Origin: Burkholderia sp. Nafp2/4-1b
GTDB lineage: Bacteria; Pseudomonadota; Gammaproteobacteria; Burkholderiales; Burkholderiaceae
DNA length: 64,000 nt
Assembly (NCBI RefSeq): GCF_003635165.1
Contig: NZ_ML058616.1
Coordinates: 124,001-188,000, forward strand
Reading direction: 5' to 3'
The notes under the pieces were generated by a model. That model searched no databases and was not told the DNA's origin. It worked only from the letters and a program-made list of their open reading frames with translations. Below are positions 1-64,000 of this stretch, one piece after another. Position 1 is the stretch's first letter. The number at the start of each line of letters is the position of its first letter. The translations under genes were made by a program, and so were the position numbers.

Positions 1-50
1 ATCTGCCCGACCGGGCCGGCGATCAGCGACTTCTGCGTATTGACGTTCAT
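1..50 (-). CDS. N-terminus of a protein, probably an alpha/beta hydrolase (runs off left edge)
   Basis: Only the first 16 codons are inside the window; the ATG lies at 50-48 on the minus strand and the peptide begins MNVNTQKSLIAGPVGQI. It starts 13 bases after the stop of the ferredoxin gene on the same strand, so the two are probably co-transcribed. The opening residues resemble the start of an alpha/beta hydrolase that I associate with this position in Burkholderia, but there is not enough sequence here to show a hydrolase motif. Function is therefore an inference from memory of gene order. Confidence 0.5.
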   Translation of the reverse strand, partial: MNVNTQKSLIAGPVGQ

Positions 51-63
51 TCGGCCGGCCCGC

Positions 64-381
64 TCAGATCTTCAGGCGGTCGACGACCTTGCCGTCGCGC
101 AGGTGCGATTCGACGATCTCGTCGATGTCGGCCTGGTCGACGTACGTGTACCACGTGCCTTCCGGATACACGACCATCACCGGCCCTTCCTCGCAGCGGT
201 CGAGGCAGCCGGCCTTGTTGATGCGGACCTTGCCGGGCCCCGCGAGGCCGAGTTCCTTCACGCGCTTTTTCGCGTATTCCTGCATGGTCTGCGCATCGCA
301 TTGCGCGCAGCTCGGACGCTCGGCGCCCGGGTCGCGCTGGTTCAGGCAGAAGAAGACGTGGTGCTGGTAGTAGGAATCCAT
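64..381 (-). CDS. Thioredoxin-like [2Fe-2S] ferredoxin
   Basis: A 105-residue protein starting MDSYYQHHVF. It carries the cysteine pattern of the thin (NuoE/Shethna-type) [2Fe-2S] ferredoxins: C12, C25 (C28 close by), C59 and C63, the last two in GCLDRCEEGP. Such proteins bind one 2Fe-2S cluster and carry electrons in the cytoplasm; the partner is not evident. The reading frame is open further upstream, but the extra 55 residues are arginine- and alanine-rich and the conserved domain begins at this methionine, so the ATG at 381 was chosen. It sits between the VanZ-like gene (about 190 bases upstream) and the probable hydrolase on the same strand. Confidence 0.85.
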   Translation of the reverse strand: MDSYYQHHVFFCLNQRDPGAERPSCAQCDAQTMQEYAKKRVKELGLAGPGKVRINKAGCLDRCEEGPVMVVYPEGTWYTYVDQADIDEIVESHLRDGKVVDRLKI

Positions 382-573
382 GATGGTGACGAGCGGCCCG
401 GCGCGGCGCCGGGCGGAAAGAGGGGCGATTGCCGTTGCGCGGCAACGGATGTGCGGACGATTATAACGACCGGCGCGCGCCGCTGCCCGCGGCTGCCCGC
501 CCTCCGCCCGCGAACGCGCCGTGGCCGGCACGCCGTGCGCTGCCACGTTGCCCAGCTGTTTCCGCGGTTCGCG

Positions 574-1725
574 TCAGCGCCGCAGCGCGGCCGGCAGCCA
601 CGCGTGCTCGACGCGCTGGCCGAGCCAGATCAGCGCCGCGTAGGGCCAGATCCACGCGAGCCAGCGCGCGAGGCTGTTGAAGTGCACGTAGCGGCCCTGC
701 CGCCAGCCCGACAGCGTGAAGTCGAAGAACGGGTTGACGGGCAACAGGTTGACGAGCGCCACGCCGGCCAGCAGCGCGACGGCCGCAAGCAACGCGCGCC
801 AGGCGGCCGGCACGCGCAACGCGATCAGCGCCGCCGCGAAGCCGAGCTCGATGCCGAGCCGCGCGCCCGGCGTCGCCCACACGACGACGAGGCCGGTGCT
901 CGACTGCATGAACGTCGCGGCCGCCTTCAGCGCGAGCGTCGCGGTGACGAATGCGATCAGCAGCCGCACGCGCGGCGCGCCGGCCCGCATCGCGAGCGAC
1001 GCGATCGCCAGCGCGGCGAACAGCATCAGCGCGCCGAGCGCGGCTTCCCATGCGGAGTCGGACAGCCAGCCGTCGACGCGCTCCGGCCATTCGCTGACGC
1101 GCCACGCGGCCGGCAGCCAGGCGAGCAGCGCGTCCTGCATCGAGCCGTCGGCACGCTCCCACAGCGCGGCCGGCCAGTCGCCGATGCCGAACAGGAACGG
1201 CGACGGAAACAGGACCGCGAACGGCCACAGCCCGGCGAGCAGCAGCGGCGTCGCGCCGTCGGTCTCGAACCACGCGAAGCGCAGCCGGCGCAGCGCGCCG
1301 CGATCGAGCAGCGCGCCGGTGGCCGGTGCCGCGAGCGCGGCGCCGAGCAGCGCACCCAGCGCGTTGGCCGCAAGGTCGAGATTGGACGCGACGCGCGTCG
1401 GCAGGTAGGTCTGCAGCGCCTCCATCGATCCCGACAGCAGCACGCCGAGGCCGCACACGATCAGCGTCGCGGCCACGCCGCGCTGGCGCGGATGCAGCGC
1501 GAGCACGCCGAGCACACCGAACGGCATATAGCCGAGCACGTTGGTGACCACATCGAACGCGGTCACATAGCGCTGCATCGGCGCGAACAGGTAGTCGAAC
1601 GGCCCGATGCCGAGCGACACCCATCCCTGGAACGGGTACAGCGACGCATAGACGACGAGCGCCGCGTATGCGGCGAATGCCTGCCGCGCCAGCGCCGACG
1701 CGCGCGGCGTGCCCGGCGCGCTCAT
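574..1725 (-). CDS. VanZ-like multi-pass membrane protein
   Basis: A 383-residue integral membrane protein beginning MSAPGTPRAS. The first ~150 residues have the VanZ pattern: a first membrane segment with YASLYPFQGW, then DVVTNVLGYMPFG and later SGSMEALQTYLPTR with NLDLAANALGALLG. Further hydrophobic segments fill the C-terminal half, about eight to ten in all. VanZ-family proteins are membrane proteins of poorly defined role, linked in one case to teicoplanin resistance; no antibiotic role is implied here. Upstream codons of the same frame are arginine-rich and not credible, so the start at 1725 is used, 19 bases after the lipoprotein gene. It is probably the distal part of the MCE transport operon. 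Confidence 0.85.
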   Translation of the reverse strand: MSAPGTPRASALARQAFAAYAALVVYASLYPFQGWVSLGIGPFDYLFAPMQRYVTAFDVVTNVLGYMPFGVLGVLALHPRQRGVAATLIVCGLGVLLSGSMEALQTYLPTRVASNLDLAANALGALLGAALAAPATGALLDRGALRRLRFAWFETDGATPLLLAGLWPFAVLFPSPFLFGIGDWPAALWERADGSMQDALLAWLPAAWRVSEWPERVDGWLSDSAWEAALGALMLFAALAIASLAMRAGAPRVRLLIAFVTATLALKAAATFMQSSTGLVVVWATPGARLGIELGFAAALIALRVPAAWRALLAAVALLAGVALVNLLPVNPFFDFTLSGWRQGRYVHFNSLARWLAWIWPYAALIWLGQRVEHAWLPAALRR

Positions 1726-1744
1726 CGCGGCTGCGCTTGCTGCA

Positions 1745-2383
1745 TCACGGATTGCCCGCGTACGCCTGCACGCCGACCCACGCGGCGATCTGCGACACGA
1801 GCTCGTCGCTCGCGGCCGCGAGCGCGCGCGCGCCGCCGGCCGCATCGGGCGTGCTCGACGGCGCGCGCGCGACGAACGTGCGCTGGCCGAGCACCTTGCC
1901 GCCCTGCACCAACGTCGCGCGCGCGGTCACCGCGCCGTGGCTCTGCGACTGCCCGTCGAACACCTGCTCGAATTCGTTCAGGTCGACCTTCAACGTCGGT
2001 GCGCTCACGCCGTCGGAGCCTTCGAGCACCGTGCCGCGCGACGACAGCGCGCCGCGCAGCCGCTGCGTGAGCAGTTGCGCGGGCGGCGCGGTCCAGCGGC
2101 TGTCGCGGTAGACGGCCATGCGCTGCGCATCCGCATACGCGAGGCGGTAGACGAACTTGTCGGTGCCGAGCGCGTCGGGCGCGCCGACGTCGAGCACCTT
2201 CAGCGCGGGGGCAGTGCCGGCCGTCACGACCGGCGCGGCCGGCCCGAGGTCGTAGCGGATGTTCGACAGCGCCGCGCTGTTGTCGGCGCAGCCGGCGGCG
2301 ATCACGAGCGTCAGCAGCGCGAGCGCGGTCGCGGCCGGACGCAGCGCGCGATCGAGGATTCCTGGCATGGCATGTTCCTGCAT
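1745..2383 (-). CDS. ABC-type transport auxiliary lipoprotein (PqiC/DUF330-like)
   Basis: A 212-residue lipoprotein. From the ATG at 2383 the sequence runs MQEHAMPGIL, a basic region, a hydrophobic stretch and the lipobox IAAGC with the acylated cysteine at residue 32. The mature part matches the auxiliary component family that accompanies MCE transporters and is thought to sit at the outer membrane and help move lipid. The start at 2383 has GGAAA a few bases upstream; the frame is also open to an ATG at 2461 that overlaps the MCE gene stop (ATGA), which would give 238 residues and an unusually long leader. A third start at 2368 is possible. It is the fourth gene of the transporter operon. 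Confidence 0.85.
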   Translation of the reverse strand: MQEHAMPGILDRALRPAATALALLTLVIAAGCADNSAALSNIRYDLGPAAPVVTAGTAPALKVLDVGAPDALGTDKFVYRLAYADAQRMAVYRDSRWTAPPAQLLTQRLRGALSSRGTVLEGSDGVSAPTLKVDLNEFEQVFDGQSQSHGAVTARATLVQGGKVLGQRTFVARAPSSTPDAAGGARALAAASDELVSQIAAWVGVQAYAGNP

Positions 2384-2457
2384 GATGTTTCCGGTTTCGA
2401 TGGCGTGATGGCCCGGTCTCGTTCCGGGCCGGTCGATCGACGGGCTGGCGATCGGCT

Positions 2458-3393
2458 TCATTTCCCGGCCGTCGCGCCCGCGCCGGGCCAGACGAAGCCC
2501 GCTTCGCCGGGGCCGGGCGCGGCGCCCGGCGAACCGAACAACAGACTGCTCGGGTTGCGGCCGAGTTCACCGGCGACGTCCTTCAATTGCCGCGAAGCGT
2601 CGCCGACGTTGCCGACCAGCGCATTGAAACGCGGCAGCGTATCGTACTGGACCCTTGCGTTCAGGTCGTTCAGCGCGACGCCGACCTGCTCCGCGGCCGT
2701 GCCGGCCTTGTTCAGGTTCGCCACCAGCGGCCCGTTCGGCTGCAGCAGCGTGTTCGCCGACGCCATCGCGCGGTCGACCTGGCGCATCGTCTCCGGCAGC
2801 GCGGCCACCGCCGGCGCGAGCTGCTTCGACAGCGTCGCCGCGCCGTCGGCCGCGTGCTGCAGGCTTTCGGCCGTCGCGCGCAGCTGCTCGCGCATCTCCG
2901 GCGACATCACCGCGTTCGCGCTTGACGCCGCCTGCTCGAGCTCCCGCAGCAGCACGTCGCCGCGCTCCTGGAGCTGGTCGAACAGGCTCGGGCGCATCGG
3001 GATCTGCGCGATCGCCTTCGGCGACGACGGCAGCGGCGCCAGGTCGCGCCCGGTATCCTCGAGCTGCACGAACGCGATGCCCGTCACGCCCTGGAAGCCC
3101 AGGCTGCCGTAGGTCGACTGCGTGATCGGCGCGTCGTGGTCGACCAGGATCCGGATCCGGATCTGCCCCGGATGCGTGCGGTCGAAGCCGATCGACTGCA
3201 CCTTGCCGACGTCGAGCCCGCGAAAGCGCACGGCCGCATCGGGGAACAGGCCCGTCACGTTGGTGCGCGCGAGCAGGTCGTACGGCACGCGCACGGTGCG
3301 ATCGACGTTGAACCAGAACACGGTGCCCGCGATCGCGAGCGTCAGCGCGATCGTGAACAGGCCGGCCCAGAACGCATGTGATTTGTTTTCCAT
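2458..3393 (-). CDS. MCE/MlaD-family periplasmic lipid-binding protein
   Basis: A 311-residue protein (MENKSHAFWA...) with an N-terminal membrane anchor at about residues 10-30, one MCE domain at about 38-115 (FRGLDVGKVQSIGF, then GSLGFQGVTG) and a long alanine/glutamine-rich helical tail from ~140 to ~280, followed by a proline/glycine-rich end. MCE proteins form hexameric rings or tubes in the periplasm that carry phospholipids between membranes. It lies directly downstream of the ATPase and permease genes of the same system, which fixes its role as the substrate-binding partner. Its stop overlaps a possible start of the lipoprotein gene. It has one MCE domain, so it is MlaD-like rather than PqiB- or YebT-like. 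Confidence 0.92.
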   Translation of the reverse strand: MENKSHAFWAGLFTIALTLAIAGTVFWFNVDRTVRVPYDLLARTNVTGLFPDAAVRFRGLDVGKVQSIGFDRTHPGQIRIRILVDHDAPITQSTYGSLGFQGVTGIAFVQLEDTGRDLAPLPSSPKAIAQIPMRPSLFDQLQERGDVLLRELEQAASSANAVMSPEMREQLRATAESLQHAADGAATLSKQLAPAVAALPETMRQVDRAMASANTLLQPNGPLVANLNKAGTAAEQVGVALNDLNARVQYDTLPRFNALVGNVGDASRQLKDVAGELGRNPSSLLFGSPGAAPGPGEAGFVWPGAGATAGK

Positions 3394-3420
3394 TCGCGGG
3401 TTCCTTGCTTCTTGCCTGGC

Positions 3421-4371
3421 TTACAACTCGACGCTCGGCAGCGCCGGTTCGAGGGCCGCCTTCGGCAGCTTCGCGCGCCGCTCGGGCGGCAGCGCCTGCA
3501 GCGCGCGGCGCCCGCGCAGCCCCAGGAAATATTCGTGGATGAACGGATGGTCGACGTTCGCGGCCTCCTCGACGGGCGCGGCGACCAGCACCTTGCGGTC
3601 GGCCAGCACCGCGACGCGCGTCGACAGCGCGACCATCGTGTCGAGGTCGTGCGTCACCATCACGACCGTCAGCCCGAGCGTGCGGTGCAGCGTCCCGATC
3701 AGCTCGACGAACTCGTCGGACGCCTGCGGGTCGAGGCCGGCGGTCGGCTCGTCGAGGAACAGCAGCTCGGGCTCGAGCGCGATCGCGCGTGCGATGCCGA
3801 CCCGCTTCACCATCCCGCCCGACAGCGCGGCCGGCATCTTCGACGCGTGCTTGCACGGCAGGCCGACCATCTCGAGCTTCAGCATCACGATATCGTGCAG
3901 CAGGTCGGGCGGCACGCGGCCGAGCTCGCGCAGCGGCTGCGCGACGTTGTCGAACACCGTCATCGACGAGAACAGCGCGCCCTGCTGGAACAGCATCCCC
4001 GAGCGCGTGCGCATCATCCGCGCGGTCGCGGCGTCGATCTTCGACGTGTCCTCGCCGAACACCTTGATCGTGCCCGAGGTCGGCCGCTCGAGGCCGAGGA
4101 TCTGCCGCACCAGCGTCGTCTTGCCCGAGCCCGAGCCGCCGACGATCGCCACGATCTCGCCGCGCCGCACGTCGAAATCGAGCTTCTGGTGAACGATGTT
4201 GCGCCCGTAGCGTTTCGTCAGGTTGCGCACCTCGATCACGAGCTCGTCGCCGGGCGCGGCGGCGGCCGGCGGCGTGCCGACCGAGCCGGCCTCGACTGCC
4301 GCGGCATGTGCGCTCGATTCGCTCGATTCGCTCGATTCGCTGGATCCGTTGGGTGCGTTGGATGCGCTCAT
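3421..4371 (-). CDS. MlaF-type ABC transporter ATP-binding protein
   Basis: A 316-residue ATPase. Walker A is GGSGSGKTT (residues ~78-86), the signature LSGGM is at ~183-187, Walker B ends in LFLDEP at ~204-209 and the switch histidine is H241 in VTHD. It energises the neighbouring MlaE-type permease from the cytoplasmic face. The first ~40 residues are an unusual low-complexity extension, including SSESSESSESS, encoded by an in-frame 9-bp repeat; the ABC domain only begins around residue 43. The start ATG at 4371 overlaps the permease stop by ATGA, so the pair is translationally coupled. A longer frame upstream is a shadow of the permease gene. Confidence 0.93.
   Translation of the reverse strand: MSASNAPNGSSESSESSESSAHAAAVEAGSVGTPPAAAAPGDELVIEVRNLTKRYGRNIVHQKLDFDVRRGEIVAIVGGSGSGKTTLVRQILGLERPTSGTIKVFGEDTSKIDAATARMMRTRSGMLFQQGALFSSMTVFDNVAQPLRELGRVPPDLLHDIVMLKLEMVGLPCKHASKMPAALSGGMVKRVGIARAIALEPELLFLDEPTAGLDPQASDEFVELIGTLHRTLGLTVVMVTHDLDTMVALSTRVAVLADRKVLVAAPVEEAANVDHPFIHEYFLGLRGRRALQALPPERRAKLPKAALEPALPSVEL
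4312..4347. repeat. 9-bp coding microsatellite in the ATPase N-terminus
   Basis: Three exact copies of GCTCGATTC (plus-strand reading) followed by one imperfect copy. On the coding (minus) strand each unit reads Glu-Ser-Ser, so a change in copy number would keep the frame and only lengthen or shorten the disordered serine/glutamate tail of the transporter ATPase. Confidence 0.8.
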
Positions 4372-5492
4372 CCGAGCCCCACGTTCTGGAACAGGATCGC
4401 GAACACCGCATCGGCGAGGATCACCACCGTGATCGACGTGACGACCGACGTGGTCGTGCCTTCGCCGAGGCTCTGCGAGTTCGCCTTGATGCGGAAACCG
4501 AAATGGCAGGCGACCAGTGCGATCAGCATGCCGAACACGATGCCCTTGCCGACGCCGATGTACAGGTTCGCGATCGGCACGACGCCCGGCAGCGAGCGCA
4601 CGAAATAGTTGACGTCGATCCCGAGCACCAGCTTCGCGGCCAGCGCGCCGCCCGTCAGCGCGATGATGTTGGTCCACATCACGAGCAGCGGCATCGCGAC
4701 GCCGAGCGCGAGCACGCGCGGCAGGATCAGCCGCAGCCCGTGCGGGATGCCCATCACGCGCATCGCGTCGAGCTCCTCGGTCACGCGCATCACGCCGATC
4801 TGCGCAGTGATCGCCGAGCCCGAACGGCCCGCGACGAGGATCGCCGACAGCACGGGCCCGAGCTCGCGGATCACCGACAGCCCGAGGATGTTCACGATGT
4901 AGCGGTTCGCGCCGAACGTCTGCAGCTGCTGCGCGGACAGGTAGCTGAGCACGATGCCGATCAGGAACGCGACCAGCGCGGTGATCGGCAGCGCCTGCGC
5001 GCCGGCGCTGTAGATGTTCGCCGAGGTTTCCGTCCACGGCATCGTCTTTGGACGGCGCAGCACCGACAACGCGTCGAGGACCACGCGGCCGAACATCGCG
5101 ATGCCGCCCTGCAGATGTTCGCCGAACGCGAAGATCGCCTGGCCGAGGCGCGTGACGGGATCGAACCGCACGACACGCTCGGGCGCCTCGCGCTGGCTGT
5201 CGAGGCGTTCGATCCGCTCGAAGATCGTGCGCTGCGTCGCGCTCAGCTCGACGCCGGGCGGCAGCTTGCGGCCCCACACGCGCCACAGCGCCTGGCCGCC
5301 CACGTGATCGAGCCGCTCGATGCCGGACAGGTCCCATTCGCTCACGCGCCCGAGCGCGATGCCCGCGACGCGGCGCGCGACCGCACCGCGATTGCGCGCG
5401 AGCGCGAGCGCGGTCCACTGGCCGTACAGGCGCACCGTCTGACCCTGGCCGCCGGCGTCGACCGACAGGCCGGGAGGAGTCTCGAAGTCCAA
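4368..5492 (-). CDS. MlaE-type ABC permease with N-terminal STAS-like domain
   Basis: A 374-residue protein. Residues 1 to ~110 are soluble and resemble a STAS/MlaB-like domain (TVRLYGQWTALAL, then WDLSGIERLDHVGGQALWR); the rest is the MlaE permease with about five to six membrane segments, including the family motifs RELGPVLSAILVAGRSGSA (cut short here) and EELDAMRVMGI. In E. coli MlaB and MlaE are separate proteins, while here they are fused, as in several MCE systems of proteobacteria. It is the first gene of a minus-strand operon of permease, ATPase, MCE protein, lipoprotein, VanZ-like protein and ferredoxin. It moves phospholipid across the inner membrane; direction cannot be told from sequence. 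Confidence 0.93.
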   Translation of the reverse strand: MDFETPPGLSVDAGGQGQTVRLYGQWTALALARNRGAVARRVAGIALGRVSEWDLSGIERLDHVGGQALWRVWGRKLPPGVELSATQRTIFERIERLDSQREAPERVVRFDPVTRLGQAIFAFGEHLQGGIAMFGRVVLDALSVLRRPKTMPWTETSANIYSAGAQALPITALVAFLIGIVLSYLSAQQLQTFGANRYIVNILGLSVIRELGPVLSAILVAGRSGSAITAQIGVMRVTEELDAMRVMGIPHGLRLILPRVLALGVAMPLLVMWTNIIALTGGALAAKLVLGIDVNYFVRSLPGVVPIANLYIGVGKGIVFGMLIALVACHFGFRIKANSQSLGEGTTTSVVTSITVVILADAVFAILFQNVGLG

Positions 5493-5801
5493 GGGCGGGA
5501 TGTTTGCAAATGGATGACAGCGGTCATTGTAGCGAACCGCCCGATGCCGCGACGTGAGGATTTCCGCCGGGGGCGCCCGGCTAGGGGCGCCCGGCTAGGG
5601 GCGCCGGCTAGGGGCGCCCGGCCAGGGCGCGCAGGCGCGGCGCACGGCCGATTGCCTGACGCTGCCTGGCGCGCGACCTTTCATTCTTCCGTCACGTTTC
5701 CTTTCGATACTCTCACGCGCCGCACATCAGGCCGTCGGCACCCGCGCCGCCATCCCGCCGCGCACCTCGCTCATAAAACAGAACACCGAACAGGACCATC
5801 G
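5493..5801. other. Divergent intergenic region between the MCE operon and the nucleotidase gene
   Basis: This 309-base gap separates two divergently transcribed units and should hold both promoters. It contains the 14-bp tandem repeat listed separately and, towards the nucleotidase, a less GC-rich stretch (around 5680-5720 and CTCATAAAACAG at ~5770) that is the likeliest promoter area. I could not fix -35/-10 boxes with confidence. Confidence 0.5.
5570..5624. repeat. 14-bp tandem repeat, four copies
   Basis: Four head-to-tail copies of GGGGCGCCCGGCTA; the third lacks one C and the last ends CCA instead of CTA. Every unit holds the palindrome GGCGCC (GGGCGCCC in three of them), so the tract is both a tandem repeat and a set of small perfect inverted repeats. 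It lies between two divergent operons. Confidence 0.85.
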
Positions 5802-7871
5802 ATGCGTCTCCCCACGCTTTCCCGCCGCCGCGCGGGCACCGCCGCAGCGCTCGCCAGCCTCGCCTTCGTCCTCGCCGGCTGCGGCGGCGACGACGTCACC
5901 GCACCGCCGTCGTCGCGGACGGACGCGCAGGCGCCCGCCGGCACGACCGCCACGCTCGCGCTGCTCGAAACGACCGACCTGCACACCAACGTGCTGTCGT
6001 ACGACTATTTCAAGCTCGCCGCCGACAAGTCGCTCGGCTTCGAGCGTGTGTCGACGCTGATCGCGCAGGCACGCGCGCAGTACCCGAACACGCTGCTGCT
6101 CGACAACGGCGACACGATCCAGGGCACCGCGCTGTCGGACTACCAGGCGCTCGTGAAGCCGCTCGGCTGCGACCAGACGCTCGCGATCTACAAGGTGATG
6201 AACGCCGCGAAGTTCGACGGCGGCGGGATCGGCAACCACGAGTTCAACTACGGGCTGCCGTACCTGTCGCAGGTGACCGGCAACACATTCGACGTCGACG
6301 GGCTGCCGGCGCCCGCGCAGCAGAAGAGGTGCGCCGGCCCGAGCTTCCCGCAGGTGCTCGCGAACGTGATCAGCGCGAAGACCAACGCGCCGCTGTTCGC
6401 GCCGTACACGATCCTGACGCGCACGGTGACGGCCGTCACGCCCGACGGCAAGACGGTCAGCGCGCCGGTGAAGATCGGCATCATCGGCTTCACGCCGCCC
6501 GCGATCATGAGCTGGGACAAGCGCTGGCTCGACGGCAAGGTCTACACGACCGGCCTGAAGGAAGCGGCCGAGAAGTACGTTCCCGAGATGCGCGCGAAGG
6601 GCGCCGATCTCGTCGTCGCGATCTCGCACGGCGGCCTCGACAATTCCGCATACTCGCCGACGATGGAAAACGGCAGCTGGTGGCTGTCGAAGGTGCCGGG
6701 CATCGACGCAATGCTGATCGGCCACTCGCACCAGGTGTTCCCGGACGCGAACAGCACTGTCGCGCAGTTCAACCTGCCGGGCGTCGACAAGGCGAAGGGC
6801 ACCGTCAACGGCGTGCCGACCGTGATGGCCAACTACTGGGGCAAGCATCTCGGCGTGATCAAGCTCGGCCTGAAGTTCGACGGCAACGCGTGGAACGTCG
6901 ACAAGTCGCAAACGACCGTCGAAGCGCGGCCGATCCAGAACGCGGACAAGAGCTACGTGGCCGCCGATCCGTCGGTGTCCGCCGCGATCGCCGCCGAACA
7001 CCAGGCGACGATCGACTACGTGAAGACGCCGATCGGCTCGACCGACTACCGGATGAACTCGTACTTCGCGGACGTCGGCGATCCGGGCGCGATCCAGATC
7101 GTCAACGAGGCGCAGGCCGACTACGTGAAGACCTACGTGCAGGCGAACCTGCCGCAATACGCGTCGCTGCCGGTGCTGTCGGTCAGCGCGCCGTTCAAGA
7201 GCGGCTTCGGCGGCGGCAGCGACTACACCGACGTCGCGCCGGGCGCGCTCGCGATCAACAACGCGGCCGACCTGTACCTGTATCCGAACACCGTGTACGC
7301 GGTGAAGGTGAGCGGCAGCGACGTGAAGAACTGGCTCGAGACGGCCGCGAAGCGCTTCAACACGATCGACCCCACCAAGGCGACCGTGCAGCCGCTCGTC
7401 AGCAGCTTCCCCGGCTACAACTTCGACATGTTCACGTCGGCGGATCTCGCGTACGAGATCGACGTCACGCAGCCGGTCGGCAGCCGGATCCGGAACCTCA
7501 CGTACCAGGGCGCGCCGATCGACCCGAACGCGCAGTTCATCGTCGCGACCAACAACTACCGCGCGAGCGGCGGCGGCAACTTCCCCGGGCTCGACGGCAG
7601 CAAGACGATCTTCGCGTCGCCCGACGCGAACCGCGACGTGCTGATCGCGTTCATCAAGAAGCGCGGTGCGATCACGCGCGCGGCCGACGGCGCGCAACGC
7701 AGCTGGCGCTTCACGAAGCTCGCGAGCTCGGTCGCCCACGTGCAGTTCACGTCCGCGCCGAACCGCCTCGGCGACGCGGCGGCAGCCGGCCTGAGCCGCC
7801 TCACGCAGGTCGCGGCCGACGACGGCTCGGGCAAGAACCTCGCCATCTACGAGATCGACCTGACGCAATGA
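5802..7871 (+). CDS. Lipoprotein 5'-nucleotidase / 2',3'-cyclic-nucleotide phosphodiesterase
   Basis: A 689-residue metallophosphoesterase of the UshA/CpdB family. The N-terminus is a lipoprotein signal (FVLAGC, cysteine 27). The catalytic domain shows ETTDLHTN (~57-64), LLDNGDTIQG, GIGNHEFNYG, ISHGG and MLIGHSHQVF, which supply the two-metal site; the C-terminal ~330 residues form the substrate-specificity domain, with GGGNFPG near the end. Such enzymes remove phosphate from extracytoplasmic nucleotides for salvage. The start at 5802 follows an AGGA about 10 bases upstream (CAGGACCATCG); the longer open frame upstream is antisense to the permease gene. CpdB and UshA activities cannot be separated by eye, though the overall length and DLH start favour CpdB. 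Confidence 0.9.
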   Translation: MRLPTLSRRRAGTAAALASLAFVLAGCGGDDVTAPPSSRTDAQAPAGTTATLALLETTDLHTNVLSYDYFKLAADKSLGFERVSTLIAQARAQYPNTLLLDNGDTIQGTALSDYQALVKPLGCDQTLAIYKVMNAAKFDGGGIGNHEFNYGLPYLSQVTGNTFDVDGLPAPAQQKRCAGPSFPQVLANVISAKTNAPLFAPYTILTRTVTAVTPDGKTVSAPVKIGIIGFTPPAIMSWDKRWLDGKVYTTGLKEAAEKYVPEMRAKGADLVVAISHGGLDNSAYSPTMENGSWWLSKVPGIDAMLIGHSHQVFPDANSTVAQFNLPGVDKAKGTVNGVPTVMANYWGKHLGVIKLGLKFDGNAWNVDKSQTTVEARPIQNADKSYVAADPSVSAAIAAEHQATIDYVKTPIGSTDYRMNSYFADVGDPGAIQIVNEAQADYVKTYVQANLPQYASLPVLSVSAPFKSGFGGGSDYTDVAPGALAINNAADLYLYPNTVYAVKVSGSDVKNWLETAAKRFNTIDPTKATVQPLVSSFPGYNFDMFTSADLAYEIDVTQPVGSRIRNLTYQGAPIDPNAQFIVATNNYRASGGGNFPGLDGSKTIFASPDANRDVLIAFIKKRGAITRAADGAQRSWRFTKLASSVAHVQFTSAPNRLGDAAAAGLSRLTQVAADDGSGKNLAIYEIDLTQ

Positions 7872-8731
7872 CCATGAGACCCGCAATGCAACCGATCCGG
7901 ACGATGCGGCCGGCCGAGGCCGGCTTCACCGCCGCCGCGCGGCGCTTGCTGCGTGCGAAACTCCCGCCCGCCGCGTTGCTCGCGGCGGCGGCTGTGACGG
8001 TCGCGGCCGTCGCCGCGGCGACCGGCTGGCGTGCCGCCGGCCCCGCGCCGAGCGCCGCGCAGCTCGACGAATGGCAGGCGATGGTCACGCAGGCTGTCGA
8101 GCCGCACGCGCTCGCGCAGTTGCGCACGCTTGCACGGCGCGGGTCGGGCGACGCGCAGGCGGCGCTCGGCATCGCGCTCGTCGACGCGCACGAGCCGGGG
8201 CTGCGCGACGAGGGCCGCGGCTGGCTCGAAACCGCCGCGCAGGTCGACGCGAATGCGCAAACGCCGGCCGCGCGACGCGCGCAGCTCGCCCTCGGAAAGG
8301 CACTGCTGCTCGGCAGCGGCGACATCCCGAAGGACTACGGGCGTGCGCGCACGCTGCTCGGCGAAGCGGCTGCGAGCGGCGATCCAGCCGCCGCGTACTA
8401 CCTCGGGCTGATCTATCGCAGCGGCTACGGCACTGCCGCCGATCCCGTGCAGGCCGCGCACTGGTTCGAGCTCGCGTCGCGCGCGGACATCCCGGCTGCG
8501 GACTTCATGCTCGCGAACGCGTACCGCGAAGGCAGCGGCGTGCCGCGCGACGAGGCGCGCGCGCTCGCGCTGTATCGCCGGGCGGCGGAACACGAGCTGC
8601 CGGAAGCCGTGCAGACGCTCGCGATGGCGTATCGCAACGGCGAACTGGGGCTCAAGCCCGACGCGGACGAATTCCACGCGCAGTGGATCGAGACCGCGCA
8701 TGCGTTGAAGCATCCGGTGGTTGCGCCGTGA
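7868..8731 (+). CDS. Membrane-anchored Sel1/TPR repeat protein
   Basis: A 287-residue protein whose ATG overlaps the nucleotidase stop (ATGA), so it is translationally coupled. It has a basic N-terminus, one membrane segment at about residues 34-52 and then Sel1-type repeats between ~90 and ~270, recognisable by AAYYLGLIYRSGYG, ADFMLANAYREGSGV and AVQTLAMAYRNGELG. Sel1 repeats are ~36-residue helix pairs that bind other proteins, so this is probably an inner-membrane protein with a periplasmic scaffold. Any role alongside the nucleotidase is not known. Confidence 0.85.
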   Translation: MTMRPAMQPIRTMRPAEAGFTAAARRLLRAKLPPAALLAAAAVTVAAVAAATGWRAAGPAPSAAQLDEWQAMVTQAVEPHALAQLRTLARRGSGDAQAALGIALVDAHEPGLRDEGRGWLETAAQVDANAQTPAARRAQLALGKALLLGSGDIPKDYGRARTLLGEAAASGDPAAAYYLGLIYRSGYGTAADPVQAAHWFELASRADIPAADFMLANAYREGSGVPRDEARALALYRRAAEHELPEAVQTLAMAYRNGELGLKPDADEFHAQWIETAHALKHPVVAP

Positions 8732-8941
8732 CGGCACTGCTCCGGCGCAAGCGCGGGGGGAGCCGGTAGAACGGCAGCCTGCGCCACGCGCCTGAGCCCG
8801 CAAGCGGCATCGATGCGCGGGTGCGGGCTGGCGCACCGGTCGCCGCGCAGCCATCCTGTCGATCCACGACGATCGATAGGCATGCGGCGATGCCTTAACA
8901 TGCAGCCTCGCAGTCACAATAAAACCTGAGAGGACTTCATC

Positions 8942-9478
8942 ATGTCGCATCGCCTGTCCGGCCTTCGCGCCGCCCTCGGCGCCGCCGTCGCCGCCGCCGT
9001 TCCGTTCGTCGCGCTCGCCGCGCCGCCCGCCCAGCCCGACATCTTCAACGCCGCGCTCTGCAAGCCGCCATTCACGTCGGATCTGATGGACTCGATCTAC
9101 CAGAGCGCGAAGGCGGCCGATCCGAAACCGGACCAATCGATGCTCGGCGCCGCGGTCTATCGTCTGCCCGAGCCGATCCACCGGGACGGTTTCACGACGC
9201 AGCACGTCGTGTTCGTCGCGACCGGAATCGGCGTGCTCGTGCAGGGTGAAGTCGCCGGCGAGCTCGCCAAACGCTACCAGCTCACCCCCGAGAAGGGCCA
9301 CCTGCTGGGCGCGTCGTCCGTCGGCTATTCCCGCCGCCTGAACGTCCGCGGTCCGGGCGGTGCGCTGATCCTCGTCTCGGCCCGTCAGGGCCCGGCCTTG
9401 AAAGGCAACACGCTGCTGGCCTGCGAAATGACGACCGAGGAAGACCTCAACGCGCTGGAACAGATGGACAAGCATTGA
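8942..9478 (+). CDS. Exported protein of unknown function
   Basis: A 178-residue protein with a clear signal peptide: [10 protein letters not shown] followed by an alanine/valine-rich core and a likely cleavage after VALAA (residue ~27). The mature part has two cysteines (in LCKPP and LACEM) that could form a disulfide in the periplasm, and a balanced, non-repetitive composition. I do not recognise a family. GAGAGGA lies 6-12 bases before the ATG (CCTGAGAGGACTTCATC), a good ribosome site, and CACAATAAAACC just upstream is AT-rich and promoter-like. It is separated from the Sel1 gene by 210 bases and from birA by 119. Confidence 0.85.
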
Positions 9479-9584
9479 CCGGCATGGCGGCGGCGCGGCT
9501 CGCGGGCGGACGGGCGGGCGGGCCGCCGTACCGCGCCCCGCCTGTCGTGCGCACGGCCCGGCGCCGGCCGCCGCCCCCTGTCGC

Positions 9585-9590
9585 TACAAT
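9585..9590 (+). promoter_or_regulatory. Candidate -10 box (TACAAT) for birA-coaX, possibly giving a leaderless mRNA
   Basis: TACAAT ends only seven bases before the birA ATG. If used as a sigma70 -10 element, transcription would begin at or within a base or two of the start codon. There is no good -35 hexamer at the usual distance and only a weak AGG before the ATG. Confidence 0.4.
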
Positions 9591-9597
9591 AGGCGCC

Positions 9598-10518
9598 ATG
9601 AACGCCCCCACCTCCTCCGACACGCCCGACTCCGGCGACGCGCACATCGCGCGCAACCGGCTCGAGGCGCACCTGGATGCCGCGCCGCGCGCGTGGCCGC
9701 TCGACATCGTCGCCGCTACCGGCTCGACCAACGCCGACGTCGCATCGCGCCTCAAGGCGCTGCCGCGCAACGCCGGCGCGCTGCCCGCACCGGTCGTGCG
9801 CGTCGCGTTCGAGCAGACGGCCGGCCGCGGCCGGCAAGGCCGCCCGTGGTTCGCGCAGCCCGGCAACGCGCTGCTGTGCTCGGTCGGCTGCATCGTGCCG
9901 CGCCCCGTCGACGCGCTCGGCGGCCTCAGCATCGCGATCGGCGTCGCGCTCGCCGAAGGGCTCGCCGCGCTGCCGCTCGACGCCCGCACGCGCGTCGCGC
10001 TCAAATGGCCGAACGACCTGCTGCTCACGGCCACCGACGACGGCACGTCGCACATCGTCGGCAAGCTCGCCGGGATCCTGATCGAGACCGTGTGGACCAC
10101 CGCCGACGCAACCGCCGTCGTGATCGGCTTCGGCATCAACGTGCGCGGCGCGGAAGCCGTCGCCGCGCAGGTCGACGCACTGCGCGCGCGCGAAGCCTCG
10201 CTCGCGAGCGGGCTGCCGCCGGCCGCGCTGTCGGCCGCGTGCGCATCGGCGAACCTCACCGATACGCTCGCCGCGGCGCTGAACGCGCTCACACCGGCAC
10301 TCGCGCAGTTCGGCACCGACGGCCTCGCGCCGTTCCTGCCGCGCTGGCACGCGCTACACGCGTATGCGGGACGCGAGGTCGTGCTGCTGGAACAGGGCGT
10401 CGAGCGCGTGCGCGGCATCGCGACGGGCATCGACGCGACCGGCCAGCTGCTGCTCGACACGCCCGACGGCGTGCAGGCGATCGCGGCCGGCGACGTATCG
10501 CTGCGCGAAGCGCAATGA
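9598..10518 (+). CDS. birA: Biotin--[acetyl-CoA carboxylase] ligase, class I (no DNA-binding domain)
   Basis: A 306-residue biotin protein ligase. The catalytic motif GRGRQGRPW is at ~76-84, preceded by the substrate loop TGSTNAD (~41-47) and followed by KWPNDLLL and GKLAGILIE; the C-terminal domain is present. It makes biotinyl-AMP and transfers biotin to carboxylase carrier domains in the cytoplasm. The first 35 residues are short and low in complexity, so the N-terminal winged helix that lets E. coli BirA repress the bio operon is missing. The reading frame extends upstream of 9598, but over the end of the preceding gene. It overlaps coaX by ATGA. Confidence 0.95.
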
Positions 10519-11303
10519 GCGAACCGAATCTGCTCATCGACGCCGGCAACAGCCGGATCAAGTGGGCGCTCGCCGACGCGCAGCGCACGCTCGTCGATAC
10601 GGGCGCATTCGGCCATACGCGCGACGGCGGCCCCGATCCCGACTGGTCTGCGCTGCCGCGTCCGCATCGCGCGTGGATCTCGAACGTCGCGGGCGCCGAT
10701 GTGGCTGCACGGCTCGACGCGCTGCTCGACGCCCGCTGGCCGGGGCTGCCGCGCACGACGATCCGCTCGCGGCCCGCGCAATGCGGCGTGACGAACGGCT
10801 ATACGACGCCCGACCAGCTCGGCAGCGATCGCTGGGCCGGCCTGATCGGCGCGCGCGCGGCGTTTCCGGGCGAACATCTGCTGATCGCGACGTTCGGCAC
10901 GGCGACGACACTGGAAGCGCTGCGCGCGGACGGTCGTTTCACGGGCGGCCTGATCGCACCGGGCTGGGCGCTGATGATGCGCGCGCTCGGCACGCACACC
11001 GCGCAGTTGCCGACGCTCACCACCGACATTGCAAGCGGCCTGCTCGCGGGCGCGCAAGCCGAGCCGTTCCAGGTCGATACGCCGCGCTCGCTGTCGGCCG
11101 GCTGCCTGTACGCGCAGGCAGGGCTGATCGAACGCGCGTGGCGCGACCTCGCCGATGCGTGGCAGGCACCGGTGCGGCTCGTGCTGGCCGGCGGTGCGGC
11201 GGACGACGTCGCGCGCGCGCTGACGCTGCCGCATACGCGGCACGATGCGCTGATCCTGTCGGGGCTCGCGCTGATCGCCGCGGAAGCCGCGGCGCAGGAT
11301 TGA
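10515..11303 (+). CDS. coaX: Type III pantothenate kinase
   Basis: A 262-residue protein of the CoaX (Baf) family. It opens with the phosphate-binding motif [14 protein letters not shown] (residues ~6-19), has [15 protein letters not shown] in the middle with the family aspartate, and [12 protein letters not shown] and [10 protein letters not shown] for the second half of the ASKHA fold. It phosphorylates pantothenate in the first step of coenzyme A synthesis, using a kinase unrelated to E. coli CoaA. Its start overlaps the birA stop (ATGA). The birA-coaX pairing is usual in Burkholderia, where this gene was first named as a Bvg accessory factor homologue in relatives. Confidence 0.95.
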
Positions 11304-11313
11304 CGAAACACCG

Positions 11314-11333
11314 GCCGGCATCACGCCGGCCGC
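11314..11333 (+). terminator. Possible hairpin after coaX
   Basis: GGCCGGC, a five-base loop ATCAC, then GCCGGCC: a perfect 7-bp GC stem just after the coaX stop. No T run follows, so it may be an mRNA-stabilising hairpin or a weak terminator only. Confidence 0.4.
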
Positions 11334-11487
11334 GTCGACGAATGCCCGGCTGCGGGCTGCGTCACGATGAGGATGGGAACAGGAGCGCTGCGGCTTGCGC
11401 CCATGCAATCAGCGGGCCGCACAGGTTGCGCACGATCGCCTGCTGTCACGAACCACGCTGGTCATGCGGCTGGCCCGGCTGGCCCGG

Positions 11488-11551
11488 CTGAACGGCTGAA
11501 CGGCTGAACCACTGACGATTGAACGACTGAAGGTTGAACGACCGAACCACG
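11488..11551. repeat. Degenerate 8-bp tandem repeat upstream of the small membrane-protein gene
   Basis: Two exact CTGAACGG units are followed by CTGAACCA, CTGACGAT and further decayed CTGAA/TGAAC units up to position ~11551, directly before the ribosome site of the next gene. Just before it lies a 9-bp doublet (CTGGCCCGG twice, ~11470-11487). The period of about eight bases resembles the stronger array at 31060. Confidence 0.65.
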
Positions 11552-11567
11552 ACGAGGAGTGTCGACG

Positions 11568-11810
11568 ATGCTGCGCTGGCTGATCGCTGTTCTCTTTCTC
11601 GCGAACCTGCTCGCATTCGTGGCCGTGCGCGGCGTGTTCGGGCCGCTGCCGGCGGCCGGCCCGCGCGAACCGGGCATGCTGTCGCGACAGGTGCAGCCCG
11701 ATGCGCTGCACGCGATGCCGCTCGCGCACGCGGCCGATCAACCGGTGCTCGGCGGTCCGATCGCCGCGCCGGCCGTCGCGGCCGAGCCGCTCCCGGCATC
11801 GGCGCGTTGA
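11568..11810 (+). CDS. Small single-pass membrane protein
   Basis: An 80-residue protein starting MLRWLIAVLFLANLLAF. The first ~25 residues form one membrane segment (or uncleaved signal); the rest is proline/alanine-rich and probably periplasmic. GAGGAG lies eight bases before this ATG, which favours it over the GTG at 11559 in the same frame. I do not recognise the family. It lies between coaX and the convergent heptose adenylyltransferase gene. The 5' region is a degenerate 8-bp repeat. Confidence 0.65.
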   Translation: MLRWLIAVLFLANLLAFVAVRGVFGPLPAAGPREPGMLSRQVQPDALHAMPLAHAADQPVLGGPIAAPAVAAEPLPASAR

Positions 11811-11826
11811 CGGCGCGGCACCCGTA

Positions 11827-12312
11827 TCAGGACTGCTGCGCGCGCACCTTCTTCAGCAGCGCGGTGGTCGAGCGATCGTGCTCGAACGGAATCGCGAGCG
11901 CACGACCGCCCCAGCCGCGCACGATGGCCGATTCCGGCAGCGCGTCCATGTCGTAGTCGCCGCCCTTCACGAGAATGTCCGGACGGACGGCCTCGATCAG
12001 CGACACCGGCGTCTTTTCCTCGAACTTCACGACCCAGTCGACGCTTTCGAGCGCCGCGAGCAGCGCCATCCGGTCTTCCTCGCGGTTGATCGGACGGTCG
12101 TCGCCCTTGCCGAGCATGCGCACCGACGCATCGCTGTTCACGCCGACGATCAGGCATGCGCCGAGCGCCTTCGCATCGGCGAGATACGTGACGTGGCCAC
12201 GGTGCAGGATGTCGAACACGCCGTTCGTGAACACGACGGGCGAAGGCAGCGACGCGCGCAGGGCAACCAGGGCGTCGCGGGTGATCAGCTTGCGTTCGAA
12301 GGTAGCAGACAT
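11827..12312 (-). CDS. rfaE2: D-glycero-beta-D-manno-heptose 1-phosphate adenylyltransferase
   Basis: A 161-residue nucleotidyltransferase with the HxGH motif in NGVFDILHRGH (~30-40) and the second motif REEDRMALL. It matches the adenylyltransferase half of E. coli RfaE/HldE and makes ADP-heptose for the lipopolysaccharide inner core; the kinase half is a separate gene, as in many betaproteobacteria, and is not in this window. Start at 12312 gives MSATFERKL; an in-frame extension to 12381 is basic and lacks family character. The gene is convergent with the small membrane-protein gene and lies behind the terminator of the ferritin-like gene. Confidence 0.93.
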   Translation of the reverse strand: MSATFERKLITRDALVALRASLPSPVVFTNGVFDILHRGHVTYLADAKALGACLIVGVNSDASVRMLGKGDDRPINREEDRMALLAALESVDWVVKFEEKTPVSLIEAVRPDILVKGGDYDMDALPESAIVRGWGGRALAIPFEHDRSTTALLKKVRAQQS

Positions 12313-12386
12313 GATGAATATCGGATGGCGTGAGCGGCGCGCGGTGCCCGTCGCGACGGTCGCGACGGAACTGGGCGGCACCAGAT

Positions 12387-12415
12387 AAAAAGCCCGCCGG
12401 ACGGCCAGGCGGGCT
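12387..12415 (-). terminator. Rho-independent terminator of the ferritin-like gene
   Basis: AGCCCGCC (12391-12398) pairs with GGCGGGCT (12408-12415); on the minus strand the stem is followed by a run of T (the AAAA before 12391 on the plus strand). It lies about 70 bases after the stop at 12484. Confidence 0.85.
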
Positions 12416-12483
12416 TCATGCTTGAAAACACTGCGGCGATCGCGGCCGGCGGCACTTCACGCCGGCTGCGACGCCGTCCGGCG

Positions 12484-13362
12484 TCAGGCCGGTTGCGCGG
12501 CCGACGACTGCCCGCCTTCGGACTGCAGGCGGCCGGTGACTTCCTTGCGGTAACGGTTCAGCTCCTGCGCGGTCGCGAACGTGCGCTCGAACAGGATCGA
12601 CAGGTTGTGCAGGATCCGTTCGACGACCTTCTTTTCCCACTCGCCGTCGAAGCGGATCTGCTCGTCGAGCCAGCGTTCGAGCCACTCCGGATCCGGCAGG
12701 CGCGACTGCACGGTGTCGCGCGGGAACAGCGCCTGGTTCACGTGCAGGTTGGTCGGGTGCAGCGGCTTCTCGGTGCGGCGCGCCGACGCCATCAGCACGC
12801 CGATCTTCGCGAACGCCGCGCGCGCGACGTCGCCGCAGTTGTTCAGCGCCTTCTTCATGTAGCGCAGATACGCGCCGCCATGACGTGCTTCATCGCGCGA
12901 GATCGTTTCGTAGATGTGCTTGATGACCGGCTCGGTGTGCCAGTCGGCCGCGCAGCGATACCAGTGGTTCAGGCGGATCTCGCCGCAGAAGTGCAGCATC
13001 AGCGTTTCGAGCGGCGGCGCCGGATCGAACTGGAAGCGCACCGCGTGCAGCTCCTCTTCGGTCGGCACCATCTCCGGCCGGAAGCGGCGCAGGTATTCCA
13101 TCAGCACGAGCGAATGCTTCTGCTCTTCGAAGAACCACACGCTCATGAATGCGGAAAAGTCGCTGTCGTGCTGGTTGTCGCGCAGGAACATTTCCGTCGC
13201 GGGCAGCGCCGACCATTCGGTGATCGCGTTCATCTTGATCGTCTTCGCCTGCTCGTCGGTAAGCAGTGAAGCGTCGAACTTGTCCCACGGAATGTCCTTC
13301 TCCATGTCCCAGCGGACAGCTTCGAGCGACCTGTAAAGTTCCGGATAAAGCATGGTGTTCAT
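12484..13362 (-). CDS. Ferritin-like di-iron protein
   Basis: A 292-residue helical protein with two carboxylate/histidine motifs of the ferritin-like di-iron fold: EEQKH at ~79-83 and DEARH at ~157-161, plus glutamate E128 in GEIRLNHWY and E49 in ITEW. This is the ligand pattern of acyl-ACP desaturases, ribonucleotide reductase R2 and related oxidases, so an oxidase or desaturase activity is possible; the substrate is unknown. Homologues in Burkholderia are usually annotated just as ferritin-like. The start at 13362 is one of two nearby methionines (MNTMLYP) and gives the full first helix. It has its own terminator at 12387-12415. Confidence 0.85.
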   Translation of the reverse strand: MNTMLYPELYRSLEAVRWDMEKDIPWDKFDASLLTDEQAKTIKMNAITEWSALPATEMFLRDNQHDSDFSAFMSVWFFEEQKHSLVLMEYLRRFRPEMVPTEEELHAVRFQFDPAPPLETLMLHFCGEIRLNHWYRCAADWHTEPVIKHIYETISRDEARHGGAYLRYMKKALNNCGDVARAAFAKIGVLMASARRTEKPLHPTNLHVNQALFPRDTVQSRLPDPEWLERWLDEQIRFDGEWEKKVVERILHNLSILFERTFATAQELNRYRKEVTGRLQSEGGQSSAAQPA

Positions 13363-13871
13363 GATGGTCCCACCCCTGTTCTGCGCAATGCGACTTCTCT
13401 AAACGTGACTGTTGCCGCGTCGGCGCGCGAGCGCGCTTTTTGCAGCCAAGACTCTAATTTTACGCGGGAATCCGGCCCCCGGACGCAGATTCAGCGTCCG
13501 GCAGCCGGGCGGCCGCGTCGCCGCCTTGCGGCACGCCGCCGCCCGCTCCGCTCGAACGGAACCGACCGCGCGTGCCTGATGTGGGGGCCGGTGCAGGCCG
13601 GCTCGTTGGCGAGCCCGCCCCGACGCCACGCGGTTCCCGCTCGGGTTCCCGTGCGACCGCCGGTCCGGCGGACTGCTCGATATGGTGTATACGGCGGCGG
13701 CCATGATATCACGCGTGCATGACGGTTCCGAGACGCGCAGCCGGTCGCGCGCCGCCACGGTGCTGCGGCGATCGGTCGCAGGCAGCGTCGCAAAAATGCA
13801 ACCGTTTTGTAAGCCGCGTCTGATTCGCGACGTCTCGAGGATCCTCTCGACCCGCGCGCCGCGGATTCGTA
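13363..13871. other. Gene-free stretch between patatin and ferritin-like genes
   Basis: A 509-base gap upstream of the ferritin-like gene (minus) and downstream of the patatin gene (minus). Around 13680-13720 and 13790-13820 the sequence is markedly less GC-rich (GGTGTATACGG, CAAAAATGCAACCGTTTTGT), consistent with promoter or regulator sites. GTATAC at ~13685 is palindromic. No open frame here has credible codon usage. Confidence 0.5.
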
Positions 13872-15098
13872 TCAGACCCGTATTTCACCTGCCGCGCGAT
13901 CGCCTTCCGGCGGCGTGCCGGCCCCCGGCGCGCTCCCGCCGTCGGCCCGTGCGATCCAGGCCGCGAGCGTGTCGCGCTGCGCGCGCCCGTCGCGGTAGCC
14001 GAGCTCGATCAGCTCGCGCGTGAACGCTTCCTCGAACAGCAGGTAGCTCGCGAACGACGCGCCGGCCGGCTGGCTGCCGCCGATCGCGCCGAGCAGCCCG
14101 CGCATCGTCGCCGGCATCTGCTTCAGGTGTTTCGCGGCGATCAGCTCGATGCGCTCGGACGGCGCGATCGCGAGCACGTCGACGTGCCGCCAGCCGCTGT
14201 CCACTTCGACCTGGTGCGGCAGGTGCTCGATCATCCGGTTGATGTGCTCGATGCGCTCGATGTCCGAGCCGATCGAGTCGAGAAACACGCTCGCCAGCAC
14301 CTGCTGGCCGATCTGCGCGGGCGTCGGGTACCCGCGCACGAGGCCCGAGCCGTTCGCGGCGGGAATCTCGGGCCGCGGATCGGCCGCGCCGATCACGATG
14401 ATCCCGTGCGCGCCGAAGTGGATCGCCGGCGACAGCGGCGCGACCTGCCGGATCGAGCCGTCGCCGAAGTATTCGATCTGGCCGTCGAGCACCAGCGGCA
14501 CGGCCGGGAACACGAACGGAATGGCCGACGACGCTAGCAGGTGCGACGCCGACAGGTCGACGAGCCGCGCGGTGCGCTGCGCACGCCGCCATGCCTGGAT
14601 CGGCTCGGCGGCCTGGTAGAAGGTCAGGTGGCGGCCGCTCGAATAACTGAGCGCCGTGATCGACAGCGCATGCAGCAGGCGGCTCTCGAGCATCTGCTCG
14701 ATCCGGTGGAAGCTCAGCTCGCGCTGCAACAGGTGCGCGAGCGGCGCGTTGTCGAGCAGCCCGCGCGGCGAGCGGCGCGCCGCCCAGCCGAAGGCCATCG
14801 TCGCGAGCCAGCGTGCGCCGGCCGCCGCGATGCCGAGCCAGTCGGTGCGATACACGTATTCCGCGCGCAGCGGCTCCCAGAATTCGAGCAGCCGGCGCAC
14901 GCCGTGCGAGAAATCGTCCGCATGGCTCGCGATCGCCGTCGCATTGATCGCACCGGCCGACGAGCCGCAGATCACCGAGAACGGCAGCGTATGCCGGTGC
15001 GGATCAGCCTCGCGCGCGATCTCGGCCAGCGCCTTCAGCACGCCGACCTGGTAGGCGGCGCGTGCGCCGCCCCCCATCAGAACGAGCGCGAGCCGCAT
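13872..15098 (-). CDS. Patatin-like phospholipase
   Basis: A 408-residue patatin-family lipid acyl hydrolase. The oxyanion-hole motif MGGGARAAYQVG is at ~8-19, the nucleophile elbow GSSAG at 45-49 (Ser47) and the catalytic dyad aspartate D213 in FGDGSIRQ. There is no signal peptide, so it probably acts in the cytoplasm or at the inner membrane. It could hydrolyse phospholipid or other acyl esters; in this genus similar proteins are commonly encoded by polyhydroxyalkanoate-related loci, and the adjacent gene is PhaM-like, 24 bases upstream, so a link with lipid or granule turnover is possible but not shown. Confidence 0.92.
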   Translation of the reverse strand: MRLALVLMGGGARAAYQVGVLKALAEIAREADPHRHTLPFSVICGSSAGAINATAIASHADDFSHGVRRLLEFWEPLRAEYVYRTDWLGIAAAGARWLATMAFGWAARRSPRGLLDNAPLAHLLQRELSFHRIEQMLESRLLHALSITALSYSSGRHLTFYQAAEPIQAWRRAQRTARLVDLSASHLLASSAIPFVFPAVPLVLDGQIEYFGDGSIRQVAPLSPAIHFGAHGIIVIGAADPRPEIPAANGSGLVRGYPTPAQIGQQVLASVFLDSIGSDIERIEHINRMIEHLPHQVEVDSGWRHVDVLAIAPSERIELIAAKHLKQMPATMRGLLGAIGGSQPAGASFASYLLFEEAFTRELIELGYRDGRAQRDTLAAWIARADGGSAPGAGTPPEGDRAAGEIRV

Positions 15099-15122
15099 GA
15101 TCGACCTGCTATCCGGTTCGCG

Positions 15123-15878
15123 TCACGTCGAACGCTTCGGCGGACGCGTTGCGGGCGACGACGCGGCAGCCGCGCGCGCCGCGGCCGAGCCGGTCGGCTT
15201 CGCACGCTTCGCAGCCGGCTTGCGGGGCGCGGCGGCGGCATCGGGTGCGCGCGATTCCGCCCGTGCCGCAGGCGCGGGTGGCTCGGCCGACGCATCGCCC
15301 GGCGCCGCGGGCTGCTCGCCCGGCTGCGCGACCGCGAGGCTCGCGAGCTGGTTGAACTGCGCCTGCAGCAGGTTCCACCAGCCGGCCGGGTCGAACGCCT
15401 GCTGCGCATCGCCGGCCGGCGGTGCCTCTGCAGCAGCGGCTGCCGCCGCATCCGGTGCCGGCCGCGCATCGGCGCGCGGCGCGGAAGCCGCCTGCGCGGC
15501 CGCGAGCGCCGCTTCTTCGGCCGCCGACATCGAGCTCTGCGCGAACGCACCGAACGCGCGCAGCGTCGCGAGCGTCGCACGCTGCACCTCGAGCGCCTGG
15601 ATCGCGGACTGCAGCATTCCGAGATTGAGCTTGAGCCATTGCTCGACCGCGCGCAGATCGGTGATCCGCTTGTCGAGTTCCTCGACGCTCGTGAGCGGCG
15701 CCATCATGTCGGACATGCTCGACAGCGTCGGCGGCAGCCCCGACGCGCCGCCGGGGAACGACGCCATCCCGCCGAACGGCGACATCCGCATCATGTCCCA
15801 CATCCGGTCGAGCATGTCGGCGGGCTTGAAACCGGCAAAGCCGGCGAAAGGATTGGAGCCGGAGGCATCGTTCGTCAT
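15123..15878 (-). CDS. phaM: PhaM-like polyhydroxyalkanoate granule regulatory protein
   Basis: A 251-residue protein (MTNDASGSNP...). The N-terminal ~115 residues contain DMLDRMWDMMRMSPFGG and a helical segment DKRITDLRAVEQWLKLNLGMLQ typical of PhaM; the middle is alanine/proline-rich and the last ~35 residues are lysine/arginine/alanine-rich (PRKPAAKRAKP), like the DNA-binding tail of Cupriavidus PhaM. PhaM ties PHB granules to the nucleoid and activates PHB synthase. The symbol is by resemblance only. Start at 15878 excludes an arginine-rich extension. It lies between patatin and enoyl-CoA hydratase genes on the same strand. Confidence 0.8.
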   Translation of the reverse strand: MTNDASGSNPFAGFAGFKPADMLDRMWDMMRMSPFGGMASFPGGASGLPPTLSSMSDMMAPLTSVEELDKRITDLRAVEQWLKLNLGMLQSAIQALEVQRATLATLRAFGAFAQSSMSAAEEAALAAAQAASAPRADARPAPDAAAAAAAEAPPAGDAQQAFDPAGWWNLLQAQFNQLASLAVAQPGEQPAAPGDASAEPPAPAARAESRAPDAAAAPRKPAAKRAKPTGSAAARAAAASSPATRPPKRST

Positions 15879-15957
15879 ACGGGCGTCCTGATTGACTGGG
15901 TGGGCGAAGCGGCCGACACGGCGCGTGCGGCCGCCTTTGGTTCGATGATAGCGCGCG

Positions 15958-16785
15958 TCAGAACGGTGCGTCGCCGGGGAACTCGGGCGCACGCCGCTCG
16001 CGCAGCGAGCGGATGCCTTCCTGCACGTCGGGCCCCGAGAAGCCCATGAATTCGAGTGCGAGCGACGTATCGAACGTCGGCCCGGCGCTGCGCAGCCAGT
16101 TGTTCAGCGCGTACTTGGTCCAGCGGATCGCCGACTGCGACCCGTGCGCGAGCCGCTCCGCGACTTCGTACGCCTTCGGCAGCAGGTCGGCCGGCTCGAC
16201 CGCGAGCGACACGAGGCCGATCCGCTCGGCCTCCTCGCCGCTCACCGGTTCGCACAGCAGCAGGTAGTACTTTGCCTTCGCCATCCCGCACAACAGCGGC
16301 CACACGATCGCCGCATGATCGCCGGCCGCGACGCCGAGCCGCGTATGGCCGTCGATGATGCGCGCGTCCTTCGCGGCGATCGAGATGTCGGCGAGCAGCC
16401 CGGCGACGAGCCCCGCGCCGACGGCCGGGCCGTGCATCGCGGACACGATCGGCTTGCTGCAGTTGATCACGTTGTAGACGAGGTCGCGCGCTTCGCGCCA
16501 CACGCGGGCGCGCACGTCGAAGTCATTCGCCATCGCCTCGACGAGCGCGAGATCGCCGCCCGCCGAAAAGCCCTTGCCCTCGCCGCGGATCACCGCGACG
16601 CGCGTGTCGGGATCGCGATCGACGTCGCGCCAGATGTCGGCGAGCTCGCGATGCATGCGCTCGTTCGCGGTCGCGAGGCCGCTGCGGTTCGCGCCCTCCC
16701 CGCTCATCACGATGTCGAGCACGCCATGCTCGCGGCGCGTCACCTTCAGTGCTTCGTAACCGCCGTATGCGGCGAGATCGGCCAT
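15958..16785 (-). CDS. Enoyl-CoA hydratase/isomerase family protein
   Basis: A 275-residue crotonase-fold protein. The oxyanion-hole loops are [16 protein letters not shown] and [20 protein letters not shown], both canonical. It would act on a CoA thioester, but the catalytic glutamates that separate hydratases from isomerases and other crotonases cannot be assigned by eye, so the substrate is open. The start at 16785 gives [13 protein letters not shown]; the open frame continues upstream with implausible content. It follows the FAH-family gene by about 170 bases on the same strand and precedes phaM by 79. Confidence 0.9.
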
Positions 16786-16955
16786 GCGCAGCTCCCGGGT
16801 GCTTGAAACGCCATGTGAAACGCAGTGTTTGAAAAGCCTGAATCGAGTGTAGCCAAGCCCGCGCGGGCAAACATCGGGCGAAACCCGGCGCACGGGCCGC
16901 AAGCGCGCATCGCGGCGAGCTTTGCGGCAGGTGTCGCGCTAGTGTCGCTCATGCG

Positions 16956-17948
16956 TCAGGCCGCGCCGTCGGGCGGTGCGACCGCCTGTTCTATCGCGCC
17001 GAAGATCGACTTGCCGGCCGCGTCGAACATCTCGATGCGCACGGTGTCGCCGTAGCGCATGAATTCCGTCTGCGGCGCGCCGTGCTCGATCGTCTCGAGG
17101 CAGCGCTTCTCGGCGATGCAGCAGTAGCCGCGCTTCGCGTCCTTGTTCGACACCGTGCCCGAGCCGACGATCGCGCCCGCACGCAGGTTGCGCGTCTTCG
17201 CCGCATGCGCGATCAGTTGGCCGAAGTGGAACACCATGTCGGTGCCCGCGTCGGGCTGGCCGACCTTCCTGCCGTTCCAGTGGACGATCATCGGCCGGTG
17301 CACGCGGCCTTCGCGCCATTCGTCGCCGAGTTCGTCGAGCGTCACCGCGACCGGTGCGAATGCGGTGGCCGGCTTGCTCTGGAAGAAGCCGAAGCCCTTC
17401 GCGAGCTCGGCCGGAATCAGGTTGCGCAGCGACACATCGTTCACGAGCGTGACGAGCCGCACGGCCTTCAGCGCGTCGTCGGGCGATGCGCTCATCGGCA
17501 CGTCGCCGGTGATCACCGCGACTTCGGCCTCGAAGTCGATGCCCCATTCCTCGGACGGGCACACGATGTCGTCGCGCGCGCCGAGGAAATCGTCGCTGCC
17601 GCCCTGGTACATCAGCGGATCGGTCCAGAACTCCGCCGGCATTTCGGCGCCGCGCGCGCGGCGCACGAGCTCGACGTGGTTCACGTACGCGGAGCCGTCG
17701 GCCCACTGGAACGCGCGCGGCAGCGGCGCCATGCAGTTCGCCGCATCGAACGCGAACGCGTTGCGCGCGCGGCCGTGGTTCAGCGCGTCGTACAGGTCGC
17801 GCAGTTGCGGCGCGTAGAACGCCCAGTCGTCGAGGACGCGCTGCAGCGTCGGCGCGATCGCATCGGCGATTGCCGCGGTGTGCAGGTCGCGCGACACGAC
17901 GATCAGCTGGCCGTCGCGCGTGCCGTCCTTCAGCGATGCAAGTTTCAT
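16956..17948 (-). CDS. Fumarylacetoacetate hydrolase family protein
   Basis: A 330-residue FAH-fold protein. The metal-binding acidic residues lie in WGIDFEAEVAVITGD, followed by TLVNDVSLRNLIP, KGFGFFQSKPATAF and GSGTVSNKD, all typical of the family. These enzymes cleave beta-diketones or related bonds in aromatic amino acid and hydroxyphenylacetate breakdown; the length (330) is nearer to bacterial fumarylacetoacetase-like enzymes than to the short HpcE type. It is transcribed away from an IclR regulator, which very likely controls it. The start at 17948 is just inside the shared promoter region. Confidence 0.92.
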   Translation of the reverse strand: MKLASLKDGTRDGQLIVVSRDLHTAAIADAIAPTLQRVLDDWAFYAPQLRDLYDALNHGRARNAFAFDAANCMAPLPRAFQWADGSAYVNHVELVRRARGAEMPAEFWTDPLMYQGGSDDFLGARDDIVCPSEEWGIDFEAEVAVITGDVPMSASPDDALKAVRLVTLVNDVSLRNLIPAELAKGFGFFQSKPATAFAPVAVTLDELGDEWREGRVHRPMIVHWNGRKVGQPDAGTDMVFHFGQLIAHAAKTRNLRAGAIVGSGTVSNKDAKRGYCCIAEKRCLETIEHGAPQTEFMRYGDTVRIEMFDAAGKSIFGAIEQAVAPPDGAA

Positions 17949-18075
17949 GGGGTATCTGCCGTTGTAGTGACGATGGAGGGAATCTATTTTACGATGGTGA
18001 ATCCGTGCGGCGCGCCATGATCGTGCATGCCGCTTTCGACCCGACCCTTGCCGCCTTGCCGCGCCCCCGTTGCCC
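17949..18075. promoter_or_regulatory. Divergent promoter region of the FAH gene and iclR-type gene
   Basis: A 127-base gap between divergent starts. The part next to the FAH gene (TTGTAGTGACGATGG, TATTTTACGATGGTG, ~17964-18000) is AT-rich relative to the surroundings and is the likely promoter/operator. IclR-family proteins usually bind such shared regions; no specific operator could be identified. Confidence 0.5.
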
Positions 18076-18951
18076 ATGCCCGCCAGCCCGCTTCCCGACG
18101 ACGATCTCGCCGATTCCGACACCGACGACGCCAGCTCCGGCGAGCACGGCGAAGGCGGCGAGAAGCTGCGCTCCGGCATCCAGTCGATCGAGGTCGGCTT
18201 CCGCCTGCTCGACGTGCTGACGAGCGAGCCGCGCGCGATGATGCTGCGCGATCTCGCGCAGCGCGCGGGCATGAGCCCGGCGAAGGCGCACCGCTATCTG
18301 GTCAGCTTCTCGCGGCTCGGCGTCGTCTCGCAGGATCCCGTCTCGGGCCGCTACGAACTCGGCGGCTTCGCGCTGCAGATGGGGCTCGCGCGGCTCGCAC
18401 GCGTCGACGGCGTGAAGCTCGCGCGGATCGCGCTGACCGAGTTGCGCGACCGCGTCGACCAGACCGTCGGCATCGCGGTATGGGGCAACCAGGGCCCGAC
18501 GATCGTGCACTGGATGGAATCGAGCCACCCCGCGAAGGCGTCGCTGAAGCTCGGCGACGTGATGCCGCTGCTCGGCTCCGCGACGGGCCTGCTGTTCGCC
18601 GCGTACCTGCCGCGCAGCAAGACCGCGGCGATGCTCGAACGCGAGCTTGCCGATACGCGCCGCTCGCCGCATCACGGCGGTCCGCGCACGCTCGACGAAG
18701 TCGAAGCGGTGCTCGCCGACGTGCGTGCGCATCAGGCCGCGCGCGTCGAAGGGATGCTGCTGCCGACGATCCACGCGTTCTGCATGCCGGTGTTCGATGC
18801 GGTCGGTGAACTCGCACTCGCGATCGTCGCGCTCGGCCAGGAAGGCATGTTCGACATCGCGTGGGGCGGCGAGATGGACACCGCGCTGCGCGCATGCGCG
18901 CAGAAACTGTCTTACGAACTCGGCTATAGTCCGGACGCGCGCGACGCCTGA
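18076..18951 (+). CDS. IclR-family transcriptional regulator
   Basis: A 291-residue regulator. The winged helix-turn-helix occupies ~33-95 (QSIEVGFRLLDVL, RDLAQRAGMSPAKAHRYL, GRYELG) and the effector-binding domain follows (LARIALTELRDRVDQTVGIAVWG ... GLLFAAYLPR). It is transcribed divergently from the FAH-family gene and most likely responds to an intermediate of that aromatic pathway. The first ~30 residues are acidic and serine-rich, unusual but plausible. ATG at 18076 was chosen over the TTG six bases upstream. Confidence 0.92.
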   Translation: MPASPLPDDDLADSDTDDASSGEHGEGGEKLRSGIQSIEVGFRLLDVLTSEPRAMMLRDLAQRAGMSPAKAHRYLVSFSRLGVVSQDPVSGRYELGGFALQMGLARLARVDGVKLARIALTELRDRVDQTVGIAVWGNQGPTIVHWMESSHPAKASLKLGDVMPLLGSATGLLFAAYLPRSKTAAMLERELADTRRSPHHGGPRTLDEVEAVLADVRAHQAARVEGMLLPTIHAFCMPVFDAVGELALAIVALGQEGMFDIAWGGEMDTALRACAQKLSYELGYSPDARDA

Positions 18952-19137
18952 CACGCGGCGCGCGCAACAGGCGCACGATACGCGCACGCGCACGATAAGC
19001 GTGCGAATCCCGCGCGAAATCCGCGCGCCGCACCGCGAACGCGCGGCGCAGCCGGCGGTCCGACGAGTGTGGCGCACGGTGTGGCGCGCGTTGCGCACGC
19101 CCGGCCACGACCGCCCCAACCCTGTTCCGTCTCGCCG

Positions 19138-20403
19138 ATGCCGCCAGCCGATACCCGTCCTCGCCGCGCCTTGCCACGCCACTGGCTGCGCATGGGCATC
19201 GCGCTCGTCGTCGTGCTGGTGCTGCACGCGCTCGCCGCTTTGTGGCTGACGCGCAACCGCGAAGCGTTCACGCCGCCCGCACCTGCCGAGATCCCGGTGC
19301 AGATCGAGTTGCTGAAGCCGCGGCCGATCGAGCGCCAGCCCGCGCCGAAGCCGGTTGAACCTCCGGTCGAACATCCGGCCGAGCCTGCCCCGGCAAAGCC
19401 GGCCGCGGCCGCCCCGAAGCCCGCGCCGTCGCAGGAACCGGTCCTCGCATCGACGCAGACGGCCGAGCACGGCGAGCCGCCGCCGGCCGCCGCCTCCGCC
19501 GCGAGCGGCACGACAGGCGCATCCGGCACGCACGCGGCATCGGCCGGCGACGCGAGCAGCGACGCAAGCAGCGGCGCGGGCACCGCCGCGACACCGGGCC
19601 CCGCGACGAGCGGCGTGAAGTTCGCGGCGGCGCCGTCCGGCGACCTGCAGTACGACACGTTCTACAACGGGATGCAGAACATGATCGGCACGATCCATTG
19701 GCGCACCGACGGCCACACCTACGATCTGTCGGTGTCGATGCCCGTGCCGTTCGTCGGGCCGTTCACCTATCGCAGCGAAGGCCGCATCGACGCATTCGGC
19801 ATCGCGCCCGAGCGCTACGTCGAGAAACGCGGCAAGCGACCCGAGGACATCGCGATCTTCAACCGCGAGATGCGTCAGGTCGTCTTCACGCGCACGCCGA
19901 ACAACGCGCCGCTGCCCGACGGCGTGCAGGACCGCTTCAGCATGCTGATGCAGTTGTCGGGGCTGCTGCGCGGCAATCCGTCTGCGTACAAGCCGGGCGT
20001 CACGCAACAGTTCTTCGTGATCGACAACAACAGCGGCGAGACGTGGCCGATCACGGTGATCGGCGACGAGGACGTGCAGACGCAGACCGGCATCGTCAGC
20101 GCACGCCACTTCATGCGGCTGCCGCGCCGCGCGGGCGACACGCGGCGCATCGACATGTGGCTTGCACCGTCGCTAGGCTGGTTGCCCGCGCGTCTCGTAC
20201 AATCGGAACCGAACGGCGCGCAAATCGAGCTGCTGTGGCACGGCCGCCTCGCGCCGCCGGGCGCACCGGCCGACGGCGCACCCGCGGGCGGCACGGCAAA
20301 TGCGCCAGCCTCGTCGTCCGCACCCGCAGCATCGCCCGCGGAGCAGGCACAGCCCGTGCAACCGCCTGCATCACAAGTACCGGCCTCGGCGCCTACGCCG
20401 TAA
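19138..20403 (+). CDS. DUF3108 membrane-anchored protein
   Basis: A 421-residue protein with a basic N-terminus and a membrane segment at ~18-38 (IALVVVLVLHALAALWL), then a long proline/alanine/glutamate linker (~45-160), a folded beta-rich domain at ~165-375 matching DUF3108 (GDLQYDTFYNGMQNMIG, FTYRSEGRID, DRFSMLMQLSGLLRG) and a low-complexity alanine/proline tail. The architecture (TonB-like short cytosolic tail, anchor, PxxP linker, periplasmic domain) suggests an envelope-spanning protein. Function unknown. The start at 19138 is the ATG closest to the anchor; upstream codons are not credible. Confidence 0.85.
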   Translation: MPPADTRPRRALPRHWLRMGIALVVVLVLHALAALWLTRNREAFTPPAPAEIPVQIELLKPRPIERQPAPKPVEPPVEHPAEPAPAKPAAAAPKPAPSQEPVLASTQTAEHGEPPPAAASAASGTTGASGTHAASAGDASSDASSGAGTAATPGPATSGVKFAAAPSGDLQYDTFYNGMQNMIGTIHWRTDGHTYDLSVSMPVPFVGPFTYRSEGRIDAFGIAPERYVEKRGKRPEDIAIFNREMRQVVFTRTPNNAPLPDGVQDRFSMLMQLSGLLRGNPSAYKPGVTQQFFVIDNNSGETWPITVIGDEDVQTQTGIVSARHFMRLPRRAGDTRRIDMWLAPSLGWLPARLVQSEPNGAQIELLWHGRLAPPGAPADGAPAGGTANAPASSSAPAASPAEQAQPVQPPASQVPASAPTP

Positions 20404-20534
20404 CCACCATGACGAATCGGCAATTTCGACCGATTAAAGATGTCGCGAAAATGGCCGATGACATTCTTTAACAACTATTTCAGTACACCGGCTCACAATA
20501 AGAACGTTTGATAGACATCGGCTTCTAACCCGAT

Positions 20535-20564
20535 ACACCCCACGCAAACGGGAGAACGGGGTGT
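20535..20564 (+). promoter_or_regulatory. Stem-loop in the 5' leader of the DUF3567 gene
   Basis: ACACCCC (20535-20541) pairs perfectly with GGGGTGT (20558-20564) around a 16-base loop. A second small stem, CCTTG/CAAGG with a 7-base loop, follows at about 20577-20593. Together with the AT-rich block at 20450-20515 this looks like a promoter followed by a ~110-base structured leader ending in the ribosome site GAAGAGGAG (20634-20642) of the DUF3567 gene. Confidence 0.5.
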
Positions 20565-20649
20565 GCAGCGCAAGCCCCTTGAAACCGGCAAGGCCCGCCC
20601 CACCTACGGGACAACAAGGCCAGATGCCACTGCGAAGAGGAGTGCCGCC

Positions 20650-20907
20650 ATGCAAATGATCTACAACAGCCCCAATTACTGCGTCGTCGAATTTGCGCCG
20701 CAGGTCGGCCATCACCTGATGAATGCCGGTGGATACGAAATCGTCGACAAGAACGCGCAGCGCGAGATCTTCATCGACGGCGAGCTCGCCGAACGATTCC
20801 GCGCGCACGTGAAGCAACTGATCGAAGACGAACCGTCGCTCGATGAAGTAGACGAGTTCCTCGGACAATTCGACAGCCTGATGATGATGCCCGTCGTCCT
20901 GCACTGA
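20650..20907 (+). CDS. DUF3567 family protein
   Basis: An 85-residue soluble protein ([15 protein letters not shown]...) with an acidic second half ([25 protein letters not shown]). It matches the short DUF3567 family found in Burkholderiales; the function is unknown. AGAGGAG ends eight bases before the ATG. Upstream it has a structured leader, downstream a very strong terminator, so it is probably a single-gene, well-expressed transcript. Confidence 0.85.
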
Positions 20908-21238
20908 CGACCCGCGGCCCGGCGCGTCGCCGGGCCATTCGCCGCGCATCAGCGCGGCACTACGCGCACTCCGATCCATGCCCCCGTCCGGTTCGCCGGG
21001 CGGGGGTTTTCGTTTGGTGCGAACGGTGCGAACGGTGCGCGGCGCGTGCATGGCCGGCCGCGGCTTCGTTGCGCAGGCAACGCTCGTGCGCCTGCACCGG
21101 GCCCGCGCCGCTGCATGCACCGGGACCGCGCGGGCAACCCGCATGCCGCGTCGGCCGGCCCCGCGCCGCGCGACGCCGGGCGGCGCCCCGGCGCACCGGC
21201 TACAATGGCGGTTTTCCCGTCTTCGCCGGTCTTCCGCC
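20908..21238. other. Intergenic region between DUF3567 gene and metH
   Basis: Holds the terminator at 20981-21012, a short direct repeat (GCGAACGGT twice, ~21018-21036), and a TACAAT box at 21201-21206 about 33 bases before the metH start, which is a good candidate -10 element. Otherwise GC-rich with no gene. Confidence 0.6.
20981..21012 (+). terminator. Strong rho-independent terminator after the DUF3567 gene
   Basis: CCCCCGTCCGG, tetraloop TTCG, then CCGGGCGGGGG (11-bp stem with one G-T pair), followed by TTTTCGTTT. The UUCG tetraloop makes it exceptionally stable. Confidence 0.9.
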
Positions 21239-22306
21239 ATGTCTGCGACCCCTCTCGCCGCTTCCGCCCCGCTCGACGCGCACTACACGCGCGGCGCCGA
21301 ACTGCCCGCGCTGCTGAAATCGCGCATCCTGATCCTCGACGGCGCGATGGGCACGATGATCCAGCGCTACAAGCTCGACGAGGCCGCGTATCGCGGCGAG
21401 CGCTTCAAGGATTTCCCGCGCGACATCAAGGGCAACAACGAGCTGTTGTCGATCACGCAGCCGCAGATCATCAGCGAGATCCACGACCAGTACTTCGCGG
21501 CCGGCGCCGACATCGTCGAAACCAACACGTTCGGCGCGACGACGGTCGCACAGGCCGACTACGGGATGGAAGACCTCGTCGTCGAGATGAACGTCGCATC
21601 CGCGCGGCTCGCGCGCGAATCGGCCGCCCGCCATGCGACGCCGGCCAAGCCACGCTTCGTCGCCGGCGCGATCGGACCGACGCCGAAAACCGCGAGCATC
21701 TCGCCGGACGTCAACGATCCGGGCGCGCGCAACGTCACGTTCGACGAACTGCGCAACGCGTACTATCAGCAGGCGAAGGCGCTGCTCGACGGCGGCGTCG
21801 ACCTGTTCCTCGTCGAGACGATCTTCGACACGCTGAACGCGAAGGCCGCGCTGTTCGCGCTCGACGAACTGTTCGAGGACACCGGCGAGCGCCTGCCGAT
21901 CATGATCTCGGGCACCGTCACCGACGCGTCGGGCCGCATCCTGTCGGGCCAGACGGTCGAGGCGTTCTGGAATTCGCTGCGCCACGCGAAACCGCTCACG
22001 TTCGGCCTGAACTGCGCGCTCGGCGCGGCGCTGATGCGCCCGTACATCGCCGAGCTCGCGAAGCTGTGCGACACCTACGTGTCGTGCTACCCGAACGCGG
22101 GCCTGCCGAACCCGATGAGCGACACCGGCTTCGACGAGACGCCGGACGTCACGTCGGGCCTCCTGAAGGAGTTCGCGCAGGCCGGGCTCGTGAACCTCGC
22201 GGGCGGCTGCTGCGGCACGACGCCCGAACACATCGCCGAGATCGCGAAGGCGCTCGCCGACGTGACACCGCGCCGCTGGCCGAGCCAGTACAGCGACGCC
22301 GCCTGA
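21239..22306 (+). CDS. metH: Methionine synthase, homocysteine-binding domain (split MetH, part 1)
   Basis: A 355-residue protein equal to the first module of cobalamin-dependent methionine synthase. It shows [13 protein letters not shown] near residue 35, ETNTFGATT, and the zinc-ligand cysteines in LNCALGA and [11 protein letters not shown], which bind homocysteine. It supplies the homocysteine barrel; the folate, cobalamin and activation domains are in the next gene, 43 bases downstream in another frame. Each part has its own start, and as I recall this split is usual in the genus, so it is not a frameshift. Start at 21239 follows a TACAAT box. Confidence 0.94.
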
Positions 22307-22349
22307 CCCGCCCGCATCAACGTCCTACCTCACACGAATTCGCACCGCC

Positions 22350-25067
<2,718 letters not shown>

Positions 25068-25105
25068 CTGCGTCGACCGCGGCGACCCGCCGCTTCCATC
25101 GCCAC

Positions 25106-25126
25106 GCGCCCCCGATCCAGGGGCGC
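25106..25126 (+). terminator. Hairpin after metH
   Basis: GCGCCCC and GGGGCGC pair around a 7-base loop 39 bases after the metH stop. No T tract follows, so termination by it alone is uncertain. Confidence 0.45.
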
Positions 25127-25256
25127 GTCGCACAATAGCTCAGTTCATCAGGATACCTAATCTCAATAATCGAGATCGACGTCCCTGCAACGCCGTGCTT
25201 TCGGGCGAACGCGCGTGGGCGACATGACGCGCCGTTCTCCCTAAATCCTTCCTGCC

Positions 25257-25844
25257 ATGCCGACCTTCGAGATCCGGATCACCGAAACGCCAGCGGACAG
25301 CGCGAGCCCGTTCCCGCCGACGATCTACCGCGGCGAGCGCTGGGATCTGAGCCATCTGCATCCGTTGACATTCACCTGCGATCTGGAAACCGGATTCGAC
25401 GTGACGGTTCTGGTTCTGTTCTCCTGCCACTGCTTTACGCGCAGCTTCAAATGGGACGGACGCACCCGCGACACCATTCCGGACGACGAGATCTACGACG
25501 ACGGCCGCGAGACACGCGTGCTCTGCGCGGACCGGTATCGCGCGTCACGGGAGCTGTTGCACGGCGTGATCGTCGGGCTCGCGACGCGCCGGATCGTCGT
25601 CGCGGATGAACGGCAACCCAATTTCGTCACGGTGGAGGCTGTCGCATCGGACGGCACGCAACGCGTGTATGCCGTGTTCTTCGAGGTTTCGAAGGACCGG
25701 ATCAGGAAACGCCGGCTCATCCTGCGCGTACAGTCGGCCTACATGTTGGACGGCGGCCTAAACCGGCGCCAGCGGGAAGCCCGGAAAGTCGCGTTGCGCA
25801 CGTTGCTGCGCGCAAGTCTGGAAGGCCGCAAGATCCGGGCGTAG
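25257..25844 (+). CDS. Hypothetical protein of atypical composition
   Basis: A 195-residue soluble protein (MPTFEIRITE...). It has cysteines in LFSCHCFTRSFKWDG, an acidic middle and a strongly basic C-terminal third (RQREARKVALRTLLRASLEGRKIRA). No family was recognised. Third-position G/C is clearly lower than in metH and argS (codons such as ATA-free but many NNA/NNT, for example GAA, ACG/ACA mixes), and the flanking 25140-26050 region is also less GC-rich, so it may be horizontally acquired. The start ATG at 25257 has a weak ribosome site. A small inverted repeat ATCTC/GAGAT lies at 25160-25176 upstream. Confidence 0.7.
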   Translation: MPTFEIRITETPADSASPFPPTIYRGERWDLSHLHPLTFTCDLETGFDVTVLVLFSCHCFTRSFKWDGRTRDTIPDDEIYDDGRETRVLCADRYRASRELLHGVIVGLATRRIVVADERQPNFVTVEAVASDGTQRVYAVFFEVSKDRIRKRRLILRVQSAYMLDGGLNRRQREARKVALRTLLRASLEGRKIRA

Positions 25845-25852
25845 AAAAACCA

Positions 25853-25874
25853 ACGGCCGCCTTTCGGCAGCCGT
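25853..25874 (-). terminator. Hairpin after the hypothetical gene
   Basis: ACGGCCGCC, loop TTTC, GGCAGCCGT: a 9-bp stem with one mismatch, starting nine bases after the stop of the hypothetical gene. The T run (AAAAA at 25845-25849 on the plus strand) is on the minus-strand side, so as a classical terminator it points left; it may still act for the plus-strand gene as a simple hairpin. Confidence 0.45.
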
Positions 25875-26054
25875 CGCATGCGGGACTCTCTTTCCGTCGT
25901 TCGACGAAATACCCACTCCAGGTGGGACCCGATTGCTCGGGCGGCGCTATGTTTTCGCACCCGCTTTCACATAGTCTTGCATTGAATTATAAGGAATTTC
26001 CCATCTTGGTCAAGGCGACGGGGCAGCCGCCCGGCGCCACTTTCGTCAGATGAA

Positions 26055-26083
26055 AAGAAAAAGCCCGCTTCGAGCGGGCTTTT
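26055..26083 (-). terminator. Bidirectional rho-independent terminator
   Basis: AGCCCGCT and AGCGGGCT form a stem around TCG, flanked by an A-run (26055-26061) and a T-run (26080-26083). It lies between the convergent hypothetical gene and the DUF1840 gene, with the better T tract for the minus-strand transcript. Confidence 0.9.
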
Positions 26084-26128
26084 CTCGCCTGACCAATCTT
26101 GCGATTCGCGTCAGCCGGGCAACGACGC

Positions 26129-26452
26129 TCAGAAGCCCCAGTGCACGTCGGCCTGGCCGGCCTTCGCTTCGCGCAGCATCGTGAGGAACGGCGCCACACG
26201 CTGCGCCAGGCTCGGCGGCACTTCGTGGTGCGCGTGGTCGTCTTCGTCCTCGTGGAAATGGCCGGCGTGCTCGGCGCGCTCCTGCTTCGCCTGCGCGACC
26301 GCGCCTTCCAGCTTCGCGATTGCGTGGTCCAGTTCATCGTGCGTGATGACACCGCGTTCGCCCAACTGCTTGCCGACGAGGCCCAGCACGTATACGGCGA
26401 AATCCTTCAGCACGTCGAGATCCTGTGCCGCCTTGCTCTTGAACGTAATCAT
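26129..26452 (-). CDS. DUF1840 family protein
   Basis: A 107-residue protein (MITFKSKAAQ...) with a coiled, charged middle and a histidine/aspartate-rich patch (HAGHFHEDEDDHAHHEVP) that could bind metal. It ends MLREAKAGQADVHWGF, the typical end of the DUF1840 family, whose function is unknown. AAGGGAA lies six bases before the ATG at 26452, which decides the start; the longer open frame upstream lacks this. It is divergent from argS (about 200 bases) and ends at a strong terminator. Confidence 0.88.
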   Translation of the reverse strand: MITFKSKAAQDLDVLKDFAVYVLGLVGKQLGERGVITHDELDHAIAKLEGAVAQAKQERAEHAGHFHEDEDDHAHHEVPPSLAQRVAPFLTMLREAKAGQADVHWGF

Positions 26453-26653
26453 GACAATTCCCTTTTCATCTTGTTGTGCCTGCGCGACGCGGTTGGGGGG
26501 ACGCCGGCAGACCAGCGTCCGGCCTTGCGAACGCGGCGCGCCTGAGCGGCATATTAGCACCTGTTAAAATTCTGCGATCCCTGAAACGCGCGCTTAAAAA
26601 GCGCGCCGGCCGGCCCGCGTTTCCGGCCGCCACCAACGAAGCCTTCTACCAGC

Positions 26654-28435
26654 ATGCTGCCAGCTCACAAACAGACCCTCGAAGCCCTGCTCGCGGATAG
26701 CGTCACGCAGGTCGCACACGCGCTGAAAGGCGCCGACGCGGCGTTCGTCGCCCCGGCCATCACGCTGGAGCGCCCGAAGGTCGCCGCGCACGGCGACGTC
26801 GCGTGCAACGTCGCGATGCAGCTCGCCAAGCCGCTCGGCACCAACCCGCGCCAGCTCGCCGAAAAGATCGTCGCCGCGCTCACGGCCCAGCCGGCCGCGC
26901 AAGGGCTCGTCGACGCAGCCGAAATCGCCGGCCCCGGCTTCATCAACCTGCGCCTGAGCGCCGCCGCGAAGCAGGCGGTGATCGCCGCCGTGTTCGCCCA
27001 GGGCCGCGCGTTCGGCACGTCGGATCGCGAAAAGGGCAAGCAGGTGCTGATCGAATTCGTGTCGGCCAACCCGACCGGCCCGCTGCACGTCGGCCACGGC
27101 CGCCAGGCGGCGCTCGGCGACGTGCTCGCGAACGTGATCGAGAGCCAGGGCTATGCCGTGCACCGCGAGTTCTACTACAACGACGCCGGCGTGCAGATCG
27201 GCAACCTCGCGATCTCGACGCAGGCGCGCGCGCGCGGCCTGAAGCCGGGCGACGCGGGCTGGCCGGAAGCCGCGTACAACGGCGAATACATCGCCGACAT
27301 CGCGCGCGACTACCTGAACCGCGAGACGGTCGCGGCGAAGGACGGCGAGCCGGTCACGGGCGCGGGCGACATCGACGATCTCGACGCGATCCGCAAGTTC
27401 GCGGTTGCCTACCTGCGCCACGAGCAGGATATGGACCTGCAGGCATTCGGCGTGAAATTCGACCAGTACTACCTCGAGTCGTCGCTGTACAGCGAAGGCC
27501 GGGTCGAGAAGACGGTCGACGCGCTGATCAAGGCCGGCATGACCTACGAGCAGGACGGCGCGCTGTGGCTGCGCACGACCGACGAAGGCGACGACAAGGA
27601 TCGCGTGATGCGCAAGTCGGACGGCACGTACACGTACTTCGTGCCGGACGTCGCGTACCACGTGACGAAATGGGAGCGCGGCTTCACGAAGGTCATCAAC
27701 ATCCAGGGTTCCGACCACCACGGCACGATCGCGCGCGTGCGCGCCGGCCTGCAGGGCCTGCACGTCGGCATCCCGAAGGGCTATCCCGACTACGTACTGC
27801 ACAAGATGGTCACCGTGATGCGCGACGGCCAGGAAGTGAAGCTGTCGAAGCGTGCGGGCAGCTACGTGACCGTGCGCGACCTGATCGAATGGTCGGGCGG
27901 CGCGGCGCCGGGCCAGGAAGTGGCCCCCGACCTGATCGACGAGGCGACCATCACGCGCGGCCGCGACGCGGTCCGCTTCTTCCTGATTTCCCGCAAGGCC
28001 GACACCGAATTCGTGTTCGACATCGATCTCGCGCTGAAACAGAACGACGAGAACCCGGTCTATTACGTCCAGTACGCGCATGCGCGGATCTGCTCGGTGC
28101 TCAACGAACTGAAGTCGCGCTACAACGTCGAGGCCGCGCAGCTGCCGGGCGCCGACCTGTCGCAGCTCACGAGCCCGCAGGCCGTATCGCTGATGCAGAA
28201 GCTCGCCGAGTATCCGGACATGCTCACGCACGCCGCGAACGAACTGGCGCCGCACGCGGTTGCGTTCTACCTGCGCGATCTCGCTGGTGAATTCCACTCG
28301 TTCTACAATGCGGAGCGCGTGCTGGTCGACGACGAAGCGCCGCGCAATGCGCGCGCCGCGCTGCTCGCCGCGACCCGGCAGGTGCTCGAGAACGGCCTGG
28401 CGGTGCTCGGCGTGTCGGCCCCCGCCAAGATGTAA
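26654..28435 (+). CDS. argS: Arginyl-tRNA synthetase
   Basis: A 593-residue class I aminoacyl-tRNA synthetase. The N-terminal tRNA-recognition domain leads to the HIGH motif as HVGHGR (residues ~145-150 after SANPTGPL), and the KMSKS counterpart is KLSKRAGSY; the C-terminal DALR anticodon-binding domain ends [17 protein letters not shown]. It charges tRNA-Arg. Length and order fit the family. The start at 26654 is the only methionine before the conserved domain. The SPOR protein, dsbA and an SDR follow on the same strand, an order that I recognise from Burkholderia. Confidence 0.96.
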
Positions 28436-28553
28436 CGATGCAAGCGGCCCGAACCGGGCAGCGAATGGCCGCGGCAGCGCCCGCCGCAGGATCGCCTGCC
28501 ACCGGATGCCTGCCGCAGCCTTTTCACGATTCTTTTTGCAGGTGACTCAAGCA

Positions 28554-29468
28554 ATGGCACAACCACGCCGAACTTCGAAGCAATCGAAACAAGCCGGAGG
28601 GACATTTCTTGGAATCGTGCTGGGCCTGATCGTCGGCCTCGCGATCGCGGTGGTGGTGGCGCTCTACATCACGCGTTCGCCGTCGCCGTTCGTGTCGAAG
28701 GTCGCGCCGCCGCCGGCCGACACCGGCGCGAGCCAGCCGCAGCAGTTCGACCCGAACCGCGCGCTGCAGGGCAAGACGCCCGGCCAGCCGGTGCCGCAGG
28801 CCGCGCAGTCGGCGCCGCCCAACACCGCGCCGGGCCAGGCCGCGAACCAGACCCAGGGCGGCCTGCTGCCCGAGCCGCAGATCGTCGAGGTGCCGCCGTC
28901 GGGCAACACGAACGGCACCAACGGCAACAACGGCAACACGGGCTCGAGCAACACCACCGCATCGAACAACGGGTCGTCGGGCAACGGTGTCGCCGTCGCG
29001 CCGAAGCCGGCCGACACGCCGCCGCCGAAGAAGACGCAGCAGGCGCAGCAACAGCAACAACAGCAGCAAGGCGGCGAGGACGACCTCGGGCGCTTCGCCG
29101 CGCAGAAGCAGGCGCAGCAGGCTGCCGCGCAGAAGCAGCAGCAACAGCAGGTCGCGAACAATACGCCGAAGCCGACGTCGTCCGCAGCCCCCGCCGCAGC
29201 CGCGAAGCCGCCGACCGCGAACGACGCGAACACCGGCTACTTCCTGCAGGTCGGCGCGTACAAGACGGAAGGCGACGCGGAGCAGCAGCGCGCGCGGCTG
29301 GGCTTCCAGGGTTTCGAGTCGAAGGTGTCGAAGCGCGATGTCAGCGGCGTCACGTACTTCCGCGTGCGCGTCGGCCCGTTCTCGAAATTCGAGGATATGA
29401 ACTCGGCCCGTCAGCGCCTGTCCGATGCAGGTGTCGACACGGCGGTGATCCGCTTCACGAAGCAGTAA
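28554..29468 (+). CDS. FtsN-like SPOR-domain protein
   Basis: A 304-residue bitopic protein: short basic cytosolic tail (MAQPRRTSKQSKQAGG), one membrane segment at ~17-40, a long low-complexity periplasmic linker rich in Pro, Gln, Asn and Ala (NTNGTNGNNGN; a glutamine run QQAQQQQQQQQ), and a C-terminal SPOR domain from ~225 (GYFLQVGAYKTEGDAEQQRARL ... VTYFRVRVGPF). SPOR domains bind septal peptidoglycan stripped of stem peptides, so this is likely the cell-division protein FtsN or a relative. It follows argS, as ftsN-like genes often do. The start at 28554 was chosen over a GTG 15 bases upstream. Confidence 0.88.
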   Translation: MAQPRRTSKQSKQAGGTFLGIVLGLIVGLAIAVVVALYITRSPSPFVSKVAPPPADTGASQPQQFDPNRALQGKTPGQPVPQAAQSAPPNTAPGQAANQTQGGLLPEPQIVEVPPSGNTNGTNGNNGNTGSSNTTASNNGSSGNGVAVAPKPADTPPPKKTQQAQQQQQQQQGGEDDLGRFAAQKQAQQAAAQKQQQQQVANNTPKPTSSAAPAAAAKPPTANDANTGYFLQVGAYKTEGDAEQQRARLGFQGFESKVSKRDVSGVTYFRVRVGPFSKFEDMNSARQRLSDAGVDTAVIRFTKQ

Positions 29469-29537
29469 GCAACCGGCCGCGCCCACGCAGAACCCGTTAC
29501 GTTTCGTAACCCGAGCAACTGATTCGACGTCCACAAC

Positions 29538-30179
29538 ATGAAAAAACTGCTTAGCACGCTCCTTCTGTCCCTGGGCCTGGCCGCCGCCGGCTTCGCCCAG
29601 GCGTCGCCCGCCGCCCCGGTGTCCGGCAAGGACTTCGAGGTGATGAAGTCGCCGCAGCCGGTGTCCGCGCCGGCCGGCAAGGTCGAAGTCATCGAATTCT
29701 TCTGGTACGGCTGCCCGCACTGCTACGAATTCGAGCCGACGATCGAGGCCTGGGTGAAGAAGCAGGGCAACAACATCGACTTCAAGCGCGTGCCGGTCGC
29801 ATTCCGTGACGATTTCATCCCCCACTCGAAGCTGTTCTATGCGGTGTCCGCGCTCGGTATTTCCGAGAAGGTTACGCCGGCGATCTTCAACGCGATCCAC
29901 AAGCAGAAGAACTACCTGCTGACGCCGCAGGCGCAGGCCGACTTCCTGGCGACGCAAGGCGTCGACAAGAAGCAGTTCATGGACGCATACAACTCGTTCA
30001 GCGTGCAGGGCCAGGTCAAGCAGTCGGCCGAGCTGCTGAAGAGCTACGCGATCGACGGCGTGCCGACGGTCGTCGTCCAGGGCAAGTACAAGACGGGTCC
30101 GGCTTACACGAACAGCATCCCGGGCACCGCTCAGGCGCTCGACTACCTCGTGAAGCAGGTTCAGGACAAGAAGCTCTGA
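29538..30179 (+). CDS. dsbA: Periplasmic thiol:disulfide oxidoreductase
   Basis: A 213-residue protein with a classical signal peptide (MKKLLSTLLLSLGLAAAGFAQA, cleavage near residue 22) and a DsbA thioredoxin fold with the active site C59-P-H-C62 in FFWYGCPHCYEF. The cis-proline loop is YAIDGVPTVVVQG. It introduces disulfide bonds in exported proteins; a DsbB partner is not in the window. It lies 69 bases after the SPOR gene and 19 bases before an SDR gene on the same strand. Confidence 0.95.
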   Translation: MKKLLSTLLLSLGLAAAGFAQASPAAPVSGKDFEVMKSPQPVSAPAGKVEVIEFFWYGCPHCYEFEPTIEAWVKKQGNNIDFKRVPVAFRDDFIPHSKLFYAVSALGISEKVTPAIFNAIHKQKNYLLTPQAQADFLATQGVDKKQFMDAYNSFSVQGQVKQSAELLKSYAIDGVPTVVVQGKYKTGPAYTNSIPGTAQALDYLVKQVQDKKL

Positions 30180-30198
30180 TCCCCGCCCGCGCGCCGGC

Positions 30199-30972
30199 AT
30201 GACTACTCCGCTGAAGGTCTTCATCACCGGCGCGTCGAGCGGCCTCGGCCTCGCGATGGCCGAGGAATACGCGCGCCAGGGCGCCACGCTCGCGCTCGTC
30301 GCGCGCCGCACCGATGCCCTCGATGCGTTCGCGCGGCGCTTCCCGAAGCTGTCCGTCTCCGTCTATTCCGCCGACGTGCGCGACGCCGATGCGCTGGCCA
30401 CCGCCGCCGCGTCGTTCATCGCCGCGCACGGCTGCCCCGACGTCGTGATCGCGAACGCGGGCATCAGCCAGGGCGCCGTCACGGGCCAGGGCGATCTCGC
30501 CGCGTTCCGCGACGTGATGGACATCAACTACTACGGGATGGTCGCGACGTTCGAGCCGTTCGTCGGCCCGATGACGGCCGCGCGCCACGGCACGCTGGTG
30601 GGCGTCGCGAGCGTGGCCGGCGTGCGCGGGCTGCCCGGCTCCGGCGCGTACAGCGCGTCGAAGTCGGCCGCGATCAAGTATCTCGAAGCGCTGCGCGTCG
30701 AGCTGCGCCCGGCCGGCGTCGGTGTCGTGACGATCGCGCCCGGCTATATCCGCACGCCGATGACCGCGCACAACCCGTACCGGATGCCGTTCCTGATGGA
30801 CGCCGACCGCTTCGCGGCCCGCGCCGCGCACGCGATCGCGCGGCAGCATGCGTTCCGTGTGATTCCGTGGCAGATGGGCGTCGTCGCGAAGGTGCTGCAC
30901 GTGCTGCCGCGCTGGCTGTACGACCGCCTGTTCGAGAAGGCGCCGCGCAAGCCGAAGGCCGGCACGCACTGA
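30199..30972 (+). CDS. Short-chain dehydrogenase/reductase
   Basis: A 257-residue classical SDR. The nucleotide-binding motif is TGASSGLGLA (10-19), the NAG motif is IANAGIS and the catalytic pair is Y151 and K155 in AYSASKSAAIKY. Cofactor preference is probably NADP(H) given the arginines after the second strand (VARRTDAL). Substrate unknown. It sits 19 bases after dsbA and is followed by a 520-base gap with a VNTR, so it is likely the last gene of the argS-SPOR-dsbA unit. Confidence 0.9.
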   Translation: MTTPLKVFITGASSGLGLAMAEEYARQGATLALVARRTDALDAFARRFPKLSVSVYSADVRDADALATAAASFIAAHGCPDVVIANAGISQGAVTGQGDLAAFRDVMDINYYGMVATFEPFVGPMTAARHGTLVGVASVAGVRGLPGSGAYSASKSAAIKYLEALRVELRPAGVGVVTIAPGYIRTPMTAHNPYRMPFLMDADRFAARAAHAIARQHAFRVIPWQMGVVAKVLHVLPRWLYDRLFEKAPRKPKAGTH

Positions 30973-31492
30973 GTGCGTCGCGGATCCCGGCGTGCGGCGG
31001 GCGCCGGGACGCGGCTTGATCGCCGCGGTCGGATCGCGCGGAGCGGCGCGAATCTCTGAGTTTCTGCGTTTCTGCGTTTCTGCGTTTCTGCGTTTCTGCG
31101 TTCCTGCGTTCCTGCGTTCCTGCGTTCCTGCGTTCCCGAGTTCCCGAGTTCTCGAGTCCCGGCGTTCCCGTCTTCCTGCCGCATCCAGTGTCGCGCATCG
31201 CTGGCGTGATCGTCCCGTCGCCCAGGTCGCCCACGCGCCACGCATTTGCTCACCGCATCGCGATCGGCCCGCCATCTCGCGCCCTCGCCTGACCCACCCG
31301 CACCGCCGCCCCAACACGCATTCCGTCGCGAACGCAGCCGTTTGTCGCTCAATTCCCCGCGTTCCGGCGCCTTTTTCCGCGCGCCACGCGCTTTGACGGT
31401 ATGCTATTCGCCAGCCGCGCCGGCCGGTCCTCGACCGCGCCGCGCCCGCATTCCGACATCCAGCAAAAATCACAAGTCACGTGGGAGAACCT
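30973..31492. other. 520-base gap with a VNTR
   Basis: Contains the 8-bp tandem array at 31060-31171 and otherwise GC-rich sequence without a credible gene. Open frames that cross it show only repeats of Arg-Asn-Ala-Glu-Thr-Gln-type peptides from the VNTR. The binding-protein promoter must be near 31380-31450, where TTTGACGG and TATGCTATT occur, but their spacing is not canonical. Confidence 0.6.
31060..31171. repeat. 8-bp variable-number tandem repeat (about 14 units)
   Basis: Five copies of GTTTCTGC, four of GTTCCTGC, then GTTCCCGA twice, GTTCTCGA, GTCCCGGC and GTTCCCGT. The units change in blocks, as expected from stepwise slippage, and the array is intergenic, 87 bases after the SDR gene. 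Confidence 0.95.
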
Positions 31493-33088
31493 ATGCACGT
31501 CAAGCTGTTCGCCGCGGCCGCGCTCGCGGCCGCCCTCGCCGCTCCGGGCCTGGTCGTCGCCAAGCCGCTCACCGTCTGCACGGAATCGAGCCCCGACGGC
31601 TTCGACGTCGTGCAGTACAACTCGCTCGTCACGACCAACGCATCGGCCGACGTGATCTTCAACACGCTCGTGTCGTACGACGAAGCCGCGAAGAAGGTCG
31701 TGCCCGCGCTCGCCGACAAGTGGGAAGCCAGCGCCGACGGCCTCACGTACACGTTCCACCTGCGCCCGAACGTCGCGTTCCAGACCACCGACTACTTCAA
31801 GCCCGGCCGCCCGCTGAACGCGGACGACGTCGCGTTCACGTTCTCGCGGATGCTCGACGATGCGAACCCGTGGCACAAGGTGGCCGGCGCGAGCGGCTTC
31901 CCGCACGCGCAGTCGATGGGCCTCGTGAAGCTCGTGAAGTCGGTCGACAAGGTCGACGACAACACGGTGAAGTTCGTGCTGAACGAGCCGAACGCGACGT
32001 TCGTGCCGATCCTGACGATGGGCTTCGCGTCGATCTACTCGGCCGAATACGCGGACCAGCTGCTGAAGGCCGGCAAGCAGACCGACCTGAACGCGAAGCC
32101 GATCGGCACCGGCCCGTTCGTGCTGAAGAGCTACACGAAGGACGCGCTGATCCGCTACGACGCGAACCCGACCTACTGGGGCACGAAGCCGAAGGTCGAC
32201 CGGCTGATCTATGCGATCACGCCCGACCCGTCGGTGCGCATGCAGAAGGTGAAGGCCGGCGAATGCCAGATCGCGCTGTCGCCGAAGCCGCAGGACGTGC
32301 TCGCCGCGAAAGGCGAAGGCGCGCTGAAGGTCGTGCAGACGCCTGCGTTCATGACCGCGTTCGTCGCGCTGAACACGCAGAAGAAGCCGCTCGACAACGA
32401 GAAGGTGCGCGAGGCGCTGAATCTCGCGTTCGACCGCGCGACCTACCTGAAGGTGGTGTTCGACAACACGGCGACGGCCGCGAACAACCCGTATCCGCCG
32501 AACACGTGGAGCTACGCGAAGGACATCGCACCGTATGCATACGATCCCGCGAAGGCGAAGCAGTTGCTCGCGTCGGCCGGCTTCCCGAACGGCTTCTCGA
32601 CGACGATCTGGACGCGCCCGACCGGCAGCGTGCTGAACCCGAACCCGAAGGCCGGCGCGGAGCTGCTGCAGGCCGATCTCGCGAAGATCGGCGTGAAGGC
32701 CGAGGTGAAGGTGATCGAATGGGGCGAGCTGATCAAGCAGGCGAAGCTCGGCCAGCATGACATGCTGTTCATGGGCTGGGCCGGCGACAACGGCGATCCG
32801 GACAACTATCTGTCGCCGCTGTTCAGCTGCAACGCGGTGAAGTCGGGCATCAATTTCGCGCGCTTCTGCGACGCGCAGCTCGACAAGCAGATCGCCGACG
32901 GCAAGGCGACCGCCGATCAGGGCAAGCGCGCGAAGCTGTACGAATCGGCGCAGAAGATCATCCACGATCAGGCGCTGTGGATTCCGCTCGGCTACCCGAC
33001 GGCAGCCGCGCTCACGCGCTCGACCGTGAGCGGCTATCACGTGAGTCCGTTCGGACGGCAGAACTTCACGACGGTCGCCGTGCAGTAA
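31493..33088 (+). CDS. Periplasmic dipeptide-type ABC solute-binding protein
   Basis: A 531-residue family 5 extracellular solute-binding protein (DppA/OppA type). It has a signal peptide (MHVKLFAAAA ... VVA, cleavage near residue 23), then KPLTVCTESSPDGFDVVQYNS, YTFHLRPNVAFQ, ADDVAFTFSRM, YDANPTYWGTKPKVDRL and a C-terminal ALWIPLGYPTA, all normal for the family. It captures peptides or related compounds for an ABC importer; no permease or ATPase gene follows, so it is an orphan here. GGGAG lies five bases before the ATG. The alternative GTG at 31481 would remove that site. Confidence 0.93.
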   Translation: MHVKLFAAAALAAALAAPGLVVAKPLTVCTESSPDGFDVVQYNSLVTTNASADVIFNTLVSYDEAAKKVVPALADKWEASADGLTYTFHLRPNVAFQTTDYFKPGRPLNADDVAFTFSRMLDDANPWHKVAGASGFPHAQSMGLVKLVKSVDKVDDNTVKFVLNEPNATFVPILTMGFASIYSAEYADQLLKAGKQTDLNAKPIGTGPFVLKSYTKDALIRYDANPTYWGTKPKVDRLIYAITPDPSVRMQKVKAGECQIALSPKPQDVLAAKGEGALKVVQTPAFMTAFVALNTQKKPLDNEKVREALNLAFDRATYLKVVFDNTATAANNPYPPNTWSYAKDIAPYAYDPAKAKQLLASAGFPNGFSTTIWTRPTGSVLNPNPKAGAELLQADLAKIGVKAEVKVIEWGELIKQAKLGQHDMLFMGWAGDNGDPDNYLSPLFSCNAVKSGINFARFCDAQLDKQIADGKATADQGKRAKLYESAQKIIHDQALWIPLGYPTAAALTRSTVSGYHVSPFGRQNFTTVAVQ

Positions 33089-33194
33089 CCGTGCGTGGCC
33101 CGCAAAGCGACGGCGCTCGCGCCGACGCACACGATGCAATGGCAGCGCGACGGGTGGCGCTACGAACCCGTCGCGTAAGCGTGATGGCGTGCGT

Positions 33195-34310
33195 TCAGTG
33201 TGCTTGGTGCGCTCGTTGCGCTCCTTGCGCGATACGCGCGGCGCGGAAGCGAATCACGCCGTCGTCGCCCTGCTCGCGCACGAGCTCGCCCGCGAGCCAC
33301 AGCAGGTTCAGGTGCGCAAGCGCCTCGCCGAGCGCGAACGTCATCTGGTGGATGTCGAGTTCGCGGCGGCGGAACATGATCGGCACGATGTCGGCCGCAC
33401 TCGCCGGCTTCTCCGCGCACGCAACGCGCACTTCGTCGAGCCGCGCGTCGTGGTGCGCGCGCAGTTGCGCGATGCGCGTGCGCACGCCGCGGAACGGCTT
33501 GCCGTGCGACGGCAGCACGAGCGTGTCGGGCGCCATCGTCTCGTAGCGGCCGAGCGATTCGAGGTACAGCGCGAGCGGGTTCGCTTCCGGCTCGAGGTCG
33601 AACACGGACACGTTGGTCGAGATGCGCGGCAGCACCATGTCGCCGGAGATCAGCACGCCGTCCGCTTCGCTGTGGAGCGCACAATGTTCAGGTGAATGGC
33701 CGTAGCCGGTTACCACGCGCCACGTGCGCGCGCCGATCGTCACCGCGTCGCCTTCGCGCAGGCGCCGATAACGCGGCGGCACGGCCGGCACGAGATCCGA
33801 GTAGTAGCTGCGGCGGTTGCGCAGCTTGTCGAGCGCGACCGGATCGGTCAGCCCGTGGCGTGCGAAGTGATCGGCCGCGGCCGCGCCGCCGGCATTCGAG
33901 CCGTTGCCGGCGGCCATCAGGCAGCCGAACATGTACTCGCCGAGCGTCATCCACAGCCGCGCGTTCCAGCGGCCATGGTCGCCGCCTTCGCAGATCCAGT
34001 TCGCGAGGCCGAAGTGATCGGGGTGGCAGTGCGTGACGAGCACGCGCAGCACCGGCAGCCCGTCGAGGTGCTGGTCGAAGATCGCTTCCCAGTGCGTACG
34101 AATCGCGTCCGACGAGATTCCGCAATCGACGACCGTCCAGCCGGCCTGCCCGTCGATCTCGTCGCGCAGCAGCCACAGGTTGATGTGGTCGAGCGAAAAC
34201 GGCAGCGGCATGCGCAGCCAGCGCACGCCGGGCGCGACCTCGAACGTGTCGCCCGCGGCGGGCAGCGTGTCGGCGAAGGGATAGTCGAGTTGGTGTTCCA
34301 GTGCGTTCAT
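33195..34310 (-). CDS. MBL-fold metallo-hydrolase with C-terminal winged-helix-like domain
   Basis: A 371-residue metallo-beta-lactamase-fold protein. The metal motif THCHPDH is at ~93-99, with further ligands in TGYGHSPEHCAL and LISGDMVLPRI, and PSHGKPF. The C-terminal ~100 residues (VRTRIAQLRAHHDARLDEV ...) look like the small helical/wHTH domain seen in LACTB2-like hydrolases. Likely activity: hydrolysis of a thioester or other ester; the substrate is unknown. It is transcribed away from aceK across a 349-base gap. Confidence 0.9.
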   Translation of the reverse strand: MNALEHQLDYPFADTLPAAGDTFEVAPGVRWLRMPLPFSLDHINLWLLRDEIDGQAGWTVVDCGISSDAIRTHWEAIFDQHLDGLPVLRVLVTHCHPDHFGLANWICEGGDHGRWNARLWMTLGEYMFGCLMAAGNGSNAGGAAAADHFARHGLTDPVALDKLRNRRSYYSDLVPAVPPRYRRLREGDAVTIGARTWRVVTGYGHSPEHCALHSEADGVLISGDMVLPRISTNVSVFDLEPEANPLALYLESLGRYETMAPDTLVLPSHGKPFRGVRTRIAQLRAHHDARLDEVRVACAEKPASAADIVPIMFRRRELDIHQMTFALGEALAHLNLLWLAGELVREQGDDGVIRFRAARIAQGAQRAHQAH

Positions 34311-34659
34311 CGGTGGGGTGTCTCGTCGTTATCTGGCAAATGCGGATCCGAATGCGCGGGCAAGCGCGGGCAAGCGCGGCAGCAGGCGCGCAGGCGGCAG
34401 GCCGCGGCGGGCATCGCGTCGATTCTATCGCCGTCGCACGAAACGCGTGTCCGGCGGGGCTGCGGCCGGTCAAAAAAAGTTCGTGTCAGAATCCGGTCCG
34501 TACCCGTATCTTTACGCGAAGATGCACCGAACGGCGGTCAACGGCGAATATCCTGCCGATTGACGACGCTCGGCGCCGGCCCCCGAAAGTCATTGAAACG
34601 CCGACTTGGGCGCTAAAATGGCGAGTGCTTACAGCCCCTCTCGAACGAGCCTGCACGCA
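34311..34659. other. Divergent intergenic region upstream of aceK
   Basis: It has a short direct repeat of GGCAAGCGCG (about 34361-34380), and a promoter-like pair TTGAAA (34593-34598) and TAAAAT (34614-34619) with a 15-base spacer, 40 bases before aceK. The spacer is short, so assignment is tentative. No gene seen. Confidence 0.5.
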
Positions 34660-36480
34660 ATGAATCACTTCCCCAAACTGCTGTCGTCGCAGATCGGTTT
34701 CGACGTCGCGCAGACGATGCTCGAATACTTCGACCGCCATTACCGGATCTTCCGGGAAGCGGCGGTCGATGCGAAGACGCTGTTCGAGCGCGGCGACTGG
34801 CACGGGCTGCAGCGGCTCGCGCGCGAACGGATCACGTCGTACGACGAGCGCGTGAAGGAATGCATCGAGGTGCTGCAGGACGAATACGACGCGGAAGATA
34901 TCGACGACGAAGTCTGGCAGCAGATCAAGCTGCACTACATCGGCCTGCTCACGTCGCACCGCCAGCCCGAGTGCGCGGAAACGTTCTTCAATTCGGTGTG
35001 CTGCACGATCCTGCACCGCTCGTATTTCAACAACGATTTCATCTTCGTGCGGCCCGCGATCTCGACCGAATACCTCGAGAACGACGAGCCGGCCGCAAAG
35101 CCGACCTATCGCGCGTACTACCCGGGCACCGACGGGCTCGCCGCCACGCTCGAGCGCATCGTCACGAACTTCCAGCTCGAGCCCCCGTTCGAGGATCTCA
35201 CGCGCGACATCGGCTGCGTGATGCAGGCGATCACCGATGAATTCGGCCAGTTCGACGCCGCGCCGAATTTCCAGATCCACGTGCTGTCGTCGCTGTTCTT
35301 CCGCAACAAGAGCGCGTACATCGTCGGCCGCATCATCAACGCCGATCGCGTGCTGCCGTTCTCGGTGCCGATCCGCCATGTGCGCCCGGGCGTGCTCGCG
35401 CTCGACACCGTGCTGCTGCGCCGCGACCTGCTGCAGATCATCTTCAGCTTCTCGCACTCGTATTTTCTCGTCGACATGGGCGTGCCGTCCGCGTACGTGG
35501 AGTTCCTCTGCACGATCATGCCGGGCAAGCCGAAGGCCGAGATCTACACGTCGGTCGGCCTGCAGAAGCAGGGCAAGAACCTGTTCTACCGCGACCTGCT
35601 GCACCATCTGTCGCATTCGAGCGACCGCTTCATCATCGCGCCCGGGATCAAGGGCCTCGTGATGCTGGTGTTCACGCTGCCGTCGTTCCCGTACGTGTTC
35701 AAGATCATCAAGGATCGCTTCCCGCCGCCGAAGGAAACGACGCGCGCGCAGATCATGGAGAAGTACCAGCTCGTGAAGCGCCACGACCGGCTCGGGCGGA
35801 TGGCGGACACGCTGGAATATTCGAGCGTCGCGCTGCCGATCTCGCGGCTCGACCACGCGCTCGTGCGCGAGCTGGAGAAGGAAGTGCCGTCGCTGCTCGA
35901 ATACGAGGACGGCAACCTCGTGATCAAGCACCTGTACATCGAGCGCCGGATGACGCCGCTCAACCTGTACCTGCAGAACGGCACCGATGCGGAAGTCGAG
36001 CACGGCGTGAAGGAGTACGGCAACGCGGTGAAGGAATTGATGAAGGCCAACATCTTCCCGGGCGACATGCTGTACAAGAACTTCGGCGTCACGCGCCACG
36101 GCCGCGTCGTGTTCTACGACTACGACGAGATCGAATACCTGACCGACTGCAACGTGCGGCGCGTGCCGCCGCCGCGCAACGAGGAAGACGAAATGTCCGG
36201 CGAACCGTGGTATACCGTCGGCCCGCACGACATCTTCCCGGAAACCTACGGACCGTTCCTGCTCGGCGACCCGCGCGTGCGGAAGGTCTTCATGCAGCAT
36301 CACGCGGACTTTTTCGAACCCGCGCTGTGGCAGGCGAGCAAGGACAAGCTGCTGCAGGGCGAGTTGCCCGATTTTTACCCGTACGACGCGTCGCTGCGTT
36401 TCAGCGTGCGCTACCCCGCGCGCTTCGACGCGACGACGGACGTCGGCGACCGCTCGGACAATGCGCAGCGCGCCGCCTGA
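34660..36480 (+). CDS. aceK: Isocitrate dehydrogenase kinase/phosphatase
   Basis: A 606-residue AceK. The start [28 protein letters not shown] is diagnostic. The regulatory domain occupies the first half (SRPAISTEY-like [38 protein letters not shown]), and the kinase half contains [17 protein letters not shown] and the DYDEIEYLT segment with catalytic aspartates. It switches isocitrate dehydrogenase off and on by phosphorylation to send carbon into the glyoxylate shunt. No aceA/aceB neighbour is present, unlike in E. coli. ATG at 34660 fits the family; the frame starts 18 codons earlier with unrelated residues. Confidence 0.97.
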
Positions 36481-36554
36481 GCGCGCCGAAACAAATCAAC
36501 TCAAACTGAATCGAAACCGCAATCGATCGATTTCCGCCAACGGAATCCATACCG

Positions 36555-37322
36555 ATGACTTCCCAAGACAATCCGCTTTCTCACCTGTTCGACAACAACG
36601 AAGCCTGGGTCAAGCGCCAGCTCGCAGACGATCCGGAATTCTTCACGCGTCTCGCCGACCAGCAGGCGCCGGAATATCTGTGGATCGGCTGCTCGGACTC
36701 GCGCGTGCCGGCGAACCAGATCATCGGGCTGCCGCCGGGTGAAGTGTTCGTGCACCGCAATATCGCGAACGTCGTCGTGCACAGCGACCTGAACTGCCTG
36801 TCGGTGATTCAGTTCGCGGTCGACATCCTGCGCGTGAAGCACATCATGGTCGTCGGCCACTACGGCTGCTCGGGCGTGAACGCGGCGCTGCACAACCGCC
36901 GCGTCGGCCTCGCCGACAACTGGCTGCACCACGTGCAGGACGTGCGCGAACGCCACGCGGCGCTGCTCGACGAATGGCCGGTCGGCGAGGCGCGCTATCG
37001 CCGCCTGATCGAGCTGAACTCGATCGAGCAAGTGGTCAACGTGTGCCGCACGACGATCGTCAACGACGCATGGGCGCGCGGCCAGTCGCTCACCGTGCAC
37101 GGGCTCGTGTACGGCGTGCACGACGGGCGCATGCGCAATCTCGGGATGTCGGTGTCGAGCTTCGACGCGCTCGACGCAACCTACAAGCGCTGCGTCGCGG
37201 CGCTGACCGCACGCGGCCAGCACGCGCCCGACAACGACATGGTCGCGGCGGACGCCGCGCAGCTCGACGGCGTCGCGCAGGCGGTGGCCGATACGCTGAA
37301 GCCGTGCGACGACGCGAAGTAA
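36555..37322 (+). CDS. can: Beta-class carbonic anhydrase
   Basis: A 255-residue beta-carbonic anhydrase. The zinc ligands are C46, H102 and C105, with the D48-R50 dyad in GCSDSRVPANQI and VGHYGCSG in the second motif; length somewhat longer than E. coli Can (220). It interconverts CO2 and bicarbonate and supplies bicarbonate for carboxylases. It lies 74 bases after aceK on the same strand and may share its transcript. Confidence 0.93.
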   Translation: MTSQDNPLSHLFDNNEAWVKRQLADDPEFFTRLADQQAPEYLWIGCSDSRVPANQIIGLPPGEVFVHRNIANVVVHSDLNCLSVIQFAVDILRVKHIMVVGHYGCSGVNAALHNRRVGLADNWLHHVQDVRERHAALLDEWPVGEARYRRLIELNSIEQVVNVCRTTIVNDAWARGQSLTVHGLVYGVHDGRMRNLGMSVSSFDALDATYKRCVAALTARGQHAPDNDMVAADAAQLDGVAQAVADTLKPCDDAK

Positions 37323-37540
37323 GCGGCACGCACAGCCGCGCGGGCGCGGGTGCGGCGAGCACGCGTCGCGTCGCACGAAATTTGGGCTAATCGCGCATCA
37401 TGGTGACAAATCGGGCCGCCGGCATCCCATCGCCCGACGGATGCGCCGGCTACTCGCGCCCCACCCCGGCCGCGCCGGCATCGAACTGATCTGACACCGG
37501 CACTGCCGCGACGGCGGTGCAATGCAAAGGAGCGGCGAAC

Positions 37541-38218
37541 ATGAAAACCGTACTGATCGTCGGCGCATCGCGCGGCCTCGGACGCGAATTCGTCAGGCAA
37601 TACCGGCGCGACGGCTGGAACGTGATCGCGACCGCGCGCGACGACGCCGCGCTCGGCGCGCTGCGCGAGCTGGGCGCGCACGCGCATGCGCTCGACATCA
37701 CGCAGCCGGAACAGATCGCGGCGCTCGGCTGGAAGCTCGACGGCGAGCGGCTCGACGCGGCCGTGGTCGTGTCGGGCGTATACGGGCCGCGCACCGAAGG
37801 GGTCGAGACGATCGGCGCCGATGATTTCGACGCGGTGATGCATACGAACGTGCGCGGGCCGATGCAGTTGCTACCGATCCTGCTGCCGCTCGTCGAAGAC
37901 GCGCGCGGCGTGCTGGCCGTCGTGTCGAGCCGGATGGGCAGCATCGCCGAAGCCACTGGCACGACCGGCTGGCTGTACCGCGCGAGCAAGGCCGCGCTGA
38001 ACGACGTGCTGCGCATCGCGTCGCTGCAGACCCGCCACGCCGCGTGCATCGCGCTCCATCCGGGCTGGGTGCGCACCGAAATGGGCGGCGCGCAGGCGGC
38101 GATCGATCCGGAAACCAGCGTGACCGGCATGCGCCGCGTGATCGCCGAAGCCGGCGCGGACATCTCGCAGGCCAACGGCCGTTTCCTCCAGTACGACGGC
38201 GTCGAGCTCAGCTGGTAA
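37541..38218 (+). CDS. Short-chain dehydrogenase/reductase
   Basis: A 225-residue SDR with the cofactor motif VGASRGLGREF (7-17) and the catalytic YRASKAALND. It has a very good ribosome site (AAAGGAGCGG ending 7 bases before the ATG at 37541), which decides the start. Shorter than most classical SDRs, like the CsgA/FolM-type members; substrate unknown. It is preceded by a 218-base gap from can. Confidence 0.9.
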   Translation: MKTVLIVGASRGLGREFVRQYRRDGWNVIATARDDAALGALRELGAHAHALDITQPEQIAALGWKLDGERLDAAVVVSGVYGPRTEGVETIGADDFDAVMHTNVRGPMQLLPILLPLVEDARGVLAVVSSRMGSIAEATGTTGWLYRASKAALNDVLRIASLQTRHAACIALHPGWVRTEMGGAQAAIDPETSVTGMRRVIAEAGADISQANGRFLQYDGVELSW

Positions 38219-38257
38219 GCCGGCATCACAACTCCGCGTCGTTAATTCACGATTCGC

Positions 38258-38695
38258 ATGACTTTGAACCGACCTGACGCGTGCCCGTGCGGCGGCGCGT
38301 CCCCCGCTCCTGCCGGCAAAGCCCCGGCCCCGCGTTATGCTGCCTGCTGCGGCCGCTTCATCGATGGCGGCGAAGCCGCCCCCACCGCACTCGAATTGAT
38401 GCGCTCGCGGTACAGCGCGTACGTCCTCGGCGCGACCGACTACCTGCGCGCGACCTGCTACGCGCGCACCTGCCCGGCCGATCTCGATGCGGACCTGAAT
38501 GCGCCCGACGCACCGCGCTGGCTCGGTCTCGCGATCAAGCGGCATGCGCCGCTCGACGAACGGCACGCGGAGGTCGAATTCGTGGCCCGCTACAAGGTCG
38601 GCGGACGCGCTTACCGGCTCCACGAGACGAGTCGCTTCACGCGCGACGAGCACGGTTTCTGGCGCTATGTCGACGGCGAGGTAAGTGAACGCTGA
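38258..38695 (+). CDS. YchJ family protein (SEC-C motif)
   Basis: A 145-residue protein. The N-terminus has CPCGG and, after a proline/alanine linker, YAACCGRFIDGG: a SEC-C-like zinc motif as in YchJ. The remainder (ELMRSRYSAYVLGATDYLRATCY ... VEFVARYKVGGRAYRLHETSRF) is the NTF2-like YchJ domain. Function unknown. 39 bases after the SDR gene and likely co-transcribed. Confidence 0.9.
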   Translation: MTLNRPDACPCGGASPAPAGKAPAPRYAACCGRFIDGGEAAPTALELMRSRYSAYVLGATDYLRATCYARTCPADLDADLNAPDAPRWLGLAIKRHAPLDERHAEVEFVARYKVGGRAYRLHETSRFTRDEHGFWRYVDGEVSER

Positions 38696-38802
38696 CAAAT
38701 AGTTGCTGTGTCAGACGCCGGGTAATTCCCGCATTGCACAACCTTAATTTGTCGGGCTAGGATGGCCGTCAGATTGGTCAAGTTGCATGGCAGGGCTTAC
38801 GA

Positions 38803-40077
38803 ATGGCGTTCAGCAAGGTATTGGTGGGATGGATGGCGGCCTGTGCGCTGTCGGCCGCTCAGGCCGGTACGCTGCCGAACGCGAATGCCGCTGCGGCCAC
38901 GGCCAGCGGATCGCTCGCGCATGCCGAGCGCTTCGATTACGGCGACTCGGGCCTCCCGCAGGTCGCCGCGAACCTCAACGAACAAATCATCAGCATTCCG
39001 GCCGATGCTTCGGGCGCCGTGATGCTCGAGGCCACGCTGTTCAAGCCGAACGGCCCCGGCCCGTTCCCGCTCGTCGTCTTCAACCACGGCAAGAACACCG
39101 GCGATCTCCATCAGCAGCCGCGCAGCCGGCCGCTCGCGTTCGCGCGCGAATTCGTGCGCCGCGGCTATGCGGTGATCGCGCCGAATCGCCAGGGCTTCGC
39201 CGGGTCGGGCGGCACTTACCAGCAGGAAGGCTGCAACGTCGGCAAGAACGGCCTCACGCAAGCGGCCGACGTCGACGCGACGGTCCGCTACATGTCGCGT
39301 CAGTCGTACATCGACGCGTCGCGCATCGTCGTCGCCGGCACGTCGCACGGCGGCCTCGTATCGGTCGCGTACGGCACCGAAGCGGCGCCGGGCGTGCGCG
39401 GCATCATCAACTTCTCCGGCGGGCTGCGCCAGGATCTCTGCGACGGCTGGCAGCGCAATCTGGTCGACGCGTTCGACCAGTACGGCGCGCATACGGCCGT
39501 GCGCTCGCTGTGGCTCTATGGCGACAACGATTCGGTGTGGACGCCCGCGCTCGTCGCGCAGATGCACGGCGCGTACGTGTCGCACGGCACGCAGGCGCAG
39601 TTCATCGATTTCGGCCGCTACAAGGACGACGCGCACCGGCTGATCGTCGATCGCGACGGCGTGCCCCTGTGGTGGCCGGCCGTGCATGCGTTCCTCGCGG
39701 AACTGAACCTGCCGACCTCGGTGCGCTATGCAGTCGCCAATCCGCATGAACCGAATGCGACCGGCTACGCGTCGATCGACTCGGTCGACGCGGTGCCGTT
39801 CCTCGACGAGGCCGGCCGCGAAGGCTATCGCCGCTTCCTGAGCCAGCATCCGAGCCGCGCGTTCGCGGTGTCGGCGGAAGGCGCGTGGTCGTGGGCCGAA
39901 GGCGGCGACGATCCGATGGCGCTCGCGCTCGATAATTGCTCGAAACAGGGTGCCGGCGCATGCCGGTTGTATGCGGTCAACGATCGCGTCGTGTGGAACG
40001 CGGGCGCGACGCAAACGGCCGACAACGGCGACGCCACCCCGCACGACGCCGATACGCGCGCACTGGCTTCGCGCTGA
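38803..40077 (+). CDS. Exported dienelactone hydrolase-like alpha/beta hydrolase
   Basis: A 424-residue protein with a signal peptide (MAFSKVLVGWMAACALSAAQAG, cleaved near residue 21) and an alpha/beta-hydrolase core: LVVFNHGKNTGD, the nucleophile elbow GTSHGG (Ser181), LWLYGDNDSVW for the acid and DDAHRLIVDRDG for the histidine region. Cysteines in the tail (DNCSKQGAGACRLY) may form a disulfide. It probably hydrolyses an ester in the periplasm; substrate not known. An AT-rich promoter-like region (GCACAACCTTAATTTGTCGG) lies ~55 bases upstream. Confidence 0.88.
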   Translation: MAFSKVLVGWMAACALSAAQAGTLPNANAAAATASGSLAHAERFDYGDSGLPQVAANLNEQIISIPADASGAVMLEATLFKPNGPGPFPLVVFNHGKNTGDLHQQPRSRPLAFAREFVRRGYAVIAPNRQGFAGSGGTYQQEGCNVGKNGLTQAADVDATVRYMSRQSYIDASRIVVAGTSHGGLVSVAYGTEAAPGVRGIINFSGGLRQDLCDGWQRNLVDAFDQYGAHTAVRSLWLYGDNDSVWTPALVAQMHGAYVSHGTQAQFIDFGRYKDDAHRLIVDRDGVPLWWPAVHAFLAELNLPTSVRYAVANPHEPNATGYASIDSVDAVPFLDEAGREGYRRFLSQHPSRAFAVSAEGAWSWAEGGDDPMALALDNCSKQGAGACRLYAVNDRVVWNAGATQTADNGDATPHDADTRALASR

Positions 40078-40512
40078 CGCGCGGGTGGCGCCGCTCGGTC
40101 GAGGTCAAGGTCGAGCGCCTCCCGGATTCCCTTCCCCTCTTTCCGTTTCCTGAACGCTCGCGGCCCGCGGCGGTGTTCGCGTGCGCGCCCCCGCACGAGC
40201 GGCGTTCGGCTTTGCGCCCCCTTTTTGCTTCCCGCCCCGATTTTTCGCCGCTCGCACACCTGCGCACCCGCGATTTTTTTCTATCGGGTGGTCTCACTCG
40301 AACGTCGTCATCTGCGGTCATTTCCGGACATCCGGCGCGTACCGTCCCGAGCCGCTCCGATCTGCGCCGAACTCCCGCCCGGCAAGGCTTTGCGGCGTTT
40401 GTAACCGGTAGTGCAACGAGCGGCGGAACACGCTAATCTCAGCGCGTTTTCCGTCTGTCGCCGCGCGGCATCGCATGCGATGCCCGCCGCCGTTTTACCC
40501 CCCGGAGTTGCC
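40078..40512. other. Gene-free region upstream of the biotin operon
   Basis: 435 bases between the hydrolase and bioA. It has T-rich patches (CGATTTTTTTCTATCG at ~40271) that could end the hydrolase transcript, although no clear stem precedes them, and an AT-richer zone at 40395-40440 (TTTGTAACCGG, GCTAATCTCAG) where the bio promoter is expected. No BirA- or BioR-type operator was recognised. Confidence 0.5.
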
Positions 40513-41855
40513 TTGAGTACGCCAGCCACCGACGACTGGGTCGCGCGCAGCCTGCGCGCGGTCTGGCATCCCTGCACCCAGATGAAGCACCATGAGCGCC
40601 TGCCGCTCGTTCCCGTCGCGCGCGGCGCCGGCGTATGGCTGTACGACCGCGACGGCCGCCGCTACTTCGACGCGATCAGCTCGTGGTGGGTGAACCTGTT
40701 CGGCCATGCGAATCCGGACATCAACGCGGCGCTGAAGGACCAGCTCGACACGCTCGAACACGCGATGCTCGCCGGCTGCACGCACGAGCCGGCGATCGAG
40801 CTCGCGGAGCGGCTGCACGTGCTCACCGGCCGCACGCTCGGCCACGCGTTCTTCGCGTCGGACGGCGCGTCCGCCGTCGAGATCGCGCTGAAGATGAGCT
40901 TCCACGCGTGGCGCAATCGCGGCCGCACGGACAAGCGCGAATTCGTGTGCGTCGCGAACAGCTATCACGGCGAGACCATCGGCGCGCTCGGCGTGACGGA
41001 CGTCGCGCTGTTCAAGGATGCTTACGATCCGCTGATCCGCCACGCGCACGTGGTCGCGTCGCCCGACGCGCGCGGCGCGCTGCCGGGCGAGACGGCAGCC
41101 GACGTGGCAGGCCGCGCGCTCGACGACGTGCGGCGCCTGTTCGCCGAACGCGCCGACCGGATCGCCGCGCTGATCGTCGAGCCGCTCGTGCAATGCGCGG
41201 CCGGCATGGCGATGCACGATCCGTCGTACGTGCGCGGGCTGCGCACGCTGTGCGACGAGTTCGGCGTGCACCTGATCGCCGACGAGATCGCGGTCGGCTG
41301 CGGACGCACCGGCACTTTCTTCGCGTGCGAGCAGGCCGGCGTGTGGCCGGATTTCATGTGCCTGTCGAAGGGCATCAGCGGCGGCTACCTGCCGCTGTCG
41401 CTGGTGCTCACGCGCGACGACGTGTTCGCGGCGTTCTACGACGACGACACCACGCGCGGCTTCCTGCATTCGCATTCGTACACCGGCAACCCGCTCGCGT
41501 GCCGTGCGGCGGTCGCGACGCTCGACCTGTTCGAGCGCGACGACGTGCTCGCCGCCAATGCGCGCAAGTCGGCCACGCTGCGCGCCGCGCTCGCGCCGCT
41601 CGACGCGCACCCGCACGTGCGGCACCTGCGCGAGCTCGGCACGCTGTTCGCGTTCGACGTCGCGCTCGACGGCGACGCGGCACGCGGCTTCTCGCGGCGC
41701 TTCTTCGAGCGCGCGCTCGAGCGCGAACTGCTGCTGCGCCCGATCGGCACGACCGTGTACCTGATGCCGCCGTACGTGATGAGCGACGACGACATCGCGT
41801 GGCTCGCGCAGCGCACCCGCGACACGCTCGACGCGACGCTCGCGGAGGTCGCACG

Positions 41856-41859
<4 letters not shown>
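40513..41859 (+). CDS. bioA: Adenosylmethionine-8-amino-7-oxononanoate aminotransferase
   Basis: A 448-residue class III aminotransferase. It shows [11 protein letters not shown] near the start, [36 protein letters not shown] and the PLP lysine K286 in [12 protein letters not shown]; the end matches BioA. It makes 7,8-diaminopelargonate with AdoMet as amino donor. The TTG at 40513 has GGAG five bases upstream and gives the family length; an in-frame ATG at 40480 would add eleven residues without a better site. First gene of bioA-bioF-bioD-bioB; overlaps bioF by ATGA. Confidence 0.95.
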
Positions 41860-43063
<1,204 letters not shown>

Positions 43064-43067
<4 letters not shown>

Positions 43068-43198
43068 ATCGCCCGCTCGCTCACTGGCTTTGCATGAGAC
43101 CGGAATACGCGCTGAAGCGCTACTCCGGATCGACACGTCCGCTGCCCGCCGAAGGGGCGGTTGCCCCGTTTGGCACAGACCGGCAGGAGGCAGCATGA
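43064..43198 (+). CDS. Small open reading frame coupled between bioF and bioD
   Basis: A 44-codon frame, [20 protein letters not shown]..., whose ATG overlaps the bioF stop (ATGA at 43064-43067) and whose TGA overlaps the bioD ATG (43195-43198, again ATGA). Such exact coupling on both sides is expected for a translated gene or a translational bridge. The peptide has no signal or membrane segment; it is basic and contains single Cys and two Trp/Tyr-type aromatics. No homology is known to me. It covers the bioD ribosome site AGGAGG, so its translation may set bioD expression. Confidence 0.5.
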
Positions 43199-43914
43199 CC
43201 GCACCGCTCTCCGTCTTCGTCACCGGCACCGACACGGAAATCGGCAAGACCTTCGTGTCGGCCGCGATGCTGCACGGCTTCGCGCGGCACGGGCTGCGCG
43301 CGGCCGCGCTGAAGCCCGTCGCCGCCGGTGCGTATGAACGCGACGGCGTCTGGCGCAACGAAGACGCCGACCAGCTCGACGCGGCCGCGAACGTCGTGCT
43401 GCCGCCCGAACTGCGCACGCCGTTCCTGCTGAAGGCGCCGGCCGCACCGCATATCGTCGCCGCGCAGGAAGGCGTGACGCTCGACCTCGACACGATCGTC
43501 GCGAGCCACCGCGAAGCGCTGACGCGCGCGGACGTGGTGGTCGTCGAAGGCGTCGGCGGCTTCCGCGTGCCGCTCAACGACACGCAGGACACGGCCGATC
43601 TCGCGGTCGCGCTCGGCCTGCCCGTCGTGCTCGTCGTCGGCGTGCGGCTCGGCTGCATCAGCCACGCGCTGCTGACGGCCGACGCGATTGCCGCGCGCGG
43701 CCTCACGCTCGCCGGCTGGGTCGCGAACCACGTCGACCCGGCCATGTCCTACGCCGACGAGAACGTCGCGACGATCCGCGACTGGCTCGCGCGCGAGCAT
43801 CGCGCGCCGCTCCTTGGCCGCATCGCGCACCTGGCGCCGGCCGCCCCCGAATCCGCCGCGGCGATGCTCGACATCGCCGCGCTCGTCGATACGCTGCGCC
43901 ACGCGCAGCATTGA
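43195..43914 (+). CDS. bioD: Dethiobiotin synthetase
   Basis: A 239-residue ATP-dependent ligase. The P-loop is GTDTEIGKT (11-19, K18), with ALKPVAAGA, the [11 protein letters not shown] switch region and [12 protein letters not shown]. It forms the ureido ring of dethiobiotin from diaminopelargonate and CO2. CAGGAGG lies six bases before the ATG. The start overlaps the end of the 44-codon frame; bioB follows after 36 bases. Confidence 0.95.
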
Positions 43915-43950
43915 CGCCCCGATCCCCGTATTCACGACAGGAAAACCACC

Positions 43951-44970
43951 ATGACCCAAGCCCAGAGCGCCGCCGTGCAACCCGCCGCGATCCCCGTGGC
44001 CGCCCCGACGTCGCAGCGCTGGCGCGTCGCCGACGTCGTCGCGCTGTTCGAGCTGCCGTTCAACGACCTGATGTTCCGCGCGCAGCAGGTGCATCGCGAG
44101 CACTTCGACGCGAACGCGGTGCAGCTGTCGACGCTGCTGTCGATCAAGACGGGCGGTTGCGAGGAAGATTGCGGCTACTGCTCGCAGTCGTCGCACCACG
44201 ACACGGGCCTGAAGGCCGAGAAGCTGATGGACGTCGACACGGTGCTCGAAGCCGCACGCGCGGCGAAGGCGAACGGCGCGAGCCGCTTCTGCATGGGCGC
44301 CGCGTGGCGCAACCCGAAGGAGCGCCACATGCCGGCGCTGACCGAGATGGTGCGCGGCGTGAAGGAACTGGGCCTCGAAACCTGCATGACGCTCGGCATG
44401 CTCGAGGACGAGCAGGCGCAGCAGCTCGCGAACGCCGGCCTCGACTACTACAACCACAACCTCGACACGTCGCCGGAGTTCTACGGCCAGGTGATCTCGA
44501 CGCGCACGTACCAGGATCGTCTCGACACGCTCGACCGCGTGCGCGATGCGGGCATCAACGTGTGTTGCGGCGGCATCATCGGGATGGGCGAATCGCGCCG
44601 TGAACGCGCGGGCCTGATCTCGCAGCTCGCGAACCTGAACCCGTATCCGGAATCGGTGCCGATCAACAACCTCGTCGCAATCGAAGGCACGCCGCTCGAA
44701 GGCACCGCGCCGCTCGACCCGTTCGAGTTCGTGCGCACGATCGCGGTCGCGCGCATCACGATGCCGAAGGCGGTCGTGCGCCTGTCGGCCGGCCGCGAGC
44801 AGCTCGACGACGCGATGCAGGCCATGTGCTTCCTCGCGGGCGCGAACTCGATGTTCTACGGCGACCAGTTGCTGACGACGAGCAACCCGCAAACGCAGCG
44901 CGACCGTGCGCTGTTCGAGCGCCTCGGGATTCGTGCGAGCCAGGCCGACGCGCTCGCGGAGAACGCGTAA
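43951..44970 (+). CDS. bioB: Biotin synthase
   Basis: A 339-residue radical SAM enzyme. The cluster motif is C70-x3-C74-x2-C77 in [13 protein letters not shown]; other conserved stretches are [22 protein letters not shown] and [14 protein letters not shown], which hold the [2Fe-2S] ligands, and the [11 protein letters not shown] end. It inserts sulfur into dethiobiotin. Last gene of the biotin operon, followed by a strong terminator. Confidence 0.97.
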
Positions 44971-45007
44971 GCGGCCACCGCGCGGCGCGCATCGGGCGCA
45001 AACGACA

Positions 45008-45034
45008 AAGCCGGGGCATGCCCCGGCTTTTTTT
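45008..45034 (+). terminator. Rho-independent terminator of the biotin operon
   Basis: AAGCCGGGGCATGCCCCGGCTT is a near-perfect palindrome (9-11 bp stem) followed by seven T. It starts 38 bases after the bioB stop and can also serve the convergent cutC, though the T side favours bioB. Confidence 0.93.
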
Positions 45035-45093
45035 CGTCCGCTCATCCGATCATCCGCGCGCCTGCTCGCCGGCGCGCGGCGCCGGCATGCGCA

Positions 45094-45819
45094 TCACACG
45101 TGCGCCGCCGCCCCGTCGAGCGCCGCGCGCACGCGTTCGATCTGCTGCCCGTCGACGGGTGCCAGCACCTCGCCGCGCACCCGCACGCCCGAGCCGAAAT
45201 GCACCGCGCGCACGCCGGTCGCGCGAACGAAATCGCCGACCGCGTCGACCGTGAGCCCCGAGCCGGCCAGCACCGTGCAGGTCGAGCCGGCCGCCTGCCG
45301 CACCAGTCGCGTGATCGTCGCGACGGCATCGAGCACCGACGGATGGCCGCCCGACGTCAGCACCGACGTGACGGCCGGCACGCGCAGCAGCGCGTCGAAT
45401 GCGGCGTTGAGATCGCGCGACACGTCGAACGCGCGGTGGAACGTCAGGTCGCGCCCGTCCGCGGCGGCCGCGATGCGCGCGAGCGCGTCGAGATCGACGT
45501 CACCGTGCGCATCGAGCGCGCCGAACACGACGCCGTTCGCACCGGCCGCGACGGCTGCGCGCACGTCGCGCTCGATCACGCGCAGGTCGTCGGTGTCATA
45601 GACGAAGGAGCGGCTGTGCGGGCGAACGATCACGTTCACCGGAATCGGTACGGCCGCCACGACGGCCTCGATCAGGCCGACGCTCGGCGTGAGGCCGCCT
45701 TCGGCGATCGCGGTCACGAGTTCGAGCCGGTCGGCGCCCGCGCGGGCGGCGGCCTTCGCGTCGCCGACGGTCGTGGCGATCACTTCGAGGAGGACGGAGG
45801 AAGCGGCGGTTCGGTTCAT
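45094..45819 (-). CDS. cutC: CutC family protein
   Basis: A 241-residue TIM-barrel protein. LLEVIATTVGDAKAAARAGADRLELV, EGGLTPSVGLI, VIVRPHSRSFVY and DLTFHRAFDVSRD are typical of CutC, followed by VLTSGG and LAGSGL. The family was linked to copper homeostasis in E. coli, though its real role is doubtful; there is no copper gene nearby. It is convergent with bioB and lies ~80 bases after the EAL gene on the same strand. Confidence 0.92.
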   Translation of the reverse strand: MNRTAASSVLLEVIATTVGDAKAAARAGADRLELVTAIAEGGLTPSVGLIEAVVAAVPIPVNVIVRPHSRSFVYDTDDLRVIERDVRAAVAAGANGVVFGALDAHGDVDLDALARIAAAADGRDLTFHRAFDVSRDLNAAFDALLRVPAVTSVLTSGGHPSVLDAVATITRLVRQAAGSTCTVLAGSGLTVDAVGDFVRATGVRAVHFGSGVRVRGEVLAPVDGQQIERVRAALDGAAAHV

Positions 45820-45896
45820 CGGCGGCTCGCGATTCGTCTGGACAATTCGCGCATCCTAGCCGAGCGGCGTGAACCGCGCCAGCGTGCCGGCCGGCG

Positions 45897-47183
45897 CTAT
45901 GCGCCGTCCGCTTCCTCGTCGATCCAGTCGATATCGCCGCACAGCACGTGCTGGGCATCGCCGATCCGCACGGCGATCGACAGCGTCACGCACGGCTGCG
46001 CCTCGTTGATCGACAGGTACGGGCGCGTCACCTGCACGCGGCCGGGCTCGGCGATCGCCGTGCGGAAATACGGCCGCCGCAGCCAGTTCGCGCCCTGCGC
46101 ATCCGCCAGCGGCGAGAAGCGCGCCTCGGCAAGCGCGCGGTCCGCGCGCAGCACGACGTTGCGGCCCGCCTGACGGCCGCGCGCATCGAGCAGGAAGCAG
46201 CGCGCGGCGGCGTCGAGCGCGAGGTAGTTCCAGCACACCTCGTCGAGCGGCTCGCCGGCCGCGAGCCGCTCGGCCGCCCGCTCGAACGCGCGCAGGTACG
46301 GCGCGAGCCGCTGCGCGTCGCGCCGCTCGCGCGCTTCGGTTTGCTGACGATAGCGCTCGGTCAGCTCGCCGATGCAGCCGGTCGCCGTCACGCTGTCGGG
46401 CAGCCCGGGCGCCGGGCGGCCGAAGTAATAGCCCTGCACGAAATCGGCCTCGCATGCCAGCGCGATCTGCGCGTCGTGCTCGGTCTCGATCCCTTCGACG
46501 AGCACGAGCTTGCCGGCCTCGTGCAGCAGCGTGACGAGCCCGTGCAGGATCGCGGTGAGCCCGGTGCGATGTGCCGCGTGCGACAGCATGATCCGGTCGA
46601 GCTTCACGATGTCCGGGTTCAGCTGCCAGATCCGCTCGAGGTTCGAGTGCCCGGCGCCGAAATCGTCGAGCGCGATCAGGAAGCCCTGCGCGCGGAATTC
46701 GCGCACGGCCTCGGCGAGCCGCTCGACGTCTTCCGCGCGCTGTTCGAGCACTTCGAGCACGATGCGACGCGGCGGCATCTGGAGCCGTTTCAGGTTCGCG
46801 AGCAGCGCGGCGGCCTGGAACGGGTCGGTGAGCACGCCCGGATGCACGTTGAGGAACAGCCACTCGCGCTCGGCGCCGAGCAGCATGAAGTTCTCGAGAT
46901 GCAGCGCCTGCGCGAGCCGGTCGAGCTGCAACAGCTCGCCGTGGCGCGCGGCCGCACCGAATACGTCGAGCGGCGACACCGCGCGGTCGAGCGCGTCATG
47001 CGCGCGCAGCAGCGCCTCGTAGCCCACGGCCCGCTGGTGCGACAGGCTGAAGATCGGCTGGAACACGGTCGTGAGCGTCAGGTCGTGATGCTGGGTCGCC
47101 AGGCGTTCGAGGCCGGAGCTCATCTCCCGCTCGAAACGGTACGGCGACGCCGCGGCCGGACGCTCCTGCTGCGCGATCGTCAT
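45897..47183 (-). CDS. EAL-domain c-di-GMP phosphodiesterase with C-terminal sensor-like domain
   Basis: A 428-residue protein. The EAL domain (~35-265) keeps the catalytic set: E56-A-L in YEALLR, FLNVHPG, EVLEQRAED, ALDDFGAGHSN, DIVKLDR, LVEGIE and QGYYFGRPAP, so it should hydrolyse c-di-GMP. The C-terminal ~150 residues (NYLALDAAARCFLLDARGR, LRRPYFRTAI, VTRPYLSINEAQPCVTLSIAV) look like the Cache/PAS-like YkuI_C domain, so the enzyme may respond to a bound ligand. No membrane segment and no GGDEF domain. AGGAGG lies 9 bases before the ATG at 47183. Confidence 0.92.
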   Translation of the reverse strand: MTIAQQERPAAASPYRFEREMSSGLERLATQHHDLTLTTVFQPIFSLSHQRAVGYEALLRAHDALDRAVSPLDVFGAAARHGELLQLDRLAQALHLENFMLLGAEREWLFLNVHPGVLTDPFQAAALLANLKRLQMPPRRIVLEVLEQRAEDVERLAEAVREFRAQGFLIALDDFGAGHSNLERIWQLNPDIVKLDRIMLSHAAHRTGLTAILHGLVTLLHEAGKLVLVEGIETEHDAQIALACEADFVQGYYFGRPAPGLPDSVTATGCIGELTERYRQQTEARERRDAQRLAPYLRAFERAAERLAAGEPLDEVCWNYLALDAAARCFLLDARGRQAGRNVVLRADRALAEARFSPLADAQGANWLRRPYFRTAIAEPGRVQVTRPYLSINEAQPCVTLSIAVRIGDAQHVLCGDIDWIDEEADGA

Positions 47184-47475
47184 GACGCCCTCCTGGCGAG
47201 GCCGCCTGACGCGGCGGGTGAACGGAACGGCATGCGCAATATCATTGTGGAAATCCTCGGTTGTCCGGGCCATGCCGGACGGTACGCAAGCATCAAGCAA
47301 GCTCCGTGCAAGCGCTGAACCCGTGCGCCGCGCTCGCGTGCCGTGCCGCCGCACCAGTCTGACGCAGATCGGATGCACCGTTTGCGTGCACGCGCACCGC
47401 GGCACGCGAGCGCACCCGTCACGTCGTCACGCTACACTCCGTACAGTCGTTTCATTCTCCCCACCTGCCGTATCG

Positions 47476-49143
47476 ATGGAAATCGTTTTCACAGTCCTGA
47501 TCCTGCTGCTCACCGTCGCGCTGTCAGGCGCGATCACGCGCGTGCTGCCGTTGCGGCTTCCGCTGCCGCTGATGCAGATCGTGTTCGGCGCGATGCTCGC
47601 GTGGCCGAAGCTCAACCTGCACGTCACGTTCGATCCCGAAATCTTCATGCTGCTGTTCATTCCGCCGCTGCTGTTCGCGGACGGCTGGCGGATTCCGAAA
47701 CGCGAGCTGTACCTGCAGCGCCGCGCGATCCTGATGCTCGCGTTCGGGCTCGTGTTCATGACGGTACTCGCGGTCGGCTACTTCGCGCATTGGCTGATAC
47801 CCGAGTTGCCGCTGCCGATCGCGTTCGCGCTCGCCGCCGTGCTGTCGCCGACCGACGCGGTCGCGCTGTCGGGCATCGCGGGCAAGGGCCGGATCCCGCC
47901 GCAACTGATGCACATCCTCGAAGGCGAGGCGCTGATGAACGACGCGTCGGGCCTCGTCGCGCTGAAGTTCGCGATCGCGGCCGCGCTCACCGGCATGTTC
48001 TCGCTGCGCGAAGCGTCGGTCACCTTCGTGATCGTCGCGGCCGGCGGGCTCGCGACCGGCGCGATCGTCGCGTGGCTGTTCAGCGCGGTGTCGACGCGCC
48101 TCCTGAATGCCGAGCAGGAAGGCGACCCGGCTCCCGGCATCGTGATGACGCTGCTCGTGCCGTTCGCCGCGTATCTGTTCGCCGAGCACCTCGACCTGTC
48201 CGGCGTGCTCGCCGCCGTGTCGGCCGGGATGATGATGAATTACACGAGCTTCTCCCGCAAAAGCACCGTCGCAGCGCGGGTGCGCGCGGAAAGCACGTGG
48301 GCGATGATCGAGTTCGTGTTCAACGGCATGGTGTTCATCATGCTCGGGCTGCAGCTGCCGCACATCATCGGCCGCGCGCTCGTCGACGCGCATCACACGA
48401 GCGACGCGCTCGTCGGCCGGATGATCTTCAACGTGTGCGCGATGATGCTCGCGCTGTATGCGATCCGCTTCCTGTGGGTCTGGCTGCTGCGCTGGATCGC
48501 GAGCCGCCGCGCCGCGCGGCACGGCCTCGCGGGCACGATGGCCGGCGTGCGCACGATCGCGGTGATGACGGTCGGCGGCGTGCGCGGCGCGGTCACGCTC
48601 GCCGGCGTGCTGTCGATCCCCGTCGCGCTGGCCGACGGCGCGCCGCTGCCTGGGCGCGACACCGCGATCTTCGTCGCGTCGGCCGTGATTCTCGGTTCGC
48701 TGATCGTCGCGGTGATCGGCCTGCCGCTGCTGCTGCGCGGCGTGCGCTCGACGCGCAACCCGCTCGCCGACGAGGAGCGCACCGCGCGCGCCGCCGCCGC
48801 GCAGGCCGCGATCCGCGCGATCGATTCGTCGCACGACGCCATCTCCGCCGATCTCGACGAATCGGGCGCCGCGCGCTGCGCGGACATCTCCGCGCGCGTG
48901 ATGGACCAGTATCGCCGCCGCCTCGCCGCGCTCGCCGAGGACGGCCCGACGCCGCGCGCCGAAGCGAAGCAGACCGAGACGATGGAATTGCAGATGCGGA
49001 TCGCGGCGGTGCGCGCGGAGCGTTCGGTGCTGTACCGGCTGCGCAGCGAAAGCCGGATTTCCGACGAGACGCTGACCAAGCTGATCCGCGAGATCGACCT
49101 GTCGGAAACGGCGCTGTCGACCCGCAAGAAAGGGATCGTCTGA
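47476..49143 (+). CDS. Na+/H+ antiporter, CPA1 family
   Basis: A 555-residue integral membrane protein with about twelve membrane segments in the first ~430 residues and a cytosolic tail of ~120. Conserved motifs: FIPPLLFADGW, LSPTDAVALSGI with the ion-binding aspartate, ALMNDASGLVAL, and GGVRGAVTLAG with the conserved arginine. It exchanges Na+ (or K+) for H+. The start at 47476 was chosen because the upstream frame lacks family residues; TACACT (~47431) is a possible -10. It is divergent from the EAL gene and convergent with the IOR gene. Confidence 0.92.
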   Translation: MEIVFTVLILLLTVALSGAITRVLPLRLPLPLMQIVFGAMLAWPKLNLHVTFDPEIFMLLFIPPLLFADGWRIPKRELYLQRRAILMLAFGLVFMTVLAVGYFAHWLIPELPLPIAFALAAVLSPTDAVALSGIAGKGRIPPQLMHILEGEALMNDASGLVALKFAIAAALTGMFSLREASVTFVIVAAGGLATGAIVAWLFSAVSTRLLNAEQEGDPAPGIVMTLLVPFAAYLFAEHLDLSGVLAAVSAGMMMNYTSFSRKSTVAARVRAESTWAMIEFVFNGMVFIMLGLQLPHIIGRALVDAHHTSDALVGRMIFNVCAMMLALYAIRFLWVWLLRWIASRRAARHGLAGTMAGVRTIAVMTVGGVRGAVTLAGVLSIPVALADGAPLPGRDTAIFVASAVILGSLIVAVIGLPLLLRGVRSTRNPLADEERTARAAAAQAAIRAIDSSHDAISADLDESGAARCADISARVMDQYRRRLAALAEDGPTPRAEAKQTETMELQMRIAAVRAERSVLYRLRSESRISDETLTKLIREIDLSETALSTRKKGIV

Positions 49144-49183
49144 GCACCGTGCACGCGTCCCGGCGACCCGGCCGCGCATAAAC

Positions 49184-49210
49184 AAACGGCGACGCGCACG
49201 TCGCCGTTTT
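49184..49210. terminator. Bidirectional terminator between the antiporter and IOR genes
   Basis: AAACGGCGAC and GTCGCCGTTT pair (10 bp) around GCGCAC, with T on the plus side and matching A on the other, between two convergent genes. Confidence 0.9.
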
Positions 49211-49230
49211 CACATCCGCGCGCGGTCGCG

Positions 49231-52200
49231 TTACTTCGCGACCACTACCGGAATCCCCTTCAGCATCCCCGCGCCCTTCATCTCGTCGAGCGCGTGCTGC
49301 ACGGCCGCGCTCGTCGCCGCGTCGATGCCGAGTTGCAGCGCGAGCTCGCGTTCCGCGCGCTTCACGCCCGCGAGGTTGCGCACCTTCACGTGACCGAAGC
49401 CGCGCACGCGCGCATGCAGGTCGGCCAGCTGCGTGACCTGCGCCGCATTGCCGGCGGTCGTCGCGGCGAGCGCGCGCGTGAGCGTCGTCTCGTAGTCGTC
49501 CGCGAGCGCGCGTTCCATCCGGCGCTCGGCCGTGCGGCCGAACGGATCGAGCCACGTGCCGCGCAGGCTGCGCACGCGCGCGAGCGCGCCGAGCACCGGC
49601 CACATCCACTGGCCGAACACGCGCTTCTTCGGCGCGCTGCCGTCGCGGCCGGCCTTCGCGACCGTCGGCGGCGCGAGGTTGAACTTCACGCGATAGTCCT
49701 GCCCCGGCACGCCTTCGAACTGCGCTTCGAGCGCGCTGCGGAACGCGCCGTCCGCGTACAGCCGCGCGACCTCGTATTCGTCCTTCACCGCGAGCAGCCG
49801 ATAGAACGTCGTCGCGACCGCGCGCGTGAGCGCATCGTCGCCCTTTGCGCGCGCCGCGTCGACCAGCGCACGGTAGCGCTCGACGTAACGCGCGCCGCCG
49901 TATGCGTCGAGGCGCGCTTCGCGATCGGCGATCAGGTCGGCGAGCGTCTCCGGCGCGGCGTGCGCGGCGGCCACCGTGTGGCGCGCGTTCCACAACGCGT
50001 CGAGGCCCGCGGCGTCACCCGCGGCCATCCGGCCGATCGAGAACGCGAGCTTGTTCATCGGCACCGCGACGTTGTTCAGTTCGATCGCGCGCATCATCGC
50101 GGCGAGCGATACCGGCACGAGGCCGAGCTGCCATGCGTAGCCGAGCATCAGGATGTTCGCGCCGATCGAATCGCCGAGGAATTTCGCGGCGAGCGCCTGC
50201 GCGTCGCAGCTCGACAGATAGCCATCGCCGGCCGCGTGATGCATCTTCTCGAGCAGCGCATCCGCGTGCAGGCTCGCGTCGGGATTCTGCACGAACGACG
50301 CGTTCGGGATCCGGTGCGTGTTGACGACGATGCGCGAACGCCCGTGGCGCACCGTCTGCAGCGCCTCGGCGCTCGCGCCGACGACCATGTCGCACGCGAG
50401 CAGCACGTCGGCCTGCTGCGTGTCGATGCGCACCTGGTTCAGCCAGCGGTCGCTCGACGCGATCCGCACGAACGACAGCACCGAGCCGCCCTTCTGCGCG
50501 AAGCCCATGAAGTCGAGCACCGACGCGCTCTTGCCTTCGAGGTGCGCGGCCATGCTGATCAGCGCGCCGACCGTCACGACGCCCGTGCCGCCGACGCCCG
50601 TCACGAGCATGTCGTACGGCGCCGCGTCCAAGTGCGTCGCGGGCACCGGCAGCGCGTCGACGCGCGCGGCCAGCGCCGCTTCGTCGAATGCGGCGCCGGC
50701 CGCCTTCTTCAGCGCGGCGCCTTCGACCGTCACGAAGCTCGGGCAGAAGCCGTTCACGCACGAGTAGTCCTTGTTGCACGACGACTGGTCGATGCGGCGC
50801 TTGCGGCCGAGCGGCGTCTCGAGCGGCTCGACCGACAGGCAGTTCGACTGCACGCCGCAGTCGCCGCAGCCTTCGCACACCGCATCGTTGATGAACAGGC
50901 GCTTGTCCGGGTCGGGGAATTCGCCTTTCTTGCGGCGGCGGCGCTTCTCGGCCGCGCAGGTCTGGTCGTAGATCAGCACGGTGACGCCCGGCGTCTCGCG
51001 CAGTTCGCGCTGCACCGTGTCGAGTTCGCTGCGGTGATGGAACGTCGTGCCGGCCGGGAACAGCCCGTGATGGCCGTCGTACTTCTCCGGTTCGTCGGAC
51101 ACCACGACGAAGCGCGACACGCCTTCCGCCTCGACCTGGCGCGCGATCTGCGGCACCGAGATGCTGCCGTCGACCGGCTGGCCGCCCGTCATCGCGACCG
51201 CGTCGTTGTAGAGGATCTTGTACGTGATGTTCGCCTTCGCGGCGACCGCCTGGCGGATCGCGAGGATGCCCGAGTGGAAGTAGGTGCCGTCGCCGAGGTT
51301 CTGGAACACGTGCTTCGTGTTGGTGAACATCGCATGCGCGGCCCAGTCGACGCCCTCGCCGCCCATCTGGATCAGGCCCGTCGTGTCGCGCTCCATCCAC
51401 GACGCCATGAAGTGGCAGCCGATGCCGGCCTGCGCGATCGAGCCTTCCGGCACCTTCGTCGACGTGTTGTGCGGGCAGCCGGAGCAGAAGTACGGCGTGC
51501 GCTTCACCGCGTCGGCTTCGTTCGACAGGATCTGCGGCGCGACGAGATCGACGACGCGCTCGCGGCGGTCGAGCGCCGGCTTGTGGCGCGCGAGCCATTC
51601 GGCGAACACCGGCAGGATCCGCGACGGGCGCAGCTCGCCGAGCTCGGACAGCAGGCAGGCGCCGGCCGCGTCGTGCTTGCCGAGCACGCGCGGGCGTGCA
51701 CCTTCGGCGCGGTTGTACAGGTAGTCCTTGATCTGCTGCTCGATGACGGGCCCCTTCTCCTCGATCACCAGCACTTCCGCGAGCCCGTCGACGAAGGTTT
51801 CGATGCGCGTCATCTCGAGCGGATAGGACAGGCCGACCTTGTAGATCCGCACGCCGGCTGCGTCGAGATCGTCGACCGTCAGGTCGAGGCGGCGCAGTGC
51901 TTCCATCAGGTCCAGGTGCGCCTTGCCGCAGGTGACGATGCCGACGTTCGCCTGCGCGCTCGGCGCGATCCACTTGTCGATGCTGTGGGCGCGCGCGAAG
52001 TGGCGCACCGCGTCGAGCTTCGCGGCGAGGCGCGCCTCGATCGTGAGGCTCGGCAGGTCGGGCCAGCGGTTGTGCAGGCCGCCCGCCGGCGGCGTGAAGC
52101 CCGGCGGCGCCGGCCACTGCGTCTGCAATGCGTCGAGATCGACGGTCGAGCCGGACTCGACGGTCTCCGAGATCGCCTTGAAGCCGACCCATGCGCCCGA

Positions 52201-52806
52201 ATAGCGCGACAGCGCCCAGCCGTACAGGCCGAACTCGAGCATGTCGGCGATGTTCGACGGGTTCACGACCGGCATGTGCCACGCGATCATCGCGAAATCG
52301 CTCTGGTGCGGCATCGACGACGACACGCAGCCGTGATCGTCGCCCGCCACCACCAGCACGCCGCCGTGCGGCGACGAACCGTACGCGTTGCCGTGCTTCA
52401 GCGCGTCGCCGGCGCGGTCGACGCCCGGGCCCTTGCCGTACCACATCGCATACACGCCATCGACGGTGCGCTCCGGGTCGGCTTCCACGCGCTGCGTGCC
52501 GAGCACCGCGGTGCCGCCGAGTTCCTCGTTGATCGCGGGCAGGAAGCGCACGCCGCTGGCGTCGAGCAGTTTCTTCGCCTTCCACAGCTGCTGGTCGACC
52601 ATCCCCAGCGGCGAACCGCGGTAGCCGCTGACGAAGCCGGCCGTGTTCAGGCCTTGCACGGTGTCGGACGCGCGCTGCATCAGCAACAGCCGGACCAGCG
52701 CCTGCGTGCCGGTCAGGAAGATCCGGCCGCGCGTGGCGGTCAGATTGTCGGTCAGACGGTAGTCGGATAGAGCGGGCGTGCCGTCTTCGGGCAGGCGAGC
52801 GGTCAT
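49231..52806 (-). CDS. Fused indolepyruvate ferredoxin oxidoreductase
   Basis: A 1191-residue single-chain IOR. From the N-terminus: pyrimidine-binding (IorA-like) domains (GYRGSPLGMVD, PAINEELGGTA, PHGGVLVVAGDDHGCVSS), the TPP-binding core (TPYFCSGCPHNTSTKVPEG, NLGDGTYFHSG, YKILYNDAVAMTGG), an iron-sulfur segment (CEGCGDCGVQSNC; SCNKDYSCVNGFCPS) and the gamma/IorB-like domain (MLVTGVGGTGVVTVGA, MGFAQKGGSVLS). It oxidises aryl- or branched-chain 2-oxoacids to acyl-CoA, passing electrons to ferredoxin. Aerobic betaproteobacteria use such fused enzymes in aromatic amino acid breakdown. It starts at 52806, next to the gene-free array region. Confidence 0.94.
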   Translation of the reverse strand: MTARLPEDGTPALSDYRLTDNLTATRGRIFLTGTQALVRLLLMQRASDTVQGLNTAGFVSGYRGSPLGMVDQQLWKAKKLLDASGVRFLPAINEELGGTAVLGTQRVEADPERTVDGVYAMWYGKGPGVDRAGDALKHGNAYGSSPHGGVLVVAGDDHGCVSSSMPHQSDFAMIAWHMPVVNPSNIADMLEFGLYGWALSRYSGAWVGFKAISETVESGSTVDLDALQTQWPAPPGFTPPAGGLHNRWPDLPSLTIEARLAAKLDAVRHFARAHSIDKWIAPSAQANVGIVTCGKAHLDLMEALRRLDLTVDDLDAAGVRIYKVGLSYPLEMTRIETFVDGLAEVLVIEEKGPVIEQQIKDYLYNRAEGARPRVLGKHDAAGACLLSELGELRPSRILPVFAEWLARHKPALDRRERVVDLVAPQILSNEADAVKRTPYFCSGCPHNTSTKVPEGSIAQAGIGCHFMASWMERDTTGLIQMGGEGVDWAAHAMFTNTKHVFQNLGDGTYFHSGILAIRQAVAAKANITYKILYNDAVAMTGGQPVDGSISVPQIARQVEAEGVSRFVVVSDEPEKYDGHHGLFPAGTTFHHRSELDTVQRELRETPGVTVLIYDQTCAAEKRRRRKKGEFPDPDKRLFINDAVCEGCGDCGVQSNCLSVEPLETPLGRKRRIDQSSCNKDYSCVNGFCPSFVTVEGAALKKAAGAAFDEAALAARVDALPVPATHLDAAPYDMLVTGVGGTGVVTVGALISMAAHLEGKSASVLDFMGFAQKGGSVLSFVRIASSDRWLNQVRIDTQQADVLLACDMVVGASAEALQTVRHGRSRIVVNTHRIPNASFVQNPDASLHADALLEKMHHAAGDGYLSSCDAQALAAKFLGDSIGANILMLGYAWQLGLVPVSLAAMMRAIELNNVAVPMNKLAFSIGRMAAGDAAGLDALWNARHTVAAAHAAPETLADLIADREARLDAYGGARYVERYRALVDAARAKGDDALTRAVATTFYRLLAVKDEYEVARLYADGAFRSALEAQFEGVPGQDYRVKFNLAPPTVAKAGRDGSAPKKRVFGQWMWPVLGALARVRSLRGTWLDPFGRTAERRMERALADDYETTLTRALAATTAGNAAQVTQLADLHARVRGFGHVKVRNLAGVKRAERELALQLGIDAATSAAVQHALDEMKGAGMLKGIPVVVAK

Positions 52807-53138
52807 GGGGATGTCTCCGGATTGTGTGTTCTGTGCCGCGCACCGGGGCGTCGGGCGACGCCGGCCTGGAGCGGCTGGATGACTCTATTTTTTCGCGTGG
52901 ACACGAGAAAGTTTTTTCTCATCTTGCTCGGACGGTGCCGGAGTGAGAAAAACTGCGCAGGTTTTGGACGGGATTTGAGAGAGTTTTCGCGCGGGGTGCT
53001 GGGGGCTGGCTTTGCGATGTGTCGCGGTCGGTGGATGGAGTGCTGCGAACAGGAGGGATGGTGGAGGTCGGCTCGCGGAGGGGGCGGCAGGTGCTTGCGG
53101 CCCGTGTGACAAGGGTTTCAGCGGTCGGGCACGCGCGC
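52807..53138. other. IOR promoter side of the gene-free region
   Basis: AT-richer than its surroundings at 52880-52930 (CTCTATTTTTTCGCG, AAAGTTTTTTCTCATC), with a small inverted repeat GAGAAAGTTTTTTCTC at 52905-52920. The IOR promoter is expected here. No gene was seen; the repeats of the array begin at 53139. Confidence 0.55.
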
Positions 53139-53470
53139 CTCACCATTCGGATGCACAGCGTTCGGATTGGTCGCGGGCGCGGGATGTCCACATTGCCGGC
53201 CCGGGCCGCGGCCGAGCAGGCGGAAATGCTCACCGCTCGATCGCACAGGGTTTCGAGTGGCGTCGGGTGGCGGATGTCCACACCTCACTTTGGGCTTCAG
53301 TTCGAGCCGGTTCCGACACTCACCGTTGGAAACCACAGCGCGATGAGTGGGTGTCGGGGGCAGATATCCACACGGCCACACGGTGGATCCCCCGCCCGGT
53401 CGATTCGGCGTTCGCTCTCACCGTTCGGATACACAGGATTGTGAGTCGATTCGGGCGCACGATATCCACA
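53139..53470 (+). repeat. Left block: four right-pointing elements
   Basis: Four 54-bp elements starting at 53139, 53229, 53319 and 53417 (period 90, 90, 98). The ends are GATGTCCACA twice and GATATCCACA twice. Only the conserved blocks match between copies; the linkers differ. Confidence 0.92.
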
Positions 53471-53653
53471 TCTCTGCCGGTTCTTGCAATGGTCTGAGTG
53501 GGGGTCCTGACGGGCGGTCCTGCGCTGCGGCCTGGTGGTCCTGAGCGGTGGTCCGGTGGGCGGGCGATGCAGGCTTACGTGGGTTCGTCTCGGGTGCCGA
53601 TTTTGGCGTGGACGAGCGTGCAACTACGCAGTCAAACGAGGCGCCGATGCAGA

Positions 53654-54245
53654 TGTGGATATCGCCGCCAGCAGACACTGGAAACCCTGTGATCCCCGAC
53701 GGTGAGCGCCCGGCCGCGGTCGATCGAGGATGCCCATCCTGGTGTGGACAGCCAGCCCCGCGACGACTCAAAACGCTGTGAATTTCGATGGTGAGCGACA
53801 GCACTCGACCCAACGAGAGCGCTGATTCGGCTGCGAATAGCTCGACTCCGCCCCACTCGAAACCCAGTGAATTTCAATGGTGAGCGACGGCACGTTGATC
53901 GAACACGAGCGCCGATTCGGGTGTGGATAGTCCGCCCCTCGAACCACTCTCGACGCTGTGAAATTCAACGGTGAGCGACGGCACATCGGTCGAACACGAG
54001 TGCTGATTCGGGTGTGGATAGCTCGCCCCCCAAACCACTCTCGACGCTGTGAAATTCAACGGTGAGCGACAGCACATCGATCGAACACGGGCGCCGATTC
54101 GGGTGTGGATAGCTCGCCCCGAACCACTCGAGACGCTGTGAATTTCAATGGTGAGCGACAGCGCATCGATCGAACATGAGCGCTGATTCGGGTGTGGATA
54201 GCTCGCCATCGAACCACTCGAGACGCTGTGAAATTCGACGGTGAG
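53654..54245 (-). repeat. Central block: seven left-pointing elements as a ~90-bp tandem array
   Basis: Seven elements in inverted orientation, beginning (on the plus strand) with TGTGGATAG-type sequence and ending in GGTGAGCGAC. Here the linkers are conserved too (CGATCGAACACGAG, GCTGATTCGGG), so the block is a true ~90-bp tandem repeat of higher identity than the flanks, most alike between 53890 and 54245. The third copy has a decayed box (CTGCGAATAG). Confidence 0.92.
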
Positions 54246-54467
54246 CGTCGGCATGCGATCGCGCGATGACGCCGAACAGAGCGTGAACAGCGACGATCGG
54301 TACCGCTCGGCAAGCCTTGCGGCTGAAGCCGCAGAGGCCCGCGCGAACGGGCTGACAGGCAGTCGAGCACGCACGCTCACCGACGAAATACACAGCGCAT
54401 CGAGTCGCTTCGACGGCACGATATCCACATCGGGGCCGGTACGCGAGCGGAGCACGCAATCGCGACT

Positions 54468-54483
54468 GCGGGTAGAATGCGCG
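54468..54483 (+). promoter_or_regulatory. Promoter-like TAGAATGCGCG within the array
   Basis: GGGTAGAATGCGCGAC carries TAGAAT, close to a sigma70 -10 box, and the same 11 bases TAGAATGCGCG recur at ~54682 in the next linker. No clear -35 box. If active, transcripts would run rightwards through array elements. Confidence 0.3.
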
Positions 54484-54681
54484 ACCCTCGAAGCGGCGCG
54501 GCACACCGGGAGCGGACACGTGCGCCATCGCGTCCGTCGAGCGTCCGTCGAGCCGGCGCCGACACTCACCATCGAAATACACAGCGCGCCGAGTGAATTC
54601 CGCGGCAAGATATCCACACCGCGCTCGGGTACGGGTTTATCGCCGATCTACCGCTGGTCTATCGCCGATTTCCGCGCGCCG

Positions 54682-54692
54682 TTAGAATGCGC
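54682..54692 (+). promoter_or_regulatory. Second promoter-like TAGAATGCGCG within the array
   Basis: Second exact copy of TAGAATGCGCG, preceded by CGCCGT. It lies in the linker between the elements at 54565 and 54765. The direct repeat TATCGCCGAT (about 54638 and 54660) sits just upstream. Confidence 0.3.
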
Positions 54693-55114
54693 GTCGGTCC
54701 GAATGTCGGGCGGGCGCCCGGAGGCCCCCGCCGGGCAAGCCTCACACACAACCGGCCGTCGACACTCACCATTCAAAAGCACAGCATTTTTCGTCGTTGC
54801 GGACCCTGGTTGTCCACACCTCGCATCGCGCCTGCGCTACATGCCGCCACTCTCACCGGTGGAATGCACAGCCTTCCGAGTGATTGGGAAACCGGGATAT
54901 CCACAACCGAAACCGCGTAGACATTCGGCGCCCGCGTATTGGCAATGGCGCTTCATGCGTCTGCCCCCAACCCGCCTCAAATGCCGGAAAGCCCCGTAGA
55001 TCGGGCGTCCGACCGCGCGCTCACCGTTCCGGTCCACAGCATTTCGAGTGAGCGGAAGGGCCGGTTGTCCACATGCGCTCCGCAACGGTCAGCCGGCAGC
55101 AACCGCAAGCTCGG

Positions 55115-55672
55115 TCACTCAGCGATCGAACGGATGATCCGCGCCGGGTTTCCGCCGACCAGCGTGTTCGGTGGAACGTCCGTGGTCACGACGGAGCCCG
55201 CGCCGACCACCGAATTCTCGCCGACCGTCACGCCGCCGATGATCGTCGCACCCGCGCCGATCCACACGTTGTTGCCGATCACGATCGGCCGGGCGACGAC
55301 GGCGTCGCGTCGACGGGACGGCTCCACCGGATGACCCGACGCGATGAGGCTGACGTTCGGCCCGATCATCACATCGTCGCCGATGTCGAGGCCGCCAAGG
55401 TCGTAGAACGTGCAGTTCTGGTTGACGAACAGGTTGCGGCCGATGCGCGTATCTGCGCCGCCCGTCGCGTAGAACGGCGGGATCAACAGGAATCCGGCGT
55501 CCACCGGCTTGCCGATCAGTTCTCCGAATAATCTGCGGACTTCGTCCGCATCGTCGAACGTCAGACGGTTGAGCCGCGCGGTGATCGCCATCGTCCGCTT
55601 GAGCTCGGCCGTCATCGCGGCCGATTCCGGCGTGCGTCGGGGAATGATCGTGGTGCGATCGTCGTTCGCCAT
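55115..55672 (-). CDS. Sugar O-acetyltransferase (maltose acetyltransferase family)
   Basis: A 185-residue left-handed beta-helix acetyltransferase. A helical N-terminus (TAELKRTMAITARLNRL) is followed by hexapeptide repeats (IGRNLFVNQNCTFYDLGGLDIGDDVMIGPNVSL), the catalytic histidine H114 in ASGHPVE, and VWIGAGATIIGGVTVGENSVVGAGSVVTTD. It transfers acetyl from acetyl-CoA to a sugar hydroxyl. It starts at 55672 with CGGAGAAC ~9-13 bases upstream and faces the GST gene across a 326-base region with an inverted repeat. Its 3' end abuts the repeat array. Confidence 0.92.
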   Translation of the reverse strand: MANDDRTTIIPRRTPESAAMTAELKRTMAITARLNRLTFDDADEVRRLFGELIGKPVDAGFLLIPPFYATGGADTRIGRNLFVNQNCTFYDLGGLDIGDDVMIGPNVSLIASGHPVEPSRRRDAVVARPIVIGNNVWIGAGATIIGGVTVGENSVVGAGSVVTTDVPPNTLVGGNPARIIRSIAE

Positions 55673-55998
55673 TCGTTGCTGTTCTCCGTGTGCGATCGAA
55701 CCGGCATACGGCGCGTGACGGCCGCGCCCGATTCACCGGATACGATTCGCTTGGGCTTTCACCCACAATGCGATTTATAACTAGTCATGCATTAACTAGT
55801 TCGACAATGAATTTCCGCTGCATATGGCTTTGCGGAACATGCGAGGTCAATTCGGGCGCGCGGGAACCCGCTCGACCTGCGGCCCGTCACCGCGCCACGC
55901 TCCGCCGCTTGCCGCGCCCGCCCCTGTCCGAACGTCTCCCGCTCGGGTACGCTTGAGCATCCACCGAACCGACACGCACACCCCAACGCGGAGGCGCG
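55673..55998. promoter_or_regulatory. Divergent region with an AACTAGT inverted repeat
   Basis: AACTAGT (55779-55785) and ACTAGTT (55795-55801) form a 7-bp inverted repeat with a 9-base spacer, in the only AT-rich patch (TTATAACTAGTCATGC) between the acetyltransferase and GST genes. It has the look of an operator for a dimeric regulator (TetR, MarR or LysR type), none of which is encoded next to it. Confidence 0.55.
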
Positions 55999-56613
55999 AT
56001 GAAGCTCTACTACTGGCCGAAAACCCGGGCATTCCGGGCGCTGTGGATGCTGGAAGAAATCGGCGCCGTCTACGAGCTCGTACCGATCGATCTGCGTTCG
56101 CACGAACAGGGCAGCGACGCGTTCGTCCAGGTCAATCCGATGGCCAAGCTGCCCGCGCTCGACGACGGCAGCGAACCGTTCGCCGAATCCGGCGCCGTGC
56201 TGCTGTATCTCGCCGATCGGTGTCCGGGCGCCGGGCTCGGCATCGCACCCGACGATCCGTTGCGCGGCCGCTTCCTGCAGTGGATGTTCTTCACGTCCAC
56301 CTGCCTCGAGCCCGCGATGGCCGAGAAATTCACCGGCGCGTCGGGCAATCCGGTCGCGTTCGGCTGGGGCAACATCACGCGCGTGCAGCGCGCGCTCGCG
56401 CAGACGCTCGCCCACAGCCGCTGGCTCGTCGGCGATCACTTCACCGCGGCCGACCTGCTGCTCGCCAGCACGCTGAAGATCGCGTTCGACGCACACCTGC
56501 TGCCGCACGAAGGCGTGCTCGGCGACTACGTCGCGCGCGCCGAGGACCGCGACGGCTACCGCCGCGCGGTGGCGGTGGAACAGCGCGAAGCGGCGCGCCT
56601 GCTGCATGCGTGA
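55999..56613 (+). CDS. Glutathione S-transferase family protein
   Basis: A 204-residue two-domain GST: an N-terminal thioredoxin-like domain (MKLYYWPKTRAFRALWMLEEIG, QVNPMAKLPALDDG, FAESGAVLLYLAD with the glutathione-binding ES pair) and an all-helical C-terminal domain (TLAHSRWLVGDHFTAADLLLAS). Substrate not predictable. GGAGGCGCG lies 8-10 bases before the ATG. Confidence 0.92.
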   Translation: MKLYYWPKTRAFRALWMLEEIGAVYELVPIDLRSHEQGSDAFVQVNPMAKLPALDDGSEPFAESGAVLLYLADRCPGAGLGIAPDDPLRGRFLQWMFFTSTCLEPAMAEKFTGASGNPVAFGWGNITRVQRALAQTLAHSRWLVGDHFTAADLLLASTLKIAFDAHLLPHEGVLGDYVARAEDRDGYRRAVAVEQREAARLLHA

Positions 56614-56687
56614 CGCGGGAACGGCGCGGCATGGGGTGGCGGCCACCGCCGCCCGATGCCGGCGCCTGTTCGAACCGAAAGCCAACC

Positions 56688-57659
56688 CTATGCCGTCGGC
56701 CCGCGCGCCTGGGCTGCCGCCGTGCCGGGCTCGATCACCACGCCCGCCGAGCCGCGTTCGCCGGTCTCCGCGTCGATCGGCACGACTTCGTGAAAATGCG
56801 TGTAGTCGATGTGCGTGACGCCGTCTTCCTCGTGCATCAGGTCGACATAGCGGTGCAGCCAGCGGATGTCCTCATGCGCCCATGAGTAGCGCGCCTGCAT
56901 GACCTGCGCGGTCGTCTCGTCGGAGCCCTCGATCGTGATCAGCAGCGACGCGTCGCGCGCGGCGAGCGTTTCGGCCGTCTCGCCGAACAGCGGGCTCGCT
57001 TCGTCGATCACGTGCATCAGGTTCCAGCCGAGCAGGAAGATCGGATGTTCGTTGCGCACGAGCGGCAGGTCGTGGATCTTGCGCAGCGTATAGCCCTCGT
57101 GCGTGCCTTCCACGCGCATCATCCGCAGTTTCGCCTGCGCTTCGGCAATCACGTTCTGGCGCGCATTCGCGGCACGCACCATCAGCGTCATCCGGCCGTT
57201 CAACGGGCGCACGACCGCGTAACGCGCGAACAGGATCTTCGCCTGCGGCCGCGAAAACCGTGCAAACACGAGGCCTGTCGCCAGCGCGATGCCCGACATC
57301 CCGATGAAGATCTCGAACGTCGAGACGACGTGCGCGTAGACGGTCTGCGGATGCATGTCGCCGTAGCCGACCGTCGCGAGCGTCTCGACGCTGAAGAAGA
57401 ACGCGCCGGCGAACCCGGCCGGCGACTGATTCGCGATCGACGCGCCGCCGAGCAGGTAGAGCGTCGCGAAGCCGCCGTTGAGCAGCAGGAACAGCATCGC
57501 GAGCGACAGGAAGAACACGGGCCAGCTCACCGTCAGCGCGCGGTGATAGAGGTCGCGCCAGCCGAGCGGCGGCATCCCGTACGCGACCACGGGCCGGGTG
57601 CCCGACCAGAGCTTGCGGCCACGGCCGCGGGAGGCTGGGGAGGACGAATCGACGTTCAT
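56688..57659 (-). CDS. Inward-rectifier K+ channel, KirBac1.1-like
   Basis: A 323-residue channel. It aligns by eye with B. pseudomallei KirBac1.1 over most of its length: WSGTRPVVAYGMP and WRDLYHRALTVSWPVFF at the slide helix and first membrane helix, the filter TVGYG at 96-100, MHPQTVYAH, the second helix GMSGIALATGLVFARF, and the cytoplasmic beta domain (RMTLMVRAANARQNVIAEA, NEHPIFLLGWNLMHVIDE, EGSDETTAQVMQARYSW). It passes K+ across the inner membrane. The upstream frame before 57659 is not conserved in that protein, so this methionine is used. Confidence 0.93.
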   Translation of the reverse strand: MNVDSSSPASRGRGRKLWSGTRPVVAYGMPPLGWRDLYHRALTVSWPVFFLSLAMLFLLLNGGFATLYLLGGASIANQSPAGFAGAFFFSVETLATVGYGDMHPQTVYAHVVSTFEIFIGMSGIALATGLVFARFSRPQAKILFARYAVVRPLNGRMTLMVRAANARQNVIAEAQAKLRMMRVEGTHEGYTLRKIHDLPLVRNEHPIFLLGWNLMHVIDEASPLFGETAETLAARDASLLITIEGSDETTAQVMQARYSWAHEDIRWLHRYVDLMHEEDGVTHIDYTHFHEVVPIDAETGERGSAGVVIEPGTAAAQARGPTA

Positions 57660-57755
57660 CGCGCGAGGCCGGAAGCAGGAAGGCGATGAGCGTAGCACGC
57701 GAAGCCGGCGGCCGGGAATGCGCAGCGATGCGGAGCGGGGCCCGCGTGCGGGGCG

Positions 57756-57783
57756 AAAAAAAACCGGCCGCATGGGCGGCCGG
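57756..57783 (-). terminator. Rho-independent terminator of the sulfate-binding protein gene
   Basis: CCGGCCGC and GCGGCCGG pair around ATGG; on the minus strand the stem is followed by eight T (57763-57756). It lies ~45 bases after the stop at 57828. Confidence 0.92.
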
Positions 57784-57827
57784 CTGCGCGATCATTCCGC
57801 GGGCACGCGCTCGGCGTGCGGTCGTGC

Positions 57828-58847
57828 TTACTTGCGGTCGACGATCACGCGATCGAACGTGCCGCCGTCGGCGAAGTGGGTCTTCTGCGCGTTCGCCCAG
57901 CTGCCGAAAACCTGCTCGACGCTGAACGTCTTCAGCGGCTTGAACTCGGCCGCATGCTTCTTCAGCACGTTCGCGTCGCGCGGACGCAGATGGTGCTGCG
58001 CGATGATTTCCTGCGCCTGCGGCGTGTACAGGTAGTCGAGATACGCCTGCGCGACCTTGCGCGTGCCTTTCTTGTCGACGACCTTGTCGACGATGGCGAC
58101 CGGCGGCTCCGCGAGGATGCTCGTCGACGGATACACGGCGTCGAATTCCGCGCCCGACGCACCGGTGTCCATCAGGGCGACTTCGTTCTCGAACGTGACG
58201 AGCACGTCGCCGATGCCGCGCTGCGTGAAGGTCGTCGTCGCGCCGCGGCCGCCCGAGTCGAGCACCGGCACGTTGCGGAAGATCGCCTTCTCGAAGTCGA
58301 GCGCCTGCTGGTCGGTCGCGCCCTTCTGCTTCTCGTAGCCCCACGCGGCGAGATACGCGTAGCGGCCGTTCCCCGATGTCTTCGGGTTCGCGATGATCAC
58401 CTGCACGCCCGGCTTCGCGAGATCGCTCCAGTCCTTGATCGCCTTCGGGTTGCCCTTGCGCACGAGGAACACCATCGTGGTCGAGTACGGCGAGCTGTTG
58501 TCGGCAAACCGCGCGCGCCAGTCTTTCGGCAGCAGCTGGCCGCGTTCGGCGAGCAGGTCGATGTCGTTCGGCTGGTTCATCGTCACGACGTCGGCCTGCA
58601 GCCCCTGCAGCACCGACAGCGCCTGCGCGCTCGACGCGCCGTGCGACTGCTTGATCGTCACGGTTTCGCCCGTCTGCTGCTTGTATGCGGCGGCGAAGCT
58701 CGTGTTGATGTCCTTGTACAGCTCGCGCGTCACGTCGTACGACACGTTCAGGATCGACGTGTCCGCGTGCGCGGCCGTTGCCGCCACGACCAGCGCGGCC
58801 GCGGTGCCCGTGTGCAGCCAGCGGCCGATCTCCTTGATGCTTGCCAT
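57828..58847 (-). CDS. sbp: Sulfate/thiosulfate-binding periplasmic protein
   Basis: A 339-residue solute-binding protein of the Sbp/CysP family. The signal peptide runs MASIKEIGRW ... ATAAHA (cleavage ~28). Conserved parts: LNVSYDVTRELYKDIN, QSHGASSAQALSVLQG, ANPKTSGNGRYAYLAAWGYE and FTQRGIGDVLVTFENE. It captures sulfate for an ABC importer, but no CysT/W/A gene follows: a terminator and a K+ channel gene come next, so it is an orphan copy in this locus. An open frame extends upstream of 58847 without signal character. Confidence 0.93.
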   Translation of the reverse strand: MASIKEIGRWLHTGTAAALVVAATAAHADTSILNVSYDVTRELYKDINTSFAAAYKQQTGETVTIKQSHGASSAQALSVLQGLQADVVTMNQPNDIDLLAERGQLLPKDWRARFADNSSPYSTTMVFLVRKGNPKAIKDWSDLAKPGVQVIIANPKTSGNGRYAYLAAWGYEKQKGATDQQALDFEKAIFRNVPVLDSGGRGATTTFTQRGIGDVLVTFENEVALMDTGASGAEFDAVYPSTSILAEPPVAIVDKVVDKKGTRKVAQAYLDYLYTPQAQEIIAQHHLRPRDANVLKKHAAEFKPLKTFSVEQVFGSWANAQKTHFADGGTFDRVIVDRK

Positions 58848-59307
58848 CGTGATATGCCCCGTTTCCAGTGATGGTGAATGTGCGTGACGGCACGCGTACG
58901 CGCTGTCATCGAAACGTAAGCGGCATTCTAGCGGCCGCGTGCGGCGGGCCTTCCAATCTGTGGTGGAAAGCAAATCTCGAATTCTGCTAAACGATGCGCG
59001 CCGCTCGCGCATGCGCCGGATCGGGTGTTAAGATCGCCGCTCAGCCCATTTTCACGGTTCAACGGTTCATCCATGTCCGCTGCCCTGCACTCGCTCCCGA
59101 TCCTCGCCGCCATCGCGGCAGGTACGCGCGCGGCCGGGCTGAAACTGAAAAAACGACTCCTCGACTGACGGGGACGTCGCGTCCCGTCAGGCGAATGCCG
59201 GACGGGATGCCCGCAGGTCGTTTCATTCTCCTTGCTCGCACGCCTCGCTCCGGCACACCGCCGGCGGAACGGTTCCTTCCCACTCCGTTTCCCCCAAGAG
59301 GCTTTGC
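58848..59307. other. Divergent region between sbp and the DapA-family gene
   Basis: 460 bases with the presumed sbp promoter, a possible 31-codon gene at 59073-59168, and a hairpin at 59166-59189. A promoter-like TTAAGAT lies at ~59029. Otherwise no gene seen. Confidence 0.5.
59073..59168 (+). CDS. Possible small peptide gene (31 aa)
   Basis: MSAALHSLPI followed by LAAIAAGTRAAG and a basic end KLKKRLLD. It has a hydrophobic N-terminal half and four lysine/arginine residues near the C-terminus, and is followed at once by a stable hairpin (TGACGGGGACG / CGTCCCGTCA at 59166-59189). No ribosome site is clear. Could be a leader, a small membrane peptide or chance. Confidence 0.25.
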   Translation: MSAALHSLPILAAIAAGTRAAGLKLKKRLLD

Positions 59308-60201
59308 ATGCACACACGTTTCGAAGGTATCTGGCTGCCGATCATCACGCCGTTCCACGACGGCGAGATCGACCACGGCGCGCTCGCGCGACTCGCGCGC
59401 CACTACGCGGCAGCGGGCATCGCGGGCTTCGTCGCGGGCGCGACCACCGGTGAAGGCGTGCTGCTCGACGCACGCGAACAGGACGCCGTATTCGCGACGT
59501 TGCGCGCAGCGGTGCCCGACCTGCCGATCGTCGTCGGGCTCACCGCGAGCGCGACGCACTTCGCGGCCGCCCGCGCGCGTGAGCTCGCCGCGCTGCGGCC
59601 CGACGGGCTGCTGGTCACGCCGCCCGTCTACGTGCGACCGACGCAGGACGGGATCCGCCGCCACGTCGAAGCGATCGTCGACGCGGCCGACCTGCCGGTG
59701 CTCGTGTACAACATCCCGTACCGTACCGGCGTGAACGTCGAACTGGACACGCTGCAGGCGCTCGCGCGCGACCCGCGGGTCGCCGGCATCAAGGAGTGCG
59801 GCGGCACGCTGGACCGGCTGAGCCGGCTCGTGCACGACACGCCGCTCGCGATCCTTTCCGGCGACGACAACCAGAACTTCGCGGCGCTGTGTGCCGGCGC
59901 GCATGGCACGATCGCGAGCAGCGCGCACGTGCTGCCCGAATGGCATGTGCGCATCCACGCGCTGCTGCGCGACGGCCGGCTCGCCGAAGCGCGACGGCTA
60001 TCGGTCGCGCTGCAGCCGCTCGTCGCGGCGCTGTTTGCCGAGCCGAACCCGGCGCCGGTGAAGGCGGTGCTGGCCGCGCAGGGGTGGTGCGAGGACGGGC
60101 TGCGGCTGCCGTTCGTGCCGGCGAGCGACGGGCTGCGGGAGCGGCTGGCAGCGATTCTTGGCGCCCTCGCCGAATTCGAGCCGGACGCCGCTGCGGCATA
60201 G
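59308..60201 (+). CDS. DapA-family aldolase/lyase
   Basis: A 297-residue (beta/alpha)8 enzyme of the dihydrodipicolinate synthase / N-acetylneuraminate lyase family. It shows GIWLPIITPFHDGEID, GFVAGATTGEGVLL, VYNIPYRTG with the catalytic tyrosine and AGIKECGG with the Schiff-base lysine. The GTTGE motif reads ATTGE. It condenses or cleaves pyruvate with an aldehyde; it may be an additional DapA or a sugar-acid aldolase. No lysine pathway genes surround it. ATG at 59308. Confidence 0.9.
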   Translation: MHTRFEGIWLPIITPFHDGEIDHGALARLARHYAAAGIAGFVAGATTGEGVLLDAREQDAVFATLRAAVPDLPIVVGLTASATHFAAARARELAALRPDGLLVTPPVYVRPTQDGIRRHVEAIVDAADLPVLVYNIPYRTGVNVELDTLQALARDPRVAGIKECGGTLDRLSRLVHDTPLAILSGDDNQNFAALCAGAHGTIASSAHVLPEWHVRIHALLRDGRLAEARRLSVALQPLVAALFAEPNPAPVKAVLAAQGWCEDGLRLPFVPASDGLRERLAAILGALAEFEPDAAAA

Positions 60202-60256
60202 GCGGCCGGGCGACGCACGGCTCGGACAACAGGCGAAGCTCGGCCGCCAGATTGTT

Positions 60257-60637
60257 TCAAACCGTCAGAACGAGAGACAGGCCGTAGCGCGCAAGCTGGG
60301 CATCGGCCGTCACGAGTTGAAGCGGTTCGTGCCGCGCCTGCGCGACCAGCAAGCGATCGAACGGGTCGCGGTGGTGCAGCGGCAAATCGCGCACTGCGGC
60401 CCCGTGCACCGCGCTGACCGGCAGTTCACGGATCCCGCTGGCGCCGATCGAGCAGACCAGCCCGCCCACGTCGATATCCAGCTTCCCCAGGCCGGCCTTG
60501 ATCGCGGCCTCCCAGATACTCGCGCTGCTGACGAAGCGTTCATCGGCGTTCGCGATCAGTCTGCGCGCCCGCGCACTGAGCTTCGAATCGTTGGTCACGA
60601 TCCACAAGAAGATGTGCGTATCGAGCAACAGGCGCAT
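60257..60637 (-). CDS. vapC: PIN-domain toxin (VapC-like)
   Basis: A 126-residue PIN domain. Catalytic acids are visible: D6 (LLLDTHIFLW), E43 (SIWEAAIK) and D91/D94 (HHRDPFDRLL). VapC proteins are ribonucleases inhibited by a cognate antitoxin. The ATG at 60637 overlaps the antitoxin stop (TGATG), the usual layout of such pairs. Upstream extension is not conserved in PIN domains. Confidence 0.93.
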   Translation of the reverse strand: MRLLLDTHIFLWIVTNDSKLSARARRLIANADERFVSSASIWEAAIKAGLGKLDIDVGGLVCSIGASGIRELPVSAVHGAAVRDLPLHHRDPFDRLLVAQARHEPLQLVTADAQLARYGLSLVLTV

Positions 60638-60858
60638 CAGCGCCCCTCGAACGCGTCCAGCAGATACGCCGGCAATGGTGCGTCGAAATCGTCCGCGATC
60701 CACGCCTGCCCTTGCAGGACGCCGAACCGAACGTGCACCTTCGCCGCCCCGACTTGCCCGGGGCCAGCCCCGTCAGCAGGAATCAAGGCGTCGCCCCGTT
60801 GCGCTGGATTGATCGCGGTACCGGTGCCGGTACCGTCAGGCAGCTTTGCGTTTTGCAT
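60637..60858 (-). CDS. Type II antitoxin (VapB / DUF2281-like)
   Basis: A 73-residue protein directly before and overlapping the vapC-like gene. The C-terminus WIADDFDAPLPAYLLDAFEGR matches the toxin-binding end of DUF2281-type antitoxins. The N-terminus (MQNAKLPDGTGTGTAINPAQRG) is not a typical DNA-binding ribbon and looks glycine/threonine-rich, so regulation of its own promoter is less certain. ATG at 60858. Confidence 0.85.
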   Translation of the reverse strand: MQNAKLPDGTGTGTAINPAQRGDALIPADGAGPGQVGAAKVHVRFGVLQGQAWIADDFDAPLPAYLLDAFEGR

Positions 60859-60973
60859 GATGTGACCTCCGTTTCAGGTGTCCATCACTGTAGTCCGGTT
60901 CGCTCGATCGCTCCATTCGGCCGATCGGGATAGGGATGTCGATGCGCGCCGAGCCACCGCCCCGAGCGCTTCG

Positions 60974-62020
60974 TCACGCCGCCAGCGCCACCGCCTCGCC
61001 GTGTGTCGCGTCCCGCACCGCCTGCGTGACGATGCGCGCGAGCCGCTCGACCGTCGGCGTGGCCGACGACGTACGCCGCAGCAGCATCAGCGGCAGGCTC
61101 GGCAGCGCCGGCAGCCCGGATGATGCGGCGTCGAGCACGTGCACCGACGCCGGCAGCCCGTAGTGCGAGCGCACGGTCAGCCCGAGGCCGGCCGCCGCCG
61201 CGGCCCACAGCCCGGCCAGGCTCGGCGTCGTGAACGCGACGCGCCACGGCACGCCCGCGCGATCGAGCGCATCGGTCGCGGCGCCGAAGAACCGGCACGG
61301 CCGGTCGAACACGACGAGCGGCAACGGCTCGCCCGCCGCGCGCGCCGCACGAACGCGTGCGCCGTCGTCGCCGCCCGCATCCGCCGATTCACCCCCGTCC
61401 GGCGTGCCGAAGCCCTCCGCGCCCACCGCGGCGATCCACTGCATCGGCACCTGCGCGATCGCGTCGGCGTCGATGCCCGCGCGCGACACGAGCGTCGCCG
61501 AGGCGGGATCGCCCCACACGAGCGCGAGATCGAGCTGGTTCGCGTCGAGCCGCTCGAGCAACTCGGTATTGCGCGCGACGCGCGCCTCGATCCTCACTTT
61601 CGGATGCGCGCGCGCGAAGCGTCCGAGCACGTCGGGCAGGATCGCTTCGCCGAAATCCTCCTGCAGGCCGACGCGTACCCAGCCGTCGAGGTTCACGCCG
61701 CGCACGGCCGCGGCCGCTTCGTCGTTCAGCTCGATCATCCGCCGCGCATAGCGCAGCATCGCGTCGCCGGCGTCGGTCAGCGCGAGCCCGCGCCCGGCCT
61801 TCACGAACAACGGCGTGCCGGCCTGCTCCTCGAGCTTGCGGATCTGCGCGCTCACCGCCGACGACGAACGCGCGACGCGATCGGCGGCCTTCGCGAAGCT
61901 GCCGAGATCCACGCCCGCGACCAGGCTGCGCAACGCCGCGACGTCGAAGTTCGGCCGGGCCAGCGCGGCGTCAGGCGCCCCTGTGCCGTGGGCATTGTCT
62001 TGTCCGGACATCTCGATCAT
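60974..62020 (-). CDS. LysR-family transcriptional regulator
   Basis: A 348-residue regulator. The HTH is at ~28-85 (FDVAALRSLVAGVDLGSFAKAADRVARSSSAVSAQIRKLEEQAG), followed by the LysR linker helix and substrate-binding domain (VRVGLQEDFGEAILPDVLGRF). An alanine/glycine-rich insertion sits at ~205-235. It is transcribed away from the MFS transporter gene and is the natural candidate to regulate it. Start at 62020 or three codons later at 62011; the two cannot be separated. Confidence 0.92.
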   Translation of the reverse strand: MIEMSGQDNAHGTGAPDAALARPNFDVAALRSLVAGVDLGSFAKAADRVARSSSAVSAQIRKLEEQAGTPLFVKAGRGLALTDAGDAMLRYARRMIELNDEAAAAVRGVNLDGWVRVGLQEDFGEAILPDVLGRFARAHPKVRIEARVARNTELLERLDANQLDLALVWGDPASATLVSRAGIDADAIAQVPMQWIAAVGAEGFGTPDGGESADAGGDDGARVRAARAAGEPLPLVVFDRPCRFFGAATDALDRAGVPWRVAFTTPSLAGLWAAAAAGLGLTVRSHYGLPASVHVLDAASSGLPALPSLPLMLLRRTSSATPTVERLARIVTQAVRDATHGEAVALAA

Positions 62021-62118
62021 CCCGTTTTATCGAACGATTCATCAAAAACTTTCCGATTTTCAGGATGAATGTAGGCCGCCACACTGGCGATGTCAATTTC
62101 CGAACAGGCCCTGTCGCC

Positions 62119-63375
62119 ATGGATACCTCCTGCCTCGCTTCCCCGTCCTCGCCCGCCCGCGATGCGCGCGGCCCGGCCCATCGCTGGCGCGTGCTCGCGG
62201 CCGGCGTCGCCGCGAACATGAGCTTTTCCGCCGCCGCGGCCGGCATTCCGACCACCGCCGTGTGGATGCGCTCGGCCTACCACCTCGACAACGGCGCGCT
62301 CGGCCTCGTGCTCGGCGCGCTCGGCTTCGGCGTCGCGCTGTCGGAACTGCCGTGGGGTATCGCCGCCGATCGCTTCGGCGATCGTCGCGTGCTGCTCACC
62401 GGCCTCGTCGCGACAGCCGCGATGCTCGCGCTGATGGTGGCCACGATCGTCCCGAGCGCACACGCGGTGCCGCCGCTCATGCGCGTCGTCGCGGCGATGT
62501 GCTGCGTCGGCCTGCTCGGCGGCAGCGTGAACGGCTCGAGCGGGCGCGCGGTGATGCGCTGGTTCGGCGAGCGCGAACGCGGGCTCGCGATGAGCATCCG
62601 CCAGACGGCCGTGCCGCTCGGCGGCGGCGTGGGCGCGGCGCTGCTGCCGTCGCTCGCGTCGCATGCGGGCTTCGCCGCGGTGTACGGTTCGTTGATGCTG
62701 CTGTGCGCCGGCTCGGCCGCGCTGACGTGGCGCTGGCTGCACGAACCGCCCGACACGCCGGCCGCCGCGCACCGCCCGATCGCGCAGCAGCAGCCGGCCG
62801 TGCCCGCGCGCAGCCCGCTCGCGAACGGCCGCGTGTGGCGCATCGTGCTCGGCATCGGTGCACTTTGCGCGCCGCAGTTCGCGGTGCTCACGTTCGCGAC
62901 CGTGTTCCTGCACGATTTCGGCCGGCTCGGCCTCGCCGGGATCAGCGCGGCGATGGTCGCGTTGCAACTCGGCGCGATGGTGATGCGCGTCTGGAGCGGA
63001 CGCCATACCGACCGGCACGGCAACCGGCGCGCGTACCTGCGCGGGTCGGTGTGCGTCGCGGCCGGATCGTTCGCGCTGCTCGCGGCGGCGACTGCCGGCA
63101 GCCCGCACGTGCCGTTCGCCGCGATCGTCGCGATTCTCGTGTTCGCCGGGATCTGCGTGTCGGCGTGGCACGGCGTCGCGTACACCGAACTCGCGACGCT
63201 CGCCGGCGCGAACCAGGCGGGCACCGCACTCGGGATGGCGAATACGATCGTCTATCTCGGGCTGTTCGCGACGCCGCTCGCGATTCCGCCGTTGCTTGCC
63301 GTCAGTTCGTGGAGCGTGGTGTGGCTCGTGACCGCGCTGATCGCCGCCGCGACTTACCCGCTGTTCGCGCGATAG
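62119..63375 (+). CDS. MFS transporter
   Basis: A 418-residue major-facilitator protein with about twelve membrane segments. Motif A-like sequence is GIAADRFGDRRVLL and a second between helices 8 and 9 is SGRHTDRHGNRR. The amino end is MDTSCLASPSSPARD, hydrophilic. Substrate unknown, drug or metabolite efflux is common. An in-frame ATG at 62065 would add 18 residues. Divergent from the LysR gene, which probably controls it. Confidence 0.9.
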   Translation: MDTSCLASPSSPARDARGPAHRWRVLAAGVAANMSFSAAAAGIPTTAVWMRSAYHLDNGALGLVLGALGFGVALSELPWGIAADRFGDRRVLLTGLVATAAMLALMVATIVPSAHAVPPLMRVVAAMCCVGLLGGSVNGSSGRAVMRWFGERERGLAMSIRQTAVPLGGGVGAALLPSLASHAGFAAVYGSLMLLCAGSAALTWRWLHEPPDTPAAAHRPIAQQQPAVPARSPLANGRVWRIVLGIGALCAPQFAVLTFATVFLHDFGRLGLAGISAAMVALQLGAMVMRVWSGRHTDRHGNRRAYLRGSVCVAAGSFALLAAATAGSPHVPFAAIVAILVFAGICVSAWHGVAYTELATLAGANQAGTALGMANTIVYLGLFATPLAIPPLLAVSSWSVVWLVTALIAAATYPLFAR

Positions 63376-63480
63376 CGACAGTCATAGCGATCACGCTGGC
63401 GATCGCGCTGCATACGCGAACGCCGTCACGCGTGCGGCGTACGCAGCTCTTCCGAGGCATGCCATGCCACGCCGCCGCCG

Positions 63481-64000
63481 TCATGCCGCCTCGCGCGCCA
63501 GCGCACGCCGCGCGGCCGGCCGCTCGGCTTCGCGCTGCGCATGCGCGGTCCATGCGCGATGCCGCGTCATGTCGAGCCCGATCGCGACGCCCCAGCGATA
63601 CAGCACCAGCAGGAACGGATCGACGATGGAATGGCCGCCCGGTTCGGCCCACGTGCGTCCGTCGGCGAACGCGGCTTCGATCGTCGCGTTCGCGACATCG
63701 ATCAGCTCGCGCCCATGCGCACTGATCGCGCCGTGCAGCGCCGGATCGCCGATGAAGCGCCCGGGCCGCCACAGCGTGCCGTAGCCGACGCCGTGCACCC
63801 AGCCGACCAGCCACGCGAGCCATTCGTGGCAGCGCGCCTCGCGCAGCGGATCGTCGAGCGGCAGCAATCGCGCATCCGGATATCGGCGCGCGAGATAGGT
63901 CAGGATCGCCGGTGTTTCGGTCAGCACGCGCGGTTCGCCGGGAATCGCGAGCACCGGCACACGGGCTTTCGGGTTGATCGCGAGATAGCGCGCTTCGAGG
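63481..64000 (-). CDS. Glutathione S-transferase (runs off right edge)
   Basis: The last 173 residues of a GST are present; the N-terminus lies beyond 64000. It shows LAINPKARVPVLAIPGEPR, ETPAILTYLARRYP with the glutathione-binding ET pair, and a C-terminal helical domain (WAEPGGHSIVDPFLLVLYRWG). Substrate unknown. The stop is 63481, 105 bases past the convergent MFS gene. Confidence 0.88.
   Translation of the reverse strand, partial: LEARYLAINPKARVPVLAIPGEPRVLTETPAILTYLARRYPDARLLPLDDPLREARCHEWLAWLVGWVHGVGYGTLWRPGRFIGDPALHGAISAHGRELIDVANATIEAAFADGRTWAEPGGHSIVDPFLLVLYRWGVAIGLDMTRHRAWTAHAQREAERPAARRALAREAA

Follow-up and report, generated by a model that had tools for sequence, protein, structure and literature searches.

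Arrays of a composite 54-bp element with a DnaA-like box on chromosome 1 of Burkholderia

An array of composite elements between two genes

The window, the whole 64,000-nucleotide stretch of Burkholderia DNA that we analysed, carries 16 copies of one element between positions 53139 and 55073, nine on the plus strand and seven on the minus strand. They lie between a gene similar to pyruvate-ferredoxin oxidoreductase and a gene for a hexapeptide-repeat protein, as follows.

49231..52806, minus strand: flanking gene, pyruvate-ferredoxin-oxidoreductase-like (POR, DUF6537), outside the system; marks the syntenic place
53139..53192, plus strand: element 1, 54 bp; adjoins the POR/DUF6537 gene; orthologous in 13 compared loci
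53229..53282, plus strand: element 2, 54 bp
53319..53372, plus strand: element 3, 54 bp
53417..53470, plus strand: element 4, 54 bp
53654..53706, minus strand: element 5, 53 bp
53743..53795, minus strand: element 6, 53 bp
53832..53884, minus strand: element 7, 53 bp; 3' box decayed (TATTCGCA)
53922..53975, minus strand: element 8, 54 bp
54013..54066, minus strand: element 9, 54 bp
54104..54155, minus strand: element 10, 52 bp; same spacing as the oriC1 edge
54193..54245, minus strand: element 11, 53 bp
54376..54429, plus strand: element 12, 54 bp
54565..54618, plus strand: element 13, 54 bp
54765..54818, plus strand: element 14, 54 bp
54852..54905, plus strand: element 15, 54 bp
55020..55073, plus strand: element 16, 54 bp
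55115..55672, minus strand: flanking gene, hexapeptide-repeat protein, probably an acyltransferase, outside the system

All 16 elements claimed in an earlier note on this DNA are present, and the exact 54-bp length that it gave for the nine right-pointing copies holds in 9 of 9; the minus-strand copies span 52–54 bp (5' ends at 53706, 53795, 53884, 53975, 54066, 54155 and 54245, with lengths of 53, 53, 53, 54, 54, 52 and 53 bp). A sequence-only model, built in part from these same window copies, recovered all 16 in the source genome at E <= 2e-7.

The consensus of 223 copies in array-carrying loci, a set in which decayed boxes are under-represented because the selection score includes the 3' box, is approximately CTCACC[GA]TTGAAATNCACAGCGTTTCGAGT[GC]GTTTCGGGGGCCGG[AT]T[AG]TCCACA. 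It comprises four conserved blocks, CTCACC (positions 1–6), CACAG (16–20), CGAGT (26–30) and G[AT]T[AG]TCCACA (45–54), with a divergent middle and weaker conservation of AAAT at 11–14 and AC at -2,-1. The earlier note had picked out CTCACC, CACAG, CGAGTG and the 3' end; two small corrections are that the conserved blocks number four and that the minus copy at 53884 has a decayed 3' end. Element length was 54 bp in 170 copies, 53 in 49, 52 in three and 55 in one, with corresponding gaps between CACAG and the box of 25 (170), 24 (49), 23 (3) and 26 (1) bp. Among neighbouring same-strand pairs less than 260 bp apart, pooled over all loci, 96 of 172 had start-to-start spacings of 86–91 bp, so the linkers are around 35 bp long.

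Conservation is concentrated in the blocks. In 13 orthologous copies beside the neighbouring gene, mean pairwise identity was 95% in the blocks (as taken from the overall consensus), 61% in the remaining element and 48% and 40% in the 35-bp flanks, indicating that selection acts on the blocks. A coding function appears unlikely because elements are found in both orientations and the unit lengths are not divisible by three, which also speaks against the unannotated repetitive gene that the earlier note had named as an alternative.

Genomic distribution and predicted origin

To assess how widespread the arrays are, we used a sequence-only model built from 72 copies (R1). Under Infernal's stricter filters, with which weak copies may be missed and which were also used for the second model described below, R1 found arrays in 52 of 65 Burkholderia genomes and matches in 50 genomes of a family sample of 398, all 50 from a single one of its 25 genera, Burkholderia; the same scan found no array in the other 24 genera. 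The 52 carriers have 9–23 matches each (median 18, mean 17.7, variance 5.7). The narrow spread of copy number is compatible with a role in dosage, with the reservation that the species are not independent samples. When array presence was mapped on a tree built from the origin region of 64 genomes, it required two changes, compared with 12 on average after shuffling.

In eight near-complete genomes (3–4 contigs), 144 of 145 matches fell at two loci in each genome, both on chromosome 1, which is not the pattern of the scattered mobile repeat that the earlier note had considered. That note had asked whether arrays occur at one syntenic locus per chromosome; in these genomes chromosome 1 has two. 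The source genome (G000) has the 16 window copies plus four at G000:C12:3698-4075, and a model search returned nothing else below E 0.02; further weak matches lie on its contigs C27, C19 and C1. Two lone partial matches outside arrays, both covering model positions 15–54, were seen at G010:C2:973114-973153 (E 0.0018) and G000:C14:279964-280003 (E 0.022), and the latter was dropped as an element as it lies inside an aminotransferase-like gene (named by eye).

Of 80 loci from named genomes, nine, all Burkholderia, have arrays at the same place upstream of the POR/DUF6537 gene (8–15 matches per locus, one in L004 at another spot); 71 of the 80 show none, some of which end short upstream (for example, L073). 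The array-less loci L012 and L064 present a clean empty site: the POR/DUF6537 gene and a GST-like gene, so labelled from its resemblance to the window gene, are adjacent upstream of 8001, and both the array region and the hexapeptide gene are absent.

The position of the arrays was referred to a predicted origin of chromosome 1. In the genome G010, the GC-skew minimum (around 80–99 kb from dnaA), pairs of DnaA boxes (92.1–95.3 kb) and parS beside gidA (120–122 kb; gene names by motif) together place oriC1 at this distance from dnaA. The rpmH-dnaA region was rejected as the origin, having only one TTWTNCACA box in each of eight regions with dnaA. A 500-bp stretch of G000 containing TTATCCACAG and an AT-rich stretch (GTTAACTTCTACTACGTATATATAC in most genomes) has matches in all 65 genomes; we take the AT-rich stretch as the putative unwinding element (DUE) and the 500-bp stretch as the predicted oriC1.

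With contigs treated as circular where the path crosses their ends, the main array lies 298–380 kb from predicted oriC1 in 14 of 16 genomes, a relation to the origin that the earlier note had suggested examining; the two exceptions are G009, at 483 kb, and G058, at 841 kb. In all eight genomes compared, the second array is 48–63 kb away from predicted oriC1, next to an ECF sigma/anti-sigma pair and variable genes (named by eye). In G058, a block with dnaA has moved: dnaA lies 585 kb and the main array 841 kb from oriC1 on chromosome 1, their mutual distance is still about 255 kb, and the second array has kept its place beside oriC1.

Six carriers (G010, G022, G047, G048, G059 and G062) have a second oriC-like match, which in G010, G022, G047, G048 and G062 lies about 2–5 kb from the second array. 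Seven non-carriers have one as well, in five cases (G017, G021, G036, G039 and G043) around 3 kb from the first. Such modules were seen near position 6113 of L125, near 8933 of L135, near 9821 of L138 and at L133:12600-13000, and contain a DnaA-box pair and CACAG repeats, with a copy of the DUE in L133; they lie about 1–3 kb from the second array, or about 5 kb in L247. Each is perhaps a duplicate or relict origin.

A DnaA-like box and the oriC1 edge

The last nine bases of the element resemble the DnaA box TTATCCACA, matching it perfectly in 18 of 223 copies and with one mismatch in 154. None of 32,004 other positions in the elements and upstream linkers came within one mismatch. Across 780 kb around oriC1 of G010 there are 63 boxes within one mismatch, and the densest 1.5-kb window is in the main array (12 boxes, compared with five in the second array and three in oriC1). 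The array box has a form of its own: it is mostly ATATCCACA and not TTATCCACA, and 75% of the 54-bp copies have A at position 46 and under 1% have G as the next base, whereas the four perfect boxes of the G010 oriC1 region, in TTATCCACAG, are followed by G. All 13 occurrences of ATATCCACA in these 780 kb are in arrays and none is in oriC1, although elsewhere in the G010 genome this sequence occurs outside arrays too, and the whole-genome count of WTRTCCACA in G010 indicates mild enrichment (84 sites versus 57 for the reversed pattern). The CACAG block in turn resembles a weak DnaA box, AAATNCACA. The element box thus appears DnaA-like with its own dialect, and may represent weaker DnaA sites, a cooperative pair formed by the CACAG block and the end box, or sites for another protein. 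For DnaA of E. coli, a preference for paired sites at close spacing has been reported (PMC11317965).

The architecture of the element recurs at oriC1. A weak source-genome match, G000:C12:62011 (E 0.5), falls within oriC1 and pointed to this link. At the outer edge of oriC1, 248–249 bp from the DUE, carriers have a CACAG block, followed in most of them by CGA, and then GTTATCCAC. CACAG, a 23-bp gap and TTATCCAC are found there in 52 of 52 carriers and 0 of 13 non-carriers. In the latter, the CACAG nearest to the first DnaA box is 13 bp (eight genomes), 4 bp (two), 12, 0 or 32 bp away, and inspection by eye of these edges revealed no other CACAG at 23 bp. Gaps of 23 and 12–13 bp differ by roughly one turn of the helix, and in most elements the gap is 24–25 bp. 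Of the 52 carriers, 43 also have the longer motif CACAG-N5-YGA at this edge, against one of the 13 non-carriers. Each element has the architecture of the oriC1 outer edge (CACAG, CGAGT and the DnaA-box-like end [AT]T[AG]TCCACA at a fixed distance) with a CTCACC block added. The full 5' geometry, CTCACC-N9-CACAG, occurs at the edge itself in 5 of 52 carriers, where it makes a complete element of 52-bp geometry except for an altered last base of the box; as these five sit near each other on the tree, this may reflect one event.

The core and box were also scored together. Matches at the oriC1 edge scored 15.0–30.9 in 49 of the 50 carriers in which the DUE was located (G013 had none; the scan missed the DUE of G009, and G010, scored apart, reached 18.6), and none of the 13 non-carriers had a match at this edge. 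Control DNA totalling 1.30 Mb gave six matches above 10, one of which reached at least 14; the latter, in L038, scored 23.1 and so equals many oriC1 edges. Within the 780 kb of G010, seven matches other than those of the main array score at least 16, and each is located in or next to the second array or at a pair of DnaA boxes. A second core, CACAG-N5-YGA[GCT]T, occurs across the DUE from this edge, 58–61 bp from the DUE start; 41 of 51 carriers have it, but none of the 13 non-carriers. The ten carriers without the strict form are G004, G010, G022, G024, G040, G045, G048, G053, G059 and G062, five of which (G010, G022, G048, G059 and G062) have a second oriC-like match. The co-occurrence of array and edge module rests on one or two evolutionary events.

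A scan of G010 for WTRTCCACA also uncovered a cluster of a different type on chromosome 2, with 10 sites in 3.0 kb, where the main array has 11 in 1.05 kb. It comprises eight copies of a 74-bp unit (L278:4058-7161, equivalent to G010 C3:2591058-2594159) placed to either side of two genes, one for a LysR-type regulator and one for a beta-lactamase, and had no Rfam match up to E 1. The unit, TCCACAG...TGTTGGCAAGC.TGTGGATATCC...TTGATC, has inverted TTGTCCACAG and GGATATCCACA boxes around TGTTGGCAAGC. A model of this unit (R2) gave 5–11 matches in 65 of 65 Burkholderia genomes. The 74-bp unit has the GATATCCACA box (GGATATCCACA in the consensus) in common with the chromosome 1 element and is without CTCACC or CGAGT. 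The common box would fit a general initiator-type protein behind it, and each chromosome may have its own array.

Candidate functions

We favour, with somewhat better than even confidence, the interpretation that the array is an origin-linked cluster, on chromosome 1, of composite sites for the initiator: a module from the origin edge would have been amplified, and its copies, bound by DnaA and possibly a partner, would govern when initiation occurs, in the manner of datA. While the sequence, geometry, selection, position and link to the oriC1 edge are observations, the binding protein and the effect on timing are inferred. DnaA would most likely occupy the two CACA-type boxes together, with CTCACC and CGAGT perhaps bound by a lineage-specific partner, so that around 18 sites hold or inactivate the initiator. 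At 48–63 kb and mostly 300–380 kb from oriC1, the arrays are doubled soon after initiation. The free amount or activity of the initiator would fall once they are copied, and the doubled arrays would damp re-initiation, as do datA and origin-near clusters of DnaA boxes in E. coli, helping toward one initiation per cycle. Titration or chromosome organisation, two of the roles suggested in the earlier note for a repeated protein-binding site, would thus fit best. Strict iterons of the plasmid type, also suggested there, do not fit, as the 54-bp unit occurs on both strands and none of the seven neighbouring proteins scanned is encoded by a rep gene. Several observations weigh against this interpretation. 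The predominance of ATATCCACA over TTATCCACA would argue against simple DnaA titration, DnaA does not account for CTCACC and CGAGT, which are among the best-conserved blocks, and 13 of 65 genomes do without the array. Further points against it are the one or two evolutionary events behind the co-occurrence of array and edge module, the ten carriers without the strict second core, the only mild enrichment of WTRTCCACA across G010 together with its chromosome 2 cluster, the high-scoring control match in L038, and the status of oriC1 as a prediction.

Known clusters of DnaA boxes offer partial parallels. Bacillus subtilis has several DnaA-box clusters (DBCs), at several places around the chromosome, which lower free DnaA; both these and the Burkholderia array are clusters of boxes, but the DBCs have near-consensus boxes without a composite unit, which only the array has. 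The E. coli loci datA, DARS1 and DARS2 have only a few boxes each and are single loci, in contrast to around 18 near-regular 54-bp composite units in two arrays, units that additionally contain the blocks CTCACC and CGAGT and whose box is non-canonical. In likeness to the array, datA and DARS1/2 are described as non-coding DnaA-box loci that lie at a conserved relative distance from oriC and modulate DnaA (PMC4585315, PMC5010248). Both the close packing of several DnaA-like boxes, 172 of 223 copies being within one mismatch of the consensus box, and the largely constant distance from predicted oriC1 are features of datA-type loci. A high density of boxes near oriC is regarded as favourable for titration in E. 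coli (PMC12371093); the origin-near region there is a broad accumulation of single boxes, whereas the Burkholderia array is compact. By analogy, the array may work like datA or such a titration region, and we claim membership of neither class.

The alternative that survives best, although we consider it unlikely, is that the sites bind a different origin protein, a lineage-specific factor recognizing CTCACC, CACAG and CGAGT at the oriC1 edge and in the arrays, with a role in sequestering the origin, in anchoring, in condensin loading or in segregation. That two of the most conserved blocks are not DnaA boxes, that the array box differs from the oriC1 box and that arrays and the oriC1 edge module occur in the same genomes would all be consistent with such a factor. 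The DnaA-like box at a constant distance in most copies argues against it, and no candidate protein was found beside either array (at the window array, seven proteins were scanned; at the second array, the neighbouring genes were named by eye). The parS palindrome GTTTCACGTGAAAC occurs only twice in 780 kb of G010, at gidA/parA, and not in the arrays.

It is improbable that the array is a chromosome 1 checkpoint that couples replication of chromosome 2 or of a third replicon, like crtS of Vibrio cholerae, a chromosome 1 site in replication control (PMC5991422, PMC11711613). crtS is bound by the chromosome 2 initiator RctB, whereas for the Burkholderia array such a link would be conjecture. The early position on the chromosome 1 replichore would suit this role, and the published B. 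cenocepacia chromosome 2 iteron, ctCCCGAAAAacCTCACCTtt, has CTCACC too and is likewise a repeat near an origin (PMC4948915). These RepA iterons, however, measure 19–21 bp and lie beside a repA-type gene (PMC4948915), and their other half, CCCGAAAA, is missing from the element consensus. The iteron pattern, allowing at most one mismatch, occurs 20–35 times in 13 of 13 genomes, seven of which are array-less, and was absent from the arrays among the matches listed for G002, G010 and G012; despite the shared CTCACC, we rejected the link to the iteron. Nor was an element found at the chromosome 2 origin in either of the two regions scanned. A third replicon as the partner was set aside because G009, assembled as two contigs, carries the array, although two contigs alone are no proof that a third replicon is absent. 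In G010, a second cluster of chromosome 2 iterons lies at G010:C3:3249871-3250140, about 170 kb from the origin cluster; for chromosome 2 of strain J2315, an iteron cluster is mentioned 140 kb away (PMC4948915).

Still less probable is a passive or selfish repeat spreading by tandem duplication, as might be suggested by runs of almost identical units that recur locally at intervals of about 89 bp, such as those in L010. Copies of mobile repeats such as MITE or REP are dispersed, whereas these lie at two loci per genome (all but one of the matches in eight genomes), show block-wise selection between orthologues, have no terminal inverted repeats by eye and were matched neither in viral contigs, searched with the exact pattern, nor in plasmids. 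Seven phage matches of 26–28 bp were taken as chance. Short autonomous units in both orientations within an intergenic region could also be small RNA genes or a structured RNA, but this is hardly credible given that Rfam 15 yielded only two matches, far under the cut-offs (E 3 and 3.4) and none above the gathering score, that the 16 window copies have no consensus fold, and that, in 95 non-redundant 54-bp copies with no covarying stem, mutual information exceeded the maximum of 50 shuffles (0.18) only in two pairs of neighbouring columns outside the element.

Returning to an initiator-binding array, we offer a more speculative extension, to which we give less than even credence: a clade of Burkholderia may have turned the edge of oriC1 into a repeated module, of which around 18 copies, kept near the origin, would serve as decoy half-origins, bound by DnaA and a second factor, whose competition with oriC1 would set initiation. 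Chromosome 2 would have its own array, with another partner sequence and the same GGATATCCACA box, so that each chromosome may have a private counting device for the initiator that both use.

The earlier note knew of no description of the array, and we likewise found none in the literature listings searched. The timing of initiation in bacteria with multiple chromosomes is an open question, and a 2025 study of E. coli states that, up to that point, DnaA titration had not had experimental support (PMC12371093). The array module gives a sequence handle on oriC1, the exact place of which in B. cenocepacia J2315 has been called uncertain (PMC4948915). A compact, removable natural array with countable modules would, moreover, make titration directly testable through copy number.
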